From positions 1,860,001-1,924,000 of the forward strand of contig NZ_CP058910.1 of assembly GCF_013415885.1 (NCBI RefSeq): a stretch of 64,000 bases of DNA. The letters are read 5' to 3'. Numbering within the stretch: position 1 is the first letter of the stretch; each line of letters begins with the position of its first letter. Below the pieces are notes generated by a model. The model did not search any database. It saw only the letters and a program-made list of their open reading frames with translations, and was not told the origin of the DNA. Below are positions 1 to 64,000 of this stretch, piece after piece. Source of the DNA: Halosimplex rubrum. Its GTDB lineage: Archaea; Halobacteriota; Halobacteria; Halobacteriales; Haloarculaceae. A program made the position numbers and the translations under genes.

Positions 1-313
1 CACCGCTGGACGGGGCCAGCTGGCCGTCGGTGGCGCTCACGTCCAGTCGGTCGCCGCCGACCGTCGCCGACGCGACGTTCATGATGACGACACCCGATAG
101 CGCGAGCGTCTCCTCGTCGCCATCGGCGCCGTGGTCTTCGGTCGCAGCGCCCGCGAACTCCTCGCCAGCGTCCGTGTCTCCGCTGTTTGCCTGTGTCTGC
201 TTGCCGGTGCTCTGGTCGATCGCGACGGCGTCGCCGGCCGTCGGCGTGCCGTCGGTGGTCAGACCAGTCGTGTCCGCACCGGCCTGGCCGATGTGTCCGA
301 GATCCTTGGGCAT
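1..313 (-). CDS. Capsid decoration protein, DUF2190-like (3' end outside window)
   Basis: The first 104 residues are visible, from the ATG at 311-313; the frame is open to the window edge. The N-terminus (MPKDLGHIGQAGADTTGLTT) is followed by a run of small polar residues, a GDAVAIDQSTGK segment and then SGVVIMNVASATVGGD. This alternation of short beta strands, including the G-VV-I-V core, resembles the small cement proteins of the DUF2190 family that coat HK97-type capsids. It starts 2 bases after the stop of the protease-scaffold gene, the usual place for a decoration or major capsid gene. Family assignment rests on the pattern and the position, not on a clear motif; the major capsid protein should follow to the left. 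Confidence 0.5.
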   Translation of the reverse strand, partial: MPKDLGHIGQAGADTTGLTTDGTPTAGDAVAIDQSTGKQTQANSGDTDAGEEFAGAATEDHGADGDEETLALSGVVIMNVASATVGGDRLDVSATDGQLAPSSG

Positions 314-315
314 TG

Positions 316-1854
316 TCAGATCGCCTCCAGGGCCGCCTCGTAGTCGTCCGTGTCCGCGAGCTCGCACGCCTCCTCACGCAGTTCGGCCTCGCGAGAGTCC
401 GGCAGCGAACTGCCGAGAGCGGCGAGCTTCTGATCGATCTCCTTGATGCGTTCGCGGCCCTCGTCTTCGAGCGCCGCAGTGTTGCCGCCACCCCCACCGC
501 CACCAGACTGGACGTCCGGTGCAGGGTCGTCGGCGAGATCCTCGTCGAGGTCGTCGAAGCGCTCGCGAAGTTCTGCGAGCTCGAACCGACTGACGAAGTC
601 GTCCTCGTCGAGGGTGGAGTTGTGGTCGGCGAGTCGGGCAGCGTAGGCCCGCTTGGCCTCTTCGACCTCTTCCTCCAGTTCCGCGACGGTCTCCTCTTTC
701 GCCTCCAGCTCCGCCTGGAGGGACTCGATCTCTTCGTCCTTCTCGTCGACGCGCTCCAGCAGCGCTTCGACGTCGTGTCCGTTGCCGTCCCCGTTGTCGG
801 GGTCGTTGGATCCGTTATTCATGTCTGTCGTGTCCGTAGGTTCGTCATCGGCCGATGCATCGGCGCCGGCGCCGCCCAGGACCTCGCCCTCGGGAGTGGA
901 TCCGTCAGCAGGGTCATCGGGGCCTGTGCCGGCCGCCAGTTCAGCGACCGCGCCGGCGACGGCCTTGACATCGAGGTCCGACGCCAACGCCGCCATCTCC
1001 GCCTCGGCGTCTGTCGCCAGCCTCTCCGGGTCGATCGGAGGCGTCGAGAAGGCGTCGTTGAGCGGGCGGAGTTTGCCGTGTAGGTCCTCGCGGGAGGCGC
1101 TTCCCCGCGGACCGACACTGTAGGCCGCGGCGACGTTGCCCCGCCGCAGGTAGCCGTCCGAATCGACTACCGGGTACGACGAGGCCGATTTCGTATCGGC
1201 GTCGAAGAGGTGGTGAGGTTCGTAGTCGTCATTCGGGATGGCGCTCTCGTCGAGCTTGCCGCCACGCGTCCCGCGATATCGGACGCCGGACTCGGTCGTG
1301 TAGGCGTTTAGCTCAGCCCCCGTGTCCAGCACGTCGACGATGTCGCCAGCCGAGAGGGCTGCGACGGCGGGGTTGGACTCGGCCGGCCCCGGCGCCGTGT
1401 AGTTGCCAGCGCTGGCGCCCTTCTCAGGCGTCGCGAGGCCCGTGTACTCGTAGCCGCGCATGATGACCGCGCCGGTGTCCTCATGCCGTTCGACATCCGA
1501 TGCGTTCCCCGCCTCGATCGAAACCTCGCGATCGCCACGTGACAACTCCGTCGCGATCGTCTCGTCTTCGAGACCGGCCTCGTAGACTACACCAACACCG
1601 TCCTCGTAGGCGGCCCGTAGCACAGTCCCGATAGCCTCCCGGTCGCCGTCACCGTGCGACCGGAAGACGGTTCGGCCCTCGAGTGTTGCTGCGGCGGCTT
1701 CGACCTCCTCGGCCGGCCAGTACTTCGGACTGTTCTTGCCGATCGTGAGTTCGTCCTCGCCGTGAGCGACGCCGTGAACGATGTGCTCGTAGTCGTCGCG
1801 GTCGCTGTCGGCGAGGTGGGCGATGCGGCTCTGGGTCGTGGATGTAGTGGACAT
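316..1854 (-). CDS. Prohead maturation protease fused to scaffold-like coiled coil
   Basis: This 512-residue acidic protein lies between the Mu gpF-like gene and the decoration protein, the standard place of the head protease and scaffold. The N-terminal part (about 20-150) has features of viral prohead proteases: GKNSPKYWPAEEV, an internal FRSHGDGD and later a DREVSIEAGN strand followed by MRGYEYTGLA. Such proteases use a His/Ser or His/Asp pair; H67 in RSHGD is a candidate, but catalytic residues cannot be fixed here. After a linker rich in D, G and N (about 300-350), residues 350-450 are strongly heptad-like and charged (ERVDEKDEEIESLQAELEAK), typical of scaffolding. Proteolysis of its own scaffold during capsid maturation is the likely role, inferred from position and architecture. 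Confidence 0.65.
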   Translation of the reverse strand: MSTTSTTQSRIAHLADSDRDDYEHIVHGVAHGEDELTIGKNSPKYWPAEEVEAAAATLEGRTVFRSHGDGDREAIGTVLRAAYEDGVGVVYEAGLEDETIATELSRGDREVSIEAGNASDVERHEDTGAVIMRGYEYTGLATPEKGASAGNYTAPGPAESNPAVAALSAGDIVDVLDTGAELNAYTTESGVRYRGTRGGKLDESAIPNDDYEPHHLFDADTKSASSYPVVDSDGYLRRGNVAAAYSVGPRGSASREDLHGKLRPLNDAFSTPPIDPERLATDAEAEMAALASDLDVKAVAGAVAELAAGTGPDDPADGSTPEGEVLGGAGADASADDEPTDTTDMNNGSNDPDNGDGNGHDVEALLERVDEKDEEIESLQAELEAKEETVAELEEEVEEAKRAYAARLADHNSTLDEDDFVSRFELAELRERFDDLDEDLADDPAPDVQSGGGGGGGNTAALEDEGRERIKEIDQKLAALGSSLPDSREAELREEACELADTDDYEAALEAI

Positions 1855-1875
1855 GTTGTGCTGGCCTCCAGTCGG

Positions 1876-2811
1876 TTATCCGATGACCGGCAGGATCGTA
1901 CACCGGCAGTTCGGATGCGCCGGCGGAGATAGCCGGTACTCGCCGGCAAGGTGGTCCGGCTCGTCACCCGACGGCTCGAACGTGAACGTCCCAGTCCTGA
2001 ACTCCGAGATGGAGTATTCGTCGCCGTCGAGCGTGGAGCAGATGGGGCAGACGCGACTGTCGTCGGCATCTGACCACTCGCCGTGGCGGACGGTGTCGGC
2101 GCCGGCGCGCTCGTATCGGTCGAGCGTCGCTTCCGTGTGACTGTGGATGACTTCCGTCCGGGCGAGCGTCCGAAGCCGAGTGTTCGTGATGGAGTCGATC
2201 TCATCGGTGAGCCGGGACGCCATCTGCCGTGGGTTCTCGCCGGCTTCCAGACCGCTGGCAAGTTCCTGGCGGATCGTCGTCGCCATGTCGTCGGTGACGC
2301 TGTCGAGGTTCTCGTAGGTCCGCATGTACAGCTTCCGGAGATGGCTGCGGGCGACTGGCAACTGTACGATCGCCTCGGGCTGACGCGTCTCCGTGCTGAC
2401 GCCCTGCTGCTGGAGACGCCCGGTCGCCTGCTGCCAGGCTTTCAGATAGGCCCGGCGAATGTACTCCGCTGTCCAGTGGTCGCCGCCGCGGACCGACTGG
2501 GAGGACATGGCGACCAGTAGCTCATCCCGAAGCACCTCGCGGAACCACTGCTCGAACTCCCGGAGGAGCCCGTCGCGGTCTTGTCGGGGAAACGTCTCTC
2601 GGGGCTCGGCCAACTTGGCCTGGTCGCGCGCAGTCAGGCCGAGAGCGTCGTTTTTGTAGCCGACGGTCTTGCGAACCAGCCCGCGGACACGATCGGCGCG
2701 GCCGTAGGAGCTTGCCCTCCGACCGCCGATGGCAGCGAGGAAGTCCGCCTCGATCGAGTCAGTCCCAGACGGTTGGGCGAGGCGAGCGGACGTTGTCGTG
2801 GTCACGCTCAC
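1876..2811 (-). CDS. Head morphogenesis protein, Mu gpF / SPP1 gp7 family
   Basis: This 311-residue protein has the diagnostic C-terminal signature of the Mu F-like minor head proteins: ARTEVIHSHTEA (about 217-228), a paired-cysteine segment SRVCPICSTLDG (about 250-260) and the terminal PPAHPNCRCTILPV. These Cys/His residues form the conserved zinc-like core of the fold. The N-terminal two thirds is helical and variable, as usual. Members are packaged with the portal as minor capsid components and may travel with the DNA. The ATG overlaps the portal stop by 4 bases, so translation is probably coupled to the portal gene. Length and position are typical, and the assignment is firm. Confidence 0.9.
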   Translation of the reverse strand: MSVTTTTSARLAQPSGTDSIEADFLAAIGGRRASSYGRADRVRGLVRKTVGYKNDALGLTARDQAKLAEPRETFPRQDRDGLLREFEQWFREVLRDELLVAMSSQSVRGGDHWTAEYIRRAYLKAWQQATGRLQQQGVSTETRQPEAIVQLPVARSHLRKLYMRTYENLDSVTDDMATTIRQELASGLEAGENPRQMASRLTDEIDSITNTRLRTLARTEVIHSHTEATLDRYERAGADTVRHGEWSDADDSRVCPICSTLDGDEYSISEFRTGTFTFEPSGDEPDHLAGEYRLSPPAHPNCRCTILPVIG

Positions 2812-4352
2812 GCTTCCCCTCCCTCAACCTCTGCCGGGTCAGGCGGCTCGCTGCCGTACGCGTTCTCGAAGGACTCCCGGACGCGCGGGTCTGACTCGTC
2901 GAGTTGCCCGAGATCAGCACCACCGGCGCCGCCGAGGACTTCCTCAGCGTCGAGCCCGAGTACCGTGTCGAGTAGATACTCCGGCGGGAAGACAGACTGA
3001 GGCGACCCGCCGGCCCCGGCGTAGTGTTTGAGCCCCTGCATGAACGAGACGAACGCCTCGGCGTCGAAGCTCTCGCGCTCCAGCGGGTTGTCCGACTCGC
3101 GGGGCGCGATGACGAGTTCGACCGACGGGATGTCAGCCTCGTCGTCGAGCATCTCCTCGGCCTTGCGCTGCAGTACGCCCGTGATCTCCTGGGCGAGGTC
3201 AGTTCGCCAGTCCGAGAGTTCGCGCTGGTAGTCTTCGGACTGCTCGCTCGTCACGTCGCGGTTGATCTCTCCTTCGAAGCCGATGCGGTAGATGGGGACC
3301 GGGAACGCCGACAGCACGTACTCGATCTCCTGTTTGAGCGTGCTGTCGATATCGGGCATCGTCCCGCCGATGGCGGTCGCGTCCACGTCGTAGTTCACGA
3401 CGTTGACCTTCTCCGGATTCGACGGGTCGAACCCGTTCAGCAGTTTCTGGGCTTCGTCCTCGTCGTCGGTCGCGACCTGGGCGACCCAGTGCTGGTAGGC
3501 CACGGCCGTCAGCGCCTGGTCGAGGTCCGCCCACTGCTGGCGGATCGAACTGGCCCGGTCGTAGACGCTGGCCGTCGCCGGAAGCCCGAACAGATCGCCG
3601 GTGTCCGCGTCGTGGGCTATCTTCAGCGCGTCGTCCTGGGCGAGCCGGACCTCGTTGTCGTCCCACGACCCGATTGCGTCGTCGTATTGCACGTAGCACG
3701 CCGTGTCCCCAGCCGCCGTCTCCGGCAGTGTGTCCCGGCTCTTGTCCGACGAGCGCCCAGGGAGCGCGAACGAGAATCCCGAGTCGTAATCGCTATCCTC
3801 GGATGTGTCGTCCGGCCGGAGGAGAATGTTCTTCCCTTCTCGCGTGTAGGCCGTGACCGTCTCGACCTTGATGGGACGGATGCCCATGATGCGCTCCTGC
3901 TCGACGCGGTCGTCGTAGACGATCTCCGTCATCCCGGTGCCACGCCGGCCGATGCAGTCCTTGATGAGCTTCTCCAGCACGTCGCTGAGGTCGTGACCGA
4001 ACTCCCCGTTGACGATGCCCGCTCCGCCAAGCCATGCTTCGAGGGCGTCGTCGAGGTCCTCGCCACGGAGGTCCTCGTCGTAGTACTCCTCGCTGACGGT
4101 CGGGATCTCGTCGCCGTCGACGTTGACCCGCTGGCCCGGCTCCAGTACGTCCGAGGTGAACGTCTGAGTGGGGATGCGGATGAGCGGGTTCTCCTGGTAC
4201 TCTGTGACCCAGTCCCCGATGTCCCCCCGCTCGGGCTCTTTCCGGTCGACGTCGAGCGTGGTCGCCCACGCGTCGAACTCACTGTCCCGCGCCTGCGGGT
4301 CCGGTTCGCCATCGCGAGCCAGTGCGGCCCTGATTGATTTCGTGAATTCCAT
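2808..4352 (-). CDS. Portal protein
   Basis: This 514-residue protein lies directly between the large terminase and the Mu gpF-like protein, where the portal is nearly always found. It has the profile of viral portals: a mixed N-terminal clip/wing region, a long helical stem and crown (RASSIRQQWADLDQALTAVA at about 275-295; LKQEIEYVLSAFPVPIYRIG at about 350-370) and an acidic C-terminal tail. The VPIYRIGFEGE segment followed by a helical stretch with EDYQRELSDW matches the tunnel-loop/long-helix region seen in SPP1 gp6-like portals. I chose the ATG at 4352, two bases after the terminase stop; a longer upstream frame would overlap the terminase gene and begins with non-acidic residues. Confidence 0.8.
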   Translation of the reverse strand: MEFTKSIRAALARDGEPDPQARDSEFDAWATTLDVDRKEPERGDIGDWVTEYQENPLIRIPTQTFTSDVLEPGQRVNVDGDEIPTVSEEYYDEDLRGEDLDDALEAWLGGAGIVNGEFGHDLSDVLEKLIKDCIGRRGTGMTEIVYDDRVEQERIMGIRPIKVETVTAYTREGKNILLRPDDTSEDSDYDSGFSFALPGRSSDKSRDTLPETAAGDTACYVQYDDAIGSWDDNEVRLAQDDALKIAHDADTGDLFGLPATASVYDRASSIRQQWADLDQALTAVAYQHWVAQVATDDEDEAQKLLNGFDPSNPEKVNVVNYDVDATAIGGTMPDIDSTLKQEIEYVLSAFPVPIYRIGFEGEINRDVTSEQSEDYQRELSDWRTDLAQEITGVLQRKAEEMLDDEADIPSVELVIAPRESDNPLERESFDAEAFVSFMQGLKHYAGAGGSPQSVFPPEYLLDTVLGLDAEEVLGGAGGADLGQLDESDPRVRESFENAYGSEPPDPAEVEGGEA

Positions 4353-4354
4353 TG

Positions 4355-5998
4355 TTACAGTTGGAACGCGAGAACGCCCGACGACGGCGTGCAGTCGCGG
4401 GCCCACACCGCCATGAGCGCGGCGTCGAGCAGGTCCGGCGAGTGGCCCAGTCGCTCCGTGACCTCGTCTTTTGAGTTGACGGTCACGACCTCGGCGCCGT
4501 GCTCGCCCCTGGAGTCCAGCGTCTGCGTGTCGAACTGGATCGTCCGGGCGCCGGTGACCAGCTCCTCGCGAAGGTCGCTGGACTGGTAGGCGAGCGCCGA
4601 GTCAAGCGCATCACCGAGCGCGGCCAGCCCCTCCGCGCGCTGGCTCTTGTAGTTGATTAGCCCGAACGGGTTGTCGTCGTCCGTGCCGTCGGTGAGCGGC
4701 TTCTTGTCGCTCCCGAAGCGGTGGAGGTTCGGGAGTCGATCGTCGAGGTAGTCCGCGAGCCCGGACCCTTCGCCGACGGCGTCGACGGCGACCGGGTGGG
4801 TGGGGTCGTTACCGAGTCGGCGATCGGCCATGAGTTCGGTTTCCTGGGTAGGGTAGTCCGTGCTCGTCGCCTTGTACCGGACCGTCAGTGCGCCGTTCGT
4901 CCAGAGAGTCACGAGGATCGTCCGGTCGCTGGCGCGGGCCACGTCGATACCGGAGCCGACCGGCTTCGCCCGCTGGGTCTCGATCGACGGCTGGTAGGCC
5001 GACTTGGCCGTGCCGGCGTCGTAAGGACGGAACGTGCTTGCCCCGCCCGGCGGGACGATCCCGCAACGCCGGCGGTACCACAGCGAGTGGAGGTCCTCCC
5101 GGAAGTCGTCGTTCGGGAGCTGGGTGCGGTCGTCCGGGAGGACGGCGCTGCGCTCCTCGGGAGCGGCGCCGAGCCAAGGATCCGACCAGCGGATGGCCTG
5201 CTCCAGGCCGGGCCACTCTTCGTCGTGGTACTCTCGCCAGTCCTTCCGTAGCTTGTGGACCGTCGCGAGACCGCCGATCTCGTCGCCATCCTCAAGCCCG
5301 CGGGCGAGGCGGACGTTGTGGCAGTCCCAGGTCGGGAACTGCAGGTGGTGCCACTCGTCGTTCTCGATGAGTCGGTGGACGACGTTGCCGCTGTCGTCCG
5401 GCGGGTTCGAGATGACCAGGATCCGGTCGTCGGCGTCGGTCCCAGTCGACCGGACGGCCTCGATGTGGTCGTCGGTGACGCCGGGCTTGTCCGCCTCCTC
5501 GATGATGTAGATGACGTGGTCGTTGTGCGGGCCCTGCAGGTCGTCCGGGTAGCGGGGACTGACGCACTCGAAGAACCACTCGTCGTCGAGGCCGGTCCGG
5601 ATCTCCCGGTCGCCGTCCATCGTCCGCCCGCCGAACATTTCGGGGAGTGGGCTGTCACGATACAGCGACCGCGCCGGCTTCCAGATGTTCGTCTTCAGCG
5701 TCCCGCTGGTCCCGGCGGTGACGTTGACGATCGTGTCCGGGTTGCAGTGCAGCGCGGCGATGCCGCCCGCCGCAGCGATGTAGGACTTCCCGACGCCGTT
5801 GGCCGCCGACACGACCACCTGCTCGTGCTCGTGCAGGGTCGCGAGGATGTGGTCCTGGACGTACGTGCGCTGGAGACTCAGCAGGTCCTCGATGAACCGG
5901 GCGTACCGCTCAGGGCCGGTCGACGGCGCGTACTGCGCCATGACCTCCCGGATCGTATCGACGTCGACGCCGGCGTCGGAGCTGGTAGTCGTACTCAT
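4355..5998 (-). CDS. terL: Terminase large subunit (DNA-packaging ATPase and nuclease)
   Basis: This 547-residue protein is the motor that cuts and pumps viral DNA into proheads through the portal. The ATPase half has a Walker A SAANGVGKS at residues 64-72, a Walker B with catalytic acid pair VIYIIEEAD at 162-170 and a coupling ISNPP at about 196-200. The RNase H-like nuclease half begins near GSGIDVARASDRT (Asp352), with a second acidic strand at VAVDAVGEGSG (about 403) and a late Asp in SPDLLDAALMAVW. The size is normal for TerL and no key residue is missing. Its ATG overlaps the stop of the upstream small-terminase candidate (ATGA), and the portal follows after 2 bases. Confidence 0.92.
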   Translation of the reverse strand: MSTTTSSDAGVDVDTIREVMAQYAPSTGPERYARFIEDLLSLQRTYVQDHILATLHEHEQVVVSAANGVGKSYIAAAGGIAALHCNPDTIVNVTAGTSGTLKTNIWKPARSLYRDSPLPEMFGGRTMDGDREIRTGLDDEWFFECVSPRYPDDLQGPHNDHVIYIIEEADKPGVTDDHIEAVRSTGTDADDRILVISNPPDDSGNVVHRLIENDEWHHLQFPTWDCHNVRLARGLEDGDEIGGLATVHKLRKDWREYHDEEWPGLEQAIRWSDPWLGAAPEERSAVLPDDRTQLPNDDFREDLHSLWYRRRCGIVPPGGASTFRPYDAGTAKSAYQPSIETQRAKPVGSGIDVARASDRTILVTLWTNGALTVRYKATSTDYPTQETELMADRRLGNDPTHPVAVDAVGEGSGLADYLDDRLPNLHRFGSDKKPLTDGTDDDNPFGLINYKSQRAEGLAALGDALDSALAYQSSDLREELVTGARTIQFDTQTLDSRGEHGAEVVTVNSKDEVTERLGHSPDLLDAALMAVWARDCTPSSGVLAFQL

Positions 5999-6756
5999 TG
6001 GAGCACCTCGCGCAGGGCGTCAGCGACGTCTTCCTGTGAGTCGGCAAGTTTGGAGTCGGGATCCTCCAGAAGGCCGAGGTCCTTCAGCCACATCCGCCGG
6101 TCGTTCGCGAGTTTCTTCTGTGCGGCCAGGACGACCGATTCGCGGTACCGGCGCTGGGTCTCGGTTACGCCATCGCCGATCGGGACGATCTCGGTCTCCT
6201 CGTCGACGAGCGGGTGGCCACTCTCCAGCCCGTTGGGCTTCTCGTCAGCCCAGCGGTCGAGCCCGATGTCCTTCGCGTGGGTCACCGAGATGCGGAAGAG
6301 CTCCGACTCGATCCCCAGCGGGATGTACTCGGTCGGATCCTCGCCATCGTCGAGCGAGCCGTCGCCGTGCAGCTCGTGGTACCGGAAGACGTAGTCGGCG
6401 AAGACGTCGTCGGCGAACTCCCGAAGGTCATCGTTGAGGACGGTTTGGTAGTAGGAGTTGCACTCGGCGTAGGCGCCGTGGGTGACGGCGTTCGTGTTCC
6501 CCTCCGGAGCGCCGCCGTCGTTGCCCTCAGCGTTGTCGTTGCCCTCGGGAGCGCCGCCGGCCCCGCCGTGCCTCGAACAGCGCCCCTCGCCGACGTCGTC
6601 GGTCCCCTTGCCCGGCCAAGCGCCGCAGTAGCCGAGGAAGACCGACTCGCCGTCCCGCTTCTCCGACCGCCGGCCCATGCAGGCCTCGTCGGTCGGATCC
6701 TGGTCGGGGACCTGGTCGAGCGGCTCGCCGACCAGCTCGTCTTCATTGACGTCCAT
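5995..6756 (-). CDS. Terminase small subunit candidate
   Basis: This 253-residue protein ends in a 4-base overlap with terL. It has the hallmark glycine/asparagine motif of many small terminases and packaging recognition proteins, GAPEGNDNAEGN and then GAPEGNTNAVTHGAY (about 85-115), followed by an all-helical DNA-binding-like region. Two Cys/His-rich clusters precede it (EACMGRRSEKRDG and GRCSRHGG), possibly a zinc site. The start at 6756 was chosen because a longer in-frame extension is rich in Arg, Ser and Thr, unlike haloarchaeal proteins, and would overlap the upstream gene. The function is inferred from the motif and adjacency to terL. Confidence 0.7.
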   Translation of the reverse strand: MDVNEDELVGEPLDQVPDQDPTDEACMGRRSEKRDGESVFLGYCGAWPGKGTDDVGEGRCSRHGGAGGAPEGNDNAEGNDGGAPEGNTNAVTHGAYAECNSYYQTVLNDDLREFADDVFADYVFRYHELHGDGSLDDGEDPTEYIPLGIESELFRISVTHAKDIGLDRWADEKPNGLESGHPLVDEETEIVPIGDGVTETQRRYRESVVLAAQKKLANDRRMWLKDLGLLEDPDSKLADSQEDVADALREVLQ

Positions 6757-6772
6757 GGGGTTGAGTTGTTTT

Positions 6773-7168
6773 TCAGTAGTCGATGTCGAGCGCAGCGAGG
6801 GCGCGCTCGCAGCGATTCGACGGTTCGTAGCCAGTGATGAACGCCCGACGAGTCGCGGCGTTCCACGGGACGGTCTCGCCGGCGACTGGGTCCGGCAGCG
6901 AGAGGTCGACGACGGCGTCGTCGTCGCGGAGGAACCAGTGCGTGCCCTCGTAGTCGGGATCGACGTCCGACCACGACAGGCAGTAGATGTCGAGCCCGGA
7001 GTCCGTGCCACCCAGCGCGTGGAAGTACGCCTCCGCGAGGACGTAGCAGCTCTCCCGGACGGGGTCCTCGGCGTCCCGGTAGTCCTCGTGGCGGACGTCC
7101 GGGTTGTCGCGGACGTACTCGCGGAGTCGGCGAGCGGTGTCGTCCGGCTCGACGACGACCTCAGTCAT
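6773..7168 (-). CDS. Provirus protein of unknown function
   Basis: I do not recognise this 131-residue acidic protein. It starts with TEVVVEPDDTARRLREYVRD, then has a helical core with ESCYVLAEAYFHALGG and a segment rich in aromatic residues and aspartate (DIYCLSWSDVDPDYEGTHWF). The form HW(F)LRDDDAVVDLSLPDP resembles proteins that read environmental or plasmid-borne conditions, but no family can be named. The start at 7168 overlaps the stop of the 44-residue gene by 8 bases; an alternative ATG lies 12 bases further upstream. It sits just before the packaging genes, where tailed viruses often keep HNH endonucleases, but no HNH motif is present. Confidence 0.75.
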   Translation of the reverse strand: MTEVVVEPDDTARRLREYVRDNPDVRHEDYRDAEDPVRESCYVLAEAYFHALGGTDSGLDIYCLSWSDVDPDYEGTHWFLRDDDAVVDLSLPDPVAGETVPWNAATRRAFITGYEPSNRCERALAALDIDY

Positions 7169-7295
7169 GGAGTCCCTCACTCACGAGTCTCGGGTCCGTC
7201 CCAGCAGGGAGCGCGGTCACACCGATTCGCACCCCGAGATCCGGATACGTCCAGATCTGTTGGTCAACGGGGACGGTTATCGCGTCGTCGGTCAT
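7161..7295 (-). CDS. Tiny provirus ORF (44 residues)
   Basis: This very short frame starts at the ATG at 7293-7295 (MTDDAITVPVDQQIWTYPDL) and ends at the TGA at 7161-7163. Its ATG overlaps the previous stop as ATGA and its stop overlaps the next start by 8 bases. This tight packing on both sides is the main evidence that it is translated. The product is acidic to neutral with a predicted beta-rich pattern; no family is recognised. Confidence 0.55.
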   Translation of the reverse strand: MTDDAITVPVDQQIWTYPDLGVRIGVTALPAGTDPRLVSEGLHD

Positions 7296-7462
7296 CCGAG
7301 TAGTGCCTCCTCGATGATGAGGCGGGCGTGGCGCATCCCGGCCGCGTAGTCGCCGGTCTGGTCGCCGGCCTCGACATCGGCCTGCTCCAGCGCCCGCCGG
7401 ATCTCCGCGTCGGAGTAGCCGGCGTCGGCGGGCTCGCGCTCAGGGTGCTCGGCGGTGGTCAT
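7292..7462 (-). CDS. Tiny provirus ORF (56 residues)
   Basis: This short acidic protein begins MTTAEHPEREPADAGYSDAE and ends GMRHARLIIEEALLG. It is probably two helices with a conserved-looking SDAEIRRALEQADVEAGD segment. The start overlaps the upstream membrane-protein stop (ATGA) and the stop overlaps the start of the 44-residue gene (ATGA). No function is recognised; such small helical proteins in viral convoys are often regulators or anti-defence factors, but nothing here shows that. Confidence 0.65.
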   Translation of the reverse strand: MTTAEHPEREPADAGYSDAEIRRALEQADVEAGDQTGDYAAGMRHARLIIEEALLG

Positions 7463-7731
7463 GTGACGAGGGTGGTCGCGACGAGCCCGAGGAGGAACAG
7501 CCCGAGCGCGTACCAGGGCTCCCGGCGGATGTCTTCGAGTCGGCCGACCGACCCGAGCTTCGCGCCGAGCGCGACGAACGCGAACAGGCCGGCGAGCTCG
7601 TACGAGCCGGTCTTCGCGACGACCACGCCGACGGCCAGCCCGACGGTCGCCGCGTGGATCTCCCGGAGCGTCGAGAACGGGCCGTCGCGCTCGGTCTCGG
7701 ACTCGTCGGTGCTGGAGGGGATCAGCGACAT
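7459..7731 (-). CDS. Small provirus membrane protein
   Basis: This 90-residue protein has an acidic hydrophilic N-terminus (about 1-25) followed by membrane segments at about 26-38, 44-60 and 72-89 (EPWYALGLFLLGLVATTLVT). With the next small membrane protein upstream it forms a tandem pair. In tailed viruses such pairs may be holins or pinholins, and in haloarchaeal viruses they may have other envelope roles. It overlaps the next gene by 4 bases. Holin function is only a guess from size, topology and pairing. Confidence 0.7.
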   Translation of the reverse strand: MSLIPSSTDESETERDGPFSTLREIHAATVGLAVGVVVAKTGSYELAGLFAFVALGAKLGSVGRLEDIRREPWYALGLFLLGLVATTLVT

Positions 7732-7733
7732 GG

Positions 7734-7994
7734 TCAGGCCTCGGCGTCGTTGATCAGGTACTCCAGCGCCTCGGGGCCGGAGATGATGATGGCGACGAGC
7801 GCGAACGCCGCCAGCGGCGGGGCGCCCAGACGCATCGCGTAGATCCCGGCGGCGGCGCCGACCAGTTGCGTCACGGCCTTGATCAGTTTGTAGGTCTTGA
7901 GCGTCATCCCGACTCGGGCCCTCAGAAAGCTGTCCAGCGTCTCGTTACAGTCTCGGAGCTCTTGCTTGAGCGATGGGCTGTTCGAGGTCGCCAT
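7734..7994 (-). CDS. Small provirus membrane protein, possible holin-like partner
   Basis: This 86-residue protein starts MATSNSPSLKQELRDCNETL. An amphipathic N-terminal helix (about 8-35) leads to hydrophobic segments at about 36-52 (AVTQLVGAAAGIYAMRLG) and 56-72 (LAAFALVAIIISGPEAL). The start at 7994 was preferred over an upstream GTG because the intervening sequence is the tRNA-like element and reads as a Cys/Thr/Ser-rich peptide. The stop is 2 bases before the next membrane protein. The topology fits a small holin-like protein, but no lysin gene is in view. Confidence 0.7.
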   Translation of the reverse strand: MATSNSPSLKQELRDCNETLDSFLRARVGMTLKTYKLIKAVTQLVGAAAGIYAMRLGAPPLAAFALVAIIISGPEALEYLINDAEA

Positions 7995-8011
7995 AAGGTC
8001 ATCCAGAAAGG

Positions 8012-8089
8012 TCGGCGTCCGGGAATCGAACCCGGGCACGCACGCCGGACCGTCCCGGGTTGTCCCCGAGCTTGTAGGTCCGACGCCGC
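8012..8089 (-). other. tRNA-like element with canonical T arm
   Basis: Read on the minus strand, the ends CGGCGTC (8082-8088) and GACGCCG (8013-8019) can form a 7-bp closing stem. The 3' part holds a perfect T arm: CCGGG, loop TTCGATT, CCCGG (8019-8035). The span is close to tRNA length. The middle cannot be folded into normal D and anticodon arms; instead it has nested GGACC/GGTCC and CGGG/CCCG pairs. An acceptor stem compatible with a 5-bp T stem would have one mismatch. It may be a decayed or viral tRNA, a tRNA mimic, or part of an attachment sequence. A functional anticodon is not visible. Confidence 0.4.
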
Positions 8090-8282
8090 TCACCAGTCGC
8101 CGACAGCTGCGGCCGGATGCGGTGACGTAGCGTCTGCACTCGCGGTCGTGACAGTAGAGCCGATCTCCCCACGAATCGAGGATCGAGTAGTGGCCGCTCG
8201 TGAGCCTCGCACCGTTGTGGTACGCCCCTCGTGCATCGGAAACGTGCTGTCCCTACCCAGGACAGGCGTCATCGGGGGTCGC

Positions 8283-8828
8283 TCAGAAGATCTCGAAGCG
8301 CTCGATCGCGTCGCCCTCGTCGTCGACGAACGCCCGGGTGTAGAGGTCAAGCAGCTCCGTCATGATCTCGTAGGTCCGCTGGGGCGAGTCGGCGCCGCAC
8401 TTGGTCGCGCAGCGGGCGACGTCGAATCCCGTCGGCGAGGCTTCGTACTGGAGCCGGGACGAGCAGCGCGGGCACCGCGCCTCGACGTGCGAGAGCATCC
8501 ACCCGGTGTCGTAGCCCTCGCGGTGGAGGTGCTCGGCCAGGCAGTACCACAGCCAGCAGTCCCACGGCGTCGGCGAGTCCTCGTCGCTGCGGAGCGCCTG
8601 GATCGCGTTCCAGGCGTCCAGATAGAGCTCCGAGTCGGCGTCGTGTCCCCGCTGGTGGCACTCCTTGAAGCGGGTCAGCAGCGCGGTCGCCTCGCGGGAG
8701 ACGAGCTCGCCGTTCGTCAGCTCCCCGGAGCCGTCCAGCGCCTCCCGCAGCGGGATGGTCCCCGGGTACTCGCGTTCGTCGGAGAGTTCGGCGCCGCTCC
8801 TGGGCGAGAATTTGTGTTGGCCTTTCAT
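8283..8828 (-). CDS. Provirus zinc-binding protein of unknown function
   Basis: This 181-residue protein has an N-terminal helical region (about 30-60: SREATALLTRFKECHQRGHD) and a middle segment rich in Trp (PTPWDCWLWYCLAEHL). A C-terminal zinc-ribbon candidate follows: CPRC at about 119-122 paired with the CATKCG cluster at about 138-142. It is isolated from its neighbours by gaps of 93 and 200 bases, unlike the rest of the convoy, so it may have its own promoter. No family is recognised. The mixture of helices and a treble-clef-like site would suit a nucleic-acid-binding accessory protein. Confidence 0.75.
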   Translation of the reverse strand: MKGQHKFSPRSGAELSDEREYPGTIPLREALDGSGELTNGELVSREATALLTRFKECHQRGHDADSELYLDAWNAIQALRSDEDSPTPWDCWLWYCLAEHLHREGYDTGWMLSHVEARCPRCSSRLQYEASPTGFDVARCATKCGADSPQRTYEIMTELLDLYTRAFVDDEGDAIERFEIF

Positions 8829-8921
8829 CGTCGGAAGAGAATCACGGCTGGTCGCCGATCCCCTTCATCCCCACGTCCAGGGCGGCGGGCTATCCCGGAA
8901 AGTTGTGTCGCTGCCATTGTA

Positions 8922-9173
8922 TCAGTCCCGGGAGGGGTTATACGTCCGCATAGTCCTCGTTTTGATGACTACCTCTCTGAGGTCCTCGGAATCGCGGGTC
9001 TTGTGGATAAAGTCCTCACTTTGAAGGCGATCGAGGGCCCGGTCGAGCGTCGGCTCGGGGAGTTTCTGCAGGAGCTCCTGGCGGGTGAGCGGGCCATCCC
9101 GGTCGACGAGTTCGTAGACGTACTTGGCACTGGGCGGGAGGTCCGCGAACCGTCCCGACTCAGTGCCGGTCAC
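8922..9173 (-). CDS. Winged-helix DNA-binding protein (MarR-like)
   Basis: This 83-residue protein consists almost entirely of one winged helix-turn-helix. The helices are SAKYVYELVDRDGPL, TRQELLQKLP and EPTLDRALDRLQSEDFI, followed by a short wing (REVVIKTRTMRTYN). It is the usual haloarchaeal viral or MarR-like type in which two helices test whether cleavage into a domain is unlocked. The ATG overlaps the stop of the primase-polymerase gene by 4 bases, so it is made with the replication protein. Repression of the provirus or control of copy number is a reasonable role, though inferred. Confidence 0.75.
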   Translation of the reverse strand: MTGTESGRFADLPPSAKYVYELVDRDGPLTRQELLQKLPEPTLDRALDRLQSEDFIHKTRDSEDLREVVIKTRTMRTYNPSRD

Positions 9174-12100
9174 GCCCCCGAGCCACCCCCGCCGGAGGGT
9201 ACCACCCCCGATTCGGAGTCACCGTGGAGGTCGAAGACATCGCGTGCCCAGGCCAACCAGCCGAGGCCTGAGCCGGAATCCTGCAGTAGCGCACGTAAAC
9301 GCCGCGTTGCTGCTACTTTGAAACCGCCGTTACTGGATAGTACTGATAACGCGGATTTCAAAGTAGCAGGATCGACCGCGTAGGACACCCCAGCGTGCTG
9401 TTCGTACCGCTCGGGGGTGAGCAGCCCGACGTCCTCCAGGGCGTGAACCCAGCCGTACACCGTCCGCGGGGTGACATCCAGCCCGGACAGCTGGGCAAGG
9501 CGGTGGTAGCCGTCGACCTTGTTCGCGATGGAGCCGTCGTCGCGACGCTCGACGAGCTGCCCAGCGCGGAACCCGTCGGGCCCGGCGCCGTCGACGGCGT
9601 CGTGGACGGCCTCCAGGAGGTCGACCGCGCCCTCGGGGACCGGGAGCATCGCTTCGAGGGGGTCGGCGAGTTCCTCGAACGTCGCGAGTTCGTCGACAGG
9701 GATCTCCGTCGGGACGTTCGTCAGCAGGTAGGCGTGCTTGGTCGTGTCCGCCAGCAGCGGGCGGATCCGGTGGACGGCCTGGACGAGTTCCTTCTCACGG
9801 GTCTCCCGCCAGAGCTCGCCGACGAGGCCGGAGAAGTCCTTCGTCGCGATGGCCCGCCCGTCGCCGGCGTCGTCCTCGTAGCAGAGCTTGCGGTAGACCG
9901 GCGGCGCCGTCTCCCGGCGGGTCGAGTACTCCTCGCCGCCGGCACGCACGTCATGGGTCCCCTGGCCGAACAGCTCGGCGTCGCGCTGGAGATCGTCGAC
10001 GGCGGGGTGCGGGGCACCGATACAGACGACCGCGTCACACTCGGCGCGGTTCAGACCCCGGGCGGCGTGGTAGTGCAGCGTCTCGCCGTTGTCGGGGAAG
10101 TCGAAGCGCTCCAGGAGCGCCTTCGGGCCGATGAACAGCGGCTGCTGGTGGAGGTCGCCGACCGTGTCGATCGTCCGCTGGATGCGCTCGGCGAGCTTGC
10201 GGTCCTCGTCGAGGGCCCGTCGGATGGTCCCGGCGTGGTACTGGCCGTCGAGGACCTGCGTGACGTGGAGGTTGCTCTCCAGGAGCTCGTCGCCGTCGAC
10301 GACGACACGGTCCTGGGGGACGTCGAACAGGGCGGCGACCTTCGCCGGCGTCGCGGTCGCGTCGAGGACGAGCGGGCTCTCCGGAAGGTCGCTCGCGAGC
10401 GGGAGCGCGTAGTAGTCCAGGCCGGCGGGCGAGCCGTCGTCGGTGTCGAGCCGAGCGATGGCCCGGGCCTGCTCGCCCCCCTGGCGGGTCAGGTCCTGGT
10501 CGGCCTCGTGCCAGCTGCAGTCGGCGTCGGAGCAGACACGGGCCCCGTTGTCGTCGACGAGGTCCTCGCCGCACCACGGGCAGGACTCCAGAAGCGTCGG
10601 GACGGCGATGGCCTGCCGAGCAGCGTCGGGTTCGGCGCCGGCTTCGACCGCCGCAGCGAGCAGCGCGTCGAAGCATAGCGGCGCGCCGTCCCACTCGTCG
10701 CGACGCATCCGGCTGACGATCGTCTCGTTGTAGGCGAGCTTCGCCTGGGCGAACGTCTCCGCCGTTCGCGAGCGCTCGACGACGAACTCCTCGCGGGTCC
10801 GGTAGCCCTCGCCGGGCATCCCGACGTCCTCGCGGATGGTCCGCTGCTCGACATCGTCGGGGTCGACGTCGGCGGGGAGATCGTCGGGGTCGACGGGCTG
10901 GTAGTACGTCTCGCTCTCGACATCGGGCGGCGTGAGGTCTGCGAGACTGTCGGGCGTCTCGTCGCCGGCGAGCGCGTTCATGGCATCCCGGGCGAAGCGG
11001 GCGAACTCGTCGAGGGTGTCTGGCGTCCCCTGCAGGTCGGCGATCGCCTCCAGGGCGGTCGCGGTCCGAGCGATACCCTCGATGTCAAGGGTCCGCTCGG
11101 TCTTGAGGGCGCTCGGGCTCTCGTCGACGATGACGTCCCGGCCATCGCGAACGGTCTTCAACAGTTGGTACTCGTGGACGCCGACGACGCGGTTCGCGCT
11201 CTCCAGGTCATCGAACTGGTCGAGCCACTCGCAGCTGCCGTCGGTGTCGTGGTCGGGGAGGTCGAGGATCATGTGCGCCTGGACGGGGCCGAGCTCCTGG
11301 ACGACCGCCTCGTAGCGCTGGCGAGCGTCCTCGTCCTTCGCGAGGTCGTAGATCGGGCACATGTGGGGGCACGACCCCTCGGGGTGGTCCGGACAGTCGA
11401 CCTCGTCGCCGGCGTGGTCGGCGTCCATGCAGGTGTCGTGGAGCTTCTGGCTGCCGCCCTTGAGGTGGAAGTCGACGGCGGGCGTGGCCTCGTCGAGGAC
11501 GAACTCCCGGGCTTTCTCGTGCTTGTCGAACAGCGCGACGAACTCCCGGTCGCGGTCGGCGGCGGCGCGGCCGGCGTTCGTGGTCTTCCCGGCGCCGGCG
11601 TGGTCGCCCCAGATGACGGGCCCGTGAGCGTCGACGTAGTCGTCGTAGCGGTCGCCCTGCAGCTCCTCCCATCGCTCCTCGCGGTCGAACTCCTCGAAGT
11701 CGACCGCTGGCGGCTCGCAGGTCTCCGGGCCGGGCGCACCGCCGCCGGCCGTGTCGCCTTCGCTCTCGTAGTGGTCGGGGTCGTAGTACCAGTCCTGGTA
11801 GCCGACCTCCGAAAGCACGGAGCCGCGGTAGCTGTCGTCCGGGCGCTCGGGCCACTTCTGCAGGTTCGCACGGTCCATCAACCGCCGGACAGTCGTCCGG
11901 TCGCCGCGAGCGACCCACGAGTCCAGCCGATTCGCCAACCAGAATTCCGCGGCGGACCGGTCGTCGAACCCAGCCGCTCGGTAGCGACCGTTCCAGACCT
12001 TCTGGATCCGGTCGCCGTCGTGGCTGTTCGCGAACGCGCGCTCCAGGCGTTCGTCGACGGTGTCGTCGTCCGGGCGATCCCCTTCGCCGTCGAGGTCCTG

Positions 12101-12961
12101 AACGGGCGACTCGCTTTCGTCGCGATCGTGGCGGCCACTCGCCGGCCGCATCGAATCGTCGAGGTCCTCGTCGGCGAGCGTCGCGATGTCGCGGTCCTCG
12201 ACGACGTGGTAGACGCCGCCCGTCGGGTGGACCGAGCCGGGCGCGACGACGTACCAGTTCTCGGCCCGGATCTCCCCGAGGTTGTCTCCGACGCGTGCGT
12301 TCGCGACCGGATCCTCGGGGTCGTTGCGGTAGGTCTCGTGACCGTCAGCTCGCCCGGAGCCCGACATGATGCGCAGGGTCGGCTCTCCGGTCGGTGCCGG
12401 GAACTCATCCTCGTCGTGGTCGACGAAGACGACGTCGTCGGTGCCGTGGTCCCACTTCCCGGCGTAGAGCGCGAACCCACGGGCGCCTTCTTCCCGAATC
12501 TGTCGGATCGCTTCCTCGCCGTCGGCGAGGAACGACCGGCCTTCAGGACTGTCCAGGCGACACTTCCCCTGGATGATCGGCCCCTTCCCCTCGTCGTCGA
12601 GCGGCATCAACCGGGGCACCTGCCCGAACTCGTCGACGTACGCCTCCAGGTACTCGCGGAGCATCGCAGCCCGCTCCTCGTCGGTGACATCGGAGACGTC
12701 GATGGGGTTCTCGTGGTCGCCGCTGGTATCCCACTCCGATCCCGTATCGAGGTCTGACTGTGCCCGCGTACGCGACCCTCTCACGCGGTTCCCGGCATCT
12801 TCACTTAAACCCCCCACCTGATCCGGAAGGTCCTCGTCGAGGATCTCCGCGACCGCTGCGGGGTCGGCCCTGAGCGCGCCGGCGAGCTGCAACGGGCTGG
12901 CTTCCGGATGGCGTTTGAGCTCGCGAGCGACGCGCTTTTCGAGCGGGACTTCGTCGCTCAC
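9170..12961 (-). CDS. Primase-polymerase/helicase replication protein
   Basis: This 1263-residue fusion probably starts and drives viral DNA synthesis. Residues about 95-260 are a bifunctional primase-polymerase domain: catalytic acids in VFVDHDEDE (178-186), SGSGRADGHETY (200-211) and VVAPGSVHPTG (238-248). A helix-bundle domain like that of NrS-1-type primases follows (about 305-385). The helicase half has Walker A GDHAGAGKTT (452-461), Walker B IVDES (611-615), DATAT (867-871) and a motif VI-like QAVHRIRP (1061-1068). Four cysteines (511, 523, 531, 535) lie between Walker A and B, where XPD/DinG helicases hold an iron-sulfur cluster. A separate C4 zinc knuckle is at 794-815. The C-terminus has a winged-helix-like region. 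Confidence 0.85.
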   Translation of the reverse strand: MSDEVPLEKRVARELKRHPEASPLQLAGALRADPAAVAEILDEDLPDQVGGLSEDAGNRVRGSRTRAQSDLDTGSEWDTSGDHENPIDVSDVTDEERAAMLREYLEAYVDEFGQVPRLMPLDDEGKGPIIQGKCRLDSPEGRSFLADGEEAIRQIREEGARGFALYAGKWDHGTDDVVFVDHDEDEFPAPTGEPTLRIMSGSGRADGHETYRNDPEDPVANARVGDNLGEIRAENWYVVAPGSVHPTGGVYHVVEDRDIATLADEDLDDSMRPASGRHDRDESESPVQDLDGEGDRPDDDTVDERLERAFANSHDGDRIQKVWNGRYRAAGFDDRSAAEFWLANRLDSWVARGDRTTVRRLMDRANLQKWPERPDDSYRGSVLSEVGYQDWYYDPDHYESEGDTAGGGAPGPETCEPPAVDFEEFDREERWEELQGDRYDDYVDAHGPVIWGDHAGAGKTTNAGRAAADRDREFVALFDKHEKAREFVLDEATPAVDFHLKGGSQKLHDTCMDADHAGDEVDCPDHPEGSCPHMCPIYDLAKDEDARQRYEAVVQELGPVQAHMILDLPDHDTDGSCEWLDQFDDLESANRVVGVHEYQLLKTVRDGRDVIVDESPSALKTERTLDIEGIARTATALEAIADLQGTPDTLDEFARFARDAMNALAGDETPDSLADLTPPDVESETYYQPVDPDDLPADVDPDDVEQRTIREDVGMPGEGYRTREEFVVERSRTAETFAQAKLAYNETIVSRMRRDEWDGAPLCFDALLAAAVEAGAEPDAARQAIAVPTLLESCPWCGEDLVDDNGARVCSDADCSWHEADQDLTRQGGEQARAIARLDTDDGSPAGLDYYALPLASDLPESPLVLDATATPAKVAALFDVPQDRVVVDGDELLESNLHVTQVLDGQYHAGTIRRALDEDRKLAERIQRTIDTVGDLHQQPLFIGPKALLERFDFPDNGETLHYHAARGLNRAECDAVVCIGAPHPAVDDLQRDAELFGQGTHDVRAGGEEYSTRRETAPPVYRKLCYEDDAGDGRAIATKDFSGLVGELWRETREKELVQAVHRIRPLLADTTKHAYLLTNVPTEIPVDELATFEELADPLEAMLPVPEGAVDLLEAVHDAVDGAGPDGFRAGQLVERRDDGSIANKVDGYHRLAQLSGLDVTPRTVYGWVHALEDVGLLTPERYEQHAGVSYAVDPATLKSALSVLSSNGGFKVAATRRLRALLQDSGSGLGWLAWARDVFDLHGDSESGVVPSGGGGSGA

Positions 12962-13353
12962 GCTCCCTCACCCCCTTCGGTCACTTCGTCGAAACGGATG
13001 ATCCGGTCATCTCCGTCGAGATCGTCGGGTGTCCCCTCACAGAGGTAGCGGAACCATTCTCCAGGGGCCTCGTTCTGGTCCCAGGTTTCGAACGCGTCGA
13101 TGAGGTGGCCGCGGTAGAGATCGACCGGTTTGACACCGGCTCGCTCACCGATTTCAGCGAGACAACGGTTGCACGTATAGACGGAGAAGTCCTCTGCGGT
13201 CGTGTACAGAGCGCCATCGCGATGAATGACAGGGTCGATCGACCGCATCTCTCGCCCGTGGCGGGCGCAGAACGCTTCGTCGCTGTCCGTATTCGGGAGA
13301 ATCGAAAAGGCGCGCAACGAACCCGGGTCGGAGATATCCGACTCCACCGTCAC
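12958..13353 (-). CDS. Provirus protein with Cys/His cluster
   Basis: This 131-residue protein starts at a GTG (13,351-13,353) whose last bases overlap the stop of the upstream gene (GTGA). A longer frame exists, but its extension is Arg-rich and covers the upstream gene. It contains a probable zinc site: CARHGREM at about 29-36 and CNRCLAEIGERAG at about 61-73, resembling HNH-flanking or recombination-directionality zinc knuckles. The rest is acidic (DFYRGHLIDAF-type helices, then EGTPDDLDGDDRI). Its stop overlaps the primase-polymerase start by 4 bases. Function unknown; probably an early protein. Confidence 0.7.
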   Translation of the reverse strand: MTVESDISDPGSLRAFSILPNTDSDEAFCARHGREMRSIDPVIHRDGALYTTAEDFSVYTCNRCLAEIGERAGVKPVDLYRGHLIDAFETWDQNEAPGEWFRYLCEGTPDDLDGDDRIIRFDEVTEGGEGA

Positions 13354-13568
13354 GCTGACCCCTCCCAGTCCGCCCACGTCGACTGTCCATCGACATCCGG
13401 ACGCTCCGCCCCACCGTCGGGCATCGGGACGTTCTCGGTCCGCTCCTCGCCGAGCTCGGAGTCGTCGACGACGTCGACGGTCTCGCCGTCGCCCTGCCAG
13501 TACGGCGCCTCCGAGATGTACTGGACGGACCCATCGATCGCGGGGCCGTCGTAGGACCGCCCGCTCAT
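13350..13568 (-). CDS. First gene of the provirus convoy, unknown function
   Basis: This 72-residue very acidic protein begins MSGRSYDGPAIDGSVQYISE. Its ATG (13,566-13,568) is preceded at 7 bases by a strong ribosome-binding site GGAGGTG (13,576-13,582 on the minus strand). An AT-rich TATA-like element AATAAATC lies just upstream (about 13,603-13,610), so this looks like the promoter-proximal gene of the early operon. No domain is recognised; the protein appears largely disordered apart from a short aromatic segment (YISEAPYWQGD). Confidence 0.65.
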   Translation of the reverse strand: MSGRSYDGPAIDGSVQYISEAPYWQGDGETVDVVDDSELGEERTENVPMPDGGAERPDVDGQSTWADWEGSA

Positions 13569-13722
13569 GCCGCTGCACCTCCGGATCCGTATACCGAAGT
13601 TTGATTTATTGGCCGCTCGTCACTCGAAACGTTCTCTACCGCGTTCTGCTCGCGTTTCGATTTGACACCGAATTTCGAGTAGAATGCGGGGGTTTTTCAC
13701 CACGGGTCACCCACGGGGAGGT
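13569..13722. promoter_or_regulatory. Divergent control region between provirus and prefoldin gene
   Basis: This 154-base AT-enriched stretch separates the leftward viral operon from rightward pfdB. It holds a minus-strand TATA-like AATAAATC with a Shine-Dalgarno GGAGGTG for the viral gene. There is an 8-bp inverted repeat TCGAAACG (13,624-13,631) / CGTTTCGA (13,653-13,660) and a further TTTCGAGT (13,673-13,680) complementary to ACTCGAAA (13,622-13,629). A GGGGAGGT site lies just before the pfdB ATG. The repeated TTTCGA half-sites are candidate operators. The chromosome-element junction should be in or near this stretch, but no duplicated core is visible. Confidence 0.55.
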
Positions 13723-14118
13723 ATGCAGGGTAATCTGCCGCCTGAAGCACAGGAGAAACTCGAGGAACTGCAGGATCTGCAGGAGAAGGCCCAGCAGGTC
13801 GCCGCGCAGAAACAGCAGGCCGAGACACAGCTCCAGGAGGCCCAGACGGCCCTCGACGAGCTCGAGGACATCGACGAGGACGCCGGCATGTACCGCCGCG
13901 TCGGCGAGCTGCTCGTCCAGACCGAGTACGACGAGGCCAACGACGACCTCGAAGAGAAGGTCGACAGCCTCGAAGTGCGCGTCGAGACGCTCGAGAAGCA
14001 GGAAGAGCGCGTCCAGGAGCAGTTCGAGGAACTCCAGACGGAGCTCCAGAACATGCTTCAGGGCGGCGGCGCGGGCGGTCCGGGCGGCATGGGCGGCCCG
14101 GGTGCCGGCGGCGCGTAG
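13723..14118 (+). CDS. pfdB: Prefoldin subunit beta
   Basis: This 131-residue subunit of the archaeal prefoldin hexamer captures unfolded proteins and passes them to the thermosome. It is a classic beta-type prefoldin: two long coiled-coil helices (about 5-48 and 72-115) around a beta-hairpin ([22 protein letters not shown]). The C-terminal tail is rich in Gly, Ala and Met. The ATG at 13,723 was chosen because GGGGAGG lies directly upstream; an earlier in-frame ATG gives a basic, unlikely extension. In many haloarchaea this gene follows ribosomal/RNA-polymerase small genes (rpl37ae, rpoP); here provirus DNA lies upstream instead. Confidence 0.93.
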
Positions 14119-14403
14119 ATGCCGACCGACGACGCGGCGGCCGACGGGGGCGCCGACGCCGGGTCCGCCGACCCCTCAGACGAGGAAGTCGTCGAGGCCG
14201 CGGCCGAGGCCGCCGATCGCGTCGTCTTCTCGCGACTCGACCGGTCGGCGGTCGACGACCTCGACGTGACCGTCACCTTCGAGGACGGCATCCTGGAGGT
14301 CGACGTGTACCTCAACGCGCCCGACGCGTCGGGCGACCCCGACCGCGTCGCCGACGACGCCGCCCTCGCGGCGCGCGGCGCCGTCGACGACCTGTTCGCG
14401 TAA
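14119..14403 (+). CDS. DUF3194 family protein
   Basis: This 94-residue protein starts immediately after the pfdB stop with no gap, the conserved archaeal arrangement. It has a disordered acidic head (about 1-25) and a compact alpha-beta region: EEVVEAAAEAADRVVFSRL, then DLDVTVTFEDGILEVDVYLN and a terminal helix AADDAALAARGAVDDLF. This matches DUF3194, a small archaeal family of unknown biochemical role found beside prefoldin beta. A role in protein folding or quality control is suggested only by the linkage. Confidence 0.8.
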   Translation: MPTDDAAADGGADAGSADPSDEEVVEAAAEAADRVVFSRLDRSAVDDLDVTVTFEDGILEVDVYLNAPDASGDPDRVADDAALAARGAVDDLFA

Positions 14404-14491
14404 CCCGGCCGACGCTTCGGCCGGCGACGCTACTTCTCCAGCGGTAGCGCCGTCGCTCGATACGACGCGGACGGCCGGAGAATCGAGACGG

Positions 14492-14740
14492 TCAGTCGTG
14501 GTCGAGGTCGCCGACCGCGGGGTCGTCGTCGACGACGCGGTTACCGACGAGGCCCGAGCGGAAGGCGATCCAGGCGAGCACGCTCATGAAGAGGATGGGC
14601 GGGAGGATCATGAACCCCCACAGCGGGTTGATCCCCCACTGGAGCAGGAGGATGATGTCCGCCAGTCCGAGCAGGAGGAAGGGCAACACCGCCAGTGCCG
14701 CCCGTTTCCGGTTGTATCCGCCCTCGTCGCTCTCGGCCAT
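14492..14740 (-). CDS. Small two-helix membrane protein, haloarchaeal
   Basis: This 82-residue protein starts MAESDEGGYNRKRAALAVLP and spans the membrane twice (about 15-35 and 40-60, LWGFMILPPILFMSVLAWIA). It ends in an acidic cytoplasmic tail (DDDPAVGDLDHD). The ATG at 14,740 is preferred to an upstream start that adds a Pro/Arg-rich extension. It is divergent from the large membrane protein at 14,869 with 128 bases between. The family is unknown; the pattern is common in haloarchaeal genomes. Confidence 0.7.
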   Translation of the reverse strand: MAESDEGGYNRKRAALAVLPFLLLGLADIILLLQWGINPLWGFMILPPILFMSVLAWIAFRSGLVGNRVVDDDPAVGDLDHD

Positions 14741-14868
14741 GGTCGACCTTGGGTGTCGACCGGGAAAAACGGCCCGTTCCGTCCCGGTGTCCGGGTCGGG
14801 AGGCGCGGAGTCGTCCGGTCGCCCCACGGTAGCAGTTATCAGGCTCGGGTCGGAATGGTGGGCAACGC

Positions 14869-16350
14869 ATGGATGGGAACCGACCGGGCAGCGCCGGGCG
14901 GTCGCTGGGTCGCCTCGTCGCGGCGGCCGTCGCGGTCGCGGCGCTGTCGGAGCGGGTCGCCGCCCACTCGGGGTCGCTCGGTGGGTCGGTCGCCTCGGCG
15001 ACGGTACCGACGTGGTTGACCGTTCTGACGGGAGGCATCGTCGTCGGCGGTTCGTTCCTGTTCACGACGCTCCTCACGGACCACGACGCGATGCGCGGGG
15101 TGAACTGGTGGCGCCTCGCCCTCCCGACGCCGGCCGGGCTCCGCCGGGCGGTCGTCCCGCTCGTCCGCGCGCTCTCGGTGGGCGTCCTCCTGGTCGTGCT
15201 GGCGACCGGGTTCGTCGGCCCCCGTGAGGGCGTCCGGAACTTCGCGCTCCTCCTGGTGTGGGTCGGCTGGTGGGCGGGGTACACGGCGACGACGTATCTC
15301 GTCGGGGACACCTGGTCGGCGCTGAACCCCTGGCGCGCTCCCCTGGCAGCGGTTCGGTGGGTTCGCGAGCGCGGTGACGACGGCGGTGACGACAGCGGTG
15401 ACGACAGCGGTGGCGACGCGGACCGCAGGGACGACTCGCTCGTCGGGGGCGCTTCCCTCCCGACCTCGTGGGGCGTCTGGCCGGCGGTGGCGGGCCTGCT
15501 CGCGCTGGTCTGGCTGGAGGTCGTCAGCCCGGTCGGGGAGAACCCCCGACTGCTCGCCGGCGTCGTGCTCGCGTACACGCTGGCGACCGTCGCCGGGTCG
15601 CTGCTCGTTGGTACGGCGTGGTTCGAGCGAGTCGACCCGGTGAGCCGCGTCTTCGCCGCCTACGGCCGCGTCGCGCCGCTCCGACGCGACGCCGACGGCT
15701 CGCTCTCCGTCCGGCTGCCGGGCACGGCCCTGACCGAGGACCCCCTGCCGGAGCGACCCGGCGAGGTCGCCTTCGTCGTCGCGCTGCTGTGGGTGACGAC
15801 CTACGACGGCCTCGTCGCGACGCCGACGTGGGCGGCCGCGGTCCAGCCCCTCGTCGAAGCCGGCGTCCCCGCGCTCGCCGTCTACGCCGTCGTCCTCCTG
15901 GCCGGGTTCGCCCTCTTCCTCGCCGTCTACCGGCTGGCCGCCCGGCGAGTCCGGGAGACCGCCGACACCTACGTCACCGCGCGGGCCATCGAGCGGTGGT
16001 TCGCACCCGCCCTGTTGCCCATCGCCGCCGGCTACCACCTCGCGCACTTCCTCGGCTACTTCCTCGGGCTCGCCCCCGCGCTCGCGGCCGTCGCGACGAG
16101 CCCGTTCGCGCCGCCCGCCTCGCCGCTCGCGCTCGTCCTCCCGGGGTGGTTCGGCTCGGTGAAACTCCTGTTCGTCCTCGGCGGGCACGTGCTGGCCATC
16201 TGGGTCGCCCACTCGCTGGCGTTCGAGCTGTTCCCGGGCGTGCTGGCGGCCATCCGCAGCCAGTACCCCTCCGTGGTGGTGATGGTCTTTTACACGATGA
16301 CCTCCCTATGGGTGATCACGCAACCGTACGCGCCGCCGCCGTACGTGTGA
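14869..16350 (+). CDS. Polytopic membrane protein of unknown function
   Basis: This 493-residue protein has about 10-12 predicted membrane helices, starting near residue 14 (LGRLVAAAVAVAALSERVAA, possibly a cleaved signal) and ending with PSVVVMVFYTMTSLWVITQP. A hydrophilic loop at about 165-190 is encoded by a short tandem GGTGACGAC repeat and reads DDGGDDSGDDSGGD. Scattered conserved-looking histidines in or near membrane segments (AHSGSLGG, DHDAMRG, AGYHLAHFLGYF, GGHVLAIWVAHS) could bind metal or heme, but this is not established. It is followed after 4 bases by a C2H2-finger membrane protein, with which it is probably co-transcribed. Confidence 0.8.
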   Translation: MDGNRPGSAGRSLGRLVAAAVAVAALSERVAAHSGSLGGSVASATVPTWLTVLTGGIVVGGSFLFTTLLTDHDAMRGVNWWRLALPTPAGLRRAVVPLVRALSVGVLLVVLATGFVGPREGVRNFALLLVWVGWWAGYTATTYLVGDTWSALNPWRAPLAAVRWVRERGDDGGDDSGDDSGGDADRRDDSLVGGASLPTSWGVWPAVAGLLALVWLEVVSPVGENPRLLAGVVLAYTLATVAGSLLVGTAWFERVDPVSRVFAAYGRVAPLRRDADGSLSVRLPGTALTEDPLPERPGEVAFVVALLWVTTYDGLVATPTWAAAVQPLVEAGVPALAVYAVVLLAGFALFLAVYRLAARRVRETADTYVTARAIERWFAPALLPIAAGYHLAHFLGYFLGLAPALAAVATSPFAPPASPLALVLPGWFGSVKLLFVLGGHVLAIWVAHSLAFELFPGVLAAIRSQYPSVVVMVFYTMTSLWVITQPYAPPPYV

Positions 16351-16354
16351 GACC

Positions 16355-16684
16355 ATGCCCAGCGAGCCCACCCCCACCACCCCACCGCGCGCCGACCGCG
16401 CCCCCGCTCTCCGTCCGAGCCGCGACACCGCGGTGCCGGCCGACGAGACGCCCGCGGCGACCTGCCCCCACTGCGACTGCCCGTTCCGCAGCGAACACGC
16501 CAGGGACCTCCACGTCGGCGAGCGCCACGAGCCGACGCCGACCCAGCGCGAGCGCTACGAGGCCGCCCTGGAGACCGAGCGCGACGACCTGTGGCTGTTC
16601 CACGCCAAGGCCGTCGTCGCGCTGGGCGTCACCTACGCCGCGACCGTGATCCTCTACATGGCCGTCCTCGGCAGCTTCTTCTGA
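16355..16684 (+). CDS. C2H2 zinc-finger membrane-anchored protein
   Basis: This 109-residue protein joins one C2H2-type finger to a C-terminal membrane helix. The finger is C37-P-H-C40 with H53 and H58 (ARDLHVGERHEP), inside a soluble N-terminal part. The membrane anchor is about 84-106 (VVALGVTYAATVILYMAVLG). Haloarchaea carry several such finger-plus-helix proteins with no assigned function. It begins 4 bases after the large membrane protein and probably acts with it. Confidence 0.75.
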   Translation: MPSEPTPTTPPRADRAPALRPSRDTAVPADETPAATCPHCDCPFRSEHARDLHVGERHEPTPTQRERYEAALETERDDLWLFHAKAVVALGVTYAATVILYMAVLGSFF

Positions 16685-16773
16685 GCGACACGCTCCCGCG
16701 TCCGGACGGCGATCGGCGCCCGCGAGCTGCGGTTCACCCCTCCCGAACACCGCTCCCGTCCCGGTGACGCAAA

Positions 16774-16805
16774 CCTTATGTACAACTCTGTCCGTTAGTG
16801 GACAG
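16774..16805 (+). promoter_or_regulatory. trpCBA promoter with palindromic operator
   Basis: A TATA-like CTTATGTA (about 16,775-16,782) lies some 27 bases before the trpC ATG, so the mRNA should start at or very near the start codon. Between them lies a perfect inverted repeat CTGTCC (16,788-16,793) N6 GGACAG (16,800-16,805). A palindrome over the transcription start is a typical repressor position. A tryptophan-responsive regulator is a natural guess but not shown. Confidence 0.6.
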
Positions 16806-16807
16806 TA

Positions 16808-17641
16808 ATGAGTACTGGTGACGATATCGCACCGAAGGTGCGGTCGATACTCGACGCGGCCCGGGAGCGCGCGACGGCGCGTGAGGAGGCGAGCGACGGG
16901 CGGGTCGACGTGGACGCCCGCTCGCTGACGGCGGCGTTCGAGGCCGCGGAGGCCGACGGGCGCGTGCCGCTGATCGCGGAGGTCAAGCCGACGAGTCCGA
17001 CGACCGACGGCGAGCGGACGGACGACCCGGTCGAGCTGGCCGAGTCGATGGTCGCGGGCGGCGCGGCGGCGCTGTCGGTGTTGACCGAGCCCGAGCACTT
17101 CGGCGGGTCGACCGACGCGCTCGAACGGATCCGCGCGGCGGTCGACGTGCCCGTCCTCCGGAAGGACTTCGTCGTTCGCGAGTCCCAGCTCGACGCCGTC
17201 GAGGCGGACGTACTCTTGCTGATCGTCCGCTTTCTCGACGAGGAGGACACCGACGACCTGGCGGACCTGCTGGCGGCGGCGCGCGAGCGGGGCTTCCAGG
17301 TGCTCGTCGAGGCTCACACCGCCGCGGAGGTCGAGCGGGCGCTGGCGGCGGGCGCGGAGATCGTCGGCGTGAACAACCGCGACCTGGGGAAGCTGGAGGT
17401 CGACCTCGGGACGTTCGAGGACGTGGCTCCCGAGGTACCCGAAAACGTCACCCTGATTGCGGAGAGCGGCATAGCGACGACGACCGACGCGGTGCGGATG
17501 CGCGAGGCGGGCGCCGACGCCCTGCTGGTGGGGTCGGCGATCGTGGACGCGGCGGGCGGCAGCGACGTGGAAGCGAACACCCGCCGTCTCGTGACCGCGG
17601 AGACGGACCCCGAGCGAGCGGAGACGGAGACACACCAATGA
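16808..17641 (+). CDS. trpC: Indole-3-glycerol-phosphate synthase
   Basis: This 277-residue TIM-barrel enzyme converts carboxyphenylaminodeoxyribulose phosphate to indole-3-glycerol phosphate, the fourth step of tryptophan synthesis. Catalytic motifs are present: [10 protein letters not shown] (about 55-64), [14 protein letters not shown] (about 90-103), VLRKDFVV (about 117-124), [29 protein letters not shown] and IAESGI followed by LLVGSAIV. The length is slightly above the usual 250-265 because of an acidic C-terminal tail. The gene opens the trpCBA operon behind its own promoter and overlaps trpB by 4 bases (ATGA), so the two are translationally coupled. Confidence 0.95.
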
Positions 17642-18894
17642 GCACAGACAAGATGTTCGGCGAGTACGGTGGACAGTTCGTGCCGGAGTCGCTGATGCCG
17701 GCGATCGAGGAGTTGACCGACGCCTACGAGCGATACGTCCTCGACAACGAGGCCGGGTTCGTGGACGAGTTCCAGCGGCGGCTGGCCGACTTCGGCGGCC
17801 GACCGCTCCCGCTCCAGCACGCCGAGTCGCTGTCGGAGCGCTACGACACCGAGGTGTACCTGAAACGGGAGGACCTGCTCCACGGCGGGGCGCACAAGCT
17901 CAACAACGCGCTCGGGCAGGTGCTGCTGGCGAAGTACATGGGCAAAGAGCGGATCGTCGCGGAGACTGGCGCCGGCCAGCACGGGACGGCGACGGCGATG
18001 GCCGCGGCCCACCTCGACATGCCCTGCGAGATCTACATGGGCGAGACGGACATCCGGCGCCAGCGCCCCAACGTCTTCCGGATGAAGATCAACGGCGCCG
18101 AGATCACGCCCGTGACGACGGGTCGCGGGACGCTCAAGGAGGCCATCTCCGAGACGATGCGCGACTGGGCGACCACCGTCGAGACGACCCACTACGTCAT
18201 CGGAAGCGTCGTCGGCCCCGCGCCGTTCCCGCGGATGGTCCGGGACTTCCAGGCGGTCATCTCGGAGGAGGCCCGGGAGCAGGTCCAGGAGAAGACCGGG
18301 CGCCTGCCCGACGCGGTGCTGGCCTGCGCCGGCGGCGGGTCGAACACGATGGGCGCGTTCCACCACTTCGTCGACGACGAGGACGTGGACCTGTACGCCG
18401 TCGAGGCGGGCGGTTCCTCCCTCGACGTGGACGAGGAGGCGGGCGTCGCGCCCAACTCGGCGTCGCTGTCGACCGGTGAGGAGGGCGTCCTCCACGGGGC
18501 GCGCACGAAGCTCCTGCAGGACTCGCACGGGCAGATCATGGAGTCCCATTCGGTCTCGGCGGGGCTGGACTACGCCGGGGTCGGCCCCGAGCTGGCCCAC
18601 CTCGTCGACGAGGACCGGGTCGACGCGGTCAACGTCGACGACGACAGCGCGCTCGAAGCGTTCCACCGGCTCTCCCAGGACGAGGGCGTCATCCCGGCGC
18701 TGGAGACGGCCCACGCCTTCGGCTACCTCGAAGAGCACCACGACGAACTGGGCGATCTGGTGATCGTCAACGTCTCCGGCCGCGGCGACAAGGACCTGGA
18801 GACGGTGCTGGAGGAGACCGAGAAGCGCGACCTGGACGTGGCCCCGGACATGTCGGTGCTTCGCGCGGCCGCGGGCAGTGGAGGTGACCTCTGA
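17638..18894 (+). CDS. trpB: Tryptophan synthase beta subunit
   Basis: This 418-residue enzyme condenses indole with serine to make tryptophan, using pyridoxal phosphate. The PLP lysine lies in [15 protein letters not shown] (Lys about 88). Other family signatures are [13 protein letters not shown] at the N-terminus, [12 protein letters not shown], the phosphate-binding [12 protein letters not shown] (about 225-236) and a late SGRGDKDL. It is the standard catalytic TrpB1 type that works with an alpha subunit, not the stand-alone TrpB2. The stop codon overlaps the start of a 21-codon micro-ORF (TGATG), and trpA follows. The last codons hold GGAGGTGA, a ribosome-binding site serving that micro-ORF. 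Confidence 0.96.
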
Positions 18895-18959
18895 TGGCTA
18901 CCGAAGCACGCTTCGTGCGCTTCGATGTCATCGGGCTCACCGGAGGTGAGCCCCGATGA
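18894..18959 (+). CDS. 21-codon micro-ORF between trpB and trpA
   Basis: This frame begins at an ATG that shares its A with the trpB stop (TGATG) and ends in a TGA that overlaps the trpA ATG (ATGA). GGAGGTGA lies inside trpB 6 bases before its ATG. The product would start [14 protein letters not shown] and contains no Trp. It overlaps the hairpin covering the trpA start, so ribosomes translating it would open that hairpin. Its role is therefore probably coupling of trpB and trpA translation rather than a functional peptide. It may not be conserved. Confidence 0.6.
18928..18959 (+). promoter_or_regulatory. Hairpin covering trpA ribosome-binding site and start
   Basis: A 14-bp stem pairs TCATCGGG-CTCACC (18,928-18,941) with GGTGAG-CCCCGATGA (18,945-18,959), with one bulged C and a GGA loop. 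The trpA Shine-Dalgarno GGAGGTGA (18,942-18,949) and its ATG (18,956-18,958) are both inside the stem and loop. Independent initiation at trpA should be weak. A second small hairpin GCACG-CTT-CGTGC precedes it within the same micro-ORF. Confidence 0.65.
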
Positions 18960-19804
18960 GCCTGGAGCGCGTCTTCGCCGACGAACCGGCCTTCGTCCCC
19001 TACGTCGCCGCGGGCGACCCGACCTACGAGGAGTCCCTGGAGTACGTCGAGGCGCTCGAACGGGGCGGCGCCGACGTGATCGAACTGGGCCTGCCCTTCT
19101 CCGAGCCCATCGCCGAGGGGTCGACCATCCAGGAGGCGGTCGTCCGCTCGCTGGAGGGCGGGATGACGCCCGACCGCTACTTCGAGTTCGTCGAGGACCT
19201 GGACGTGGCGGTCCCGCTGGTCTGCATGACCTACTACAACCTGATCGCCCAGTACACCCACCCCGAGACGGGCGAGACGGGGCCGCGGGCGTTCGCCCGA
19301 CGGGCCGACGAGGTGGGCATCGAGGGGTTCGTCGTCGTCGACCTCCCCGCCGAGGAGGCCGAGCCGCTCCGGGCGGCCTGCGACGAGTTCGGGCAGGACC
19401 TCGTCTTCATCATCGCGCCGACGACGAAGGGCGAGCGTTTGGAGCGGATGCAGGAGAACGTCTCTGGCTACGTCTACGTGCAGGCGCGCCTGGGCGTGAC
19501 CGGCGCGCGCGACGACGTCTCCGACCAGACCGAGGAGTCGCTGGCCCGCGTCGACGACTGGGACGTGCCCAAGGCGGTCGGCTTCGGCATCAAGACCGGC
19601 GAGCACGCCGAGCGCATCGTCTCCGCCGGTGCGGACGGGATCATCGTCGGCTCCGCGCTGGTCGACATCATCGCCGAGGGGGCCGACCCCGAGGTGGACC
19701 AGCCCTTCGCCGAGACCGCCCAGCGCCTCGAATCGAAGGCCCGCGAGCTCAAGGAGGGCGCTCTCGCGGGCGCCGAGCGGGCCGCCGCGGAGCGTTCGGA
19801 CTGA
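18956..19804 (+). CDS. trpA: Tryptophan synthase alpha subunit
   Basis: This 282-residue TIM barrel cleaves indole-3-glycerol phosphate to indole and glyceraldehyde 3-phosphate and passes indole to TrpB. Catalytic Glu43 is in [11 protein letters not shown]. The second catalytic acid, normally Asp in PFSDPxADGPxIQ (Asp60 of E. coli), is Glu54 here (PIAEGSTIQ). Other signatures are [10 protein letters not shown] (about 84-93), [36 protein letters not shown] and the phosphate-binding [12 protein letters not shown] (about 222-233). The start codon is at the base of a hairpin and is probably reached by ribosomes leaving the preceding micro-ORF. Confidence 0.95.
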
Positions 19805-19864
19805 CTCGCAGGACGGGCCGCAACCGGAAGGCAAATAACCGTACTTGCCACACCCTCACACAAC

Positions 19865-20671
19865 ATGACCGCAGGGAAAGACGCGCGCCTGGCCCGCATC
19901 GGGACAGGGGGCCGACACCTGATCGTCCCGATGGACCACGGGCTCACACTGGGGGCCGTCAAAGGCCTCGTCGACATCGAATCGACCGTCGACGCCGTCA
20001 CGCGCGGCGGCGCCGACGCCGTGCTCACCCAGCGCGGCGTCGCCGACCGCGTCCACCCCAACGCGAACGGCGCCGGCTACATCGCCCACCTCAACGGCTC
20101 GACGAGCATCGGCCCGGACGAGAGCGACAAGCGACTGACCGGCACCGTCGAGGACGCCATCCGCGCGGGCGCCGACGCCGTCTCCTTCCACATCAACGTC
20201 GGCAGCGAGCACGAGCCCGACCAGATCACTCAGCTCGCCGAGGTCACCAGCGAGGCCGAGCGCTACGGCCTCCCCACGCTCGCGATGGCCTACGCCCGCG
20301 GCCACGACGTGCGCGACGACGACCCCGAGCTGTTCGCCGAGGACCTGGGCCACGCCGTCCGCCTCGCCGAGGAACTGGACGCCGACGTGGTCAAGACCGC
20401 CTACAGCGGCTCTGCCGAGACGTTCGGTCGCGTCGTCGAGTCCACCTCACTGCCGGTCGTCATCGCCGGCGGCTCCAAGGGCACGGATCGGGAGACCCTC
20501 TCGATGGTCCGCGGCGCCGTCGACGCCGGCGCGGACGGCGTCTCGATGGGCCGCTCCATCTTCCAGCACGACGACCCCGAGGCGATCACCGAAGCCGTCG
20601 CCGCCGTCCTCCACGACGACGCCTCCGCCGACGAGGCCATCGAAGCCGCCGGCCTCCCCGTCGAGGCCTGA
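19865..20671 (+). CDS. 2-amino-3,7-dideoxy-D-threo-hept-6-ulosonate (ADH) synthase
   Basis: This 268-residue class I (Schiff-base) aldolase of the archaeal AroA-prime type performs the first step of the alternative shikimate pathway, from a ketose phosphate and aspartate semialdehyde. Evidence is LIVPMDHGLTLG (about 19-30), an ADAVSFHINVGSEHE strand (about 102-116), the Schiff-base lysine in DADVVKTAYSGS (about 176-187) and IAGGSKGTDRE with GVSMGRSIFQ, the phosphate-binding end of the barrel. It is called fructose-bisphosphate aldolase in some annotations, but the neighbours (trp genes, DHQ synthase II, AroD) favour ADH synthase. An AT-rich element AAATAACCG about 30 bases upstream fits a TATA box. 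Confidence 0.88.
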   Translation: MTAGKDARLARIGTGGRHLIVPMDHGLTLGAVKGLVDIESTVDAVTRGGADAVLTQRGVADRVHPNANGAGYIAHLNGSTSIGPDESDKRLTGTVEDAIRAGADAVSFHINVGSEHEPDQITQLAEVTSEAERYGLPTLAMAYARGHDVRDDDPELFAEDLGHAVRLAEELDADVVKTAYSGSAETFGRVVESTSLPVVIAGGSKGTDRETLSMVRGAVDAGADGVSMGRSIFQHDDPEAITEAVAAVLHDDASADEAIEAAGLPVEA

Positions 20672-20672
20672 G

Positions 20673-21062
20673 CGGCAGACGGGACCGCCCTTCTCACACT
20701 CGTTCGAGGACGACCAGCGCGGCGAGCCGATCCGGTTCGCGTTGACCAACGTCGCGACCGAGCGCGAGTCGACCGGTACTCGTCATCGATACGCGCTCCA
20801 GCGACGGACCGACGGGGCCTGGCGGACGGTCACGCTGTTCCCGGGCGGTCGAACGGGGTTCAACGCCACCGCCGTCTTCCACGACCCCGGCGAGGGCTTC
20901 GAGTGGTCGGTCCGAGCGAGCGCCACCGGCTTCTCCGCGGGGAAGTTCGTCGTCTGCGAGCGCCTCGCTGTCGGGGAGTACCGCTTCGTCTACGACGGGG
21001 CGCCCGCGCTCGCGGTGCGGTTCGAGGTCGTCGGCGCGAGCGACTCTCCGTCCGGCGCGAGC
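20673..21062 (+). pseudogene. Remnant of a beta-sandwich (Ig-like) domain gene, 5' end missing
   Basis: An open frame with protein-like content reads FEDDQRGEPIRFALTNVATE, then HRYALQRRTDGAWRTVTLFP, FHDPGEGFEWSVRAS and LAVGEYRFVYDG. This pattern is that of a C-terminal Ig-like sandwich found on haloarchaeal secreted proteins. There is no convincing start codon or signal peptide. A TTG at 20,742 would cut the domain, and the frame runs back into the end of the ADH synthase gene. It then continues past the sandwich into the antisense of the next gene. I read it as a truncated gene fragment. Confidence 0.4.
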
Positions 21063-21087
21063 GGGCGACTATCGCGGTCGCGGCGCT

Positions 21088-21273
21088 CTAGCTCCCGTGG
21101 AACTCCTCCAGAATCTCGAAGTCGCGGGCGGTCTTGGTGAACTCCGAGAGGGGCCGCCGTTCCTCGCAGTTCTTGCAGCCGAACGCCTCGTCCGGCTCGT
21201 GGAGGTCGGCGGGGTTGGCTTCCCACTGTTCGTCGCATTCGGGACACTGGAGCTGGATCCAGGCCTCCTGCAT
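21088..21273 (-). CDS. Small zinc-ribbon protein (61 residues)
   Basis: This tiny protein starts MQEAWIQLQCPECDEQWEAN and carries two CxxC knuckles, C10/C13 and C33/C36 (GCKNCEER), forming a rubredoxin-like zinc ribbon. The C-terminus is helical (LSEFTKTARDFEILEEFHGS). It matches a small haloarchaeal family with no known biochemical role. The start is the ATG at 21,273; an open frame continues far upstream but reads as Arg/Pro-rich non-protein. It is alone on this strand. Confidence 0.8.
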   Translation of the reverse strand: MQEAWIQLQCPECDEQWEANPADLHEPDEAFGCKNCEERRPLSEFTKTARDFEILEEFHGS

Positions 21274-21460
21274 ACTCGTCCGTGGGGACGCCTCCCGAAA
21301 GAGCCTTGTGGCGATTCCCGGGGGCCGGCGCGACCCCCCGCCGACGGCGTCCCCGCCGGTGAGGTCTCCCACACGCCGACGGCGGCCGGCAGGTCGCCCG
21401 AGTCGCTCGCCGCGGCCGCCGGTCGCACGGCCGGTTCGTCCGTCGATACGTATCTGGAAA

Positions 21461-21498
21461 ATAACTATATTTCTGCATGTGGTATATGGTACCACATG
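21461..21498 (+). promoter_or_regulatory. Promoter with 9-bp palindrome over a start codon
   Basis: A TATA-like AACTATAT (about 21,463-21,470) lies about 26-30 bases before the ATG at 21,496, so the mRNA is probably leaderless. A perfect inverted repeat CATGTGGTA (21,476-21,484) TATGG TACCACATG (21,490-21,498) spans the transcription start and includes the start codon. This geometry suggests a repressor site, possibly autoregulation. Confidence 0.6.
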
Positions 21499-21651
21499 TC
21501 TCGATTTCCGCGGACGGACCGGAACGCTCGCATCGAGTGTGAATGCGGCGCGGCGGTCGTCAAGCGGGGGGACGACTACGTCTGCGTCGGTTGCGGGGCG
21601 CGCTCGGCCGTCGAACCCACGGCGGACGGGGCACAGAACGCCGGTCGCTGA
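21496..21651 (+). CDS. Small zinc-binding protein (51 residues)
   Basis: This 51-residue protein starts MSRFPRTDRNARIECECGAA. It has two metal-binding knuckles, CEC at 15-17 and CVGC at 30-33, with a basic head and a small Ala/Gly-rich tail. It is a typical haloarchaeal mini zinc-finger protein, possibly nucleic-acid binding. The ATG is fixed by the TATA box 26-30 bases upstream and by a palindrome that covers it, so it is likely subject to its own regulator. An in-frame upstream extension has no support. Confidence 0.7.
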   Translation: MSRFPRTDRNARIECECGAAVVKRGDDYVCVGCGARSAVEPTADGAQNAGR

Positions 21652-21750
21652 CCGGTCGCGTGGCCTCCGACGCGACGCCTCTGGCCCGACACTTCGTCGG
21701 CGACGACGGAGCCAGTGACCCCTGCATCGCCCGCGTGAGCGGCGGGCGGC

Positions 21751-21978
21751 GTGAACGTCGGAGAGTCGATCGTCCTTCGGATCCGCGCCGCCGCGCGTAT
21801 CACCGCGGGTGTGGTGGTCGGCAGCGCCGGTCCCGTCTTGGTCGGAGCAGGGGGAGTCGGCGGCGATGCGGTCCTCGCCAGCGTCGTACTGTGGGTCGTC
21901 GCCCTCTTCGTCGGGCTCGTGGTCGGTCTCCAGGGCGTCATCGTGTTGCTCGAAGGCGTGGTCGATTCGACCGACTGA
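21751..21978 (+). CDS. Small membrane protein (75 residues)
   Basis: A GTG-started frame encodes MNVGESIVLRIRAAARITAG followed by two hydrophobic stretches (about 18-37, VVVGSAGPVLVGAGG, and 42-68, LASVVLWVVALFVGLVVGLQ) and an acidic end. The GTG start is uncertain; codon content and topology are consistent with a real small membrane protein. There is no recognisable family, and the neighbours give no functional hint. Confidence 0.5.
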   Translation: MNVGESIVLRIRAAARITAGVVVGSAGPVLVGAGGVGGDAVLASVVLWVVALFVGLVVGLQGVIVLLEGVVDSTD

Positions 21979-22113
21979 CGAGGGCACAGCCCGTCGTATC
22001 GAACGGATCCGCGGTCGGGCGCCGTCGATCCGGGCGGGCGTCCACTCCGGACGGCGACTACTGACAGCAACCACAAGACATATTCCCGCCGTCCGTCCAT
22101 TCGTGGGTACCTC

Positions 22114-22153
22114 GGTGGACAGCGGGTAGGGGTACTCGCGCATTCTGTCCACC
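22114..22153. promoter_or_regulatory. Inverted repeat sharing GGACAG with the trp operator
   Basis: A 9-bp inverted repeat GGTGGACAG (22,114-22,122) / CTGTCCACC (22,145-22,153) lies about 140 bases before the DHQ synthase start. Its core GGACAG/CTGTCC equals the arms of the trpC palindrome, though the half-sites here are 22 bases apart and in the opposite orientation. It may be a two-site operator or only a stem-loop. Confidence 0.35.
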
Positions 22154-22288
22154 GTAATCCCGCACGGCCAGCGACGGCCGTCACCGGGCGTATCGGCGGT
22201 GAGGCCGTCCGCGACGCGCTCCGAGCGGCCGTCGACCGATAGCGCCGCTTCCGCCACGTTCAAATCGGACGGGGGCGAGCGTGGATAC

Positions 22289-23464
22289 ATGACACGGCAA
22301 GTGTGGCTGAAGGCCGACGACGAAGTCGGCGACTGGGAGGCGCGAAAGCGCCGGATCACGGCGGGGCTGGAGGCGGGGGTCGACTGGGTCCTCGTCGACG
22401 AGTCCGACGTGGCCCGCGTGCGCGACCTCGGCGCCGTCAATATCGCGGCGTTCACCAACGGCGACGTACACGTGATGGACGCCGAGGCCGACGAGGACGG
22501 GGAACCGGACGCCGCCGTCGTCGGCAAGGACGGCGAGGGCGACGGCTCGATGGAGATCCCCGGCGACCTGTCGGGGTCGGCCGACCTCTCGGTGCTCCGC
22601 CAGGACGGGAAGGCGAGTGCGGGCTACGTCCGCATCTTCGACGAGCGCTACGAGGAGTTCGCCGAGGCGGTCGCCACGGCGGCCGACTACACCATCGTCG
22701 TCGGCGAGGACTGGCAGATCATCCCCCTCGAAAATCTCATCGCGCGCATCGGCGACGAGACGAGCCTCGTCGCGGGCGTCACCACCGCCGAGGAGGCCCG
22801 CACCGCCTACGAGACCCTGGAGATCGGCGCCGACTCGGTCCTGCTCGACACGGACAACGTCGACGAGATCCGCGAGACCGTCGAGGTCCGCGACGAGATG
22901 AGCCGCGAACAGCTCGACCTCACCACGGCCGAGATCACCGAGATCGAGCGGACCGGCTCCGCCGACCGCGTCTGCATCGACACGGGCAACCTCATGGAAC
23001 ACGACGAGGGGATGCTCGTCGGCTCGATGAGTCGGGGTCTCTTCTTCGTCCACGCCGAGACCGCCGAATCGCCGTACGTCGCCTCGCGACCGTTCCGCGT
23101 CAACGCCGGCGCGGTCCACGCCTACGTCCGCACGCCCGACGGCGGCACGAAGTACCTCTCGGAGCTGCGCAGCGGCGACGAGGTGCAGGTCGTCGACACC
23201 GAGGGCCGCACCCGCGAGGCCATCGTCGGTCGCGTCAAGATCGAGAAGCGACCGATGTTCCGGATCAGCGCGAAAGTGGAGACCGACGACGGCGTCGACC
23301 GCATCGAGACGCTGCTGCAGAACGCCGAGACGATCAAGGTCGCCACCGCCGACGGCCGGAAGGCGGTCACGGATCTCTCGGAAGGCGACGAGGTGCGCGT
23401 CTGCTACGGCGACAAGGCCCGCCACTTCGGCGAGGCCATCGAAGAGAGCATCATCGAGAAGTAG
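22289..23464 (+). CDS. 3-Dehydroquinate synthase, type II
   Basis: This 391-residue NAD-dependent archaeal enzyme, unrelated to bacterial AroB, converts ADH to 3-dehydroquinate. It is the second step after the ADH synthase 1.6 kb upstream. Signatures are the start MTRQVWLKADDEVGDWEARK, the central EDWQIIPLENLIA (about 145-157), the ELDL..AEITEIERTGSADRVCIDTG block (about 210-235) and GMLVGSMSRGLFFVHAET (about 240-257). The late segments RPFRVNAGAVHAYV and GRVKIEKRPMF complete the family pattern. The ATG at 22,289 is chosen because the longer frame gives a serine-rich, non-acidic extension. The length is typical. Confidence 0.93.
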   Translation: MTRQVWLKADDEVGDWEARKRRITAGLEAGVDWVLVDESDVARVRDLGAVNIAAFTNGDVHVMDAEADEDGEPDAAVVGKDGEGDGSMEIPGDLSGSADLSVLRQDGKASAGYVRIFDERYEEFAEAVATAADYTIVVGEDWQIIPLENLIARIGDETSLVAGVTTAEEARTAYETLEIGADSVLLDTDNVDEIRETVEVRDEMSREQLDLTTAEITEIERTGSADRVCIDTGNLMEHDEGMLVGSMSRGLFFVHAETAESPYVASRPFRVNAGAVHAYVRTPDGGTKYLSELRSGDEVQVVDTEGRTREAIVGRVKIEKRPMFRISAKVETDDGVDRIETLLQNAETIKVATADGRKAVTDLSEGDEVRVCYGDKARHFGEAIEESIIEK

Positions 23465-23500
23465 GGCCGTCGCCGCGCGGACCGCGATACGGAGTTCCAC

Positions 23501-24541
23501 ATGAGAGTCAGCCACTACTTCGAGGGCGAGGGCGTCGTCACCGGCGGGTTCGCCCAGTCGGTCAACAACCAGCGCGAGGTCATGGACCGCCACGGCATCG
23601 ACTACACGACCGAGCCGACGCTGGACTGTGACCTGCTGCATCTCAACAACGCCGGGCCGCAGTCGATCTACTACGCCAAGCGCGCCCGCCGGCGGGGGAT
23701 CCCCGTCCTCTTTCACACCCACAACACCGCCGCCGACTTCCGGGACAGCTTCGTCTTCTCGAACGCGCTCGCCCGGCCGCTGAAACCGTTCCTCGCCTAC
23801 ACCTACGGACTGGCCGACCACCTGGTCTGTCCCTCCGAACACAACCGGGACGTGATCGCGGGCTACACCGACACGCCGTCGACGGTCATCTCCAACGGGT
23901 TCGACGGCGGCCGTTTCGACGGCTGGGACGACCCCGACCTGCGCGCGGAGTATCTGGAGCGCTACGATCTGGAGCCGCCGGTCGTGTTCATGTTCGGCCA
24001 CGTGATCAAGCGCAAGGGACTCGATACGTTCGTCGAGGTCGCCCGCCGGCTCCCCGAGTACGACTTCGCCTGGTTCGGCTATCTGAATCCCACCGGCGGA
24101 ACGCTCGACAGGTTCCTCCAGCCCCGCGAGACCCGCAAACTCGTCGCGGACTCGCCCGACAACTGCACCTTCACGGGGTACATCGAGGACCCCCGCGGGG
24201 CGCCCGCGGCGGGCGACGTGTTCTTCTGGCCTTCCCGCAACGAGAACGAGGGGATGGCGCTGCTGGAGGCGATGCACTGCGGCAAGCCGCCGGTCGTCCG
24301 GTCGATTCCGACCTACGAGTGGCTGGACGACGGCGGAGACTGCCGGAAAGCCGAGACGGCCGACGAGTTCGTCGACGCGATCACCGACCTCTGCGAGGAC
24401 GAGGCCGAACGCGAGCGTATCGGCGCCAACGCCGCCGAGACGACCGAGCGGTTCACCCTGGAGGCCGTCGGCGAGCAGCTCGTCACGCTCTACGACGAAC
24501 TCGTGAGCGGACCGACGAACGAGCGGACGCCGACGGGGTGA
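23501..24541 (+). CDS. Glycosyltransferase, GT-B fold (GT4-like)
   Basis: This 346-residue enzyme transfers a sugar from a nucleotide donor to an unknown acceptor. Evidence is the N-terminal MRVSHYFEGEGVVTGGFAQS with a glycine-rich loop, a VLFHTHNT strand, DHLVCPSEHN (about 108-117), NGFDGGRF and the GT4-type C-terminal donor site FMFGHVIKRKGLDTFVEV (about 164-181). It also has the donor-binding PSRNENEGMALLEAMHCGKP (about 247-266, the E-x7-E motif), which binds the nucleotide sugar. It follows DHQ synthase by 36 bases, but cell-surface glycan or glycolipid synthesis is a more likely role than aromatic synthesis. Retaining mechanism assumed from the family. Confidence 0.87.
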   Translation: MRVSHYFEGEGVVTGGFAQSVNNQREVMDRHGIDYTTEPTLDCDLLHLNNAGPQSIYYAKRARRRGIPVLFHTHNTAADFRDSFVFSNALARPLKPFLAYTYGLADHLVCPSEHNRDVIAGYTDTPSTVISNGFDGGRFDGWDDPDLRAEYLERYDLEPPVVFMFGHVIKRKGLDTFVEVARRLPEYDFAWFGYLNPTGGTLDRFLQPRETRKLVADSPDNCTFTGYIEDPRGAPAAGDVFFWPSRNENEGMALLEAMHCGKPPVVRSIPTYEWLDDGGDCRKAETADEFVDAITDLCEDEAERERIGANAAETTERFTLEAVGEQLVTLYDELVSGPTNERTPTG

Positions 24542-24565
24542 CCACCTTCCTGCCGGCGCCCGCGC

Positions 24566-25009
24566 TCAGGCGTTCGCGCCGGCGTCGTCGGATTCGGACT
24601 CGGACTCGGATTCGGGGTTCAGCCGCTCGGTACACCAGTGACAGAACTCCAGGTCGGGGTCGACGTCGCGGCCGCAGTTGGGGCAGGTCGTGCCCTCGTC
24701 GACTTCGGGCTCGGTCTCGGTGTTCTGGCGCTTGGCCATCCAGTAGGCGTCGACCATGCTGAAGACAGTGATCGCGGCGAGCGCCAGCGCCGCCTCCGGC
24801 GTGACGTTCTCGGCGGCGGCGACCAGCTCCGACCAGCCGAACGACTCGGGGACGGCGTCGGGAGGCATCAGCAGGGTGAAGCTCGTCACGTTGAGGAAGA
24901 ACCAGACGAGCGCGCGGAGCCACTCGCGCAGGTAGACGTGCCCGAGCCCGGGATAGAGAAACGCGAGGGCGACTGCCAGCAACGGCCGCGTTCGGTTCCG
25001 TGAACTCAC
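24566..25009 (-). CDS. Membrane protein with C-terminal zinc ribbon
   Basis: This 147-residue protein has an amphipathic/TM2-like start (RPLLAVALAFLYPGLGHVYL, about 8-27), further membrane segments at about 30-48 and 72-90, and a cytoplasmic zinc ribbon CPNCGRDVDPDLEFCHWC (about 109-126). A serine/glutamate run (PESESESESDD) ends it. TM2-like helices with a zinc ribbon are frequent in archaea and are of unknown function. The gene is convergent with the glycosyltransferase upstream and is followed by aroD. Confidence 0.7.
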   Translation of the reverse strand: MSSRNRTRPLLAVALAFLYPGLGHVYLREWLRALVWFFLNVTSFTLLMPPDAVPESFGWSELVAAAENVTPEAALALAAITVFSMVDAYWMAKRQNTETEPEVDEGTTCPNCGRDVDPDLEFCHWCTERLNPESESESESDDAGANA

Positions 25010-25082
25010 TGTTAGTTGTGCGGTTTCGGTCGTCGCCCGTTGTTAAGCTTCCGACTCCCGGGAATTCGTCGCCGGGGGACCG

Positions 25083-25766
25083 TCACTCGCCGCCCAGTCG
25101 CTCGACCAGCCCGGAGAGCGTCGCCAGGTCGTACTGGCCGGGCGCGGTCGCGTCGGCGGGGTCGACCGGCGCGTAGCCGATCCGCGAGCCGTACAGCGGC
25201 GCGACCGCTCGGGAGTGGCGGCCGGCCTCGCCCATCGCCATCGTCGCGACCGTCTCGCCGGCCGTGGCCGCGTCCCAGGTCGCACCCAGCAGGTCCAGCA
25301 CGTCGCCGCTCCCCTCGGCGGTCACCGCCAGCTTCGCCACGTCGCCCCAGCGGCTCGCCTCGGCGAGCGTCTCCCGCATCGCCGCCCGGTGGGGCGTCCC
25401 CTCGAAGTCGTGCGTCGAGACGACCACGGCGGTCCCGTGGTCGCGAGCGTGTTCGGCGACGGCGGCGGCGTCGCCGCTCTCCAGCGCGGCCAGTTCCAGG
25501 TCGACGGCGCCGACCGCGTCGTGCTCGGCGGCGACTTCGAGGGCGTCGAGGCGCGCCGCGTCGTCGGGCGCCTCGCCGCCCTCCCAGGTGGGGCGGTTGG
25601 TCGCGATCAGCGGCGACTCGCCGTCGTAGCCCGCGAGCGCGTCCAGCGGGTCGCTCGCGAAGTCCATGCGAAACTCGACGGCGTCCGCGTGGTCGCGCGC
25701 GGCGGGTTCGTCGGCTAGATCCGCGGTCGCGGCCGCGAGGACGAACGACGAGAAGTCGATCTGCAT
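25083..25766 (-). CDS. aroD: 3-Dehydroquinate dehydratase, type I
   Basis: This 227-residue TIM-barrel enzyme dehydrates 3-dehydroquinate to 3-dehydroshikimate by a Schiff base. Key residues are in VEFRMDF (about 30-36), VVVSTHDFEGTP (His about 118) and the Schiff-base lysine in DVAKLAVTA (about 142-150); the Ser/Gln end of the barrel appears as MAMGEAGRHSRAVAP (about 176-190). The length is within the usual 220-250 range. It uses the product of the DHQ synthase encoded 3 kb upstream on the other strand, so the window holds three consecutive shikimate steps besides trpCBA. The upstream 111 bases hold its promoter region. Confidence 0.93.
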   Translation of the reverse strand: MQIDFSSFVLAAATADLADEPAARDHADAVEFRMDFASDPLDALAGYDGESPLIATNRPTWEGGEAPDDAARLDALEVAAEHDAVGAVDLELAALESGDAAAVAEHARDHGTAVVVSTHDFEGTPHRAAMRETLAEASRWGDVAKLAVTAEGSGDVLDLLGATWDAATAGETVATMAMGEAGRHSRAVAPLYGSRIGYAPVDPADATAPGQYDLATLSGLVERLGGE

Positions 25767-25876
25767 ACCGGTCCTATCGCGAGGGGCGGAAAAAAGCGAC
25801 CGGATCGGCGCCCGCGGTCGCCGCTCGTTCGGCCCGCCGACCGCGCGGCCGGTTCGGCCGCGAACGGTCGAGCGCG

Positions 25877-26785
25877 CTACCGCTGCAGGTCCTCGATGAG
25901 GCTCTGGATCTCGTTGATCTGGGCGGTCTGTTGCTGGTTGGCGGCCGCGATACGTTCGATCTCGCCGGCGACCTCCTCGGCGCTCTCGGCGGTGGAGTCG
26001 ACCATCGAGGCGACCTCCTCGGTGGAGGCGGCCTGTTCGTCGGTGGCGCTGGCGACCTCCTGGGCGCCCTGGGCCGCCTCCTCGACGGCGGCGTCGATCT
26101 CCCGGAGCACGTCGACGGTGTCGTCGACCTGATCGATGCCCTCCTCGACCTGCTCGTTGGCGTGCTCGATGCTGTCGACGGTGCTCTCGGTGTCGCTCTT
26201 GATGTTCGAGACGAGCTGTTCGATCTCGGTGGCGTTCTGCTGGGACTCCTCGGCGAGGCTCTTGACCTCGTCGGCGACGACGGCGAAGCCCTCGCCGGCC
26301 TCGCCGGCGCGAGCGGCCTCGATCGAGGCGTTGAGCGCGAGCATGTTCGTCTGGTCGGCGATGTCGTTGATCACCTCGACGATCTCGTCGATCTCGTCGA
26401 TGCGGTCGCGAAGCTGGCGCACGTCCTCGGACACTTCGCTGTTGGCCTCGTCGACGGACTCCATGGCGTCGATGGCGTCGTCGGCCATCTCGCGGCCGTC
26501 GTCGGCGAGGTCGCGGGCCTCGGTGCTGACCTGTCGGACCTGGCTCGCGCTGGAGGCGACCTCCTCGACGGTCGCGCTGAGGTTGGACACCTCGCTGGCG
26601 ACCTCGCGCATGTTCTCGGACTGTTCGTTGGCGAGGTCGCTGATCTGCTGGGAGCTCTGGGAGACGCTCTCGGAAGCGCGGAGCAACTCGTCGATCGCGG
26701 TCCCCAGCTCGTCGACGGTCATGTCCCCTGCCTCGGAGTGTACGTCGAGTGCCTCGGTGCCGAGGTCACCGGAATCGGAAGCCAT
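25877..26785 (-). CDS. Soluble methyl-accepting chemotaxis-type transducer
   Basis: This 302-residue protein is almost entirely the cytoplasmic helical-hairpin domain of chemoreceptors. The hairpin tip is intact: [25 protein letters not shown] and then [17 protein letters not shown] (about 138-180), the site that contacts CheA and CheW. Glutamate/glutamine-rich methylation-helix regions flank it. There is no membrane helix and no sensing domain except a short N-terminal head of about 25 residues ([14 protein letters not shown]). It is a soluble Htr-like transducer; the signal is unknown. The ATG follows directly after a 14-bp palindrome. Chemotaxis kinases are not in the window. Confidence 0.87.
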
Positions 26786-26815
26786 ACGCCGATCGGCGTG
26801 AGCGACCGAATTAAA
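26786..26815 (-). promoter_or_regulatory. Leaderless promoter of the soluble transducer with palindrome
   Basis: A TATA-like GTTTAATT (centre about 26,811 on the minus strand) is about 26 bases before the ATG at 26,785, so the transcript is probably leaderless. The 14-bp perfect palindrome ACGCCGATCGGCGT (26,786-26,799) fills the space between TATA and start codon, where a repressor would block the polymerase. Confidence 0.5.
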
Positions 26816-26948
26816 CGTACTCCCGCGGTTATCAGGCGTGATTTTCGTCGGCGGCGAACACGGGTCGAGAGGGCGCTCTCGGCGGGAGTCGGGAGTCGCG
26901 GCCGCGAGGGCTCGCCGGCCGGTGGAAGCGCGAGGGCGTCGGGGTCGG

Positions 26949-27917
26949 TCAGACCGCGGGGAGGCCCTGCTCGGCCTCGAGCAGTTCGTGGTAGCGATTC
27001 CGGATGGTCACTTCGGAGATGTCGGCGACCTCGCTGACGGCGGCCTGGGTGGTCTTCTCGTTGGTCAGCAGGGCGGCGGCGTAGACGGCCGCGGCGGCCA
27101 GACCCACGGGGGACTTCCCGGAGTGGACGCCCTGCTCCTTGGCGTTCTGGAGGAGCTTGCGCGCGCGGTGTTCGGCCTCGTCGGAGAGTTCGAGCGCGGA
27201 GGCGAACCGTGGCACGTAGCTCTCGGGGTCGGCCGGCGCGACCTCCAGGCCGAGTTCGCGGATGACGTAACGGTAGGTGCGGGCGATCTCCGACTTCTCG
27301 ACGCGGGAGACCTCGTTGATCTCGTCGAGGCTGCGCGGGACGCCGGCCTGCCGGGCGGCGGCGTAGACGGCGGCCGTCGAGACGCCCTCGATGGAGCGGC
27401 CCGGGAGGAGGTTCTCGTCGAGCGCGCGGCGGTAGATGACCGAGGCGGTCTCGCGGACGTTCTCGGGCAGGCCCAGGGCCGAGGCCATGCGGTCGATCTC
27501 GCCCAGCGCCTGCTTGAGGTTGCGCTCCTTGGAGTCGCGAGTTCTGAACCGCTCGTTCCACTTGCGCAGGCGCTGCATCTTCTGGCGCTGGTTCGACGAC
27601 AGGGAGTTGCCGTAGGCGTCCTTGTCGCGCCAGTCGATGTTGGTCGAGAGGCCCTTGTCGTGCATCATGTTCGTCGTCGGCGCGCCGACGCGGGACTTCT
27701 CGTCTTTCTCGCTGGCGTCGAAGGCGCGCCACTCGGGCCCGCGGTCGATCTCGTCGGTCTCGACGACCAGCCCGCACTCCTCGCAGACCGTCTCGCCGCG
27801 CTCCTCGTCCATCACGAGGTGACCGGAACATTCGGGGCAGGCCTCGTCGGTCCGCTCCTCGGTCGATTCGTCTTCCTGTACGTCTGTTCGCTGGGTTCTG
27901 AGTCGAGAGTCGCTCAT
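26949..27917 (-). CDS. tfb: Transcription initiation factor TFB
   Basis: This 322-residue archaeal TFIIB homologue recruits RNA polymerase to TBP-bound promoters. The N-terminal zinc ribbon has C27/C30 and C45/C48 (CPEC, CEEC), followed by the B-finger/reader region [20 protein letters not shown] (about 75-95). Two cyclin repeats follow (about 125-215 and 220-310), with the [22 protein letters not shown] that contacts the BRE and the closing [19 protein letters not shown]. Haloarchaea carry many TFB paralogues; which one this is cannot be said. The ATG at 27,917 is chosen over an upstream ATG that adds a basic tail. Confidence 0.95.
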
Positions 27918-27989
27918 TGCTGGGGGCGTGTCGGTCCGGAGAGGACGCGTCGAGAATCCCGGACTCGTTCGGTGGTGGGACAACCATAC

Positions 27990-28013
27990 GGAGATACTTT
28001 TATAAATCTTTCG
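27990..28013 (-). promoter_or_regulatory. Promoter of tfb with consensus BRE and TATA box
   Basis: On the minus strand CGAAAG is followed by TTTATAAAAG (about 27,997-28,007), a near-perfect archaeal BRE plus TATA box, about 85 bases before the tfb ATG. The expected transcription start is near 27,975, leaving a leader of about 55-60 bases, unlike the leaderless genes nearby. Confidence 0.7.
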
Positions 28014-28097
28014 CTACTAGGTGTTTGGTCTCGCGGAAACGGCCCGCAGACGGGATTTCGCTCGGTGTGTGAACGTGTTCCACACGTTACTATCTCG

Positions 28098-28108
28098 CAT
28101 TTATATAC
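28098..28108 (+). promoter_or_regulatory. TATA box of the DUF84 gene
   Basis: ATTTATATA (about 28,099-28,107) is a good archaeal TATA box on the plus strand. The predicted start is about 25 bases downstream, near 28,130, giving a leader of about 30 bases to the ATG at 28,162, with GGGTCGCGG before it. Confidence 0.55.
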
Positions 28109-28161
28109 TCGTACTCGACGAGAACGAAACGAGCAAGCGGGCGGCGGATCAGGGTCGCGGT

Positions 28162-28689
28162 ATGTCACGGATCGCCGTCGGGAGCGAGAACCGAGTGAAG
28201 GTCGCCGCGACGGAGCGAGTCGCGGGCGAACTGTTCGACGGCGGGGCCGAAACGGTGGCCGTCGCCGTCGAATCGGGCGTGCCCGAGCAGCCGCGGGGTC
28301 GCACGGAGACGGTGACCGGTGCGGAGAACCGCGCGGCGCGGGCGCTCGAGACCGACTCGAACGCCGACTACGGCGTCGGGATCGAGGGCGGCGTCGCGGG
28401 TCTGGACGAGCGACCAGGGCTGTACGTGATCATGTGGGCCGCTGTGTCGGACGGCGACGGTCTCGAACGGGGCGGCGGTCCCGCGCTCCGGCTCCCCGAC
28501 CATATCGCCGAGCGAGTGCGTGCGGGCGAGGAACTGGGGCCGGTGCTCGACGACGTACTGGGGACCGAGAACCTCAAGGGGCGTGCGGGCGCGGCGGGCG
28601 TGCTCACCGGTGGTGCCATCGACCGCGAGTCGGCGCTCGTCCACGCTGTGGCGGGGGCGTTCGGGCCGTTCGCGACGGGGCTGTACTGA
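28162..28689 (+). CDS. Inosine/xanthosine triphosphatase (DUF84, YjjX family)
   Basis: This 175-residue NTP pyrophosphatase-like house-cleaning enzyme removes deaminated purine nucleotides. Evidence is the substrate-binding start RIAVGSENRVKVAATERV (about 3-20), VAVESGVPEQPRGRTET (about 34-50) followed by GAENRAARAL, then DYGVGIEGGV (about 70-79) and the ending KGRAGAAGVLTGG (about 140-152), which is the family's nucleotide pocket. The size matches the DUF84 fold (ITPase/YjjX). The ATG at 28,162 is chosen; the longer frame covers the TATA box. It is divergent from tfb and shares a short promoter region with it. Confidence 0.85.
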   Translation: MSRIAVGSENRVKVAATERVAGELFDGGAETVAVAVESGVPEQPRGRTETVTGAENRAARALETDSNADYGVGIEGGVAGLDERPGLYVIMWAAVSDGDGLERGGGPALRLPDHIAERVRAGEELGPVLDDVLGTENLKGRAGAAGVLTGGAIDRESALVHAVAGAFGPFATGLY

Positions 28690-28731
28690 CCCCGCGGAGG
28701 CCACCGGTACAGCGGCGTCGATTATCCGGGG

Positions 28732-29922
28732 TCAGGTCTCCCCGGTGATGATGTTCGCGAGGCGCTGGCGGTCGAACAGTCGGTCCTCGGAGAACTCGTC
28801 GGCGAAGATCCGCTGGGCGGCCAGTTCGGTCTGGAAGAGGTTGATGATCGGACCCTGGTCGAGGTAGCCCCCCTGATAGACCGAACCGTTCCGGACGGCG
28901 GTCAGTTCGCTCCCGAGCGCGTGGTCGGCCAGCGGCTCGACGACGTGTTCCTCGAAGGCCGCGCGGTCACGCTCCTCCTGGCCGCGGATCAACAGCACGT
29001 CCGGGTCGATGTCCAGCAGCGTCTCGAAGTCCACCTCCAGGCTCGTGTCGCCCGAGTAGTGGCCCACGTCGGTCCCCTCGAAGGCGTCCCGCAGCCGCAG
29101 ATCGCGCCACTGCTTCTTGCCGACGCCGCCGTCGTAGAGCTGATAGGGGTAGAACGTCTCCGGCGGCTCGTCGGCCGGGTACAGGAGCGCCGCCTCCGGG
29201 GTCTCCTCGGGCAGCCGCTCCTGTACGTCCGTCAGGAACTCGTCGTGGAACGACTTGAACTGTCGGTAGCGCTCCTCGCGGTCGAACACCTTCGCGATCT
29301 TCCGGAACGCGCCGTACAGCGAGTAGTAGGGGTAGTCGTGCCACGCGTCGCTGCGCCGCCGGATGAAGTTCCCGAAGAACGGGCCGACGTTGCTCGCTAT
29401 CTCTTCGACGTCCCCCTCGTCCCAGCCGTACCAGTGGATCAGCTGGTTGGGTTCCATGAAGTGGACGTCGGCGTCGAGTTCGTAGATCCGCTCCTTGTCG
29501 ACCCCGTCCTGATACAGTGTCGTCACTGCGTCGGGGTCGTACTCGACGCCGGGGAGTTCATCGTAGAAGTGGCTGGCGTACCGGTAGGGTAACTGGATAC
29601 CGAGCGTCTGCCCGGCGTCCAGCGCTATCCCCATATCGGCGTAACTCGGCAGCAACGCCACCCAGTCCTCCGGCGGCCCGTCGAAGGTGACCGGTCCCAT
29701 CGGTTCCATCGAGACGGTGTAGCCGTCCTCGGCCTGAGTCGCTGACTCGCCGCCGTCGCCCTCGACGGCGTCGGTCCCGCCGCTGGTCTCCGTGTTCGTC
29801 GCCGCCGTTTCGGACCCGGCTTCGGTCTCGGTCGGTGCCTCGCCGCTATCACCGGTGCAGCCGGCGAGGAGTCCGATCGTCGTTCCCATACCGCTCGCGA
29901 TGAACGTTCTACGTCGCATCAT
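28732..29922 (-). CDS. Iron-siderophore ABC transporter substrate-binding lipoprotein
   Basis: This 396-residue lipoprotein starts MMRRRTFIASGMGTTIGLLA. A twin-arginine RRR precedes a lipobox ending at Cys in LLAGC (about residue 22), so it is Tat-exported and anchored by a lipid in the usual haloarchaeal way. A disordered Thr/Glu/Gly linker (about 25-70) leads to a type III periplasmic binding fold: VALLPSYADMGIAL (about 90), PNQLIHWYGWDEGDVEEIA (about 155) and LDIDPDVLLIRGQ (about 305). These proteins present ferric siderophores to an ABC importer, which is not in the window. The start could instead be the second Met. It is under an iron box that touches its start codon. Confidence 0.87.
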   Translation of the reverse strand: MMRRRTFIASGMGTTIGLLAGCTGDSGEAPTETEAGSETAATNTETSGGTDAVEGDGGESATQAEDGYTVSMEPMGPVTFDGPPEDWVALLPSYADMGIALDAGQTLGIQLPYRYASHFYDELPGVEYDPDAVTTLYQDGVDKERIYELDADVHFMEPNQLIHWYGWDEGDVEEIASNVGPFFGNFIRRRSDAWHDYPYYSLYGAFRKIAKVFDREERYRQFKSFHDEFLTDVQERLPEETPEAALLYPADEPPETFYPYQLYDGGVGKKQWRDLRLRDAFEGTDVGHYSGDTSLEVDFETLLDIDPDVLLIRGQEERDRAAFEEHVVEPLADHALGSELTAVRNGSVYQGGYLDQGPIINLFQTELAAQRIFADEFSEDRLFDRQRLANIITGET

Positions 29923-29950
29923 TTTTTAGGCCGACCTAAAAATATAAAAA
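29923..29950 (-). promoter_or_regulatory. Iron box 1 and promoter of the binding-protein gene
   Basis: A perfect palindrome TTTTTAGG-CCGA-CCTAAAAA (29,923-29,942) directly follows the substrate-binding protein ATG on the minus strand. TATATTTTTA (about 29,940-29,950) upstream gives a TATA box about 25 bases before the start, so the transcript is probably leaderless with the operator at its 5' end. It matches the DtxR/SirR type TTAGG-N4-CCTAA. Confidence 0.75.
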
Positions 29951-29977
29951 CCTATTGAAACGACTCCGAGACCGCGC

Positions 29978-31168
29978 TCAGTCCGCGCCGGGCGTCGGTT
30001 CGAACGTGGGGCGACCGCCGTCGAACGAGGCGGCGACCGCGACCGTTCCGACGACGACGGCGGCGGTCGCGTAGAAGACTGCGTGGACGCTCGCGGCGTC
30101 GTGGAGGGCACCGGCGAGGACGGGCGCGACGATCGAACCCGGTTTCCAGAGGAGGCTCCGGAGCGACAGCGAGGTGACGGCTCGCGAGGCGGTCTCGGCC
30201 TCGGTGAACAGTGCGACGCTCGCGGGGACCCGACAGGCGTCCGAGAGACCGAACAGGAACGCGCAGGCGGTCAGGCTCTCCAGCGATCCGGCGAGCGGGA
30301 CGGCCGCCGCCGCGGCGACGTAGCCGACCGCGGCCGCACCCAGAAGCGGTCGTCGACCGACGCGGTCGGCCAGTGCGCCGGCGTACCCCTGACAGACGGT
30401 GCGGGCGACTCGCGGAGCGGTGAGGACGACGCCGACGGCCGCCGGCGACAGCGACACCGCGAGGTACGCGTAGATTGGCAGGTACACTCTGACCGCCGTC
30501 TTGGCGAAGGCGAATCCCACGCGGAACGCGGCGATCCCGTGGACCGCGGGACGCCCGACCAGCCGACGGTAGGCGCTGACGCCGCCGGCCGCCTCGAAGT
30601 CGTCGACGCCCAGGTCGGTCCGCGCCAGCGCCCAGACGCTGACCAGGCTCACTGCCGCGAGCAGGAGGTAACCGGGTGCGAACCCCCCCGTCTGGTAGAT
30701 CACGCCGGCGCTGGCGGTCCCGAGGCCGCCGGCCAGCGCGCCGACCTGATTGAACAGACCCACCTGCCGACCGCGGTCGTCCGCCGACGCGCGGCCGGAG
30801 ACGGCGGCCGTCCCGAGCACGAACAGCACGCTCACCGTGACTCCCTGAGCGACCCGCGCCGCGACCAGCGTCAGTTCGTCGACGACGAACACGAACCCGA
30901 CGTAGGTCGCCGCGCTGGCGAGCACGGCACCGACGAGCAGTCGCCGGACTCGATCGCCGTCGGCCCACGCCCCCAGCGCCGCCGTCGTCACGGTCTGTGC
31001 GACCGCGAAGGCGGTCGTGAACGCCCCGATCCAGAGTCCGGACGCGTCGAACGCCGCCGCATAGAACGACAGGTACGTCGCCGTGAGCGCGTAGCCGTAG
31101 GCGCGGACCACGGACGTGGACGACAGCGCCGCGAACGCGGCACTGGGCCGTCGGACGAGCGGTGTCAT
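29978..31168 (-). CDS. MFS transporter, probable siderophore exporter
   Basis: This 396-residue protein has twelve predicted membrane helices and the major facilitator pattern. After helix 2 comes GAWADGDRVRRLLVGAVLAS (about 65-84), a DRxxRR-type A-loop; after helix 8 comes GALADRVGRRPLLG (about 270). With two siderophore synthetases divergent from it and an iron-binding lipoprotein downstream, the likely task is export of the new siderophore. The start ATG at 31,168 (TPLVRRPSAAF) was chosen because a TATA-like AACATAAG lies about 27 bases before it; a GTG eight codons upstream is an alternative. It is followed after 55 bases by the substrate-binding gene. Confidence 0.82.
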   Translation of the reverse strand: MTPLVRRPSAAFAALSSTSVVRAYGYALTATYLSFYAAAFDASGLWIGAFTTAFAVAQTVTTAALGAWADGDRVRRLLVGAVLASAATYVGFVFVVDELTLVAARVAQGVTVSVLFVLGTAAVSGRASADDRGRQVGLFNQVGALAGGLGTASAGVIYQTGGFAPGYLLLAAVSLVSVWALARTDLGVDDFEAAGGVSAYRRLVGRPAVHGIAAFRVGFAFAKTAVRVYLPIYAYLAVSLSPAAVGVVLTAPRVARTVCQGYAGALADRVGRRPLLGAAAVGYVAAAAAVPLAGSLESLTACAFLFGLSDACRVPASVALFTEAETASRAVTSLSLRSLLWKPGSIVAPVLAGALHDAASVHAVFYATAAVVVGTVAVAASFDGGRPTFEPTPGAD

Positions 31169-31199
31169 ACCCCCGCTGGTTTCGCCCCTCACTTATGTT

Positions 31200-31215
31200 T
31201 TTAGGTCTACCTAAA
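31200..31215. promoter_or_regulatory. Iron box 2 (MFS exporter side)
   Basis: The palindrome TTTAGG-TCTA-CCTAAA matches iron box 1 in arm sequence and spacing. It overlaps the predicted TATA region of the leftward exporter gene, whose start is about 32 bases away. Confidence 0.72.
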
Positions 31216-31230
31216 CTAGGAAAAAGTTAT

Positions 31231-31246
31231 TTTAGGTTGCCCTAAA
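31231..31246. promoter_or_regulatory. Iron box 3 (siderophore synthetase side)
   Basis: The palindrome TTTAGG-TTGC-CCTAAA lies 10 bases before the first synthetase ATG, overlapping its TATA-like GTTATTTTA (31,226-31,234). Boxes 2 and 3 are 31 bases apart centre to centre, three helical turns, allowing cooperative binding of a dimeric repressor. Confidence 0.72.
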
Positions 31247-31256
31247 CACAGGGGCG

Positions 31257-33344
31257 ATGACACGATCGTTGACAGGGCCGGCGGTCGCCGGCCGGCCGGC
31301 GGTGACACACGTGGAACTGACCGAGCGCGAGCGAGCGGGGCTGGCCGCGGCGTTCCGGTACGCACAGCGCCACGACCTCTCCTCGCCGCCCGACGAGGCG
31401 TACCGACGCGAACTCTCGGCCGCGCGGTGGGGGGTGCTCGCCCGGCTGCTCGGGGGACTCGCTCGCGACCTGCCGGACGCGCTTCCGGAGCCGCTGGTCG
31501 TCGACGCGACGGACCCCGACCTCCCGGAGACGAACGCCGACCCGCTGGCGTCGCTCGACGGAGACGCGCTCACCGCCCGGCTCCCCGAGACCGACGGGGC
31601 CGAGGACGTGCTCCTGCTTCGGTTCCCCGCCTCCGAGGCGGTCGTCGCCGCGTCCGTCGCAGACCGGCGAGCGTTCGGGCGGTTCGCGTTCGTCTCGCCC
31701 GCGGTCAGTTGCCGGATCGAGGCGACGGAACCGGTCGGGTCCCCGGAGTCACTGGTCCCGCTCCTCGACCGCGAACGCGCCTTCGACGCGCCGGAAGCGC
31801 CCGAGCGGTTCCGCGCCGAGCTCGGAGAGAGCGTCGCGAACCTCGCGCTCGCACGGTTGGCACGGCGAGTGCGGTGGGCCGACAGCGAATCGACGCCGAC
31901 CCCGGCCGGCCCGCCCGACCGGTCGAGTGTCGACGCCTCGGCCGCGTTCGACGGGCTGGTTACGGGTGGCCACCCCTTCCACCCCGGCGCGAAGATCAGG
32001 CGCGGCATGTCGCCGACCGAGTCGCTGTCGTTCGCGCCCGAGTTCGCCGACTCGCTACCGTTGCGGTTCGCCGCGATCCACCGCGACCGGGCGCTGGCAG
32101 CCAGCGTCGACGACCGGTCGCTCACCGAACGGCTCTACGCGACGTTCTCGAACCTCCGGATGGCGGTCGGGACGGCGCTCCCGTCGGGACGGCCGGTCTC
32201 GGAGTACGCCGTCGTCCCCGTCCATCCGTGGCAGTTCCGTCACGTCCTCCCGGACCGCTACGCGGCGGCGCGCGAGGACGGAGTCGTCGTCCCCGTCCCG
32301 TCGTACACCGTCCCGGTGACGCCGCTGCTGTCGCTCCGAACGGTCGTCCCCGAACCCGGGTCGACGGCGGCGGACCGGCCGCCACACCTGAAGCTCGCTA
32401 TCGGCGTCCAGACGACCAACGCCGTCCGGACGCTCTCGCCCAACGCCGTCACGAACGGGCCGCAGTTGAGCGGCGCGCTGACGGCGGCCTGCGACGCGCT
32501 GTCCGTTTCGGGGTTCGGCGTCCTCTCCGAACCGGCGGCGACCTGTTACGACCCACCTGGTGGTCCCCACACCGACGGCCCGGGCTACGACGACGCTCGC
32601 CACCTCTCGGCGCTCGCTCGACGCCACCCCGCGACCCACTCCGTCGTCGAGGACGACCGGCGTGCGGTGACGGCCGCCGGTCTGTTGGCACGGGCACCCC
32701 CGGGCCGCCGGTCGGTCCTCGCTGCCACGCTCGACTCGTTCGCCGACGGCCGGTCCGCGTCGGACCGCTCGGAGACCGTCGAGTCGTTCCTCGCGGCGTA
32801 CCTCGGCGCGGTGGTTCCGGGACCGCTACGCCTGCTCGTCGCCCGCGGCGTCGCGCTCGAAGCCCACCTCCAGAACACGCACGTGGTGTTCGAGGACGGG
32901 CGACCGACGGGCGCGCTCGTCGGCGACTTCGGCGGTGTCCGCGTCCACGAGGGACGGTTCGACGGCGCTGAGGTATCGCCCCATCCCGACTCCGAGGTGT
33001 TCACCGACGACGCGGCGGCGGCCCGGGAGAAGCTCTGGTACTCGCTGTTCCAGAACCACCTCGGGGAACTGATCGGCCGGCTCTGCGCGACCGAACCGGT
33101 GGCTGCCGCCGACTGCTGGCGACTGGTCCGGCGGCGGTGCGAGGAGACGTTCGACGCCCTCGCGGCCGACGACGCGGTGCCCGACCGGCGCGTCTCGGCC
33201 GACCGCGAGTCGCTGTTCGACGACCGCGTGGTCCACAAGGCGCTGACCGCGATGCGGCTCCGCGACGCTACCCACGACTACAGCCGGACGACCGTCGCGA
33301 ACCCGCTCGCGAGACACGCTCGACCGCGGGCGAGGGGGCGATGA
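31257..33344 (+). CDS. NIS siderophore synthetase, IucA/IucC family (first of two)
   Basis: This 695-residue adenylating enzyme condenses citrate-type carboxylates with amines to make hydroxamate or similar siderophores. Family motifs are present: GHPFHPGAKIRRGM (238-251), VPVHPWQ (320-326), a nucleotide-binding KLAIGVQTTNAVRTLSP (about 379-395) and EAHLQNTHVV (535-544). The usual RDxxG motif near the C-terminal catalytic site reads GDFGG (556-560), lacking the arginine seen in the partner. It overlaps the second synthetase by 4 bases (ATGA). The first 20 residues may be a leader extension. The exact substrate is unknown; amine-forming enzymes such as DAB decarboxylase are not in the window. 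Confidence 0.9.
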   Translation: MTRSLTGPAVAGRPAVTHVELTERERAGLAAAFRYAQRHDLSSPPDEAYRRELSAARWGVLARLLGGLARDLPDALPEPLVVDATDPDLPETNADPLASLDGDALTARLPETDGAEDVLLLRFPASEAVVAASVADRRAFGRFAFVSPAVSCRIEATEPVGSPESLVPLLDRERAFDAPEAPERFRAELGESVANLALARLARRVRWADSESTPTPAGPPDRSSVDASAAFDGLVTGGHPFHPGAKIRRGMSPTESLSFAPEFADSLPLRFAAIHRDRALAASVDDRSLTERLYATFSNLRMAVGTALPSGRPVSEYAVVPVHPWQFRHVLPDRYAAAREDGVVVPVPSYTVPVTPLLSLRTVVPEPGSTAADRPPHLKLAIGVQTTNAVRTLSPNAVTNGPQLSGALTAACDALSVSGFGVLSEPAATCYDPPGGPHTDGPGYDDARHLSALARRHPATHSVVEDDRRAVTAAGLLARAPPGRRSVLAATLDSFADGRSASDRSETVESFLAAYLGAVVPGPLRLLVARGVALEAHLQNTHVVFEDGRPTGALVGDFGGVRVHEGRFDGAEVSPHPDSEVFTDDAAAAREKLWYSLFQNHLGELIGRLCATEPVAAADCWRLVRRRCEETFDALAADDAVPDRRVSADRESLFDDRVVHKALTAMRLRDATHDYSRTTVANPLARHARPRARGR

Positions 33345-35374
33345 CGATGTCGGTCCTCGACCCCGCCGAGGGCGGCGGCGTCGACCTCTCGGAGGCCGAG
33401 CGCCGCCTCGCGGACGCCGTCTCGCTACTCCCGCGGGGCGACGGGGGTTGCCTCTACGACCGCTACCGCGCGGCGGTCCCCCCGGCACGGCGCGCGATCA
33501 CCCACCGCCTGCTCGCCGGCGTCGTCCGGGAGAACGTCGGTGGCCTGGGCGAGGAGGCCCGGACCGTTCCGCTGTCGAACGCCGACCGATCGATGACGGT
33601 CCCGCCGGGCCAGTCCCTGGCGACCGTCGTCGACCGACTCCGGCCGCTCCCGCCCGCCGCCGAGCGCGCGCTCGTGGTGCCGCTACCGTCGATAGACGCC
33701 GCACTCGCGGTCCCCGTCGCGGGGATGCGGGCGTTCAGACGGCCCGACCCGGTCGGCGACGCCGTCCGCTGCGACGCGGACGCGACCCGTCGACTCGCCC
33801 GTCCCGAGCAGGTCCTGCGGACGCTCTGGTCGGCCGGTCGACTCGGCGGCGTGACCCACGACGAGGTCGAGCGCGTGGCCGCGGAACTGGCCGACAGCGC
33901 GGCCAACCTCGCGCTGTCGTACACGCGCCGCGACCGCAAGGAAGCGTCGGTCCACGAGCGGGCCGCCGAGGCCGACTGGAGCGACGACCGGGCGTACCTC
34001 CGGGCGGCCGCGGACCCGCTGTTGCGCTCCGAGCGGCTGGTCGTCGAGGGCCACCCGCTGCACCCGGGAACGAAGCTCCGGCGGGGGTTCGGCCCGTCGG
34101 AGGTCGTCTCGTACGGGTCGGAGTACGACGCCGTTCCCGAGGTCAGGTTCGTCGCGGTCGCCGACGAGTACGCCAGCGGCGACGCCGTCGCCGGCGGGCC
34201 GTCGCTCTCCGAGCGGCTCTACGACCTGGTGCCCGGCCTCCGCGAGGGCGTCTCCGAGGCCGTGTCGACCGCGGGTCGCGACCCCGATGCGGTGACCGTC
34301 CTCCCGGTCCACCCCTGGCAGTACCGCCACGAGCTGCCGGAGCGGTACGCCCACGAGATCGACCGCGGCGTCGTCGTCCCCGTCCCGAACTGCGCCCTGC
34401 CCGCGGCCGCGACCGTCTCGCTCCGCACGCTCGTCCCGCGGACCGGCGACCCGACGCCGCCGCACCTGAAGGTCTCGCTGGGGATCCAGACGACCTCCTC
34501 GGTCCGAACGATCACGCCCCAGACGATCCACAACGGTCCCCGGGTCACCGACGCCCTCGACGGGGTGTTCGACGACGGCTCCTTCCGGTCGCTCCGGGGC
34601 ATCCCCGAGACCGCCAGCGCCTGTTTCCACGACCCCGACGGGCCACACACCGACGGTCCCGGACACGTCCGGGCGAAACACCTCTCGGCGCTCGTCCGGC
34701 GGAACCCGCTCGAACTCGTCGACGACGGGTCGCTCCCGCTGACCGCCGCGGCGCTGCTCGCCCGCGGCCCGGTCGAGGGGCGACCGCTGCTCGACGCGCT
34801 GGCCCCCGACGGCGGGACGGACGCGACGGCGGCGTTCCTCCGGTCGTACGCCGAGACGGTCGTCCCCGACGCGCTCCGACTGCTGGTCGCGTACGGCATC
34901 GGGCTGGAGGCGCACCTCCAGAACTGCGTCGTCGTCTTCGACGACGGCGACCCGACGGGCGCGCTCGTTCGCGACTACGGGGGACTCCGGATCTGTCGGG
35001 AGCGCCTCGCCGCGAGCGGTCACGCCGTCGACCCGTATCCCGGGTCGGTGACCGTCGCCGACGAGATGGGACCGGCGTACGACAAATGCACCTACGCGCT
35101 GGTCCAGAACCACCTCGCGGAGCTGGTTCGGGTGCTCGTCCGCCACCGGAACATCTCGGAGTCGCGCTGCTGGGCCGTCCTCTCCGCGGTCGTCGCGGAG
35201 GCGCTCGCGGACCTCCGTCGCGAGGGCGTCCCCGAGGCGTGGGTCGACGACGCGGCCGACGTCCTGTTCGCGCCGACCTGGGAGTACAAGTGTCTGACCC
35301 GGATGCGCCTGACCGACCGGTCCCACAGCTACGTCTTCGAGTCGGTGCCGAACCCGCTGTCGCGGCCGGAGTGA
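33341..35374 (+). CDS. NIS siderophore synthetase, IucA/IucC family (second of two)
   Basis: This 677-residue enzyme is a diverged paralogue of the first. It has GHPLHPGTKLRRGFG (about 229-243), VLPVHPWQYRHELPERY (about 320), KVSLGIQTTSSVRTITP (about 375-390), IGLEAHLQNCVVVFDD (about 525) and an intact RDYGGLRI (about 547). The pair probably performs two sequential amide condensations on one siderophore backbone, as in aerobactin or rhizobactin systems. The start ATG at 33,341 overlaps the previous stop; another ATG is 6 bases later. A gene for adding hydroxyl or acyl groups to the amine is not nearby. The product lacks a signal peptide and is cytoplasmic. Confidence 0.9.
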   Translation: MTMSVLDPAEGGGVDLSEAERRLADAVSLLPRGDGGCLYDRYRAAVPPARRAITHRLLAGVVRENVGGLGEEARTVPLSNADRSMTVPPGQSLATVVDRLRPLPPAAERALVVPLPSIDAALAVPVAGMRAFRRPDPVGDAVRCDADATRRLARPEQVLRTLWSAGRLGGVTHDEVERVAAELADSAANLALSYTRRDRKEASVHERAAEADWSDDRAYLRAAADPLLRSERLVVEGHPLHPGTKLRRGFGPSEVVSYGSEYDAVPEVRFVAVADEYASGDAVAGGPSLSERLYDLVPGLREGVSEAVSTAGRDPDAVTVLPVHPWQYRHELPERYAHEIDRGVVVPVPNCALPAAATVSLRTLVPRTGDPTPPHLKVSLGIQTTSSVRTITPQTIHNGPRVTDALDGVFDDGSFRSLRGIPETASACFHDPDGPHTDGPGHVRAKHLSALVRRNPLELVDDGSLPLTAAALLARGPVEGRPLLDALAPDGGTDATAAFLRSYAETVVPDALRLLVAYGIGLEAHLQNCVVVFDDGDPTGALVRDYGGLRICRERLAASGHAVDPYPGSVTVADEMGPAYDKCTYALVQNHLAELVRVLVRHRNISESRCWAVLSAVVAEALADLRREGVPEAWVDDAADVLFAPTWEYKCLTRMRLTDRSHSYVFESVPNPLSRPE

Positions 35375-35378
35375 ACGG

Positions 35379-37229
35379 TCAGTCCTCGGTCACGGCGGCG
35401 GCCTCGACCTCGCTGGCCTCGCGGCTCTCCTCGACCGCGGTGGTCAGCGAGACGTTGAGCCAGCCCATCGAGACCAGCCCGCCGAGGATCGTGACGGCGT
35501 TTTTGACGACGTGGTCGACGATCGAGATGGCGAACGCGACCGGCGCGGCCACGTTCGTGAGTCCGAAGACGATGAGCGTGAACGCCCCCTCGTAGAGCCC
35601 GATGCCGCCCGGCGAGAGCGGGAGCACCTTCGCGAGGTTGCCGACGCTGACGGCGAAGAAGGCGGTCGCGACCAGCGCGGGGGTCAGCGCGATGTCGGGG
35701 AACGCCGCGAAGACGACCAGCGCCGTCGCCACGTCGACGACCCAGATGACGAGGCTGCCCAGGCCGACGCGGGCGAACGCACCTCTGTCGCTGACGACCG
35801 CCTGCACGTCGCCGACGAACTGCTCGATGACGCCGGAGACGTAGTTGGCGTAGGAGTCGTTGCTGACCGCCGTGACGACCCGGTGGACGTAGTCGCTCTC
35901 CATGCGGGCGCTGGCGAGGATGGCGAGGACGCCGAGGACCGCCGCGGCGCCCACGCCGGCGGCGACCCGCAGCGCCGTCCGGGCCGCCGCGCCCGCGTCG
36001 ATGGTCTCCCCACCGATGGTGACCGGGGGAATCTCGGCGGCGATGGCCTCGGCGATCTGTTCGGTGCCGCCGGTCAGGACCAGCCCGACCAAGACCGTGC
36101 CGCCCAGCACCGTGATCGCGAGCAGGTCGAAGACGCGCTCGATGGCCAGCGACGCGAAGCCGCTGGGGTAAGGCACGTCGCGGCGGGCCTTCACGACGTA
36201 GGCGCGGACGCCGTCGCCCAGCCGCGCCGGGAAGACCAGATTCCCGGTCTGACTGATGAAGATCGCACCCGTCAGGAACCAGGTGTCCCCGGAGAAGCCG
36301 AGCCGGTCGAGGATGTCGCGGTAGCGCAGCCCCCGCAGCGGCCACGAGACCAGATACACGACGCCGGCCGCGGTGACCAGCGCCGGGTCGGCCCCGCTCA
36401 TCGCGTCGAAGACGGTCTCGAGGTTGAAGACGACGCTCACGGCCACGATCAGCGCGAGCATCACGAGTATCGATCCGGCGGCCATGCTCACCCGCCGGGA
36501 GATCCGCGGGCTCACCGACAGCTGCCACCACGTCCGGAGGATCTGACTCCCCATGCCGAACACGTCCCGGACGAGGTCGACCTTCGTGTCGCCTTTCGGC
36601 TCCCAGTCGACCGGGAACTCCTTGACCCGGTACCCCCGTCGCTGGGAGAGGACCAGCACCTCGGTGTCCCAGAACCAGTGTTCGTCCTCGACCTCGCTCC
36701 GCAGGGCGTCGAAGGTCTCCCGCGAGATGGCCTTGAACCCGCACTGGTGGTCCTGCATGTCCGAGCGGAGAAAGAGCCGGACGAGCGTGTTGTAGCCGCG
36801 ACTCGACACGGCCCGTTTGGCCGGCCGTTCGGCCTGGTTCTCGGGCATCCACCGCGAGCCGGTCGCCACGTCGTACTCGCCGGAACGGACGGTCTCGACC
36901 AGCTCTTCGAGGTGTTTCATGTCCGTGGCGAGGTCCGTGTCGAAGTAGACCAGCGTCTCTCCGCCGGCCCGCTCGAAGGCGTACTCCAGCGCGCCGCCCC
37001 GTCCCAGGCGCCGGTCGCTGTGGATGTGGCGAACGCGGTCGTCCTCCTCGGCCAGCCGCGTCGCGATCTCCGGCGTGCGGTCGTCGCAGCCGTCCTCGGC
37101 GACGATCACTTCGAAGGCGCCCGCGGGGAGAAAGGAGGCGAGCGTCTCCAGCGTGACCTCGACGGTCCGCTCGATGGTGGCCTCCTCGTTGTAGGCCGGG
37201 AGGACGACGCTCACCTCGACGTCACTCAT
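35379..37229 (-). CDS. aglD: AglD-like glycosyltransferase with flippase-like membrane domain
   Basis: This 616-residue fusion has an N-terminal GT2 glycosyltransferase (about 1-235): VSVVLPAYNEEATIERTVEV, the acid EDGCDDRTPEIA and a DxD-type YFDTDLATDM (about 93-102), then DHQCGFKAISRETFDAL. The C-terminal half (about 245-590) has about 8 membrane helices of the lysylphosphatidylglycerol synthetase/UPF0104 type, with FPARLGDGVRAYVVKARRDV. This architecture matches AglD of Haloferax volcanii, which charges dolichol phosphate with the final hexose of the S-layer N-glycan. The symbol is given by architecture; other GT2-flippase paralogues exist. It converges with the siderophore genes. Confidence 0.8.
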   Translation of the reverse strand: MSDVEVSVVLPAYNEEATIERTVEVTLETLASFLPAGAFEVIVAEDGCDDRTPEIATRLAEEDDRVRHIHSDRRLGRGGALEYAFERAGGETLVYFDTDLATDMKHLEELVETVRSGEYDVATGSRWMPENQAERPAKRAVSSRGYNTLVRLFLRSDMQDHQCGFKAISRETFDALRSEVEDEHWFWDTEVLVLSQRRGYRVKEFPVDWEPKGDTKVDLVRDVFGMGSQILRTWWQLSVSPRISRRVSMAAGSILVMLALIVAVSVVFNLETVFDAMSGADPALVTAAGVVYLVSWPLRGLRYRDILDRLGFSGDTWFLTGAIFISQTGNLVFPARLGDGVRAYVVKARRDVPYPSGFASLAIERVFDLLAITVLGGTVLVGLVLTGGTEQIAEAIAAEIPPVTIGGETIDAGAAARTALRVAAGVGAAAVLGVLAILASARMESDYVHRVVTAVSNDSYANYVSGVIEQFVGDVQAVVSDRGAFARVGLGSLVIWVVDVATALVVFAAFPDIALTPALVATAFFAVSVGNLAKVLPLSPGGIGLYEGAFTLIVFGLTNVAAPVAFAISIVDHVVKNAVTILGGLVSMGWLNVSLTTAVEESREASEVEAAAVTED

Positions 37230-37346
37230 TGGTCCAGCTACCGACGGGGACGGCCAAGAACCTTCTGTTCGCTGGTGCAGGCACCCCCTCGTGCCCCGGT
37301 TTCCGGACCGTGGACCGCGCTCGGTCGCGGCCGCCGGCCGTCGGCG

Positions 37347-39077
37347 TCAGTCGCCGGCTTCGGGCGTCTCGCCGTCGACGGTCGCGAACGACCGGAGGTC
37401 CGCGTCGGCGTCGACCGCGTCGACGGCGTCGTACGGCCGGTTGACGACCACATCGCCCGCGGTCGACCGCCCGATCCCCGGGACCGCGGTCAGCTCGTCC
37501 ATCGACGCCGCGTTGAGATCGAGCGGGTAGGGGACGCCGGTCACCGAGCGGTAGCCGTGGTCGGTGACCGCCACGTCGACCGTCCGCCCGAGTTCACGCT
37601 CGCCCGGCACTGCCACGAGCAGGGCGTAGGTGCCCAGCTGACGCCCGAACGTCTTGCCGTCTTGGTGGTACTCCAGATGCACGTCCGGGAGGACGGTCCC
37701 CGGCGGCGCCACCCGCTGGAGCATCGCGTTGTCGATCTCTTCGCGCACTTCGCGTTTGTACTGCTTGAACTGCTGTTTGTGGTCGCGGGCGATCTCCGCG
37801 CCGGTCTCGCTCATCTCCGTCCCCTCGAAGGCCATCACCTGCCGGATGTTGATCCGGCGGACCATCAGCCCCTCCTCCAGCACGTCCCGCAGGAACTGCT
37901 TGTTGTGCTCGAAGGTCTCCGACCGCTCGCCGTCGAGGCCGTGGACGAGGTTGATCCCCGGGAGGAGTTTCGGCAGGCGCCGCGAGGCGTCGGACCCGAA
38001 GTTCGGGGCGGAGTCGCGGTCGCCGCCGGGCCGCCAGCCCGCTTCCTCGTTGACGATCCGGACCGCTTCGAGACACTCCTCGGCGGTGACCAGGAGGTTG
38101 TTCTCCTCCTGCACCACGGGGTCCGCGGATTCGAGGCCGAACGCGGCCGTGTCGCCGGGCGTGTTGTGCTCGGCGATGATCCGGATCCCCTCCCTCGATC
38201 TCTCGGGGTAGTCGGTGATCGTCACCGGGTTCATGTTGTCGAGGTGTAGCGTCCGCAGGTCGGGCGCCACCTCGCGGATGCCGCCGTACAGATCGCGCAG
38301 CGCGTCGGGGTTGGGCGCCTCGCCGTCGCCGCCAAAGGCGAGGATGTCGGCCTGGCGACCGAGTCGAAAGTCCCGCACCCCGTGGTCCGAGAGGGCGTCG
38401 ACCTCGTCGACGACCGACTCGGCGGTGCGGAAGGCGGGGTCGCCGTACAGCGGTTCCGTGCAGAAGGAACACCGGTAGGCACAGCCCCGGGAGGTCTCCA
38501 TCTCGGCGATGAGGTAGTCGGGGTGGTTGGGGTGTTGCTCGACGACGAACGCGCCGGCCCGCGCCCACCGAGATATCTCCTCGTTGTCGCGCATCCGGTC
38601 GGAAAACCCCTCCAGCCCTTCGCGGACGAGGTCGTGGGCCGCCGCCTCCACGTCGCCCTTCGCGACGAAGTCGTAGTCCAGATCGTCGCGTTCGGTCTCC
38701 TCGGCGCCCTTGTTCTCCTCGCCGACGCCGAAGCGGATCGGGCCGCCCAGCAGGGTGGTCCCGTCGGCCTCCCAGGTGAGCCGGCGGACCTCGTCGGGTT
38801 CGGCGGGGGTGCCGCCGACGTACTTGCCGGGGACGGTCATGCCGCCGACGTAGATCAGCAGGTCGGCGTCGGCCACGTCGGCCCAGCGGCGCTTGTCGTC
38901 GCGCAGGCCGTCGATGGTGTGGTAGGTGATCCGTTCGGCGGGCACGCCGGCGTCGACGAGCGCCCCCGCGGTGTACCGGGGGTACGTCGAGATGTAGGGC
39001 GGCACGCCGAAGTGCGCCGGCTCGTCGACGTACCCGTCGACGATGGTCACGTCCAGCGTCGCGGGGTCTCGGGTCAT
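37347..39077 (-). CDS. Radical SAM protein with N-terminal B12-like and C-terminal HhH domain
   Basis: This 576-residue protein has an N-terminal cobalamin-binding-like part (about 8-150), a radical SAM core with the cluster-binding C199-x3-C203-x2-C206 in SRGCAYRCSFC, and a substrate-side TIM barrel through about 420. The late segment AASMDELTAVPGIGRSTAGDV (about 525-545) is a helix-hairpin-helix DNA-binding motif. The best match by pattern is the archaeal MJ1487-type radical SAM family, with no known reaction. It starts 116 bases upstream of the AI-2E permease end on the same strand. The ATG at 39,077 was chosen because the upstream frame is Arg-rich. A B12- or methyl-transfer chemistry is possible. 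Confidence 0.8.
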   Translation of the reverse strand: MTRDPATLDVTIVDGYVDEPAHFGVPPYISTYPRYTAGALVDAGVPAERITYHTIDGLRDDKRRWADVADADLLIYVGGMTVPGKYVGGTPAEPDEVRRLTWEADGTTLLGGPIRFGVGEENKGAEETERDDLDYDFVAKGDVEAAAHDLVREGLEGFSDRMRDNEEISRWARAGAFVVEQHPNHPDYLIAEMETSRGCAYRCSFCTEPLYGDPAFRTAESVVDEVDALSDHGVRDFRLGRQADILAFGGDGEAPNPDALRDLYGGIREVAPDLRTLHLDNMNPVTITDYPERSREGIRIIAEHNTPGDTAAFGLESADPVVQEENNLLVTAEECLEAVRIVNEEAGWRPGGDRDSAPNFGSDASRRLPKLLPGINLVHGLDGERSETFEHNKQFLRDVLEEGLMVRRINIRQVMAFEGTEMSETGAEIARDHKQQFKQYKREVREEIDNAMLQRVAPPGTVLPDVHLEYHQDGKTFGRQLGTYALLVAVPGERELGRTVDVAVTDHGYRSVTGVPYPLDLNAASMDELTAVPGIGRSTAGDVVVNRPYDAVDAVDADADLRSFATVDGETPEAGD

Positions 39078-39193
39078 TGGCCCTCGGTACTGGCTCGACG
39101 GGGATAAAGGGTCTTTTTCGGTCGCTCGCCGGCGGCGGTCGCCTCCGAGCGGCTCCCGCCCGCGGCCGGGGCCGGTCACCGACGGCCGAGCGC

Positions 39194-40294
39194 TCACCCA
39201 GCGTCCGCCTTTCCCCCGGTGGCCCCGGTCCCGTCGTCGGTCTGGTCGACGCCCGCTTCGTCAGGCGGGGCGCCGGCGTGTTGACGGCCGAAACAGTCGA
39301 GTGCGAGCTTCGCGCCGCCGAGGACGACCGGGCCGATGAACAGGCCGACGGCGCCGAAGACGACGAGCCCGCCGAAGATGCCGACGATGACGATCGCGGA
39401 GTTGAACGCGGCGGTCTGGCCGATCAGCGCCGGTCGCAGGTACGAGTCCGAGAGGGTGACGAACAGCCCGTAGACGGCGAGCGCGCCGCCGGCGGTCGGT
39501 CGCCCGACCGCGACGAGGTACGCCGATGCGGGGATCCAGACCCCGAACGCGCCTACCAGCGGCAGCAGCGTCAGGACGAACGTGGCGACCGTGAGGAAGA
39601 CGATCGCCGGGACGCCAGCGACGAACAGACCGGCGCCGAGCATCACCGCCTGGATGGCGGCGACGGCGACGTTCCCAACGACCGACGCCCACATGAGATC
39701 GTCCAGTCCGGCCCGGAGTTCGGCCAGGTCCTCGTCCGGGACCGGTAGCACCCACTCGATCCACGCGAGCAGTCCATCGCCGTCGCGCAGCAGCGTGAAC
39801 AGGACGAAGAGGGTGACCGTCAGCCCGATGAACAGTCCGGGGAGGCTCCCGACGAGGTCGACCGCGCCGTTCGTCACCTCCCGGATGGCCGCGGCGATCC
39901 GGCCCTGGTTGGCCTCGTAGACGGCGACCAGGTCGACGGCGTAGCCGTTCGCCTCGAACAGCCGCTCGATCCGCTCGACGTCGATGTCGCCCCGCTGGAT
40001 GGCGCGGACGACGTCGAACGACTGACGGACGGCGAGCGAGAGGACCCAGACGAGCGGGAGCAGGACGACCAGCAGCGTGGCGACGACGACGCCCATCGCC
40101 GCCGCCATCGGTCGGACGTACCGCTCCAGACGCCGCTGGAGCGGGTAGAGGATGTACGCGAGGACGACACCGAACAGGACGAACTGGAGGTACGGCAGGA
40201 GGACCGACAGCGCGAGGACGACGCTCACCAGCGCCACGGCGGTCAGTCCCGGCTGTTCGACGACCCAGGCCGGCGGTGTAGGGCCATCCGACAT
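39194..40294 (-). CDS. AI-2E family transporter (PerM-like permease)
   Basis: This 366-residue protein has about 7-8 membrane helices with the AI-2E/PerM layout. There is an N-terminal pair of helices (about 15-52: LTAVALVSVVLALSVLLPYL), a basic loop YPLQRRLERYVRP, a long amphipathic central region (about 105-160) and the conserved late segment PLVGAFGVWIPASAYLVAVG (about 255-275). Its members export small molecules or ions; autoinducer-2 is unlikely in archaea, and some homologues are Na+/H+ antiporters. The ATG at 40,294 was chosen; an upstream extension is basic. It is 84 bases from the ABC exporter upstream on the same strand. Confidence 0.85.
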   Translation of the reverse strand: MSDGPTPPAWVVEQPGLTAVALVSVVLALSVLLPYLQFVLFGVVLAYILYPLQRRLERYVRPMAAAMGVVVATLLVVLLPLVWVLSLAVRQSFDVVRAIQRGDIDVERIERLFEANGYAVDLVAVYEANQGRIAAAIREVTNGAVDLVGSLPGLFIGLTVTLFVLFTLLRDGDGLLAWIEWVLPVPDEDLAELRAGLDDLMWASVVGNVAVAAIQAVMLGAGLFVAGVPAIVFLTVATFVLTLLPLVGAFGVWIPASAYLVAVGRPTAGGALAVYGLFVTLSDSYLRPALIGQTAAFNSAIVIVGIFGGLVVFGAVGLFIGPVVLGGAKLALDCFGRQHAGAPPDEAGVDQTDDGTGATGGKADAG

Positions 40295-40378
40295 GGCCGC
40301 CGGTTCAACCGCCCGATATATTAGTTTGGTGATGGGACGGCCGATCGACGGATGGGACCCACCCACCGGGATGACCGC

Positions 40379-42337
<1,959 letters not shown>

Positions 42338-42498
42338 TGAGTGCCCGTTCGGCTCCGCACTCAAGTATCCCGGGCTTGCGGTCGGGCGCGCCGGCTCGGC
42401 GGCGCCGGGGGGCCGAAGGGGTCGGAGCCGCGGCGTTCGATTATCGCGGGCGAAAATCCGGCAGTCAGCTATAACACCTCCCTCGTGGATGATTTCGT

Positions 42499-43914
42499 AT
42501 GATGGATACGTCGTCGATCGACGTGCTGCTCGTCGACGACAGCGGCTTCTTTCGCACGATCGTCTCCGACCGGCTGGGGGAGGCGGCGGACATCTCCGTA
42601 TGGAAGGCCGAGAACGGCGAGCAAGCGCTCTCGACCCTCGCCGACCGCTCGGTCGACTGTATCGTCAGCGACTTCGAGATGCCCGGGCTGAACGGCCTGG
42701 AGCTGTACAGGCGCGTCGAGGAGGAGTACGGGCTTCCTTTCATCCTCCTGACCGGCCAGGGCGACGAGCGGACGGCCAGCCGGGCGATCGGCGCGGGCGT
42801 CGACGACTACCTCCGGAAAGACGACATCGCCGAGGAGGGCCAGCTGCAGCTGCTGGCCAACCGCATCGAGAACGTGGTCGCCCAGCGCCGCGCCAACGAG
42901 AAGTACGAGCTGCTGGTCAACAACACGCCCGACGAGATCACGCAGGTCGGCGTCGACGGGACGATCGCGGCCGCCAACGAGGCGGCCGCCCGCTCGTTCG
43001 ACACCACCCGCTCGGAGCTGACCGGGGCGCATCTCTCGGACATGCTCCCGAAGGAGACGGCGGCCAGCCGCATCGAACACGGGCGGCGCGCGCTCACGGC
43101 GGGGTCGGCGGTCACCTTCCAGGACAGCTTCGGCGTCCGGCACTTCCACAACGTCGCCGCACCGGTCAGCGTCGGCAGCGAGGCCGACTCCTTCCAGCTC
43201 ATCACCCGCGACATCACCGAGCAGAAGCGCCGCGAGCGCGAGCTGGAGACCCGGACGGAGGAGCTCGCGGTGATAAATCGGCTCGTGCGCCACGACATCA
43301 ACAACGACATCCAGTTGCTGCTCGCCTGGGCGGACGGGATCGACCGGTACGTCGACGACGAGGAGGGCCAGGAGTACGTCGACCGCATCCAGGGGACCTG
43401 CGACCACATCGACGAGCTGACCACGATCGCCCGCGACTTCGTCGACTCGATCGGCAGCGACGCGGAGTTCTCGCTGACCGGGATCGACCTCCGGCAGATC
43501 CTCGACGACGAGATCGAGAAGGCCGACCGCCGTCACGACGACCTGACCGTCACGGCCGAGCGTCCGATCCCGTCGGTCGCCGTCAGAGCGAACGAACTGC
43601 TGTCGTCGGTGTTCGGCAACCTGCTGAGCAACGCCGCCCGCCACAACGACGCGGCCGACCCGCACGTCAGCGTCGGTGTCGAGGAATCGGCCACCGAGGT
43701 CACCGTCCGCTTCGCCGACAACGGGCCCGGCGTCCCGGACTCGCAGAAGGACGCCATCTTCGGCAAGGGCGAGATGGGACCGGAGAGCCCCGGAACCGGC
43801 ATCGGACTCTACTTGGCGCACACGCTGGTCGAGCAGTACGGCGGCGAGATAGCGGTGTCGGACAACGAGCCGACCGGCTCGGTGTTCACGGTCACCCTCC
43901 CGAAACACGCGTGA
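42499..43914 (+). CDS. Hybrid sensor: receiver, PAS and histidine kinase
   Basis: This 471-residue signalling protein has an N-terminal receiver with phospho-acceptor Asp58 (IVSDFEMPGLNG) and DDYLRKDD as the switch region. A PAS domain (about 125-235) starts EKYELLVNNTPDEITQVGVD and ends LITRDITEQKRRERE. A dimerisation/phospho-acceptor helix VINRLVRHDINNDIQLL (about 256-272, His in RHD) and a HATPase with NLLSNAARHN, ADNGPGVP and GTGIGLYLAHTLV complete it. The receiver at the front suggests it is phosphorylated by another kinase and then controls its own output, a common haloarchaeal layout. No membrane helices, so it is cytoplasmic. The start could be the second Met. Confidence 0.92.
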   Translation: MMDTSSIDVLLVDDSGFFRTIVSDRLGEAADISVWKAENGEQALSTLADRSVDCIVSDFEMPGLNGLELYRRVEEEYGLPFILLTGQGDERTASRAIGAGVDDYLRKDDIAEEGQLQLLANRIENVVAQRRANEKYELLVNNTPDEITQVGVDGTIAAANEAAARSFDTTRSELTGAHLSDMLPKETAASRIEHGRRALTAGSAVTFQDSFGVRHFHNVAAPVSVGSEADSFQLITRDITEQKRRERELETRTEELAVINRLVRHDINNDIQLLLAWADGIDRYVDDEEGQEYVDRIQGTCDHIDELTTIARDFVDSIGSDAEFSLTGIDLRQILDDEIEKADRRHDDLTVTAERPIPSVAVRANELLSSVFGNLLSNAARHNDAADPHVSVGVEESATEVTVRFADNGPGVPDSQKDAIFGKGEMGPESPGTGIGLYLAHTLVEQYGGEIAVSDNEPTGSVFTVTLPKHA

Positions 43915-43945
43915 AGCGACCGGCGGTCGTCGCCGCGATACCCGG

Positions 43946-44728
43946 CTACACGTAGATGTGTCCTTCCTCGCGGGGGCCGTGGCGGGGCGGGTCGGCGCCG
44001 ACGCGACCGGCCGACACCGCGGCGGCGAGGCTATCCAGCGCGTCGTGGCTCGACTCGTAGGTGTCGCGGAACGCCCCGATGTCGACGCTACAGGCCTCGA
44101 TCCCCTCGAGGTTCGTCGCGCGGCGCCGGCGGTGGTCGCCCTTGTAGCCCTCGCGATAGAGGCCGAGCCAGCCGAAGGTGGCCGCGGGGTACACCTCGAC
44201 GACGCGAGTGCTCGCCGGCCCCGACTGCATCGGCGCGACGGTCGCGTCGGGGTCGCCGGCCAGTCCGGAGAGGACGTTGCGGACCCCGTAGAAGGTCTGG
44301 TACTGGACGATCGAGTCGTAGGGGCACAGCGCCGCCCGCCGGAGGTCGGTCTCCCGGCGCAGTTGCGCGGTGCCGTCGCCCGTGTAGGCCCGGGCGGTCG
44401 ACCGGCAGGTCGAGGCGAAGCCGTCCGGGTCCTCCGGCCCGTCGCCGGTCAGCCAGTCGACCAGGCCCAGCCAGGTGCCGCCGCAGTGTTCGTCGAGCAA
44501 CGCCTGCGGGAGGCTGAACGGGAAGTCCAGCCCGACGACCGAGAAGTCGGTCGCCCGCTCGCGGAGGCCGGCGTGCGCGCGCTCGCGGCCGACACCCCAC
44601 TCGTCGGCCGCGCTGTAACAGTCGTCGACGACGAGCCCCTCCCCCGTCGACCGCGCCTCCGTCAGCCACAGCGAGCGCCCCGCGTCCGTCGCACCGCTGA
44701 AATCCACGCCCAAGACACGCGAACCCAT
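43946..44728 (-). CDS. DUF429 family protein
   Basis: This 260-residue protein has the DUF429 RNase H-like pattern: RVLGVDFSGATDAGRSLWLT (about 4-23), the catalytic-like VVGLDFPFSLPQALL (about 63-77) and YPAATFGWLGLYREGYKGDH (about 180-200), with DALDSLAAAVSAGRV near the end. The acidic residues Asp9, Asp68 and the late Asp in HDALDSLAAA could form a nuclease-like metal site. Function is not established; members are often near defence or repair genes. It ends 31 bases from the sensor kinase stop in tail-to-tail orientation, and its promoter lies in the stretch before 44,900. Confidence 0.82.
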   Translation of the reverse strand: MGSRVLGVDFSGATDAGRSLWLTEARSTGEGLVVDDCYSAADEWGVGRERAHAGLRERATDFSVVGLDFPFSLPQALLDEHCGGTWLGLVDWLTGDGPEDPDGFASTCRSTARAYTGDGTAQLRRETDLRRAALCPYDSIVQYQTFYGVRNVLSGLAGDPDATVAPMQSGPASTRVVEVYPAATFGWLGLYREGYKGDHRRRRATNLEGIEACSVDIGAFRDTYESSHDALDSLAAAVSAGRVGADPPRHGPREEGHIYV

Positions 44729-44904
44729 ACCACCCGTCTCTCACTCGTCCGATATGAAGGTTCGGCTTCTCCGAGTCGGGCCGGGCGAACGTCGCCCGCC
44801 AGACCGCTAGATACCTCCGAAATTCGGTGGATACCGAACACCAGTCCCGTTCGAACTGATCGATATGAGGTCTTAATACGCCACTCCGTCCTAGTGGCCC
44901 CTTA

Positions 44905-44950
44905 CACAAAGACGTTATACGTCTATTTTCGCTACAAATTTAGCGCAACT
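44905..44950 (+). promoter_or_regulatory. AT-rich promoter region of the amidase operon
   Basis: This unusually AT-rich patch (the region to 45,010 is similar) holds an inverted repeat AGACGT-TAT-ACGTCT (44,910-44,924), whose centre is TATA-like, and CGCTA-CAAATT-TAGCG (44,930-44,945). The first gene starts at 45,011. The repeats may be operators, with the TATA box embedded in one of them. Confidence 0.45.
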
Positions 44951-45010
44951 GTGGTAGAAAAAACCGAAAGTAGAAGTGAAGCCGCAGATAATAGTGGTAG
45001 TGATGGGCAT

Positions 45011-45370
45011 ATGATCGGTCGTCGGTCGGTGTTGCAGCTCCTCACGGCGCTCGGAACTGTTGGGGCGACCGCTGGCGCCGGCGCGGCCACGGATGCCTCG
45101 TCGCCCCCTGTCGAGAGTCGCGACGCTCCGTCGATAACGAGCCCGGCGGACGTGGCCGACCAGGAACAGGACCAGCCTGTCGGGACCGAAGCGTTGCTAT
45201 CGTATCTTGAGGCCAAGTACGGCGACATGCTCACCGAGGCGGACCTCTCGACGTTGGAGGAGGAAGTCGCCGGGAACATCTCCACCGCACAGGCGCTCGA
45301 CGACACCGCGCTCGCTAACGGGGACGATATGGCGTTGCGGTTCGAGCCCTACCGGGGGGAGTGGGACTGA
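45011..45370 (+). CDS. Tat-signal small protein, amidase partner candidate
   Basis: This 119-residue protein starts MIGRRSVLQLLTALGTVGAT: RR at 4-5 followed by a hydrophobic stretch and an AGA-type cleavage region near 22-26, a twin-arginine signal. After an acidic linker (about 30-58) the mature part reads LLSYLEAKYGDMLTEADLST and then LANGDDMALRFEPYRGEWD. That resembles the short helical partners encoded before some amidases (the AtzG-like type, with a terminal LxNxxEP.F.F motif). Its stop overlaps the amidase ATG (TGATG), so the two are made together. If so, it may ferry the amidase out as a hitchhiker; this is inference. Confidence 0.65.
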   Translation: MIGRRSVLQLLTALGTVGATAGAGAATDASSPPVESRDAPSITSPADVADQEQDQPVGTEALLSYLEAKYGDMLTEADLSTLEEEVAGNISTAQALDDTALANGDDMALRFEPYRGEWD

Positions 45371-46731
45371 TGCCGGTCTCCGACGAGGACCTATTCGATA
45401 CGGTCCCGGAGCTGGGTGAGAAGCTCAGAGACGGCGAGTTCACGTCCCGGGAACTGACGGAGGCGTACCTCGACCGACTGGAGGAGATCGGACCGAAGCT
45501 GAACGCGGTTGTGACGACGACCGAGGAGCGCGCTCTGGAGTACGCCGACCGGGCCGACGCGGAGCTGGCCAACGGGGTCGATCGCGGGCCGCTCCACGGA
45601 ATCCCTTACGGACTCAAGGACCTGGTTGCAGTCGACGGGTACGAGACGACGTGGGGCGCGGCCCCGTATCGCGATCAGGAGTTCGACTACAACGCCGAGA
45701 TCGTCGAGCGGTTCGACGACGCGGGCGCGGTGCTGGTCGCGAAGCTCGCGATGGTCGAACTTGCCGGAGGCATGGGGTACTCTCCCGACGCGATGAGCTT
45801 CACTGGCACCGCCTATACGCCCTGGAACCTCGACGTCTGGAGCGGTGGCTCCTCCAGCGGCCCCGGGGCGGCGACGGCTGCCGGCCTGGTCGGTTTCTCG
45901 ATCGGCTCGGAGACGTGGGGATCGATCTTCTCCCCGTCCGGAAACTGTGGGCTGTCGGGACTGCGACCGACCTATGGCGCGATCAGCAGGTACGGCGCGA
46001 TGGCGCTGTCGTACACGATGGACAAGCTTGGACCGATGTGTCGGTCCGCGGAAGGTTGTGAGATGGTCTTCGAGGCTATCGCCGGGCCGGACCCGAAAGA
46101 TCACACCTCCCTCGACCGGATGGACACGATCCGGAGCCTCGAACCCAGTGACCCCGTCCGGCTGGCGACGCTGGATCTGGAGGCCGATGACACGAACTTT
46201 CAGGACTCGCTGGAGACGCTCCGGGAGTTCGCCGAAATCGAGGAGATTTCCCTGCCCGACCTGCCCTACGGCGAGACGGCGTCGCTCACTCTCTTCGCGG
46301 AGGCGGGCTCTGTGTTCGACGATCTCATCGAGTCCGGCGACGTGCAGGACCTCACCTCCCCCCAGGGGAGCATCGGCGGGTACGCCTACGACACGATCCT
46401 GGCCAAAGACTACATCACAGCCAACCGAATCCGGCGTAAGATCCAAGTGCAACTCGACGAGGCGATGGCGCCGTACGACGCGGTTGTCCTGCCGAATCGG
46501 GCGCTGGGCGGCGCGGCAAACATCGCCGGGCTGCCCGGAATCTCCATCCCGAACGGGTTCGACGAAGAGGGCGTCCCGACGGCACTGATATTCACTGGTC
46601 GGGCCTTCTCCGATCTCAAACTCGCGGAGATCGCCAAAGAGTATCAGTCACGGGCCGAGGGCGTCGACTACACCGAACTGCTCGACATGCCGGTCTATCA
46701 GGACGAGGACGCGGGAGCGGCGAGTAGCTGA
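45370..46731 (+). CDS. Amidase signature family hydrolase
   Basis: This 453-residue Ser-cisSer-Lys hydrolase has Lys in GIPYGLKDLVAV (about 80-91), the glycine/serine loop VWSGGSSSGPGAATAAG (about 157-173) with the cis-Ser and catalytic Ser in GSETWGSIFSPSGNCG (about 179-194). A GLRPTYGAIS segment follows. It resembles GatA and allophanate or biuret hydrolases; there is no signal peptide of its own. It is shorter than GatA (about 480) and has no GatB/C partner here. Base composition is a little less GC-rich than the neighbours. Linked to the Tat-signal protein just upstream, so extracellular or membrane-side amide hydrolysis is possible. Confidence 0.88.
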   Translation: MPVSDEDLFDTVPELGEKLRDGEFTSRELTEAYLDRLEEIGPKLNAVVTTTEERALEYADRADAELANGVDRGPLHGIPYGLKDLVAVDGYETTWGAAPYRDQEFDYNAEIVERFDDAGAVLVAKLAMVELAGGMGYSPDAMSFTGTAYTPWNLDVWSGGSSSGPGAATAAGLVGFSIGSETWGSIFSPSGNCGLSGLRPTYGAISRYGAMALSYTMDKLGPMCRSAEGCEMVFEAIAGPDPKDHTSLDRMDTIRSLEPSDPVRLATLDLEADDTNFQDSLETLREFAEIEEISLPDLPYGETASLTLFAEAGSVFDDLIESGDVQDLTSPQGSIGGYAYDTILAKDYITANRIRRKIQVQLDEAMAPYDAVVLPNRALGGAANIAGLPGISIPNGFDEEGVPTALIFTGRAFSDLKLAEIAKEYQSRAEGVDYTELLDMPVYQDEDAGAASS

Positions 46732-46833
46732 ACGGGGTCAAACGGCCGCGTCGACCCGGGATCGGATTAGAACCCCGATTTCGGCCGTCGGAATGGCGAA
46801 AACAGTATCCGTCGGCCGTCCGAATCCGCGGGT

Positions 46834-46992
46834 ATGCCACCGACGAAGGAACTCAAGTGTACGGACGACGACTGCTTCCTCGACATGTTCGAGAACCACT
46901 ACACCTACGACGTGCCCGACGACCACGGCGTCTCCGACCTGTCCTGTCCGGTCTGTGGCGGCACCGACTGCCTCGAGGAAATCGAACTGTAG
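46834..46992 (+). CDS. Small zinc-finger protein (52 residues)
   Basis: This tiny protein starts MPPTKELKCTDDDCFLDMFE and ends CPVCGGTDCLEEIEL. Two metal knuckles are visible: C9/C14 and C38/C41 (CPVC), with C46 as an alternative ligand. Very similar small acidic finger proteins are common in haloarchaea without known function. The ATG at 46,834 is supported by GCGGGT immediately upstream and by the lack of another in-frame start. Confidence 0.72.
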   Translation: MPPTKELKCTDDDCFLDMFENHYTYDVPDDHGVSDLSCPVCGGTDCLEEIEL

Positions 46993-47084
46993 CCGGCCCG
47001 CGGGCGTCCCCGGGGACCCGATCGCTCTTCTGTCCCGACGCCGCGGGCACAATCCTGAAGGCCGTACCGCACTAACCGGCGGGT

Positions 47085-47600
47085 ATGAACACGTTGCGTG
47101 ACATCGGCGAGTCGCTGGGCAACACCGTGCTGGAGAACGTCGGGCGGGCGATGGGCCGCGCCCAGGAGCGGACGCCGCTGCCGGTCGACCTGCTGGAGAG
47201 CGACGACGCCTACCTCGCGGTGTTCGACGCGCCGGGCGCCCGGCCGTCGGACGTGCAGGTGCAGTTCGACGCCGGGCTCGTCGAGGTGCGGGTCGACCGC
47301 TTCCGCGGCTTCCACGAGGGCTTCGAGATGCGCTACCCCGGCCGGGGACTGGCGCTCGACGGCCACGTCGAGCTCCCCGCCGAGGCCCGCGTCGACGCCG
47401 ACGCGGCGACGGCGACGCTGCGGGAGAGCGGCACCCTCGAAGTGCGCGTCCCGAAGGCCGAGCCCGTCGACCCCGACACCGACGAGGCGCTCGAAGCCGA
47501 CGAGGTCGACGAGGTCCGCGACGAGGCGGACGCCGACGAACTGGACGCCGAGGCCCGCGACGCCACCGACGAGTCCGACGCGACCGACGGCGAACAGTAG
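47085..47600 (+). CDS. Hsp20/alpha-crystallin family small heat-shock protein
   Basis: This 171-residue protein has an N-terminal amphipathic helix (MNTLRDIGESLGNTVLENVG), then the alpha-crystallin beta sandwich: PVDLLESDDAYLAVFDAPGA (about 33-52), VQVQFDAGLVEVRVDRF (about 57-73), a variable loop and HVELPAEARVDADAATATLRESGTLEVRVPKA (about 94-125). The usual A-x-x-x-x-G-V-L motif near the end reads ATATLRESGTLEVRVP. A very acidic tail (about 130-171) follows, likely a halophilic adaptation. It is a probable holdase chaperone. Confidence 0.85.
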   Translation: MNTLRDIGESLGNTVLENVGRAMGRAQERTPLPVDLLESDDAYLAVFDAPGARPSDVQVQFDAGLVEVRVDRFRGFHEGFEMRYPGRGLALDGHVELPAEARVDADAATATLRESGTLEVRVPKAEPVDPDTDEALEADEVDEVRDEADADELDAEARDATDESDATDGEQ

Positions 47601-47633
47601 CGACGCGGTCGCGGTCGCCGGTGCGGTCCCTTC

Positions 47634-48764
47634 TCAGTCGTCGACGGTCATCCCTTCGACCACCGAGAACTCCTCGTCGCCGTCGAAGCGGTCCGGGTCG
47701 AAGGGTGCGATCACGTCGCCGCCGAGCATCTCCTCGGCGACCCGCTCGCCCAGCGCCGGCGCACGCATGAAGCCGTGGCCGTGCCAGCCGGTCGCGACGT
47801 ACAGGCCGTCCCGGATCTCTCCCAGTAGCGGGTCCCGGTCGGGCGTCGCGGTGCAGAGCCCGGCCCACGACCGGTGGACGGCGAATTCCCCACCGGGAGC
47901 GGTGTCACAGACGGTGTCCAGCCACGTCAGCGACGCCCGCTCGAACGCGTGGTCGGCCGTCTCGTCGTAGTCGTCGGGGTCGAACTCCCGCTCCTGGGTG
48001 CCGTCGCCGACGAGCAGCCCGCCGTCGCGGGGGCGGGCGTAGCGGCCCCCCGTCGCGTCGTAGCAGGTCGGCACCCCGCCGGCCCCGTCGAGCGGGTCGG
48101 TCACGAGCGCCTGCACGCGGTAGGGTTTCATCGGGACCGGGACGCCGATCTCGGCGAGCAGGCGCTTGGTGTGGGCGCCCGCGGCGACGAGGACGGCGTC
48201 GAAGCGCTCGACTCCCGTCGGCGCCTCGACGGCCGTCCCGTCGGCGGCGAGTCGAACGGGCGTCCCCGTCTCGACGGTCGCACCGGCCGACTCGGCGCGG
48301 TCGCCCATCGCGGCGACGTACGAGGCGGGGTCGAGGTAGCCGGCGTCGCGGGCGACGGCGGCGGCCGCTACGTCGACGCCGGCGAGCGGGGGGAACCGGT
48401 CGGCGAACTCGTCGGGGTCGAGTGTCGTCACGTCGCGGCCGTTGGCGCGCATGCGGTCGGCGCTCTCGCGGACGGCGTCGGCGCGGCGGTCGTCGCCCGC
48501 GCGGGCGAACCAGACGTAGGGGTGTTCGACGAAGTCGATGGCGCCGCCGGCGTCGAGATCCCGGAACCGCTCGACGGCGCGGGCGGCGACGGCGGCGTCG
48601 ACGTCCTCGGCGAAGGCGTCGTAGGCGATGCCGGCGGCGCGGCCCGAGGCGCCGCCGGCGAGGTCGTCGCGTTCGTAGAGGACGGTGTCGGCGCCGCGGG
48701 CCGCGAGGTCACGGGCGGCGGTGACGCCGAGGGCGCCGCCGCCGACGACGGCGACGCGGGTCAC
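47634..48764 (-). CDS. FAD-dependent oxidoreductase, DAO (glycine/sarcosine oxidase-like) family
   Basis: This 376-residue flavoprotein starts with the dinucleotide-binding VAVVGGGALGVTAARDLAARG (GxGxxG, residues 6-25) and the ribose acid in VLYERDDLAGGASGRAAGI (about 28-46). The DAO pattern continues with DAGYLDPASYVAAM (about 150-163), VLVAAGAHTKRLL (about 190-202), RPRDGGLLVGDGT and GLYVATGWHGHGFMRAPALG (about 320-340), where the substrate and FAD cover. The likely substrate is an amino acid or N-methyl amine; nothing in the context chooses. It overlaps the next gene start by 4 bases, and the two probably form an operon. Confidence 0.87.
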   Translation of the reverse strand: MTRVAVVGGGALGVTAARDLAARGADTVLYERDDLAGGASGRAAGIAYDAFAEDVDAAVAARAVERFRDLDAGGAIDFVEHPYVWFARAGDDRRADAVRESADRMRANGRDVTTLDPDEFADRFPPLAGVDVAAAAVARDAGYLDPASYVAAMGDRAESAGATVETGTPVRLAADGTAVEAPTGVERFDAVLVAAGAHTKRLLAEIGVPVPMKPYRVQALVTDPLDGAGGVPTCYDATGGRYARPRDGGLLVGDGTQEREFDPDDYDETADHAFERASLTWLDTVCDTAPGGEFAVHRSWAGLCTATPDRDPLLGEIRDGLYVATGWHGHGFMRAPALGERVAEEMLGGDVIAPFDPDRFDGDEEFSVVEGMTVDD

Positions 48765-49537
48765 AGGAACGGGTCGAGCCCGCGGGCGGGGTAGCCGACG
48801 ATCCGGTCGGCGCCCGCGTCGCGGAGTTCCTCGACCCGGTCGGCCACCGTCTCCACGTCGCCGACGAGGCCGTAGTCGCGGACGGCCTGCGAGAGCACCT
48901 CGCGGGCGCGCCCCCCGGCGGCGGCGTCGGTGACCGCGCCGTCGGGCAGCGCCGAGCGGACGGGGCCGCGGCGGGCGGCGTAGTCGCCCAGCGCGTCGAG
49001 GACGGTGTCCTCCTCGTCGGTCAGAACGGTCGGCGCGTAGAGGGCGACCTCGCCCTCGTAGCCCGCCTGTCGCAGCGCGCGGAGTCGCCGGTCGGTGCCG
49101 GGGCCGAGCAGTTCGAACTGCGTGCCGCCGACGGCGAGGGCGATCCGCTCGATCCCCTCGGTACCGACCCAGGGGTCGCGCGAGCGGGCAGCGGCCTCGC
49201 GGAGGCGGGGCGCGACCGCCCGCTCGGACTCGGTCTCGGTGAGGTAGGCGCGGTGGCCGGCGACGAGGATCCGCCGGACCGGCTCGGGCAGCGACTCCGC
49301 CAGGTCGCGCTCGCCGAGCGGGTCGAAGCCGTCGGCGCGGACGGGCGTGGTGACGCGAACCGCCTTCTCGTCGGCCAGCGCCGACAGCGTCTCCGGAGAC
49401 GGCAGGTGTTCGCGGCCCTCGTAGTCGACCGCGAGCCGCTCGACGCCGAGGTCGACCGCCCGCTCGACGTCGACCTCGGCGGGTTTGATCGCGGCCGCGT
49501 CGATCCCTGCCTGCGACAGCGTCGCGCCCTGAAGCAT
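48761..49537 (-). CDS. Haloarchaeal protein with a luciferase-like C-terminal motif
   Basis: This 258-residue protein begins MLQGATLSQAGIDAAAIKPA. A TIM-barrel-like series of strands and helices follows: GVERLAVDYEGRE, AVRVTTPVRADGF, RRILVAGHRAYL. The end GLVGDVETVADRVEELRDAGADRIVGYPARGL resembles the C-terminus of luciferase-like F420-dependent enzymes such as MER, which repeat the form GD-x-E-x-V-A-x-R. No catalytic residues can be named. It is translated just upstream of the FAD oxidoreductase (4-base overlap), so it may supply or use its cofactor. Family unknown. Confidence 0.65.
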   Translation of the reverse strand: MLQGATLSQAGIDAAAIKPAEVDVERAVDLGVERLAVDYEGREHLPSPETLSALADEKAVRVTTPVRADGFDPLGERDLAESLPEPVRRILVAGHRAYLTETESERAVAPRLREAAARSRDPWVGTEGIERIALAVGGTQFELLGPGTDRRLRALRQAGYEGEVALYAPTVLTDEEDTVLDALGDYAARRGPVRSALPDGAVTDAAAGGRAREVLSQAVRDYGLVGDVETVADRVEELRDAGADRIVGYPARGLDPFL

Positions 49538-49634
49538 CGTACTCGTTCGCTATCGACCGGCGGGGAAAAGCTCTATCGCTTGGCGGTGCCGTCCCGTTCG
49601 TTTAAGCCCCGTCACCGCAAACGGACGGGGTACG

Positions 49635-50108
49635 ATGCTCACAGCGGGTTCGGCCGCACCCGATTTCATCCTGCCGGGGACGGACGGCGAGACGATTCGC
49701 GAGTACATGCTCGCCGAACACACCCGGGAGGGGCCCGTCGTCCTGGCGTTCTACCTGTTCGACTTCCACCCGACCTGCACCGACGAGCTGTGCGAGATCC
49801 AGAACCTCGGCTGGTTCGACGTGCGCGAGGACGTGACGGTCCTCGGGGTCTCCCGCGACAGCGCCTTCAGCCACCGGGCGTTCGCCCGCGAGTACGACAT
49901 CCCGTTCCCGCTGCTGACCGACAGCGACGGGGCCGTCAGCGAGCGCTACGGCGTCCGCATCGACGAGCTGGCCGGTCACCGCGACGTGTCCAACCGGGCC
50001 GTCTTCGTGGTCGACGCGGATACGAAGGTCCGGTACGCCTGGGCCGCCGACGACCCCTCGGCGCAACCCGACTGGGAGGCGGTCCGGGCGGCGCTGGACG
50101 ACCTGTAG
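49635..50108 (+). CDS. Peroxiredoxin (AhpC/BCP type)
   Basis: This 157-residue thiol peroxidase has the thioredoxin-like fold and peroxidatic Cys48 in the usual PxxxC site: YLFDFHPTCTDELCEIQNL (about 40-58). Cys53, five residues later, fits the atypical two-cysteine arrangement of the BCP/PrxQ subfamily. The remaining peroxiredoxin pattern is VTVLGVSRDSAFSHRAFARE (about 66-85), FPLLTDSDGAVSERYGV (about 89-105) and RAVFVVDADTKVRYAW. The ATG at 49,635 follows a GGGGTACG segment. It reduces peroxides using a thioredoxin-type donor. Confidence 0.88.
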   Translation: MLTAGSAAPDFILPGTDGETIREYMLAEHTREGPVVLAFYLFDFHPTCTDELCEIQNLGWFDVREDVTVLGVSRDSAFSHRAFAREYDIPFPLLTDSDGAVSERYGVRIDELAGHRDVSNRAVFVVDADTKVRYAWAADDPSAQPDWEAVRAALDDL

Positions 50109-50169
50109 TCGAGCGACCGCTGCCGCCGAGACGGCTCCGCCGGTCCGGTCGCGACGGCCCCGTCGCGGC

Positions 50170-50748
50170 TCAGGCGTTGCGGCTGATATCGCGGAAGGTG
50201 TCGACGATCTCCTCGAAGTCCCGGTGTGACTCCTGTAGTTCGCGGCCGAGCTCCTCGGCCTCGCGCTTGCGGCGCTCGTACTCGTCGTTTTCGGCCAGTT
50301 CCGCCGGCGTCAGCTCCGATTCGAGCACTTCGAGCTTCGAGACGACCGAGAAGAACTCCTCCAGTTTCGGGTCGCCGGACTGCCGACTGTCGAGTTGCTG
50401 GTCGAGCGTCGTCAGCAGCGTCTCCGTCTCGATGGGCTTGGAGAGGTAGTCGTCGAAGTCCATCTCCAGGATGTTCAGGTCGGGGTCGACGGCGGTCGTC
50501 ATCACGACGACGCAGTCGTAGCCGCGCTCGCGGATCTCGGCCAGCACCTCGTCGCCGTGGACGTCCGGCATCCGCCGGTCCAGCAGGACGGCGTCGACGC
50601 TCCCGTCTATCGACTCGAGCGCCTCGCGCCCGCCGTAGGCGACCCGCGTCTCGTAGCGCTCGCGGATCTTCAGCGCGAGCACGTCCGCTACCTCCGTCTC
50701 GTCGTCCACGACGAGGACCGTCGGTCGACCGTGGGCGTTCGATGACAC
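50170..50748 (-). CDS. HalX-domain response regulator
   Basis: This 192-residue protein has a receiver domain (about 8-118) with acid pair DD15-16, phospho-acceptor Asp57 in DAVLLDRRMPDVHGD and Lys in YLSKPIETE (about 103-111). The C-terminal helical HalX domain (about 125-190) has the family's ELTPAELAENDEYERRKREAEELG pattern and is found almost only in haloarchaea. It may be a helical dimerisation or output helper with no known partner. No cognate kinase is adjacent; the sensor kinase at 42.5 kb has its own receiver. Confidence 0.9.
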   Translation of the reverse strand: MSSNAHGRPTVLVVDDETEVADVLALKIRERYETRVAYGGREALESIDGSVDAVLLDRRMPDVHGDEVLAEIRERGYDCVVVMTTAVDPDLNILEMDFDDYLSKPIETETLLTTLDQQLDSRQSGDPKLEEFFSVVSKLEVLESELTPAELAENDEYERRKREAEELGRELQESHRDFEEIVDTFRDISRNA

Positions 50749-50860
50749 TGCTCTATCCCCGCTGAGGACTCACCGCGTTTCACTCTGTTGGCCCGCGTCG
50801 GGCGAGCCGGTCCCCGGGGGCCGCCCCTCGACTCGCCGGCGTGACCGCCCCGGCCGACAA

Positions 50861-50868
50861 CGTTATAT
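50861..50868 (+). promoter_or_regulatory. TATA box of the winged-helix regulator gene
   Basis: CGTTATATG is a good archaeal TATA box about 38 bases before the ATG at 50,902, giving a predicted start near 50,890 with a short leader. The same stretch carries an earlier in-frame ATG at 50,881 or a GTG at 50,869 that would overlap the promoter, so the 50,902 start is preferred. Confidence 0.5.
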
Positions 50869-50901
50869 GTGAACAAGTACCATGATACGGCTGGGATACC
50901 G

Positions 50902-51177
50902 ATGTCACAGCACCCGGACCGGTTCCGCCGCGCGGACGCAGCGATACTCCACCACCTCGCCGAAGAGCGGCCGACATACGTGGCGCTCGTCGCGAACCGT
51001 CTGGGGATGCCGACGGACTACGCGCAGCGACGGATCGACAGGCTGGTCGAGGACGACCTCGTCGAGCCCGTGAGCGAGGAAGTGGTCTACCGGATCACCC
51101 GTCGCGGGGAGCAACGCCTGGCCGCCTACACCGACCGCGAGGGAACGCCCGAACCGGGCCTCGTCGCCGGGAACTGA
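50902..51177 (+). CDS. Winged-helix transcriptional regulator
   Basis: This 91-residue protein starts MSQHPDRFRRADAAILHHLA. The winged helix runs RADAAILHHLAEERPTYVAL, ANRLGMPTDYAQRRIDRLVE (recognition helix about 44-56) and a wing SEEVVYRITRRGEQRLAAYT (about 58-75). It resembles the PhiH1- or MarR-like repressor proteins of haloarchaea. The acidic C-terminus is short. The start is fixed by the TATA box about 38 bases upstream. Regulatory targets are unknown. Confidence 0.82.
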   Translation: MSQHPDRFRRADAAILHHLAEERPTYVALVANRLGMPTDYAQRRIDRLVEDDLVEPVSEEVVYRITRRGEQRLAAYTDREGTPEPGLVAGN

Positions 51178-51231
51178 GCGGAAACTCCGGCCGAACGGCT
51201 CGCGGCCCGTTCGCTGACCACCCGTCGCGAA

Positions 51232-51669
51232 TCACTGCTTCTCTCGCCGCTCGTAGAGGACGAGCGCGACCATCGAGAGGACTTCCTCCCCGTCGGCCTC
51301 GGTCGTGACCGCGACCGAGGCGAGCCCCGACTCGCCGTCCCAGCCGTCCTTGTCGACGATCTCGGTCGTCACGGTGAGTTCGTCGTCGGGCCTGACCGGG
51401 CGGCGCCAGCGCAGTTCGTCCACGCCGAGCCCGCCGCGGGTCGCCCCTTCGGAGAGGTGGTTGTCGACGAGCAGCCGCATCGTCATCGCGGCGGTGTGCC
51501 AGCCGCTGGCGACCAGCCCGCCGAACGGCGAGTCGGCGGCCGCCTCGGGGTCGGTGTGGAACGGCTGGGGGTCGTAGCGCTCGGCGAAGTCGGTGATCTC
51601 CGCCGCGGTCACCTCGTAGCTGCCGTACTCGTCGGTGTCGCCGACGGTCAGGTCCTCGAAGTACTCCAT
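51232..51669 (-). CDS. MaoC-like hydratase/dehydratase (hotdog fold)
   Basis: This 145-residue enzyme has the hotdog-fold MaoC layout: EYFEDLTVGDTDEYGSYEVT (about 2-21), the catalytic Asp/His region FAERYDPQPFHTDPEAAADSPFGGLVASGWH (Asp34, His38; about 29-60) and a closing DDELTVTTEIVDKDG strand (about 96-110). It hydrates enoyl-CoA or acts on related substrates in fatty-acid or polyhydroxyalkanoate metabolism. The ATG at 51,669 is chosen; the longer frame is Ser/Thr/Arg-rich. It stands alone between the regulator and coxB. Confidence 0.87.
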   Translation of the reverse strand: MEYFEDLTVGDTDEYGSYEVTAAEITDFAERYDPQPFHTDPEAAADSPFGGLVASGWHTAAMTMRLLVDNHLSEGATRGGLGVDELRWRRPVRPDDELTVTTEIVDKDGWDGESGLASVAVTTEADGEEVLSMVALVLYERREKQ

Positions 51670-51799
51670 CGCGCGGCCGTACGCGCGGCCGGTTGAAAAG
51701 CTCACCAGCCGGTCGGGGCTGGTCGGGGAGCGGCGGGGGAGAAGACGGGCGGCGTCGCGAGCGGTCGATATCGAACGGGGGAAAGCGGCGTTCCGTCGG

Positions 51800-52588
51800 T
51801 CAGGGAGCGAGCGCGCTGGTCGCGTTGGCGCTGGTCGCGTTACCGGCGGTGGCGTTGCCGGAGCCGCCCGCGCCGTTCTCGTCGAGCCAGCTCTGGAACT
51901 CGTCCTGGGTGCGGACCTCGACGGTGCCGAGCATCTGTGAGTGGCCGACGCCGCAGTACTCGGCGCAGTAGAGCTGGTGTTCACCGGTGTCGGTCGCCTC
52001 CGTGACGATGTAGTTCGACTGGCCGGGGAAGGCGTCCTGCTTCAGACCCATCGAGGGGACGTGGAACGCGTGCAGCCAGTCGGACGACGTGATGTTCAAC
52101 CGCACTGGCCTGTCGGTCGGCAACACGAGCGTGTTGGCGTTGGTCACGTCGGAGTCGGGGTAGTGGAACTGCCAGTTGTACTTCTGACCGGTCACCTGCA
52201 CTTCCAGCGCCTCCTCCTCGCCGTCGGTGACGGTGTCGAGGTCCGTGTCGGGCGTGGCCGTGACGAACGGGTCGGCCAGCACCTGATAGGAGGCGACGCC
52301 GACGAACAGCAGGATGATGGCCGTCGCGACGGTCCAGGTGATCTCCAGGCGGCGGTTCTCCTTGGTCGGGAGCGGCGACTCGTTGTTCTTGAACTTCCAG
52401 ACCGTGTAGAAGAGAATCGCCTCCACGAGGACGGTGATCGGGACGGCGATGTACAGCAGCTGGTTGTTCAGGTTCCAGATGAGCCGTTCCGTCGTCGTGT
52501 CGGCCGACTGGGCGGCGGCGGGCTCGATCGCCACCGCTGCCAGGGCGGCCGCGAACAGCGTCAGGAGTGCGACGCGCTTACCCTTCAT
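51800..52588 (-). CDS. coxB: Cytochrome c oxidase subunit II
   Basis: This 262-residue protein takes electrons from the carrier into the terminal oxidase through its CuA centre. A cleavable signal sequence (MKGKRVALLTLFAAALAAVA) is followed by two membrane helices (about 45-68 and 85-107) and a beta-barrel domain. CuA ligands are visible: SSDWLHAFHVPSMGL (His about 173) and the CAEYCGVGHSQM box (about 213-224; Cys, Cys, His, Met). The tail is a short Asn/Thr/Ala repeat (GNATAGNATSANATSA). Subunit I is not in the window. The gene is transcribed divergently from ctaB from a leaderless promoter. Confidence 0.94.
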   Translation of the reverse strand: MKGKRVALLTLFAAALAAVAIEPAAAQSADTTTERLIWNLNNQLLYIAVPITVLVEAILFYTVWKFKNNESPLPTKENRRLEITWTVATAIILLFVGVASYQVLADPFVTATPDTDLDTVTDGEEEALEVQVTGQKYNWQFHYPDSDVTNANTLVLPTDRPVRLNITSSDWLHAFHVPSMGLKQDAFPGQSNYIVTEATDTGEHQLYCAEYCGVGHSQMLGTVEVRTQDEFQSWLDENGAGGSGNATAGNATSANATSALAP

Positions 52589-52610
52589 TGATCCCGGCTT
52601 GGGATTGTCC

Positions 52611-52620
52611 GCATATTAAC
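52611..52620 (-). promoter_or_regulatory. TATA box of coxB
   Basis: On the minus strand GTTAATATGC lies about 27 bases before the coxB ATG at 52,588, so the mRNA is probably leaderless. The remaining 220 bases to ctaB on the other strand show no clear second TATA box; ctaB may start from within the GC-rich stretch before 52,842. Confidence 0.6.
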
Positions 52621-52841
52621 GTGCTGAATCCGACGCGGTGTCCGAACGATATCGAGTCGTCCCCGATGGGTCGTCTCCCGAACGTGTGCGGGCCGTTGGG
52701 GCGCCCTGGCGAGGTTTCGCCGGGTCCGTCGGGACGCGCGGCCATCACCGGCCGCCCCCACCCGGTCCGCGGGCGCGCGCCGGTCGCGAAGCGCGAACAC
52801 TAAGTGCGAACGCCCCAAAGTCGGGGCAACAGCGGACCCTC

Positions 52842-54290
52842 ATGTTCAGTCGCGACTCCCGCCCGTCGTTCCCGAGTCTGCTCGCAGCGACCGCGATGGG
52901 CGTCTACCTGCTCGTCGCCGCCGGCGCCACCGCGTCGGTCGCCGACGCCGCCCGGGCGTGCTCGTCGTGGCCGGTCTGTCACGGCCCGCTCACGCTCGCC
53001 GACCCCGCGCTGCTGATCGCCTGGGCCCACCGCGTCGTCGCCCTGCTCGTCGGCGTCCTCGCACTCGCCACCGCCGTCGCCGCCGTCCGCGACCGCGCGG
53101 CGATCCGCGGGCGAGTCCTCGCCGCGCTCGCGCTCGGCCTCGTCCTGTTCCCCGTCCAGGTCGCCATCGGCGCCGTCGTCGTCACCGGCGGCGCGGCCGC
53201 TCTCCCCGCCGGCGCGCACCTCGCCGTCGGCATGGTCCTGTTCACCGCCCTGGTCGTCGCCCTCGCCTGGGAACTCGAACCCGAGACGCCCGACGCGCCC
53301 GAGGAGGGCTGGGCCGTCGAGCCCGGCGTCGACGCCGAAGCCACCGACAGTTCCGAGACGCTGGACGACGACACCGTCGCGGAACCGACCACCGTCCCGT
53401 CGGACCTCCCGCTCCGCACGCGCGTGACCGCGACCGTCTCGGCGTACTTCCGGCTCACGAAACCGCGGCTGATGTGGCTGCTCTGTCTCGTCGCCGCCGC
53501 CGGGATGGCGCTGGCCTCGACCGGCACGCCCGACCTCACCGTCCGGACCGTGGTCCTCACCCTCGGCGGCGGCGTCCTCGCCATCGGCGCCTCCGGCACG
53601 TTCAACCACGTCCTCGAACGCGAGAAGGACAAGAAGATGGACCGCACCTCCGACCGCCCCATCGCGACCCACCAGATCCCGGTCCGCCGGGCGGTCGCGT
53701 TCGGCCTGACGCTGGCCGCGAGTTCGCTCGTCGTCTTCGCCCAGTTGAACCTGTTGGCGGCCGCGCTCGGCCTCTCTGCGATCCTCTTCTACAGCGTCGT
53801 CTACACGCTCGTGCTCAAGCCCAACACCGTCCAGAACACGGTCATCGGCGGCTTCGCCGGCGCGCTCCCGGCGCTGATCGGCTGGGCCGCGGTCACCGGC
53901 GAGTTCGGCCTCCCCGGCGCGGCGCTGGCGGGCGTCATCTTCCTGTGGACGCCGGCGCACTTCTACAACCTCGCGCTCGCCTACAAGGAGGACTACGCGA
54001 GGGGCGGGTTCCCGATGATGCCGGTCGTCCGCGGCGAGGCCGCGACCCGCAAGCACATCCTCTACTACCTCGCGGCGACGCTGGTCGCCGCCGTCGCGCT
54101 CGCGGAGCTGACCGCGCTGGGCTGGATGTACGCGGCGACGACCTGCGTCTTCGGCGGCGTCTTCCTCTGGGCGGTCCTCCGGCTGCACCGCGAGCGCACC
54201 GAGTCGGCGGCGTTCCGCGCGTTCCACGCCTCCAACGCCTACCTCGGGGCGCTGTTGATCGCCATCGTCGTCGACGCCCTGGCGCTCTGA
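52842..54290 (+). CDS. ctaB: Heme O synthase fused to a heme A synthase-like domain
   Basis: This 482-residue membrane protein has two parts. Residues about 1-165 resemble one half of heme A synthase (CtaA): four helices with ACSSWPVCHG (a CxxxxxC pair near 43-49), IAWAHRVVALL (about 64-74) and GAHLAVGMVLF (about 131), the histidines that bind heme. Residues about 200-480 are CtaB, the UbiA-type farnesyltransferase that makes heme O, with the first Asp motif NHVLEREKDKKMDRTSDRPI (about 258-277) and the second KEDYARGGFPMMPVVRG (about 384-400). A linker rich in Asp/Glu/Thr joins them. Fused forms are known in haloarchaea. It feeds the oxidase of coxB, which is divergent. Confidence 0.9.
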   Translation: MFSRDSRPSFPSLLAATAMGVYLLVAAGATASVADAARACSSWPVCHGPLTLADPALLIAWAHRVVALLVGVLALATAVAAVRDRAAIRGRVLAALALGLVLFPVQVAIGAVVVTGGAAALPAGAHLAVGMVLFTALVVALAWELEPETPDAPEEGWAVEPGVDAEATDSSETLDDDTVAEPTTVPSDLPLRTRVTATVSAYFRLTKPRLMWLLCLVAAAGMALASTGTPDLTVRTVVLTLGGGVLAIGASGTFNHVLEREKDKKMDRTSDRPIATHQIPVRRAVAFGLTLAASSLVVFAQLNLLAAALGLSAILFYSVVYTLVLKPNTVQNTVIGGFAGALPALIGWAAVTGEFGLPGAALAGVIFLWTPAHFYNLALAYKEDYARGGFPMMPVVRGEAATRKHILYYLAATLVAAVALAELTALGWMYAATTCVFGGVFLWAVLRLHRERTESAAFRAFHASNAYLGALLIAIVVDALAL

Positions 54291-54293
54291 CCC

Positions 54294-54974
54294 ATGGCCA
54301 CCGTCGACACCACCTCGCTGGCCGACCGGTTTCGCCCCGACCGCGGGACGCTGCTGTGGGCCGCGCTGCTCGTCAACACCGAGGTCATCCTCCTGCTCGC
54401 CTACGCCGCCCTCGGGTCGGCCGACCTGCTCTCGGCGCGGGGGCTCCGGCTGTGGGTCTACCCGTTCGTCTGGATCAACGCCTCGATCTGGGCGGTCGCG
54501 CGCACCGACATCGCGTCCGCTTCCCGCCGCAACCGCACGCTCGCCGGGGCGCTCGCCGTCGGCTACTTCGGCGTCCTCGCCTACACCGGCGGCCTCGTCG
54601 GCCCCGGCCACGGATCGCTCGGCCTCGACGTCGCGCTGACGAGCCTTCCGCCGGGATGGGCACCCGCCGTCACCTACAACGGGATGGGCGTCTCGCTGGT
54701 ACTCATCCCCTACAAGCTGATCGGCTACCTCACTCTCGCGTATCTCGTGTACGCGACTGTCCTCGACGCCGCCGGCTCGGCCGTGACGGGCCTCCTGGGA
54801 CTGCTCTCCTGTGTCTCCTGTAGCTGGCCGGTCCTCGCGTCGATCGCTACCGGCGTCGTTGGCAGCGGGTCCGGCATCGCCGCCGCGGTCTCGACCGGCT
54901 CGTACGGCATCTCCACCGTCGTCTTCGTCGCCACCGTGGCGCTGCTGGTCTGGCGCCCGTTCGGTCGCGAGTGA
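54294..54974 (+). CDS. Membrane protein linked to oxidase assembly, unknown function
   Basis: This 226-residue protein has about six membrane helices (for example DRGTLLWAALLVNTEVILLL and LWVYPFVWINASIWAVARTD). It carries a CVSCSW segment (about 176-181: LLSCVSCSWPVLASI), two cysteines in a membrane loop that might bind copper or heme. It starts 3 bases after the ctaB stop and so is probably in the same operon. A role in cytochrome oxidase assembly is an inference from position. No family name is offered. Confidence 0.75.
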   Translation: MATVDTTSLADRFRPDRGTLLWAALLVNTEVILLLAYAALGSADLLSARGLRLWVYPFVWINASIWAVARTDIASASRRNRTLAGALAVGYFGVLAYTGGLVGPGHGSLGLDVALTSLPPGWAPAVTYNGMGVSLVLIPYKLIGYLTLAYLVYATVLDAAGSAVTGLLGLLSCVSCSWPVLASIATGVVGSGSGIAAAVSTGSYGISTVVFVATVALLVWRPFGRE

Positions 54975-55039
54975 GCCGCTCGGTCTGTCCGTCTGCGCAC
55001 TGACCGAGTTTAAGTGGTTCCGGATTTGAGAGATACCCG

Positions 55040-55366
55040 ATGGATGCCCTCCAAAAGAGCAGTCGCACTCCCTCGCTCCCCGAGTCAAGTATCGTCCTTC
55101 TTGGAATCTTGTTTGCTACCGTCGGCCTCACATTCCGAGATTCATTCGGGTTTACTTCACTCCTCGCTGCGATAGGGATAGGTCTTGTAATCGCTGGAAC
55201 GGTCTATATCGCTGTCGAAGGTCCCGAAGCAGTCCGACTATCACTGGTGTTCGTTTCACTCGTCGCGCTACCACTGCTCTCCTATGGCGGCGTCGTCCGA
55301 TGGATCGGCGGGAGCATGATCGGAGCCGTCATCGCTGGTGCGTTGTACACTCGAATATCGAAGTAA
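55040..55366 (+). CDS. Small membrane protein with atypical base composition
   Basis: This 108-residue protein has about four hydrophobic segments (SSIVLLGILFATVGLTFRDS and later LSLVFVSLVALPLLSYGGVV), with a short polar start (MDALQKSSRTPSLPES) and no other motif. Its codons are visibly less GC-rich than those around it, with many codons ending in A or T (AAAAGA, TCAAGT, CTTGGA). That suggests recent acquisition, though small membrane proteins may vary. It stands alone; its function is unknown. Confidence 0.6.
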   Translation: MDALQKSSRTPSLPESSIVLLGILFATVGLTFRDSFGFTSLLAAIGIGLVIAGTVYIAVEGPEAVRLSLVFVSLVALPLLSYGGVVRWIGGSMIGAVIAGALYTRISK

Positions 55367-55447
55367 GCGGAAGACTTGCGTTCTGTACTGAGCAGTCCGA
55401 ACCCACACTCACGTACCTTTATCGCCGAGAGTCACCTACGGGTTCCC

Positions 55448-55678
55448 ATGTCGACAGTCACGCTGACCTACTGCGTCCCCTGCGGGTTCCGCGAGCGGGC
55501 GCTCGACACGCAGGAGGCGATCCTCGGAAGCCTCGAAGGGGAGATCGACCGCTTCGAACTCGTGATGGGCGACCACGGCGTCTTCCGCGTCGAAGTCGGC
55601 GAGGAGATCGTCTACGACAAGGAGCGGGATACCTTCGACATCGACGCCATCGTCCGCGACGTGCGCGCCGAACTGTAA
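55448..55678 (+). CDS. Rdx/SelW-SelT family thioredoxin-like protein
   Basis: This 76-residue protein has a CxxC redox site in the first strand-turn: STVTLTYCVPCGFRERALDT (Cys9 and Cys12). A helix and a short sandwich follow: ILGSLEGEIDRFELVMGDHG and VEVGEEIVYDKERDTFDIDA. It matches the Rdx/SelW family, in which the cysteine pair is a redox center; here the selenocysteine position is Cys. The ATG is at 55,448 with GGGTTCCC before it; a longer frame is unlikely. Its partners are unknown; it is a candidate thiol-disulfide reductant. Confidence 0.85.
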   Translation: MSTVTLTYCVPCGFRERALDTQEAILGSLEGEIDRFELVMGDHGVFRVEVGEEIVYDKERDTFDIDAIVRDVRAEL

Positions 55679-55763
55679 ACTCCTACTTAACCGTTTTCCC
55701 GGACTACCGGGTCGGAAACTCTCCTCCCTTATACAGGGTGTCGCGGGGGCTACGTCGAACTGC

Positions 55764-56960
55764 ATGAGCCAGCTCGACTCACCCGCCGGCGCGACGCGGC
55801 TCGTCGCGCTCCTGTGTGCGCTCGCCGTCGCCACCGCGCTCGTTCCGGGCGCGGCGGCCGCAGTACCGCTCGCGAACGACGCTCCCGCCGCCCAAGCGCC
55901 GGCTGTCGGTCAGTCGCTCGCCGGCCAGTCGCCGGCGGACCAGACCGTCGGCGCGGACGTGGTCGTCGGGCCCGACGAGACCGTCTCGGACCTAGAGGTC
56001 GTCAGCGGCGACGCCGTCGTCCACGGGACCGTCGAGGGCGACGTGGACGCCGCGGCCGGTTCGGTCCGGATCACCGGCGAGGTGACCGACGACGTGGAGG
56101 CCGCCGCGGGCTCGGTCACCGTCGAGGGCCGCGTCGGCGGCACGGTCGAGGCGGCCGCCGGCTCGGTCGAAGTCGGCCCCGACGCCACGGTCGGGGGCGA
56201 CGTGGACGCCGCGGCCGGGACGGTCACCGTCGCCGGGACGGTCGACGGCGACCTGACCGGGTCGGAGACGGTCCGCCTGAACGAGGGTGCGACGGTCCGC
56301 GGCGACGTGACCTACGGCGAGACGCTCGACCGCACGGAGGGAGCCGCGGTCGTCGGGACCGTGACCCACGACGAGAGCCTCGGCTTCGACGGGCTCCAGT
56401 GGGGACTCACCCTCGGTGACCTCGACGATCTCGGCGACCTGACGGTCCTGCCCTCCCCGCTCGTCAGCCTCGTCACCGGTCTGGCGGCGCTGGTCGTCGG
56501 CGCGCTCGTGCTCGTGGTCTTCCCCGACTTCTCGGGGGAGATGGTCGAGACGGTGACCGACCAGCCGGGCCGCTCGGCCGCCGCCGGCCTCGCGACGATG
56601 ATCGCGGTGCCGGTCGTCCTGCTGGCGGTGGCGGTGACCATCGTGGGACTACCGCTGGCGTTCGCCGGCGGCGCCGTCTTCGCGCTGGCGACCTGGCTCG
56701 CGCTGGTCTACGGCGAGTTCCTCGTCGGGTCCCGAGTGCTCGACGCCGCGGGGACCGGCGACCGCTGGGCCGCGCTCGTCGTCGGCGTCGTCGGCGTCGA
56801 ACTGCTGGCGCAGATCCCGCTGTTCGGCGAGCTCCTGACGTTCGCCGTCGTCCTGCTCGGCCTCGGCACCGGTGCGCTCACGATCGCCGCCCGTCGCCGC
56901 GGCGGCGACGACGGGAGCGCCGAGACGCCGCCGCCGGATCCTACCCCCGGCGCGGTCTGA
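55764..56960 (+). CDS. Bactofilin-like (polymer-forming) membrane protein
   Basis: This 398-residue protein has a signal sequence (about 1-35), an acidic spacer and then a beta-helix made of repeated short rungs at about 65-190. The rungs read VVSGDAVVHGTVEGDVDAAA, VRITGEVTDDVEAAAGSVTV, EGRVGGTVEAAAGSVEVGPD and so on, with G-x-V repeats every 5-6 residues. After a short linker come about four membrane helices (about 235-360) and an acidic tail (DDGSAETPPPDP). This is the layout of polymer-forming cytoskeletal proteins, with the beta-helix outside and the membrane part anchoring. Role in cell shape or surface is inferred. Confidence 0.8.
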   Translation: MSQLDSPAGATRLVALLCALAVATALVPGAAAAVPLANDAPAAQAPAVGQSLAGQSPADQTVGADVVVGPDETVSDLEVVSGDAVVHGTVEGDVDAAAGSVRITGEVTDDVEAAAGSVTVEGRVGGTVEAAAGSVEVGPDATVGGDVDAAAGTVTVAGTVDGDLTGSETVRLNEGATVRGDVTYGETLDRTEGAAVVGTVTHDESLGFDGLQWGLTLGDLDDLGDLTVLPSPLVSLVTGLAALVVGALVLVVFPDFSGEMVETVTDQPGRSAAAGLATMIAVPVVLLAVAVTIVGLPLAFAGGAVFALATWLALVYGEFLVGSRVLDAAGTGDRWAALVVGVVGVELLAQIPLFGELLTFAVVLLGLGTGALTIAARRRGGDDGSAETPPPDPTPGAV

Positions 56961-56986
56961 CGCCGCCAACCCCCCAACGATTCCCC

Positions 56987-57159
56987 GCTGACGCTACCCT
57001 CCACTCCGAACCCCGCCGACGCTCGACCCTCCATCCGCCCTCCGCTGACGCTCGGCTCTCCATCCGCCCTCCGCCGACGCTCGACCCTCCATCCGCCCTC
57101 CGCTGACGCTACCCTCCATCCGCCCACCGCTGACGCTCGGCCCTCCGTCCACCCCCTGC
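56987..57159. repeat. 29-bp tandem minisatellite
   Basis: Five to six head-to-tail copies of a unit of 29 bases, GCYGACGCTCGRCYCTCCAT followed by CCGCCCTCC. The best copies are 57,015-57,043, 57,044-57,072 and 57,073-57,101. The next is shortened by 2 bases (57,102-57,128), and copies before and after are degraded. Units differ mainly at C/T in GCYGACG and in CGRCY. The stretch has no gene, and its GC composition is like the rest. No spacers, so not CRISPR. The remaining part of 56,961-57,273 holds the ABC gene promoter. Confidence 0.85.
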
Positions 57160-57273
57160 CGACGCTGCTCGTCGCGTCGAACCCGTCGTCGCTTCCCGTT
57201 CGCTCGGGCCGGTCGTGGGGACACACGCCCCCGAACCGAACCGCCTTTGCGACGCGCTGCCGTCGATTCGCCT

Positions 57274-58245
57274 ATGACAGCGACGCTCGTCGCCGAGGAC
57301 GTGCGCCGGTCCTACGGCGAGACGGTGGCGCTCGACGGCGTCTCCCTCTCGGTCGACGCGGGCGAGGTGTTCGCCCTCGTCGGCCCCAACGGCGCGGGCA
57401 AGACGACGCTCGTCCGCGCGCTGACGGGGACGACCGACGCCGAGGGGACGGTCGAACTGTTCGGCGACGACCCGCGGGACGTGGACCGCGAGCGGGTCGG
57501 CCTGCTCCCCCAGGCGTTCGACCCGCCCGCCCGGCTCACCGCCCGCGAACTGCTCGACTACTACGCCGGCCTCTACGACGAGGCCCGCGAGGTCGAGGCG
57601 GTCCTCGACGACGTGGGCCTGGCCGACGCCGCCGACACCTACTACGAGACCCTCTCGGGCGGCCAGCAGCGCCGGACCTGCGTCGGCTCGGCGCTCGTGA
57701 ACGACCCCGACCTGCTCTTTCTCGACGAGCCGACGACCGGGATCGACCCCGCGGGTCGCCGGGCGCTGTGGGACCTGCTGGAGTCGCTCGCCGACCGCGG
57801 GACGACTATCGTCCTCACCACTCACGACATGGACGAGGCTCACCGGCTGGCCGACCGCGTCGGCCTGCTCGCGGACGGGCGACTCGTCGCCGCCGACGAT
57901 CCCGATACGCTCGTCGCGGAGTACGGCGGCGAGAGCCGCCTCGTCGTGGAGACGGGGGCCGACCCCGCCGGCCTCGATCTGCCCTACCCGGCCGAGCGCG
58001 CGGGCGACTCGCTCGTCGTCTCCGAGGTCCCCCCCGAGGCCATCGGCGAGGTGGTCGACGCGCTGGCGACCGAGGGTGCGAGCTACGACGCGCTCACCTG
58101 GTCGGAACCGGACCTGGAGGACGTGTATCTCGAACTCGCGAGCACCGCGAGCGAGTACGGCTATCGGCGCGCGACGGGGCGAACCGACCGGCACAGGGAC
58201 GCGGCCGCTACGGACGCGGACGGCCCCGCGGAGGGCGAGCGATGA
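57274..58245 (+). CDS. ABC transporter ATP-binding protein
   Basis: This 323-residue ATPase drives the ABC-2 permease encoded next. It has Walker A LVGPNGAGKTTLV (about 36-48), Q-loop LLPQAFDPPAR (about 78-88), signature LSGGQQRRTC (about 128-137) and Walker B LLFLDEPTTGIDPAG (about 148-162), then H-loop VLTTHDMDEAHR. The C-terminal about 100 residues form the regulatory domain usual in this class. It resembles the daunorubicin/drug-resistance or natA type. The ATG at 57,274 is preferred over a GTG/ATG nine codons earlier. Its stop overlaps the permease ATG (ATGA). Confidence 0.92.
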   Translation: MTATLVAEDVRRSYGETVALDGVSLSVDAGEVFALVGPNGAGKTTLVRALTGTTDAEGTVELFGDDPRDVDRERVGLLPQAFDPPARLTARELLDYYAGLYDEAREVEAVLDDVGLADAADTYYETLSGGQQRRTCVGSALVNDPDLLFLDEPTTGIDPAGRRALWDLLESLADRGTTIVLTTHDMDEAHRLADRVGLLADGRLVAADDPDTLVAEYGGESRLVVETGADPAGLDLPYPAERAGDSLVVSEVPPEAIGEVVDALATEGASYDALTWSEPDLEDVYLELASTASEYGYRRATGRTDRHRDAAATDADGPAEGER

Positions 58246-59024
58246 CCCGGAGCGGCCGCGTGCTCGCGTCGGTCCGCGCGGGCTGGCAGTCGTTCCTCCG
58301 GCGGCGGACGGCCGTCTTCTTCACGTTCCTCTTCCCGCTGCTCATCGTCGTCATCTTCGGCGCGCTGGTCCAGACTCAGCCGACCGGTGGCGGGCTGTTC
58401 ACCGAGCCGGCCGTCTACTACGTCCCGGGGTATCTCGCGGTGGTCGTCCTGTTCACGCCGCTGTCGCGGGTCGGCAGCGAGGTGGCGCGCCACCGCGAGG
58501 GCAACCGCTTCGAGAAGCTCGCGACGACGCCGCTCACCCGCGGCGAGTGGCTGCTCGCACAGACGCTCGTCAACGTCGTCGTCATCGGTCTGGCCGCGCT
58601 GTTGGTGCTGGCGCTCGTCGTCGGCCTGACCGGCGCTCACATTCCGCTGTCCGTCACGGCCGTCTCGTTGCTCGTCGGCTACGTCGTGGTCGGCGTCGCG
58701 CTGTTCTGCGGCGTCGGCGCGATCATCGGGTCGACCGCCGACTCCCAGGACGGGGTCATCGCGACGAGCAACACCATCGCCCTCCCGCTCCTGTTCCTCT
58801 CGGAGACGTTCGTCCCTCCCTCGATGCTCCCCGAGTGGTTCCGGCCCGCGATGTGGCTGTCGCCGCTGACGTACTTCTCCCGGGGCGTCCGCGCGACGAC
58901 GATGGGACGCGCCGCGATCCCGACAGGCCCCGTCGCGCCGGAATTGGGCTATCTGCTCGTCCTCGCGGCGCTCGCGGCCGTCTTCGTCACGATCGGTGCC
59001 TGGATGCTCCCCCGGACGGACTGA
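58242..59024 (+). CDS. ABC-2 type permease
   Basis: This 260-residue membrane protein has six helices of the ABC-2 type. It begins MTRSGRVLASVRAGWQSFLR with a first helix at about 23-44 (TAVFFTFLFPLLIVVIFGAL). The family motif region is GSEVARHREGNRFEKLATTPLTRGEWLLAQ (about 77-106), and the end has PLLFLSETFVPPSMLPEWFRPAMWLSPLTYFSRGVR (about 183-218), the typical PxxxLPxW...P segment. It is paired with the ATPase before it and probably exports a drug, lipid or glycan. The start overlaps that gene by 4 bases. Confidence 0.9.
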   Translation: MTRSGRVLASVRAGWQSFLRRRTAVFFTFLFPLLIVVIFGALVQTQPTGGGLFTEPAVYYVPGYLAVVVLFTPLSRVGSEVARHREGNRFEKLATTPLTRGEWLLAQTLVNVVVIGLAALLVLALVVGLTGAHIPLSVTAVSLLVGYVVVGVALFCGVGAIIGSTADSQDGVIATSNTIALPLLFLSETFVPPSMLPEWFRPAMWLSPLTYFSRGVRATTMGRAAIPTGPVAPELGYLLVLAALAAVFVTIGAWMLPRTD

Positions 59025-59078
59025 GACGGGGCGACCGTCCCCGCCCGCGACTCGCTCCCACTCGGGTTCGTCGGCGTG

Positions 59079-60308
59079 CTATTCGGTGGTCTCGCTCGCC
59101 GTCTGGCCCCCGTCGCTCCCGCCACCGGGGGAGTCGTCGACGGACCCGGCTTCCGCGGACTCGCCCGCCGGTGGCCCTTGCCCGAACGCGCCGGCAGCGT
59201 CGCCGCCCGCTCCGCCGGGCTGCTGTCCGTCCCCGTCTTGCTGGGGGCTCTCATCCTCGCCCTGCCGGTCGGGCGGTCCCTCGTGGAGTTTGATCGTGAC
59301 GATCCCCTCGCCGGCGGTGTACTCGTAGAGCGTCCACTTCGGGAGGGTGAGGACGCCGTTCATCTTGCGGACGCGGATCTGCTTCATCAGCGACCCCTCG
59401 ACGAGCTCCTCGTCGAGGTTGAGTTCGACGATGCCGTCGACCATGTAGTTCAGGTCGTGGGGGAACTGCCGGTCCTCGCCGGTCACCGTGGCACCGGCGT
59501 AGATGGGGACGAACCGGCTCTTGCACACCTCCGCGCGCACGTCCTTGAGGAAGTCGTAGGCCTGGACCGGCTGGACCAGCGACCCGAACTCCGTCAGCGA
59601 GTCGACGACGACCACCCCCTGGTCCTCCATGCCACGGTCTTCGAGCACGTCGTCGATACGGTTGTGGAGTTCGCCCAGTTCGGTCGGGTCGCGGACCTGC
59701 GTGGTCGCGTCGGCGGCCGTCTCCGAGAGGAAGGCGTTCCAGTCGTTGAGCCGCTCGTACATCCGCTCGCGGTTCTCCAGGCGGTAGGTGAAACAGTCGA
59801 CGATCTGCAGTTGGCCGGACTCCAGGTAGGGGAGGACGTTCCAGTCCAGCGTGACGAACTCCTGGACCACCGACATCGGCGGTTCGAGGAAGGAGACGAA
59901 GGCGGCGGGTTCCCCGCGCTGGAGCGCGCGCCAGACGAGTTCGGCCTGGATCGCCTCGGTACGCGTGCCCGCCAGGTCCGTCAGGAGGACGAACGAGTTG
60001 CGGGGGATCCCCTGCGGGAGGCTCTCGTCCAGCGGTGCCACGCCCGTGGGGACCCGGCGACAGCCGTGGAACTGGGTGAACACCTTCTCGCCGTCGTCGG
60101 CCGCCTCCCGACAGGCGACACAGCAGTACGTGTACCGGTGGCCGTCGCGCTCGGCGACCACCGGGTCGCTCGGGACCGGGAGCCGACAGTAGTCACAGCG
60201 GCCGCGGCCGCCCGACTCCTCGCCCGGTCCGCCGTGCGGCCCGGTCCCCCCTGTCGGCGTCGCGCCGTTCGGCTGACTTCCCGTCGGTGCGTTCGGATCC
60301 TCTGCCAT
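59079..60308 (-). CDS. RecA-superfamily ATPase-like protein with N-terminal metal finger
   Basis: This 409-residue protein has a disordered head, a Cys cluster (C38/C41 in CDYC and C62/C63/C66 in YCCVAC) resembling a TRASH/YHS metal finger, and a RecA/RAD55-like domain (about 85-330). Strands and helices follow the RAD55/GvpD pattern: PLDESLPQGIPRNSFVLLTD, AAFVSFLEPPMSVVQEFVTL and GVVVVDSLTEFGSLV (Walker B-like about 228-242). The expected P-loop reads TDLAGTRTEA (110-119), with no lysine, so ATP hydrolysis is doubtful. A low-complexity Gly/Asp/Gln tail ends it. Similar haloarchaeal proteins are signal or gas-vesicle regulators. Function unknown. Confidence 0.75.
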   Translation of the reverse strand: MAEDPNAPTGSQPNGATPTGGTGPHGGPGEESGGRGRCDYCRLPVPSDPVVAERDGHRYTYCCVACREAADDGEKVFTQFHGCRRVPTGVAPLDESLPQGIPRNSFVLLTDLAGTRTEAIQAELVWRALQRGEPAAFVSFLEPPMSVVQEFVTLDWNVLPYLESGQLQIVDCFTYRLENRERMYERLNDWNAFLSETAADATTQVRDPTELGELHNRIDDVLEDRGMEDQGVVVVDSLTEFGSLVQPVQAYDFLKDVRAEVCKSRFVPIYAGATVTGEDRQFPHDLNYMVDGIVELNLDEELVEGSLMKQIRVRKMNGVLTLPKWTLYEYTAGEGIVTIKLHEGPPDRQGEDESPQQDGDGQQPGGAGGDAAGAFGQGPPAGESAEAGSVDDSPGGGSDGGQTASETTE

Positions 60309-60399
60309 GCGGATCGGTAGCAGGCGAGCGCGGAAAACGCTGCGGCCGTGTGCGTGCCCGGCGACCCGCCGCCCGGTCGTCGATCGCCGCGCGCCGGGA

Positions 60400-61065
60400 T
60401 CAGGTGTCGTCGCGGTCGGCGCCCGCTTCGCTCCGGAGCCCGCGGAGCGACGGGCCGGCCGCGAGCAGGAGCGCCGCCTCGTGGCCCCGGGGAACCCACC
60501 CGTAGACGTGGTTGAGCATGACGTAGGTGACGATGCCGAGGAAGAGGCTGAGTGACCACGCCGCGACGGCGATCCGGCCGACGCGGGCGTGGGACGTCTC
60601 GCGTAACTCGCTGGGGCTGTGGGTCAGCCCGAGGACGACGGCGTGGAGGACGACCGGCACGGCCACCGCCGACAGGACGATGTGAACCGCCAGCATCGCC
60701 AGGTAGGCGTAGTAGACGGCGCCCTCGGCGAGGATCGACTTCTCGAACCCGCCGCCGACTTTCAGCAGGTACATCACGAGAAAGACCATGATGAGCGCGA
60801 ACGCCGTCAGCATCGCTCGCCGGTGTTTCGCGACCTCGCCGCGCTTGATGTAGCGCACCCCGACGAGGATCGAGACCAGCGCCAGCGAGTTGACGACGGC
60901 GATGGCGTCACCCAGGAGGATGACCAGATCGTCGCTGATCGACGGGAACGGCGCGTAGGGCGTGAACGCGCCGATGACGAGCGCGTAACCGATGACCGAG
61001 AGGACGGCGGTGACCCGGCGCGGGTTCGCCCGCGCCCGCGACTGCAGGGAGTCGGCGACTGCCAT
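60400..61065 (-). CDS. DUF420 family membrane protein (CtaM/heme-copper-oxidase linked)
   Basis: This 221-residue protein has six membrane helices with the DUF420 pattern: RRVTAVLSVIGYALVIGAFT (about 15-34), a histidine in RGEVAKHRRAMLTAFALIMV (about 75-95), MLAVHIVLSAVAVPVVLHAV (about 125-145) and THARVGRIAVAAWSLSLFLG (about 160-180). The family is encoded near heme-copper oxidase genes in many prokaryotes and includes the oxidase assembly factor CtaM. The histidines may bind heme. The ATG at 61,065 was chosen over an upstream extension with Arg and Gly. Confidence 0.87.
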   Translation of the reverse strand: MAVADSLQSRARANPRRVTAVLSVIGYALVIGAFTPYAPFPSISDDLVILLGDAIAVVNSLALVSILVGVRYIKRGEVAKHRRAMLTAFALIMVFLVMYLLKVGGGFEKSILAEGAVYYAYLAMLAVHIVLSAVAVPVVLHAVVLGLTHSPSELRETSHARVGRIAVAAWSLSLFLGIVTYVMLNHVYGWVPRGHEAALLLAAGPSLRGLRSEAGADRDDT

Positions 61066-61217
61066 ACCGGATCTGTGGACGCCGTCGGTATACCCGCTTC
61101 GGAATCGCGGGTGGCGTCGACCCGCGGCGCTCCGACCTCGCCGCTCCGGCAGCGTCGGCCCCGCCGCTCGCAAAAATCACCGCAAACGTGAAACGGGAAT
61201 CGGTCCAACTAGCGGCC

Positions 61218-61637
61218 ATGAGCGCAGAGCAGGGCCAACGGCAGATCCGCTGTCTCGTCGCCAAGGTCGGGCTCGACGGGCACGACCGGGGCGCGCACGT
61301 CATCGCGCGGGCGCTGCGGGACGCGGGGTTCGAGGTCATCTACTCCGGCCTGCACCGCTCGCCCGACGAGGTCGTCCAGGCCGCCGTCCAGGAGGACGTG
61401 GACGTGCTCGGCATCTCCATCCTCTCGGGGGCGCACAACACGCTCGTCCCGAAGATCATGGACGGGCTGGCGGAGTACGGCGCCCGCGAGGACACGCTGG
61501 TGCTGGTCGGCGGGATCATCCCCGACGACGACGAGGAGCGACTGCGCGAGGCGGGCGTCGCCGAGATCTTCGGTCCGGGCGCCTCGATGGACGAGATGAT
61601 CGACTACATCCGGGCGAACGCGCCCGAACGACGATGA
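61218..61637 (+). CDS. mcmA2: Methylmalonyl-CoA mutase, cobalamin-binding subunit
   Basis: This 139-residue protein is the B12-binding half of the mutase, here as a separate subunit as in haloarchaea. The cobalamin-binding motif is present: KVGLDGHDRGAHVIARALRD (about 14-33; DxHxxG with His) followed by SGLHRSPDEVVQAAVQEDVD, ISILSGAHNTLV (about 66-77), LVGGIIPDDDEERL and IFGPGASMDEMIDYI. It isomerises methylmalonyl-CoA to succinyl-CoA with the large subunit (mcmA1), which is not in the window. The ATG at 61,218 is chosen. Its stop overlaps the meaB start by 4 bases. Confidence 0.93.
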   Translation: MSAEQGQRQIRCLVAKVGLDGHDRGAHVIARALRDAGFEVIYSGLHRSPDEVVQAAVQEDVDVLGISILSGAHNTLVPKIMDGLAEYGAREDTLVLVGGIIPDDDEERLREAGVAEIFGPGASMDEMIDYIRANAPERR

Positions 61638-62773
61638 CGAGCGGGGACTCGGAGAATCCGTCCGAATCCACCGACGACCTCGACCCCCTCATCGCGGACC
61701 TGCTCGACGGGAGACACCGGGCGCTGGCGCGGACGATCACGAAAATCGAGAACCGCTCGCCGGGGTACCGGGACCTGGTCTCCCAGCTACACGCCCACAC
61801 CGGCGACGCCGACGTGATCGGGATCACCGGCAGCCCCGGCGCGGGCAAGTCGACGCTGGTCGACAAGCTCGCCGCGACCTACCGCGAGGCGGGCCTCACC
61901 GTCGGCGTCATCGCCATCGACCCGGCCTCGCCCTTTACCGGCGGCGCGGTCCTCGGGGACCGGATCCGAATGGCCTCGAACGTCGGCGACATGGACGTGT
62001 TCTTCCGGTCGATGTCCGCCCGCGGGACGCTCGGCGGCCTCTCGACGGCGACGACGGACGCGGTGAAGGCGCTGGACGCCTTCGGCAAGGACAAGGTCAT
62101 CGTCGAGACCGTCGGCGCCGGCCAGAACGAGGTCGACATCGTCCGCACCGCCGATACGGTGGTCGTACTGGTCCCGCCGGGCAGCGGCGACGACGTGCAG
62201 ATGCTCAAAGCGGGGATCCTGGAGATCGCCGACCTGTTCGTCGTCAACAAGGCCGACCTGGACGGCGCCGACCGCACCGTCAGCGAACTGCGGGAGATGC
62301 TCCAGCTGCGCGACGGCGAGGTCGAGGCCGGCGGGCACCACGGCTTCGCCGAGACCACCGTCGACGTGGGCGGCGGGACCGGTCCCGAAGGCGGCGGTGT
62401 CGGCAGCGACGGGGCGGCCGAGGGCGCCGACGCGGAGGGGGTTGAGCCCTGGGACCCGCCGATCGTCGAGACGGTCGCCGACCGCGGCGAGGGGATCGAC
62501 GACCTGATCGCGGCGATGGACGACCACCGGGCGTACCTCGTCGAGTCGGGCCAGCTGGAGGCGAAGGCCCGGACGCGCTACGCCGATGAGATACGGACGC
62601 TCCTCCGGGAGGACGCGCGCGAGCTACTCGCCGAGGAGATCGAGGCCCGCGGCGGCCTCGACGAGCGCGTCGACGCCGTCCTCCGTCGCGAGACGGACCC
62701 CTACACCGTCGCCGAGGCGGTCCTCGAACCGCTCGCCGACTGCGTGGCCGGGCGCCGTGAGTCTCGGGAGTAG
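61634..62773 (+). CDS. meaB: Methylmalonyl-CoA mutase-associated GTPase MeaB
   Basis: This 379-residue G3E P-loop GTPase helps load and protect the mutase cofactor. Walker A is GITGSPGAGKSTLVDKL (about 54-70). It has the MeaB pattern VIAIDPASPFTGGAVLGDRIRM (about 94-115), FFRSMSARGTLGGLS (about 121-135), ETVGAGQNEVDIV (about 157-169), NKADL (about 203-207) and a C-terminal dimerisation arm. A Gly/Asp-rich insertion of about 30 residues (about 245-274; VGGGTGPEGGGVGSDGAAEG) is unusual. Its start overlaps mcmA2 (ATGA), so the two are coupled, as expected for the pair that works on the mutase. Confidence 0.94.
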   Translation: MTSGDSENPSESTDDLDPLIADLLDGRHRALARTITKIENRSPGYRDLVSQLHAHTGDADVIGITGSPGAGKSTLVDKLAATYREAGLTVGVIAIDPASPFTGGAVLGDRIRMASNVGDMDVFFRSMSARGTLGGLSTATTDAVKALDAFGKDKVIVETVGAGQNEVDIVRTADTVVVLVPPGSGDDVQMLKAGILEIADLFVVNKADLDGADRTVSELREMLQLRDGEVEAGGHHGFAETTVDVGGGTGPEGGGVGSDGAAEGADAEGVEPWDPPIVETVADRGEGIDDLIAAMDDHRAYLVESGQLEAKARTRYADEIRTLLREDARELLAEEIEARGGLDERVDAVLRRETDPYTVAEAVLEPLADCVAGRRESRE

Positions 62774-62839
62774 CTCCTCCCTCCCCGACACTGTCCGCTG
62801 AACATCACTTATATGCGGGCGAGGCCCCAACCCACGGGT

Positions 62840-63775
62840 ATGAAACTGCGGACAGTCGTCGGAGCGACGCTCGGAGCAGTCGGCGCGGCAGCCGCGACCA
62901 ACCGGGTGCTCGGTCGGCGGGCCGGCGAACTCGGCCCGCCGCTCGCGGGCGACGCCGGCACCTACCGCTGGCGCGGGTTCGACGTGGCCTACACGGAGGC
63001 CGGCGACCCCGACGACCAGGATCTGGTCCTGTTGCACGGTATCAACGCCGCGGCGACCAGCAACGAGTGGCGCATGGTCTTCGAGACCCTCGCCGAGGAC
63101 TACCACGTCATCGCGCCCGACCTGCCCGGGTTCGGGCGGTCCGACCGCCCGCCGCTGACCTACTCGGCGTCGCTGTACACCACGTTTGTCCGCGACTTCC
63201 TGACCGACACCAGCGACGACGCCGTCGTCGTCGCGTCGTCGCTGACCGGCGCCTACGCCGCCGACGCCGCCCGCGACGTGGCCGTGTCGCGGCTCGTGCT
63301 GGTCTGCCCGACCGCCGACACGGTCCCGGGCCGGCGCGTCTGGCTCCGGTCGCTGATCCGCGCGCCGGTCGTCGGGCAGGCGATCTACAACGGGATCGTG
63401 AGCGACCGGTCGATCCGCTACTTCCACGACGACCACGGTTATCACGACACCTCGAAGCTCAACTCCGAGACGGTCCGCTACGAGTGGGAGAGCGCCCACC
63501 AGCCGGGCGCGCGGTTCGCCCCCGCCTCCTTTATCAGCGGCCACCTCGACCCCGACGTCGACCTGGCCGAGGTCCTCGGAGACCTGAGCGTCCCGGTCAC
63601 GCTCGTCTGGGGCGCCGAGACGGACATGCCGCCGCTGTCGACCGGCCGCGAACTCGCCGAGGCCGCCGACGTGGAACTGGTCTCCATCGGCGACTCGGAA
63701 CTGCTCCCGCACGTCGAGCACCCCGTCGAGTTCCTCGACGTGGTGCGCGGAGTGACCGTCGAGTCCGGGGCCTGA
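62840..63775 (+). CDS. Alpha/beta-fold hydrolase
   Basis: This 311-residue protein has a short hydrophobic N-terminal segment (MKLRTVVGATLGAVGAAAAT, possible signal or anchor) and then the alpha/beta fold. The oxyanion site is VLLHGINAAATSNEWRMVFE (about 58-77). IAPDLPGFGRSDRP follows, then the nucleophile elbow VVASSLTGAYAADAA (about 132-146, Ser within ASSLTG rather than GxSxG). The late Asp is in LVWGAETDMPPLS (about 253-265) and His in LLPHVEHPVEFLD. The ATG at 62,840 with GGGTATG upstream is chosen. The substrate is unknown. It follows meaB after 66 bases. Confidence 0.83.
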   Translation: MKLRTVVGATLGAVGAAAATNRVLGRRAGELGPPLAGDAGTYRWRGFDVAYTEAGDPDDQDLVLLHGINAAATSNEWRMVFETLAEDYHVIAPDLPGFGRSDRPPLTYSASLYTTFVRDFLTDTSDDAVVVASSLTGAYAADAARDVAVSRLVLVCPTADTVPGRRVWLRSLIRAPVVGQAIYNGIVSDRSIRYFHDDHGYHDTSKLNSETVRYEWESAHQPGARFAPASFISGHLDPDVDLAEVLGDLSVPVTLVWGAETDMPPLSTGRELAEAADVELVSIGDSELLPHVEHPVEFLDVVRGVTVESGA

Positions 63776-63805
63776 CCGGGTGGCTGGCCGTCACCACTTC
63801 CCGCC

Positions 63806-64000
63806 TCAGCGCGGCCGGAAGACGACCGCCCGATCCCCCGTCGTCTCCCGTTCGCCCACACCGATACCGACGGGCATCCCCACGTCCACGTCGTCGGGGT
63901 CGGCGCCGCGCAGCAGACCGGTCACGCGGACGGGGCCGTAGTCGACGATGGCGGTGACGTAGGGCGTGTCGGCGCTGAACTGCGGCGTCGCGACCGAGAC
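63806..64000 (-). CDS. OB-fold domain protein, DUF35-like (3' end only)
   Basis: The last 64 residues of a gene are visible: VATPQFSADTPYVTAIVDYG, then GPVRVTGLLRGADPDDVDVG, MPVGIGVGE and AVVFRPR before the stop at 63,806-63,808. This is the C-terminal OB-fold of the zinc-ribbon/OB DUF35 proteins that accompany thiolases and acyl-CoA enzymes (strand pattern Y-x-V-x-I-x-Y-G-P-V-R-V). The zinc ribbon would be outside the window. Its end is 31 bases from the alpha/beta hydrolase stop, in tail-to-tail orientation. Confidence 0.72.
   Translation of the reverse strand, partial: VSVATPQFSADTPYVTAIVDYGPVRVTGLLRGADPDDVDVGMPVGIGVGERETTGDRAVVFRPR

Follow-up and report, generated by a model that had tools for sequence, protein, structure and literature searches.

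A Tat signal on a GatC/AtzG-like small subunit probably marks a signal-less haloarchaeal amidase for export

Introduction

The Tat system transports folded cargo, which makes the subunit on which an enzyme folds a natural seat for a Tat signal. The nearest working parallel to the gene pair described here is Streptomyces MelC1/MelC2 compared with its sister operon MelD1/MelD2: the small upstream MelC1 helper carries a Tat signal and takes a signal-less tyrosinase outside, whereas the S. coelicolor MelD helper has no Tat signal and the enzyme stays inside (exceptions are named in S. griseus and S. scabies), and stop and start codons overlap in some MelC/MelD operons as they do in our pair (PMC2758597). 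Unlike our pair, MelC is a copper enzyme with a copper-loading helper. The folds of MelC1/MelC2 are unrelated to those of our pair.

The signal sits on the small subunit and the enzyme is the hitchhiker also in the FAD glucose dehydrogenase BcGDH, where the large alpha subunit needs a small Tat-bearing gamma subunit both to fold and to be secreted (PMC6719666), but BcGDH is a redox cofactor enzyme and its small subunit has five helices. Hitchhiker export with the signal on the small subunit is likewise described for PaoABC and HybO/HybC of E. coli in PMC4273604, and the hitchhiker idea recurs in PMC10924467; both E. coli enzymes are cofactor-bearing redox enzymes, unlike our amidase. Tat export with the signal on one partner only, which a preliminary description of the present locus had invoked as established, thus has precedents in MelC1/MelC2, BcGDH, and PaoABC.

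Among amidase-signature enzymes, the comparison is with AtzG/AtzE, a 1-carboxybiuret hydrolase in which, as in our pair, the small-subunit gene precedes that of the dependent enzyme; AtzG is non-catalytic, the two proteins assemble into an obligate heterotetramer, and AtzE on its own is insoluble (PMC6219798). Unlike our small protein, which itself has no Pfam AtzG match, AtzG is not said to carry a Tat signal in the accessible part of that report. In the GatC/GatA pair of GatCAB, GatA is the nearest solved relative of our amidase, and the GatC model is not matched by our small protein. Among the titles and abstract openings listed in searches of the open-access literature, we found no description of a Tat-exported two-subunit amidase-signature enzyme.

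Here, we analyze two overlapping genes in a stretch of 64,000 nucleotides (the window) from a haloarchaeal genome of 4.48 Mb in a single contig. The preliminary description had read them as a secreted two-subunit amidase in which only a small partner bears the signal.

Results

The small partner gene (45011..45370, + strand) is an ORF of 119 aa plus stop, whose homologs lie directly upstream of the amidase in all 14 genomes of the order that have the amidase, the window's included. The translated ORF has the N-terminus MIGRRSVLQLLTALGTVGATAGAGAA, opening with MIGRRSVLQLLTALG. Residues 1–27 (the end is approximate) make up a Tat-type signal peptide (45011..45091, +) with the twin-arginine codons of residues 4–5 at 45020..45025 (+); a fast-evolving linker (residues 28–55; 45092..45175, +) leads to a putative AtzG/GatC-like domain (residues 56–119; 45176..45367, +), in which two predicted helices are followed by an extended tail with the end MALRFEPYRGEWD. 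The TGA of the small gene (45368–45370) and the ATG of the amidase (45370–45372) have one base in common, so that the overlap of stop and start noted before is a TGATG (45368..45372, +); this motif occurs in 8 of the 13 haloarchaeal pairs listed, the window's own counted, and also in L003.

The start of the small gene had to be checked because its reading frame stays open far upstream (a 470-aa ORF). In comparison with Halosimplex carlsbadense (L063, 96% over 207 amidase residues), constraint is strongest in the signal (dN = 0.038, dS = 0.608, dN/dS about 0.06), followed by the small domain (dN = 0.068, dS = 0.481, dN/dS about 0.14) and the linker (dN = 0.25, dS = 0.50, dN/dS about 0.5), in what is a comparison of few sites from one genome pair. 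The low ratio indicates that the signal is translated, conserved, and needed, which speaks against an internal start. Furthermore, a test for RR plus a hydrophobic stretch was passed by all 16 distinct haloarchaeal partners among the matches listed. As a control, 31 of 516 neighboring ORFs passed from their first start (0 of 46 at haloarchaeal loci), and 49 of 516 (haloarchaeal: 3 of 46) when the start was allowed to be any M or V among residues 1–60, the variant nearer to the way the partners were judged; the control set includes spurious frames. The ORF, the dN/dS, and the 16 haloarchaeal partners together confirm the twin-arginine signal that the preliminary description had seen on the 119-residue protein.

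RefSeq places the start of the Halapricum desulfuricans small gene (L152:5801-5989, NZ_CP064792.1) at an internal GTG, which leaves 62 aa and loses the Tat signal; the Haladaptatus record retains a signal-bearing 134-aa form. If translation began inside the small gene, as the Halapricum annotation would have it, there would be no signal and the enzyme would be an ordinary cytoplasmic AtzEG-like one; against the constraint on the signal, the RR in every one of the 16 distinct haloarchaeal partners among the matches listed, and the 134-aa Haladaptatus form, we find this reading scarcely credible.

The small protein has no cysteine and hence no lipid anchor, and none of the Tat-type partners among the matches listed matched a simple lipobox pattern. 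The N-terminus might still be a Tat-like anchor that stays in the membrane and holds the amidase there, on the cytoplasmic or the outer side, with no release, and the linker is long and fast-changing, as a tether might be. A plain anchor would, however, need no RR, which is found in 50 of the 53 distinct Tat-type partners among the matches listed (RK in the other three), and several of the bacterial signals in the same set finish, by eye, in AxA-like sites; we therefore regard an anchor as unlikely and an export signal as the better reading of the N-terminus.

The amidase-signature enzyme (453 aa; 45370..46731, +) matches PF01425 (Amidase) at 5.5e-73 with 246.9 bits against a cut-off of 27. 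Lys83 (45616..45618, +), Ser161 (45850..45852, +), and Ser185 in GSETWGSI (45922..45924, +) are invariant in an alignment of 14 haloarchaeal amidases, and from GatA/FAAH we take them to be the catalytic Lys, the cis-Ser, and the nucleophile, respectively. Its best solved relatives are GatA (4wj3_A, 2.2e-51), and the AtzE chain 6c62_A matches at 1e-35. We know of no cofactor in this amidase family. A segment of about 21 residues before the GLPG motif, present in 12 other haloarchaeal amidases, is missing from those of the window (about 46500; columns 394-414 of alignment A1) and L003.

The amidase had been described as lacking a signal, and this extends to the family: among 94 loci (the best 80 of 544 plus the 14 order loci; the amidases of L118 and L123 lack their N-terminus because the contig ends there), no amidase had RR, RK, or KR with a hydrophobic stretch at its N-terminus, and none gained an RR signal when every alternative in-frame start within 130 codons upstream was tried. 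The pair thus has the marks of hitchhiker export, with a twin-arginine signal on one subunit and none on the passenger (0 of these 94); assembly before export is suggested by the predicted docking of a relative (L114) and by fusions, both taken up below. The neighbors gave no clue to the substrate, the largest recurring family among 551 flanking ORFs, after the small partner, being found in seven loci.

In 392 genomes of the order, a draw from a larger group, the amidase was found in 14 (E ≤ 1e-60), and the small protein in the same 14 (E ≤ 2.8e-8), directly upstream every time. The hypergeometric chance of a 14 of 14 overlap in 392 genomes, treated as independent, is 5e-26, and the pairing is thus no accident. 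At E ≤ 0.01, small-protein matches occur in 52 of the 392 genomes, the weaker ones (E from 3e-5 to 0.01) in genomes with no amidase at E ≤ 1e-60. The best of these, L030, is a truncated copy in which unrelated sequence follows a signal and the first part of the domain, and was discarded as a partner without amidase. Within the window's genus, two further genomes have no amidase at E ≤ 1e-60. In H. desulfuricans (L003) and Haladaptatus (L004), the pair is found on a plasmid record, which fits patchy presence and transfer.

To cover the wider family, 84,980 species genomes were scanned with the 14-sequence alignment, and the best 80 of 544 confirmed loci were added to the 14 order loci (94 loci, of which L013/L052 and L014/L070 are duplicates, leaving 92 distinct). 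A small-domain profile found the partner in 80 of the 94, always upstream on the same strand and within 130 bases of the amidase except in L100 (646 bases). Among these 80 partners, 52 have RR plus a hydrophobic stretch, three have RK, 24 have no signal and are only 58–80 aa long, and one is masked by Ns (L062); counted by distinct loci, 53 of 92 have a Tat-type partner (50 RR, three RK). The RK partners (L080, L088, and L098) are of Eremiobacterota type, and their signals are Tat-like apart from having RK instead of RR.

On a tree of the 92 distinct amidases (best 80 of 544 plus the 14 order loci, L013 and L014 left out), the 24 with a signal-less partner fall on one side of a branch (SH-aLRT = 98), and all 53 Tat-type amidases together with 11 that have no adjacent partner fall on the other; this tree, like all those below, is a quick one without bootstrap. 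Among the matches listed, the non-Tat kind is found in Bathyarchaeota, Chloroflexota, Thermomicrobiota, Rokubacteria, Nitrospinota, and one Deltaproteobacterium, and the Tat kind in haloarchaea, Planctomycetota, Acidobacteriota, Gemmatimonadota, and others. The haloarchaea form one clade inside the Tat side among these matches, which suggests that they may have acquired the pair from bacteria by transfer. Rooting on a single GatA, which sits on a very long branch, puts the non-Tat group at the base. When six proteobacterial amidases are used for rooting (83 rows, after removal of 17 loci that were near-copies or incomplete), the fused forms come out basal and the non-Tat clade is nested in the Tat group. 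The Tat/non-Tat split is the sole stable feature across the trees, and the direction of the switch varies with the outgroup.

The window's genome has three matches to TatC. Among the matches listed, TatC was matched in 49 of the 51 Tat-type genomes tested (of 53), the exceptions being those of L080 and L099, for which no completeness is given, and in 21 of the 24 non-Tat genomes, the three misses being Bathyarchaeota. The absence of the signal is thus mostly not due to lack of the Tat machine.

Eleven of the 94 loci (best 80 of 544 plus the 14 order loci) have no partner across 848 to 4000 upstream bases. Nine of the 11 genomes encode an RR-bearing small protein at another place (L127-L130, L132-L136), and by eye none of the longer frames within 1.5 kb after those nine genes is an amidase. 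In L048's genome no partner was found anywhere. L084's genome has no separate partner, but a 601-aa ORF (L137, identical to L141) that joins Tat signal, small domain, and amidase. In all, six ORFs from four genomes or records join a Tat signal and an amidase in one frame; besides L137, they are L142, L150, and one in L151, all three from NGEE_A_bin35, and one each in Novosphingobium MBES04 and Ideonella dechloratans. Each of them passes the RR test, and five match the small-domain family profile (23.7, 23.2, 12.8, 9.5, and 8.2 bits); the small domain of the Ideonella fusion was not matched by the profile, and a search among plasmids for further copies of its N-terminus returned only itself. 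Fusions of this kind are classic evidence that the parts act jointly in one compartment.

A further reading, that the small protein alone is exported and the amidase is active in the cytoplasm, would account for an amidase without a signal. It is difficult to reconcile with the fused forms, which are inseparable unless cut, with the non-Tat sisters, which retain the small domain alone as partner, with the predicted fold of a relative, in which both parts dock, and with AtzE, soluble only with AtzG (PMC6219798). We consider this reading very unlikely, and joint export of the two subunits remains the one we prefer.

Two observations concern the genes near such amidases. In L151 (G409:C164:6500-23500), Tat amidase fusions alternate in one cluster with ORFs that resemble secreted S9-type peptidases. 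In six of nine proteobacterial plasmid amidase regions (L153, L154, L158-L161), a hypothetical gene of 66-81 aa stands just upstream, overlapping the amidase or within two bases of its start; these six small proteins have no Tat signal by eye and no Pfam AtzG match.

The window's small domain, folded alone, gave helices at 5-19 and 22-44 and a loosely predicted tail (pLDDT 84, pTM 0.57). Foldseek and VIA-align returned weak rows and no significant PDB match for it, the GatC model 9a62_B standing third in both lists at a weak Z = 3.8 and rmsd = 7.8. When a profile of 71 small domains was run against solved structures, neither GatC nor AtzG appeared among the names of the chains listed at E ≤ 10. 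For the small protein itself, no Pfam match falls below E = 0.089 and NCBIfam gives none; in particular, it has no match to AtzG-like PF13318 (cut-off 24 bits) or GatC PF02686 (cut-off 23 bits), and a PF13318 search of the window's genome found nothing. Across the family, PF13318 is the most frequent match, reached at E ≤ 1 by 11 of the 71 members (best 2e-5) and with a best score of 18.1 among 30 proteins scanned singly, and PF02686 is reached at E ≤ 1 by five of 71 (best 0.091). The small-domain profile was also compared with the small proteins encoded upstream in the six proteobacterial plasmid regions, with an ambiguous outcome (hhalign probability 15%, E = 0.0018), those six themselves having no AtzG match. 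The window protein thus falls short of the Pfam cut-off for AtzG, and the structure and profile comparisons are weak or ambiguous. Like AtzG, the small gene stands directly upstream of the amidase (80 of 94 loci; best 80 of 544 plus the 14 order loci), and the sequences suggest a protein that acts like AtzG, and may belong with the AtzG-like group, rather than being AtzG. Of the likeness of its tail to AtzG-type partners proposed earlier, a weak family-wide trace survives in those 11 of 71 members, and the window protein itself shows none.

Structure prediction of the complex had been put forward as a check. It was carried out on an acidobacterial relative, the L114 pair, read through its natural 41-residue spacer and folded from an alignment of 71 rows with 16 other joined rows (15 read-through and one natural fusion); of the window pair, the small domain was folded, as described above. 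The model scored pLDDT 92 and pTM 0.91, with the small domain confident, its last residues less so (77 in block 51-60), and the spacer not confident. From the pTM formula we calculate a ceiling of about 0.86 if the small domain were unplaced, so the small domain is docked on the amidase in this model of a relative, as judged from scores rather than coordinates. The L114 fold aligns to GatA 2df4_A (Z = 51.6) and AtzE 6c62_A (Z = 47.3), and over 492-494 residues to plant fatty acid amide hydrolase (6dii_A, 8ey1_B) from residue 17 or 23; the other structural rows listed begin at residue 90-139. The L114 amidase part is no longer than about 475 residues, so that part of the small domain or spacer has to lie over the N-terminal region of the plant enzyme. 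Two alignments were discarded, A3 for low row identities and A4 for small-only rows laid on the amidase.

Discussion

The pairing, the RR signals, the split on the tree, selection on the signal, the distant partners, the fusions, and the docked fold of a relative support the proposal of a secreted two-subunit amidase with the Tat signal on one subunit, as far as sequences and models can. By these and by analogy with known systems, the overlapping genes very probably encode one two-subunit amidase for export, the enzyme leaving as a Tat hitchhiker by way of its AtzG/GatC-like subunit. It also seems rather likely that we are dealing with one amidase family, spread over haloarchaea and many bacterial phyla, in which a subunit of GatC/AtzG type sets the compartment: with a Tat signal on it the enzyme would be exported folded, and without one it would stay inside. 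For the window pair in particular, we infer the complex in vivo, its export, cleavage, and chemistry.

The small protein would be a non-catalytic GatC/AtzG-like subunit whose domain consists of a hairpin of two helices and an extended tail at the C-terminus, preceded by the twin-arginine signal and a flexible linker. Translational coupling at the TGATG would let both subunits meet in the cytoplasm, where the amidase may fold on its partner, if AtzE, insoluble without AtzG, is a guide; the hairpin and C-terminal tail would dock on the amidase, as predicted for the relative. TatC would then recognize the folded complex through the signal of the small subunit, and the complex would be moved out with the amidase as hitchhiker. 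Having no lipid anchor, it would be released, or kept by an uncleaved signal. Outside the cell, it would hydrolyze an amide, and scavenging of amide or peptide nitrogen is our guess at the purpose.

The hitchhiker precedents compared here are redox or copper enzymes, and the usual explanation for Tat in such cases is that their cofactors are loaded inside the cell. If the present reading is true, a hydrolase without a known cofactor is a Tat hitchhiker, which would suggest that the need of a partner for folding is reason enough. Tat hitchhiking would then have been built on the module of a tRNA amidotransferase, with a single address switch between two sister groups and with some forms carrying partner and enzyme as one exported chain. 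The family would offer a natural experiment, in which one enzyme occurs with partners that bear a Tat signal, lack one, are encoded elsewhere, or are fused to the enzyme. Judged by its own sequence, a signal-less amidase would pass for cytoplasmic, and a class of exported enzymes in haloarchaea, Planctomycetota, and Acidobacteriota may therefore easily have been overlooked.
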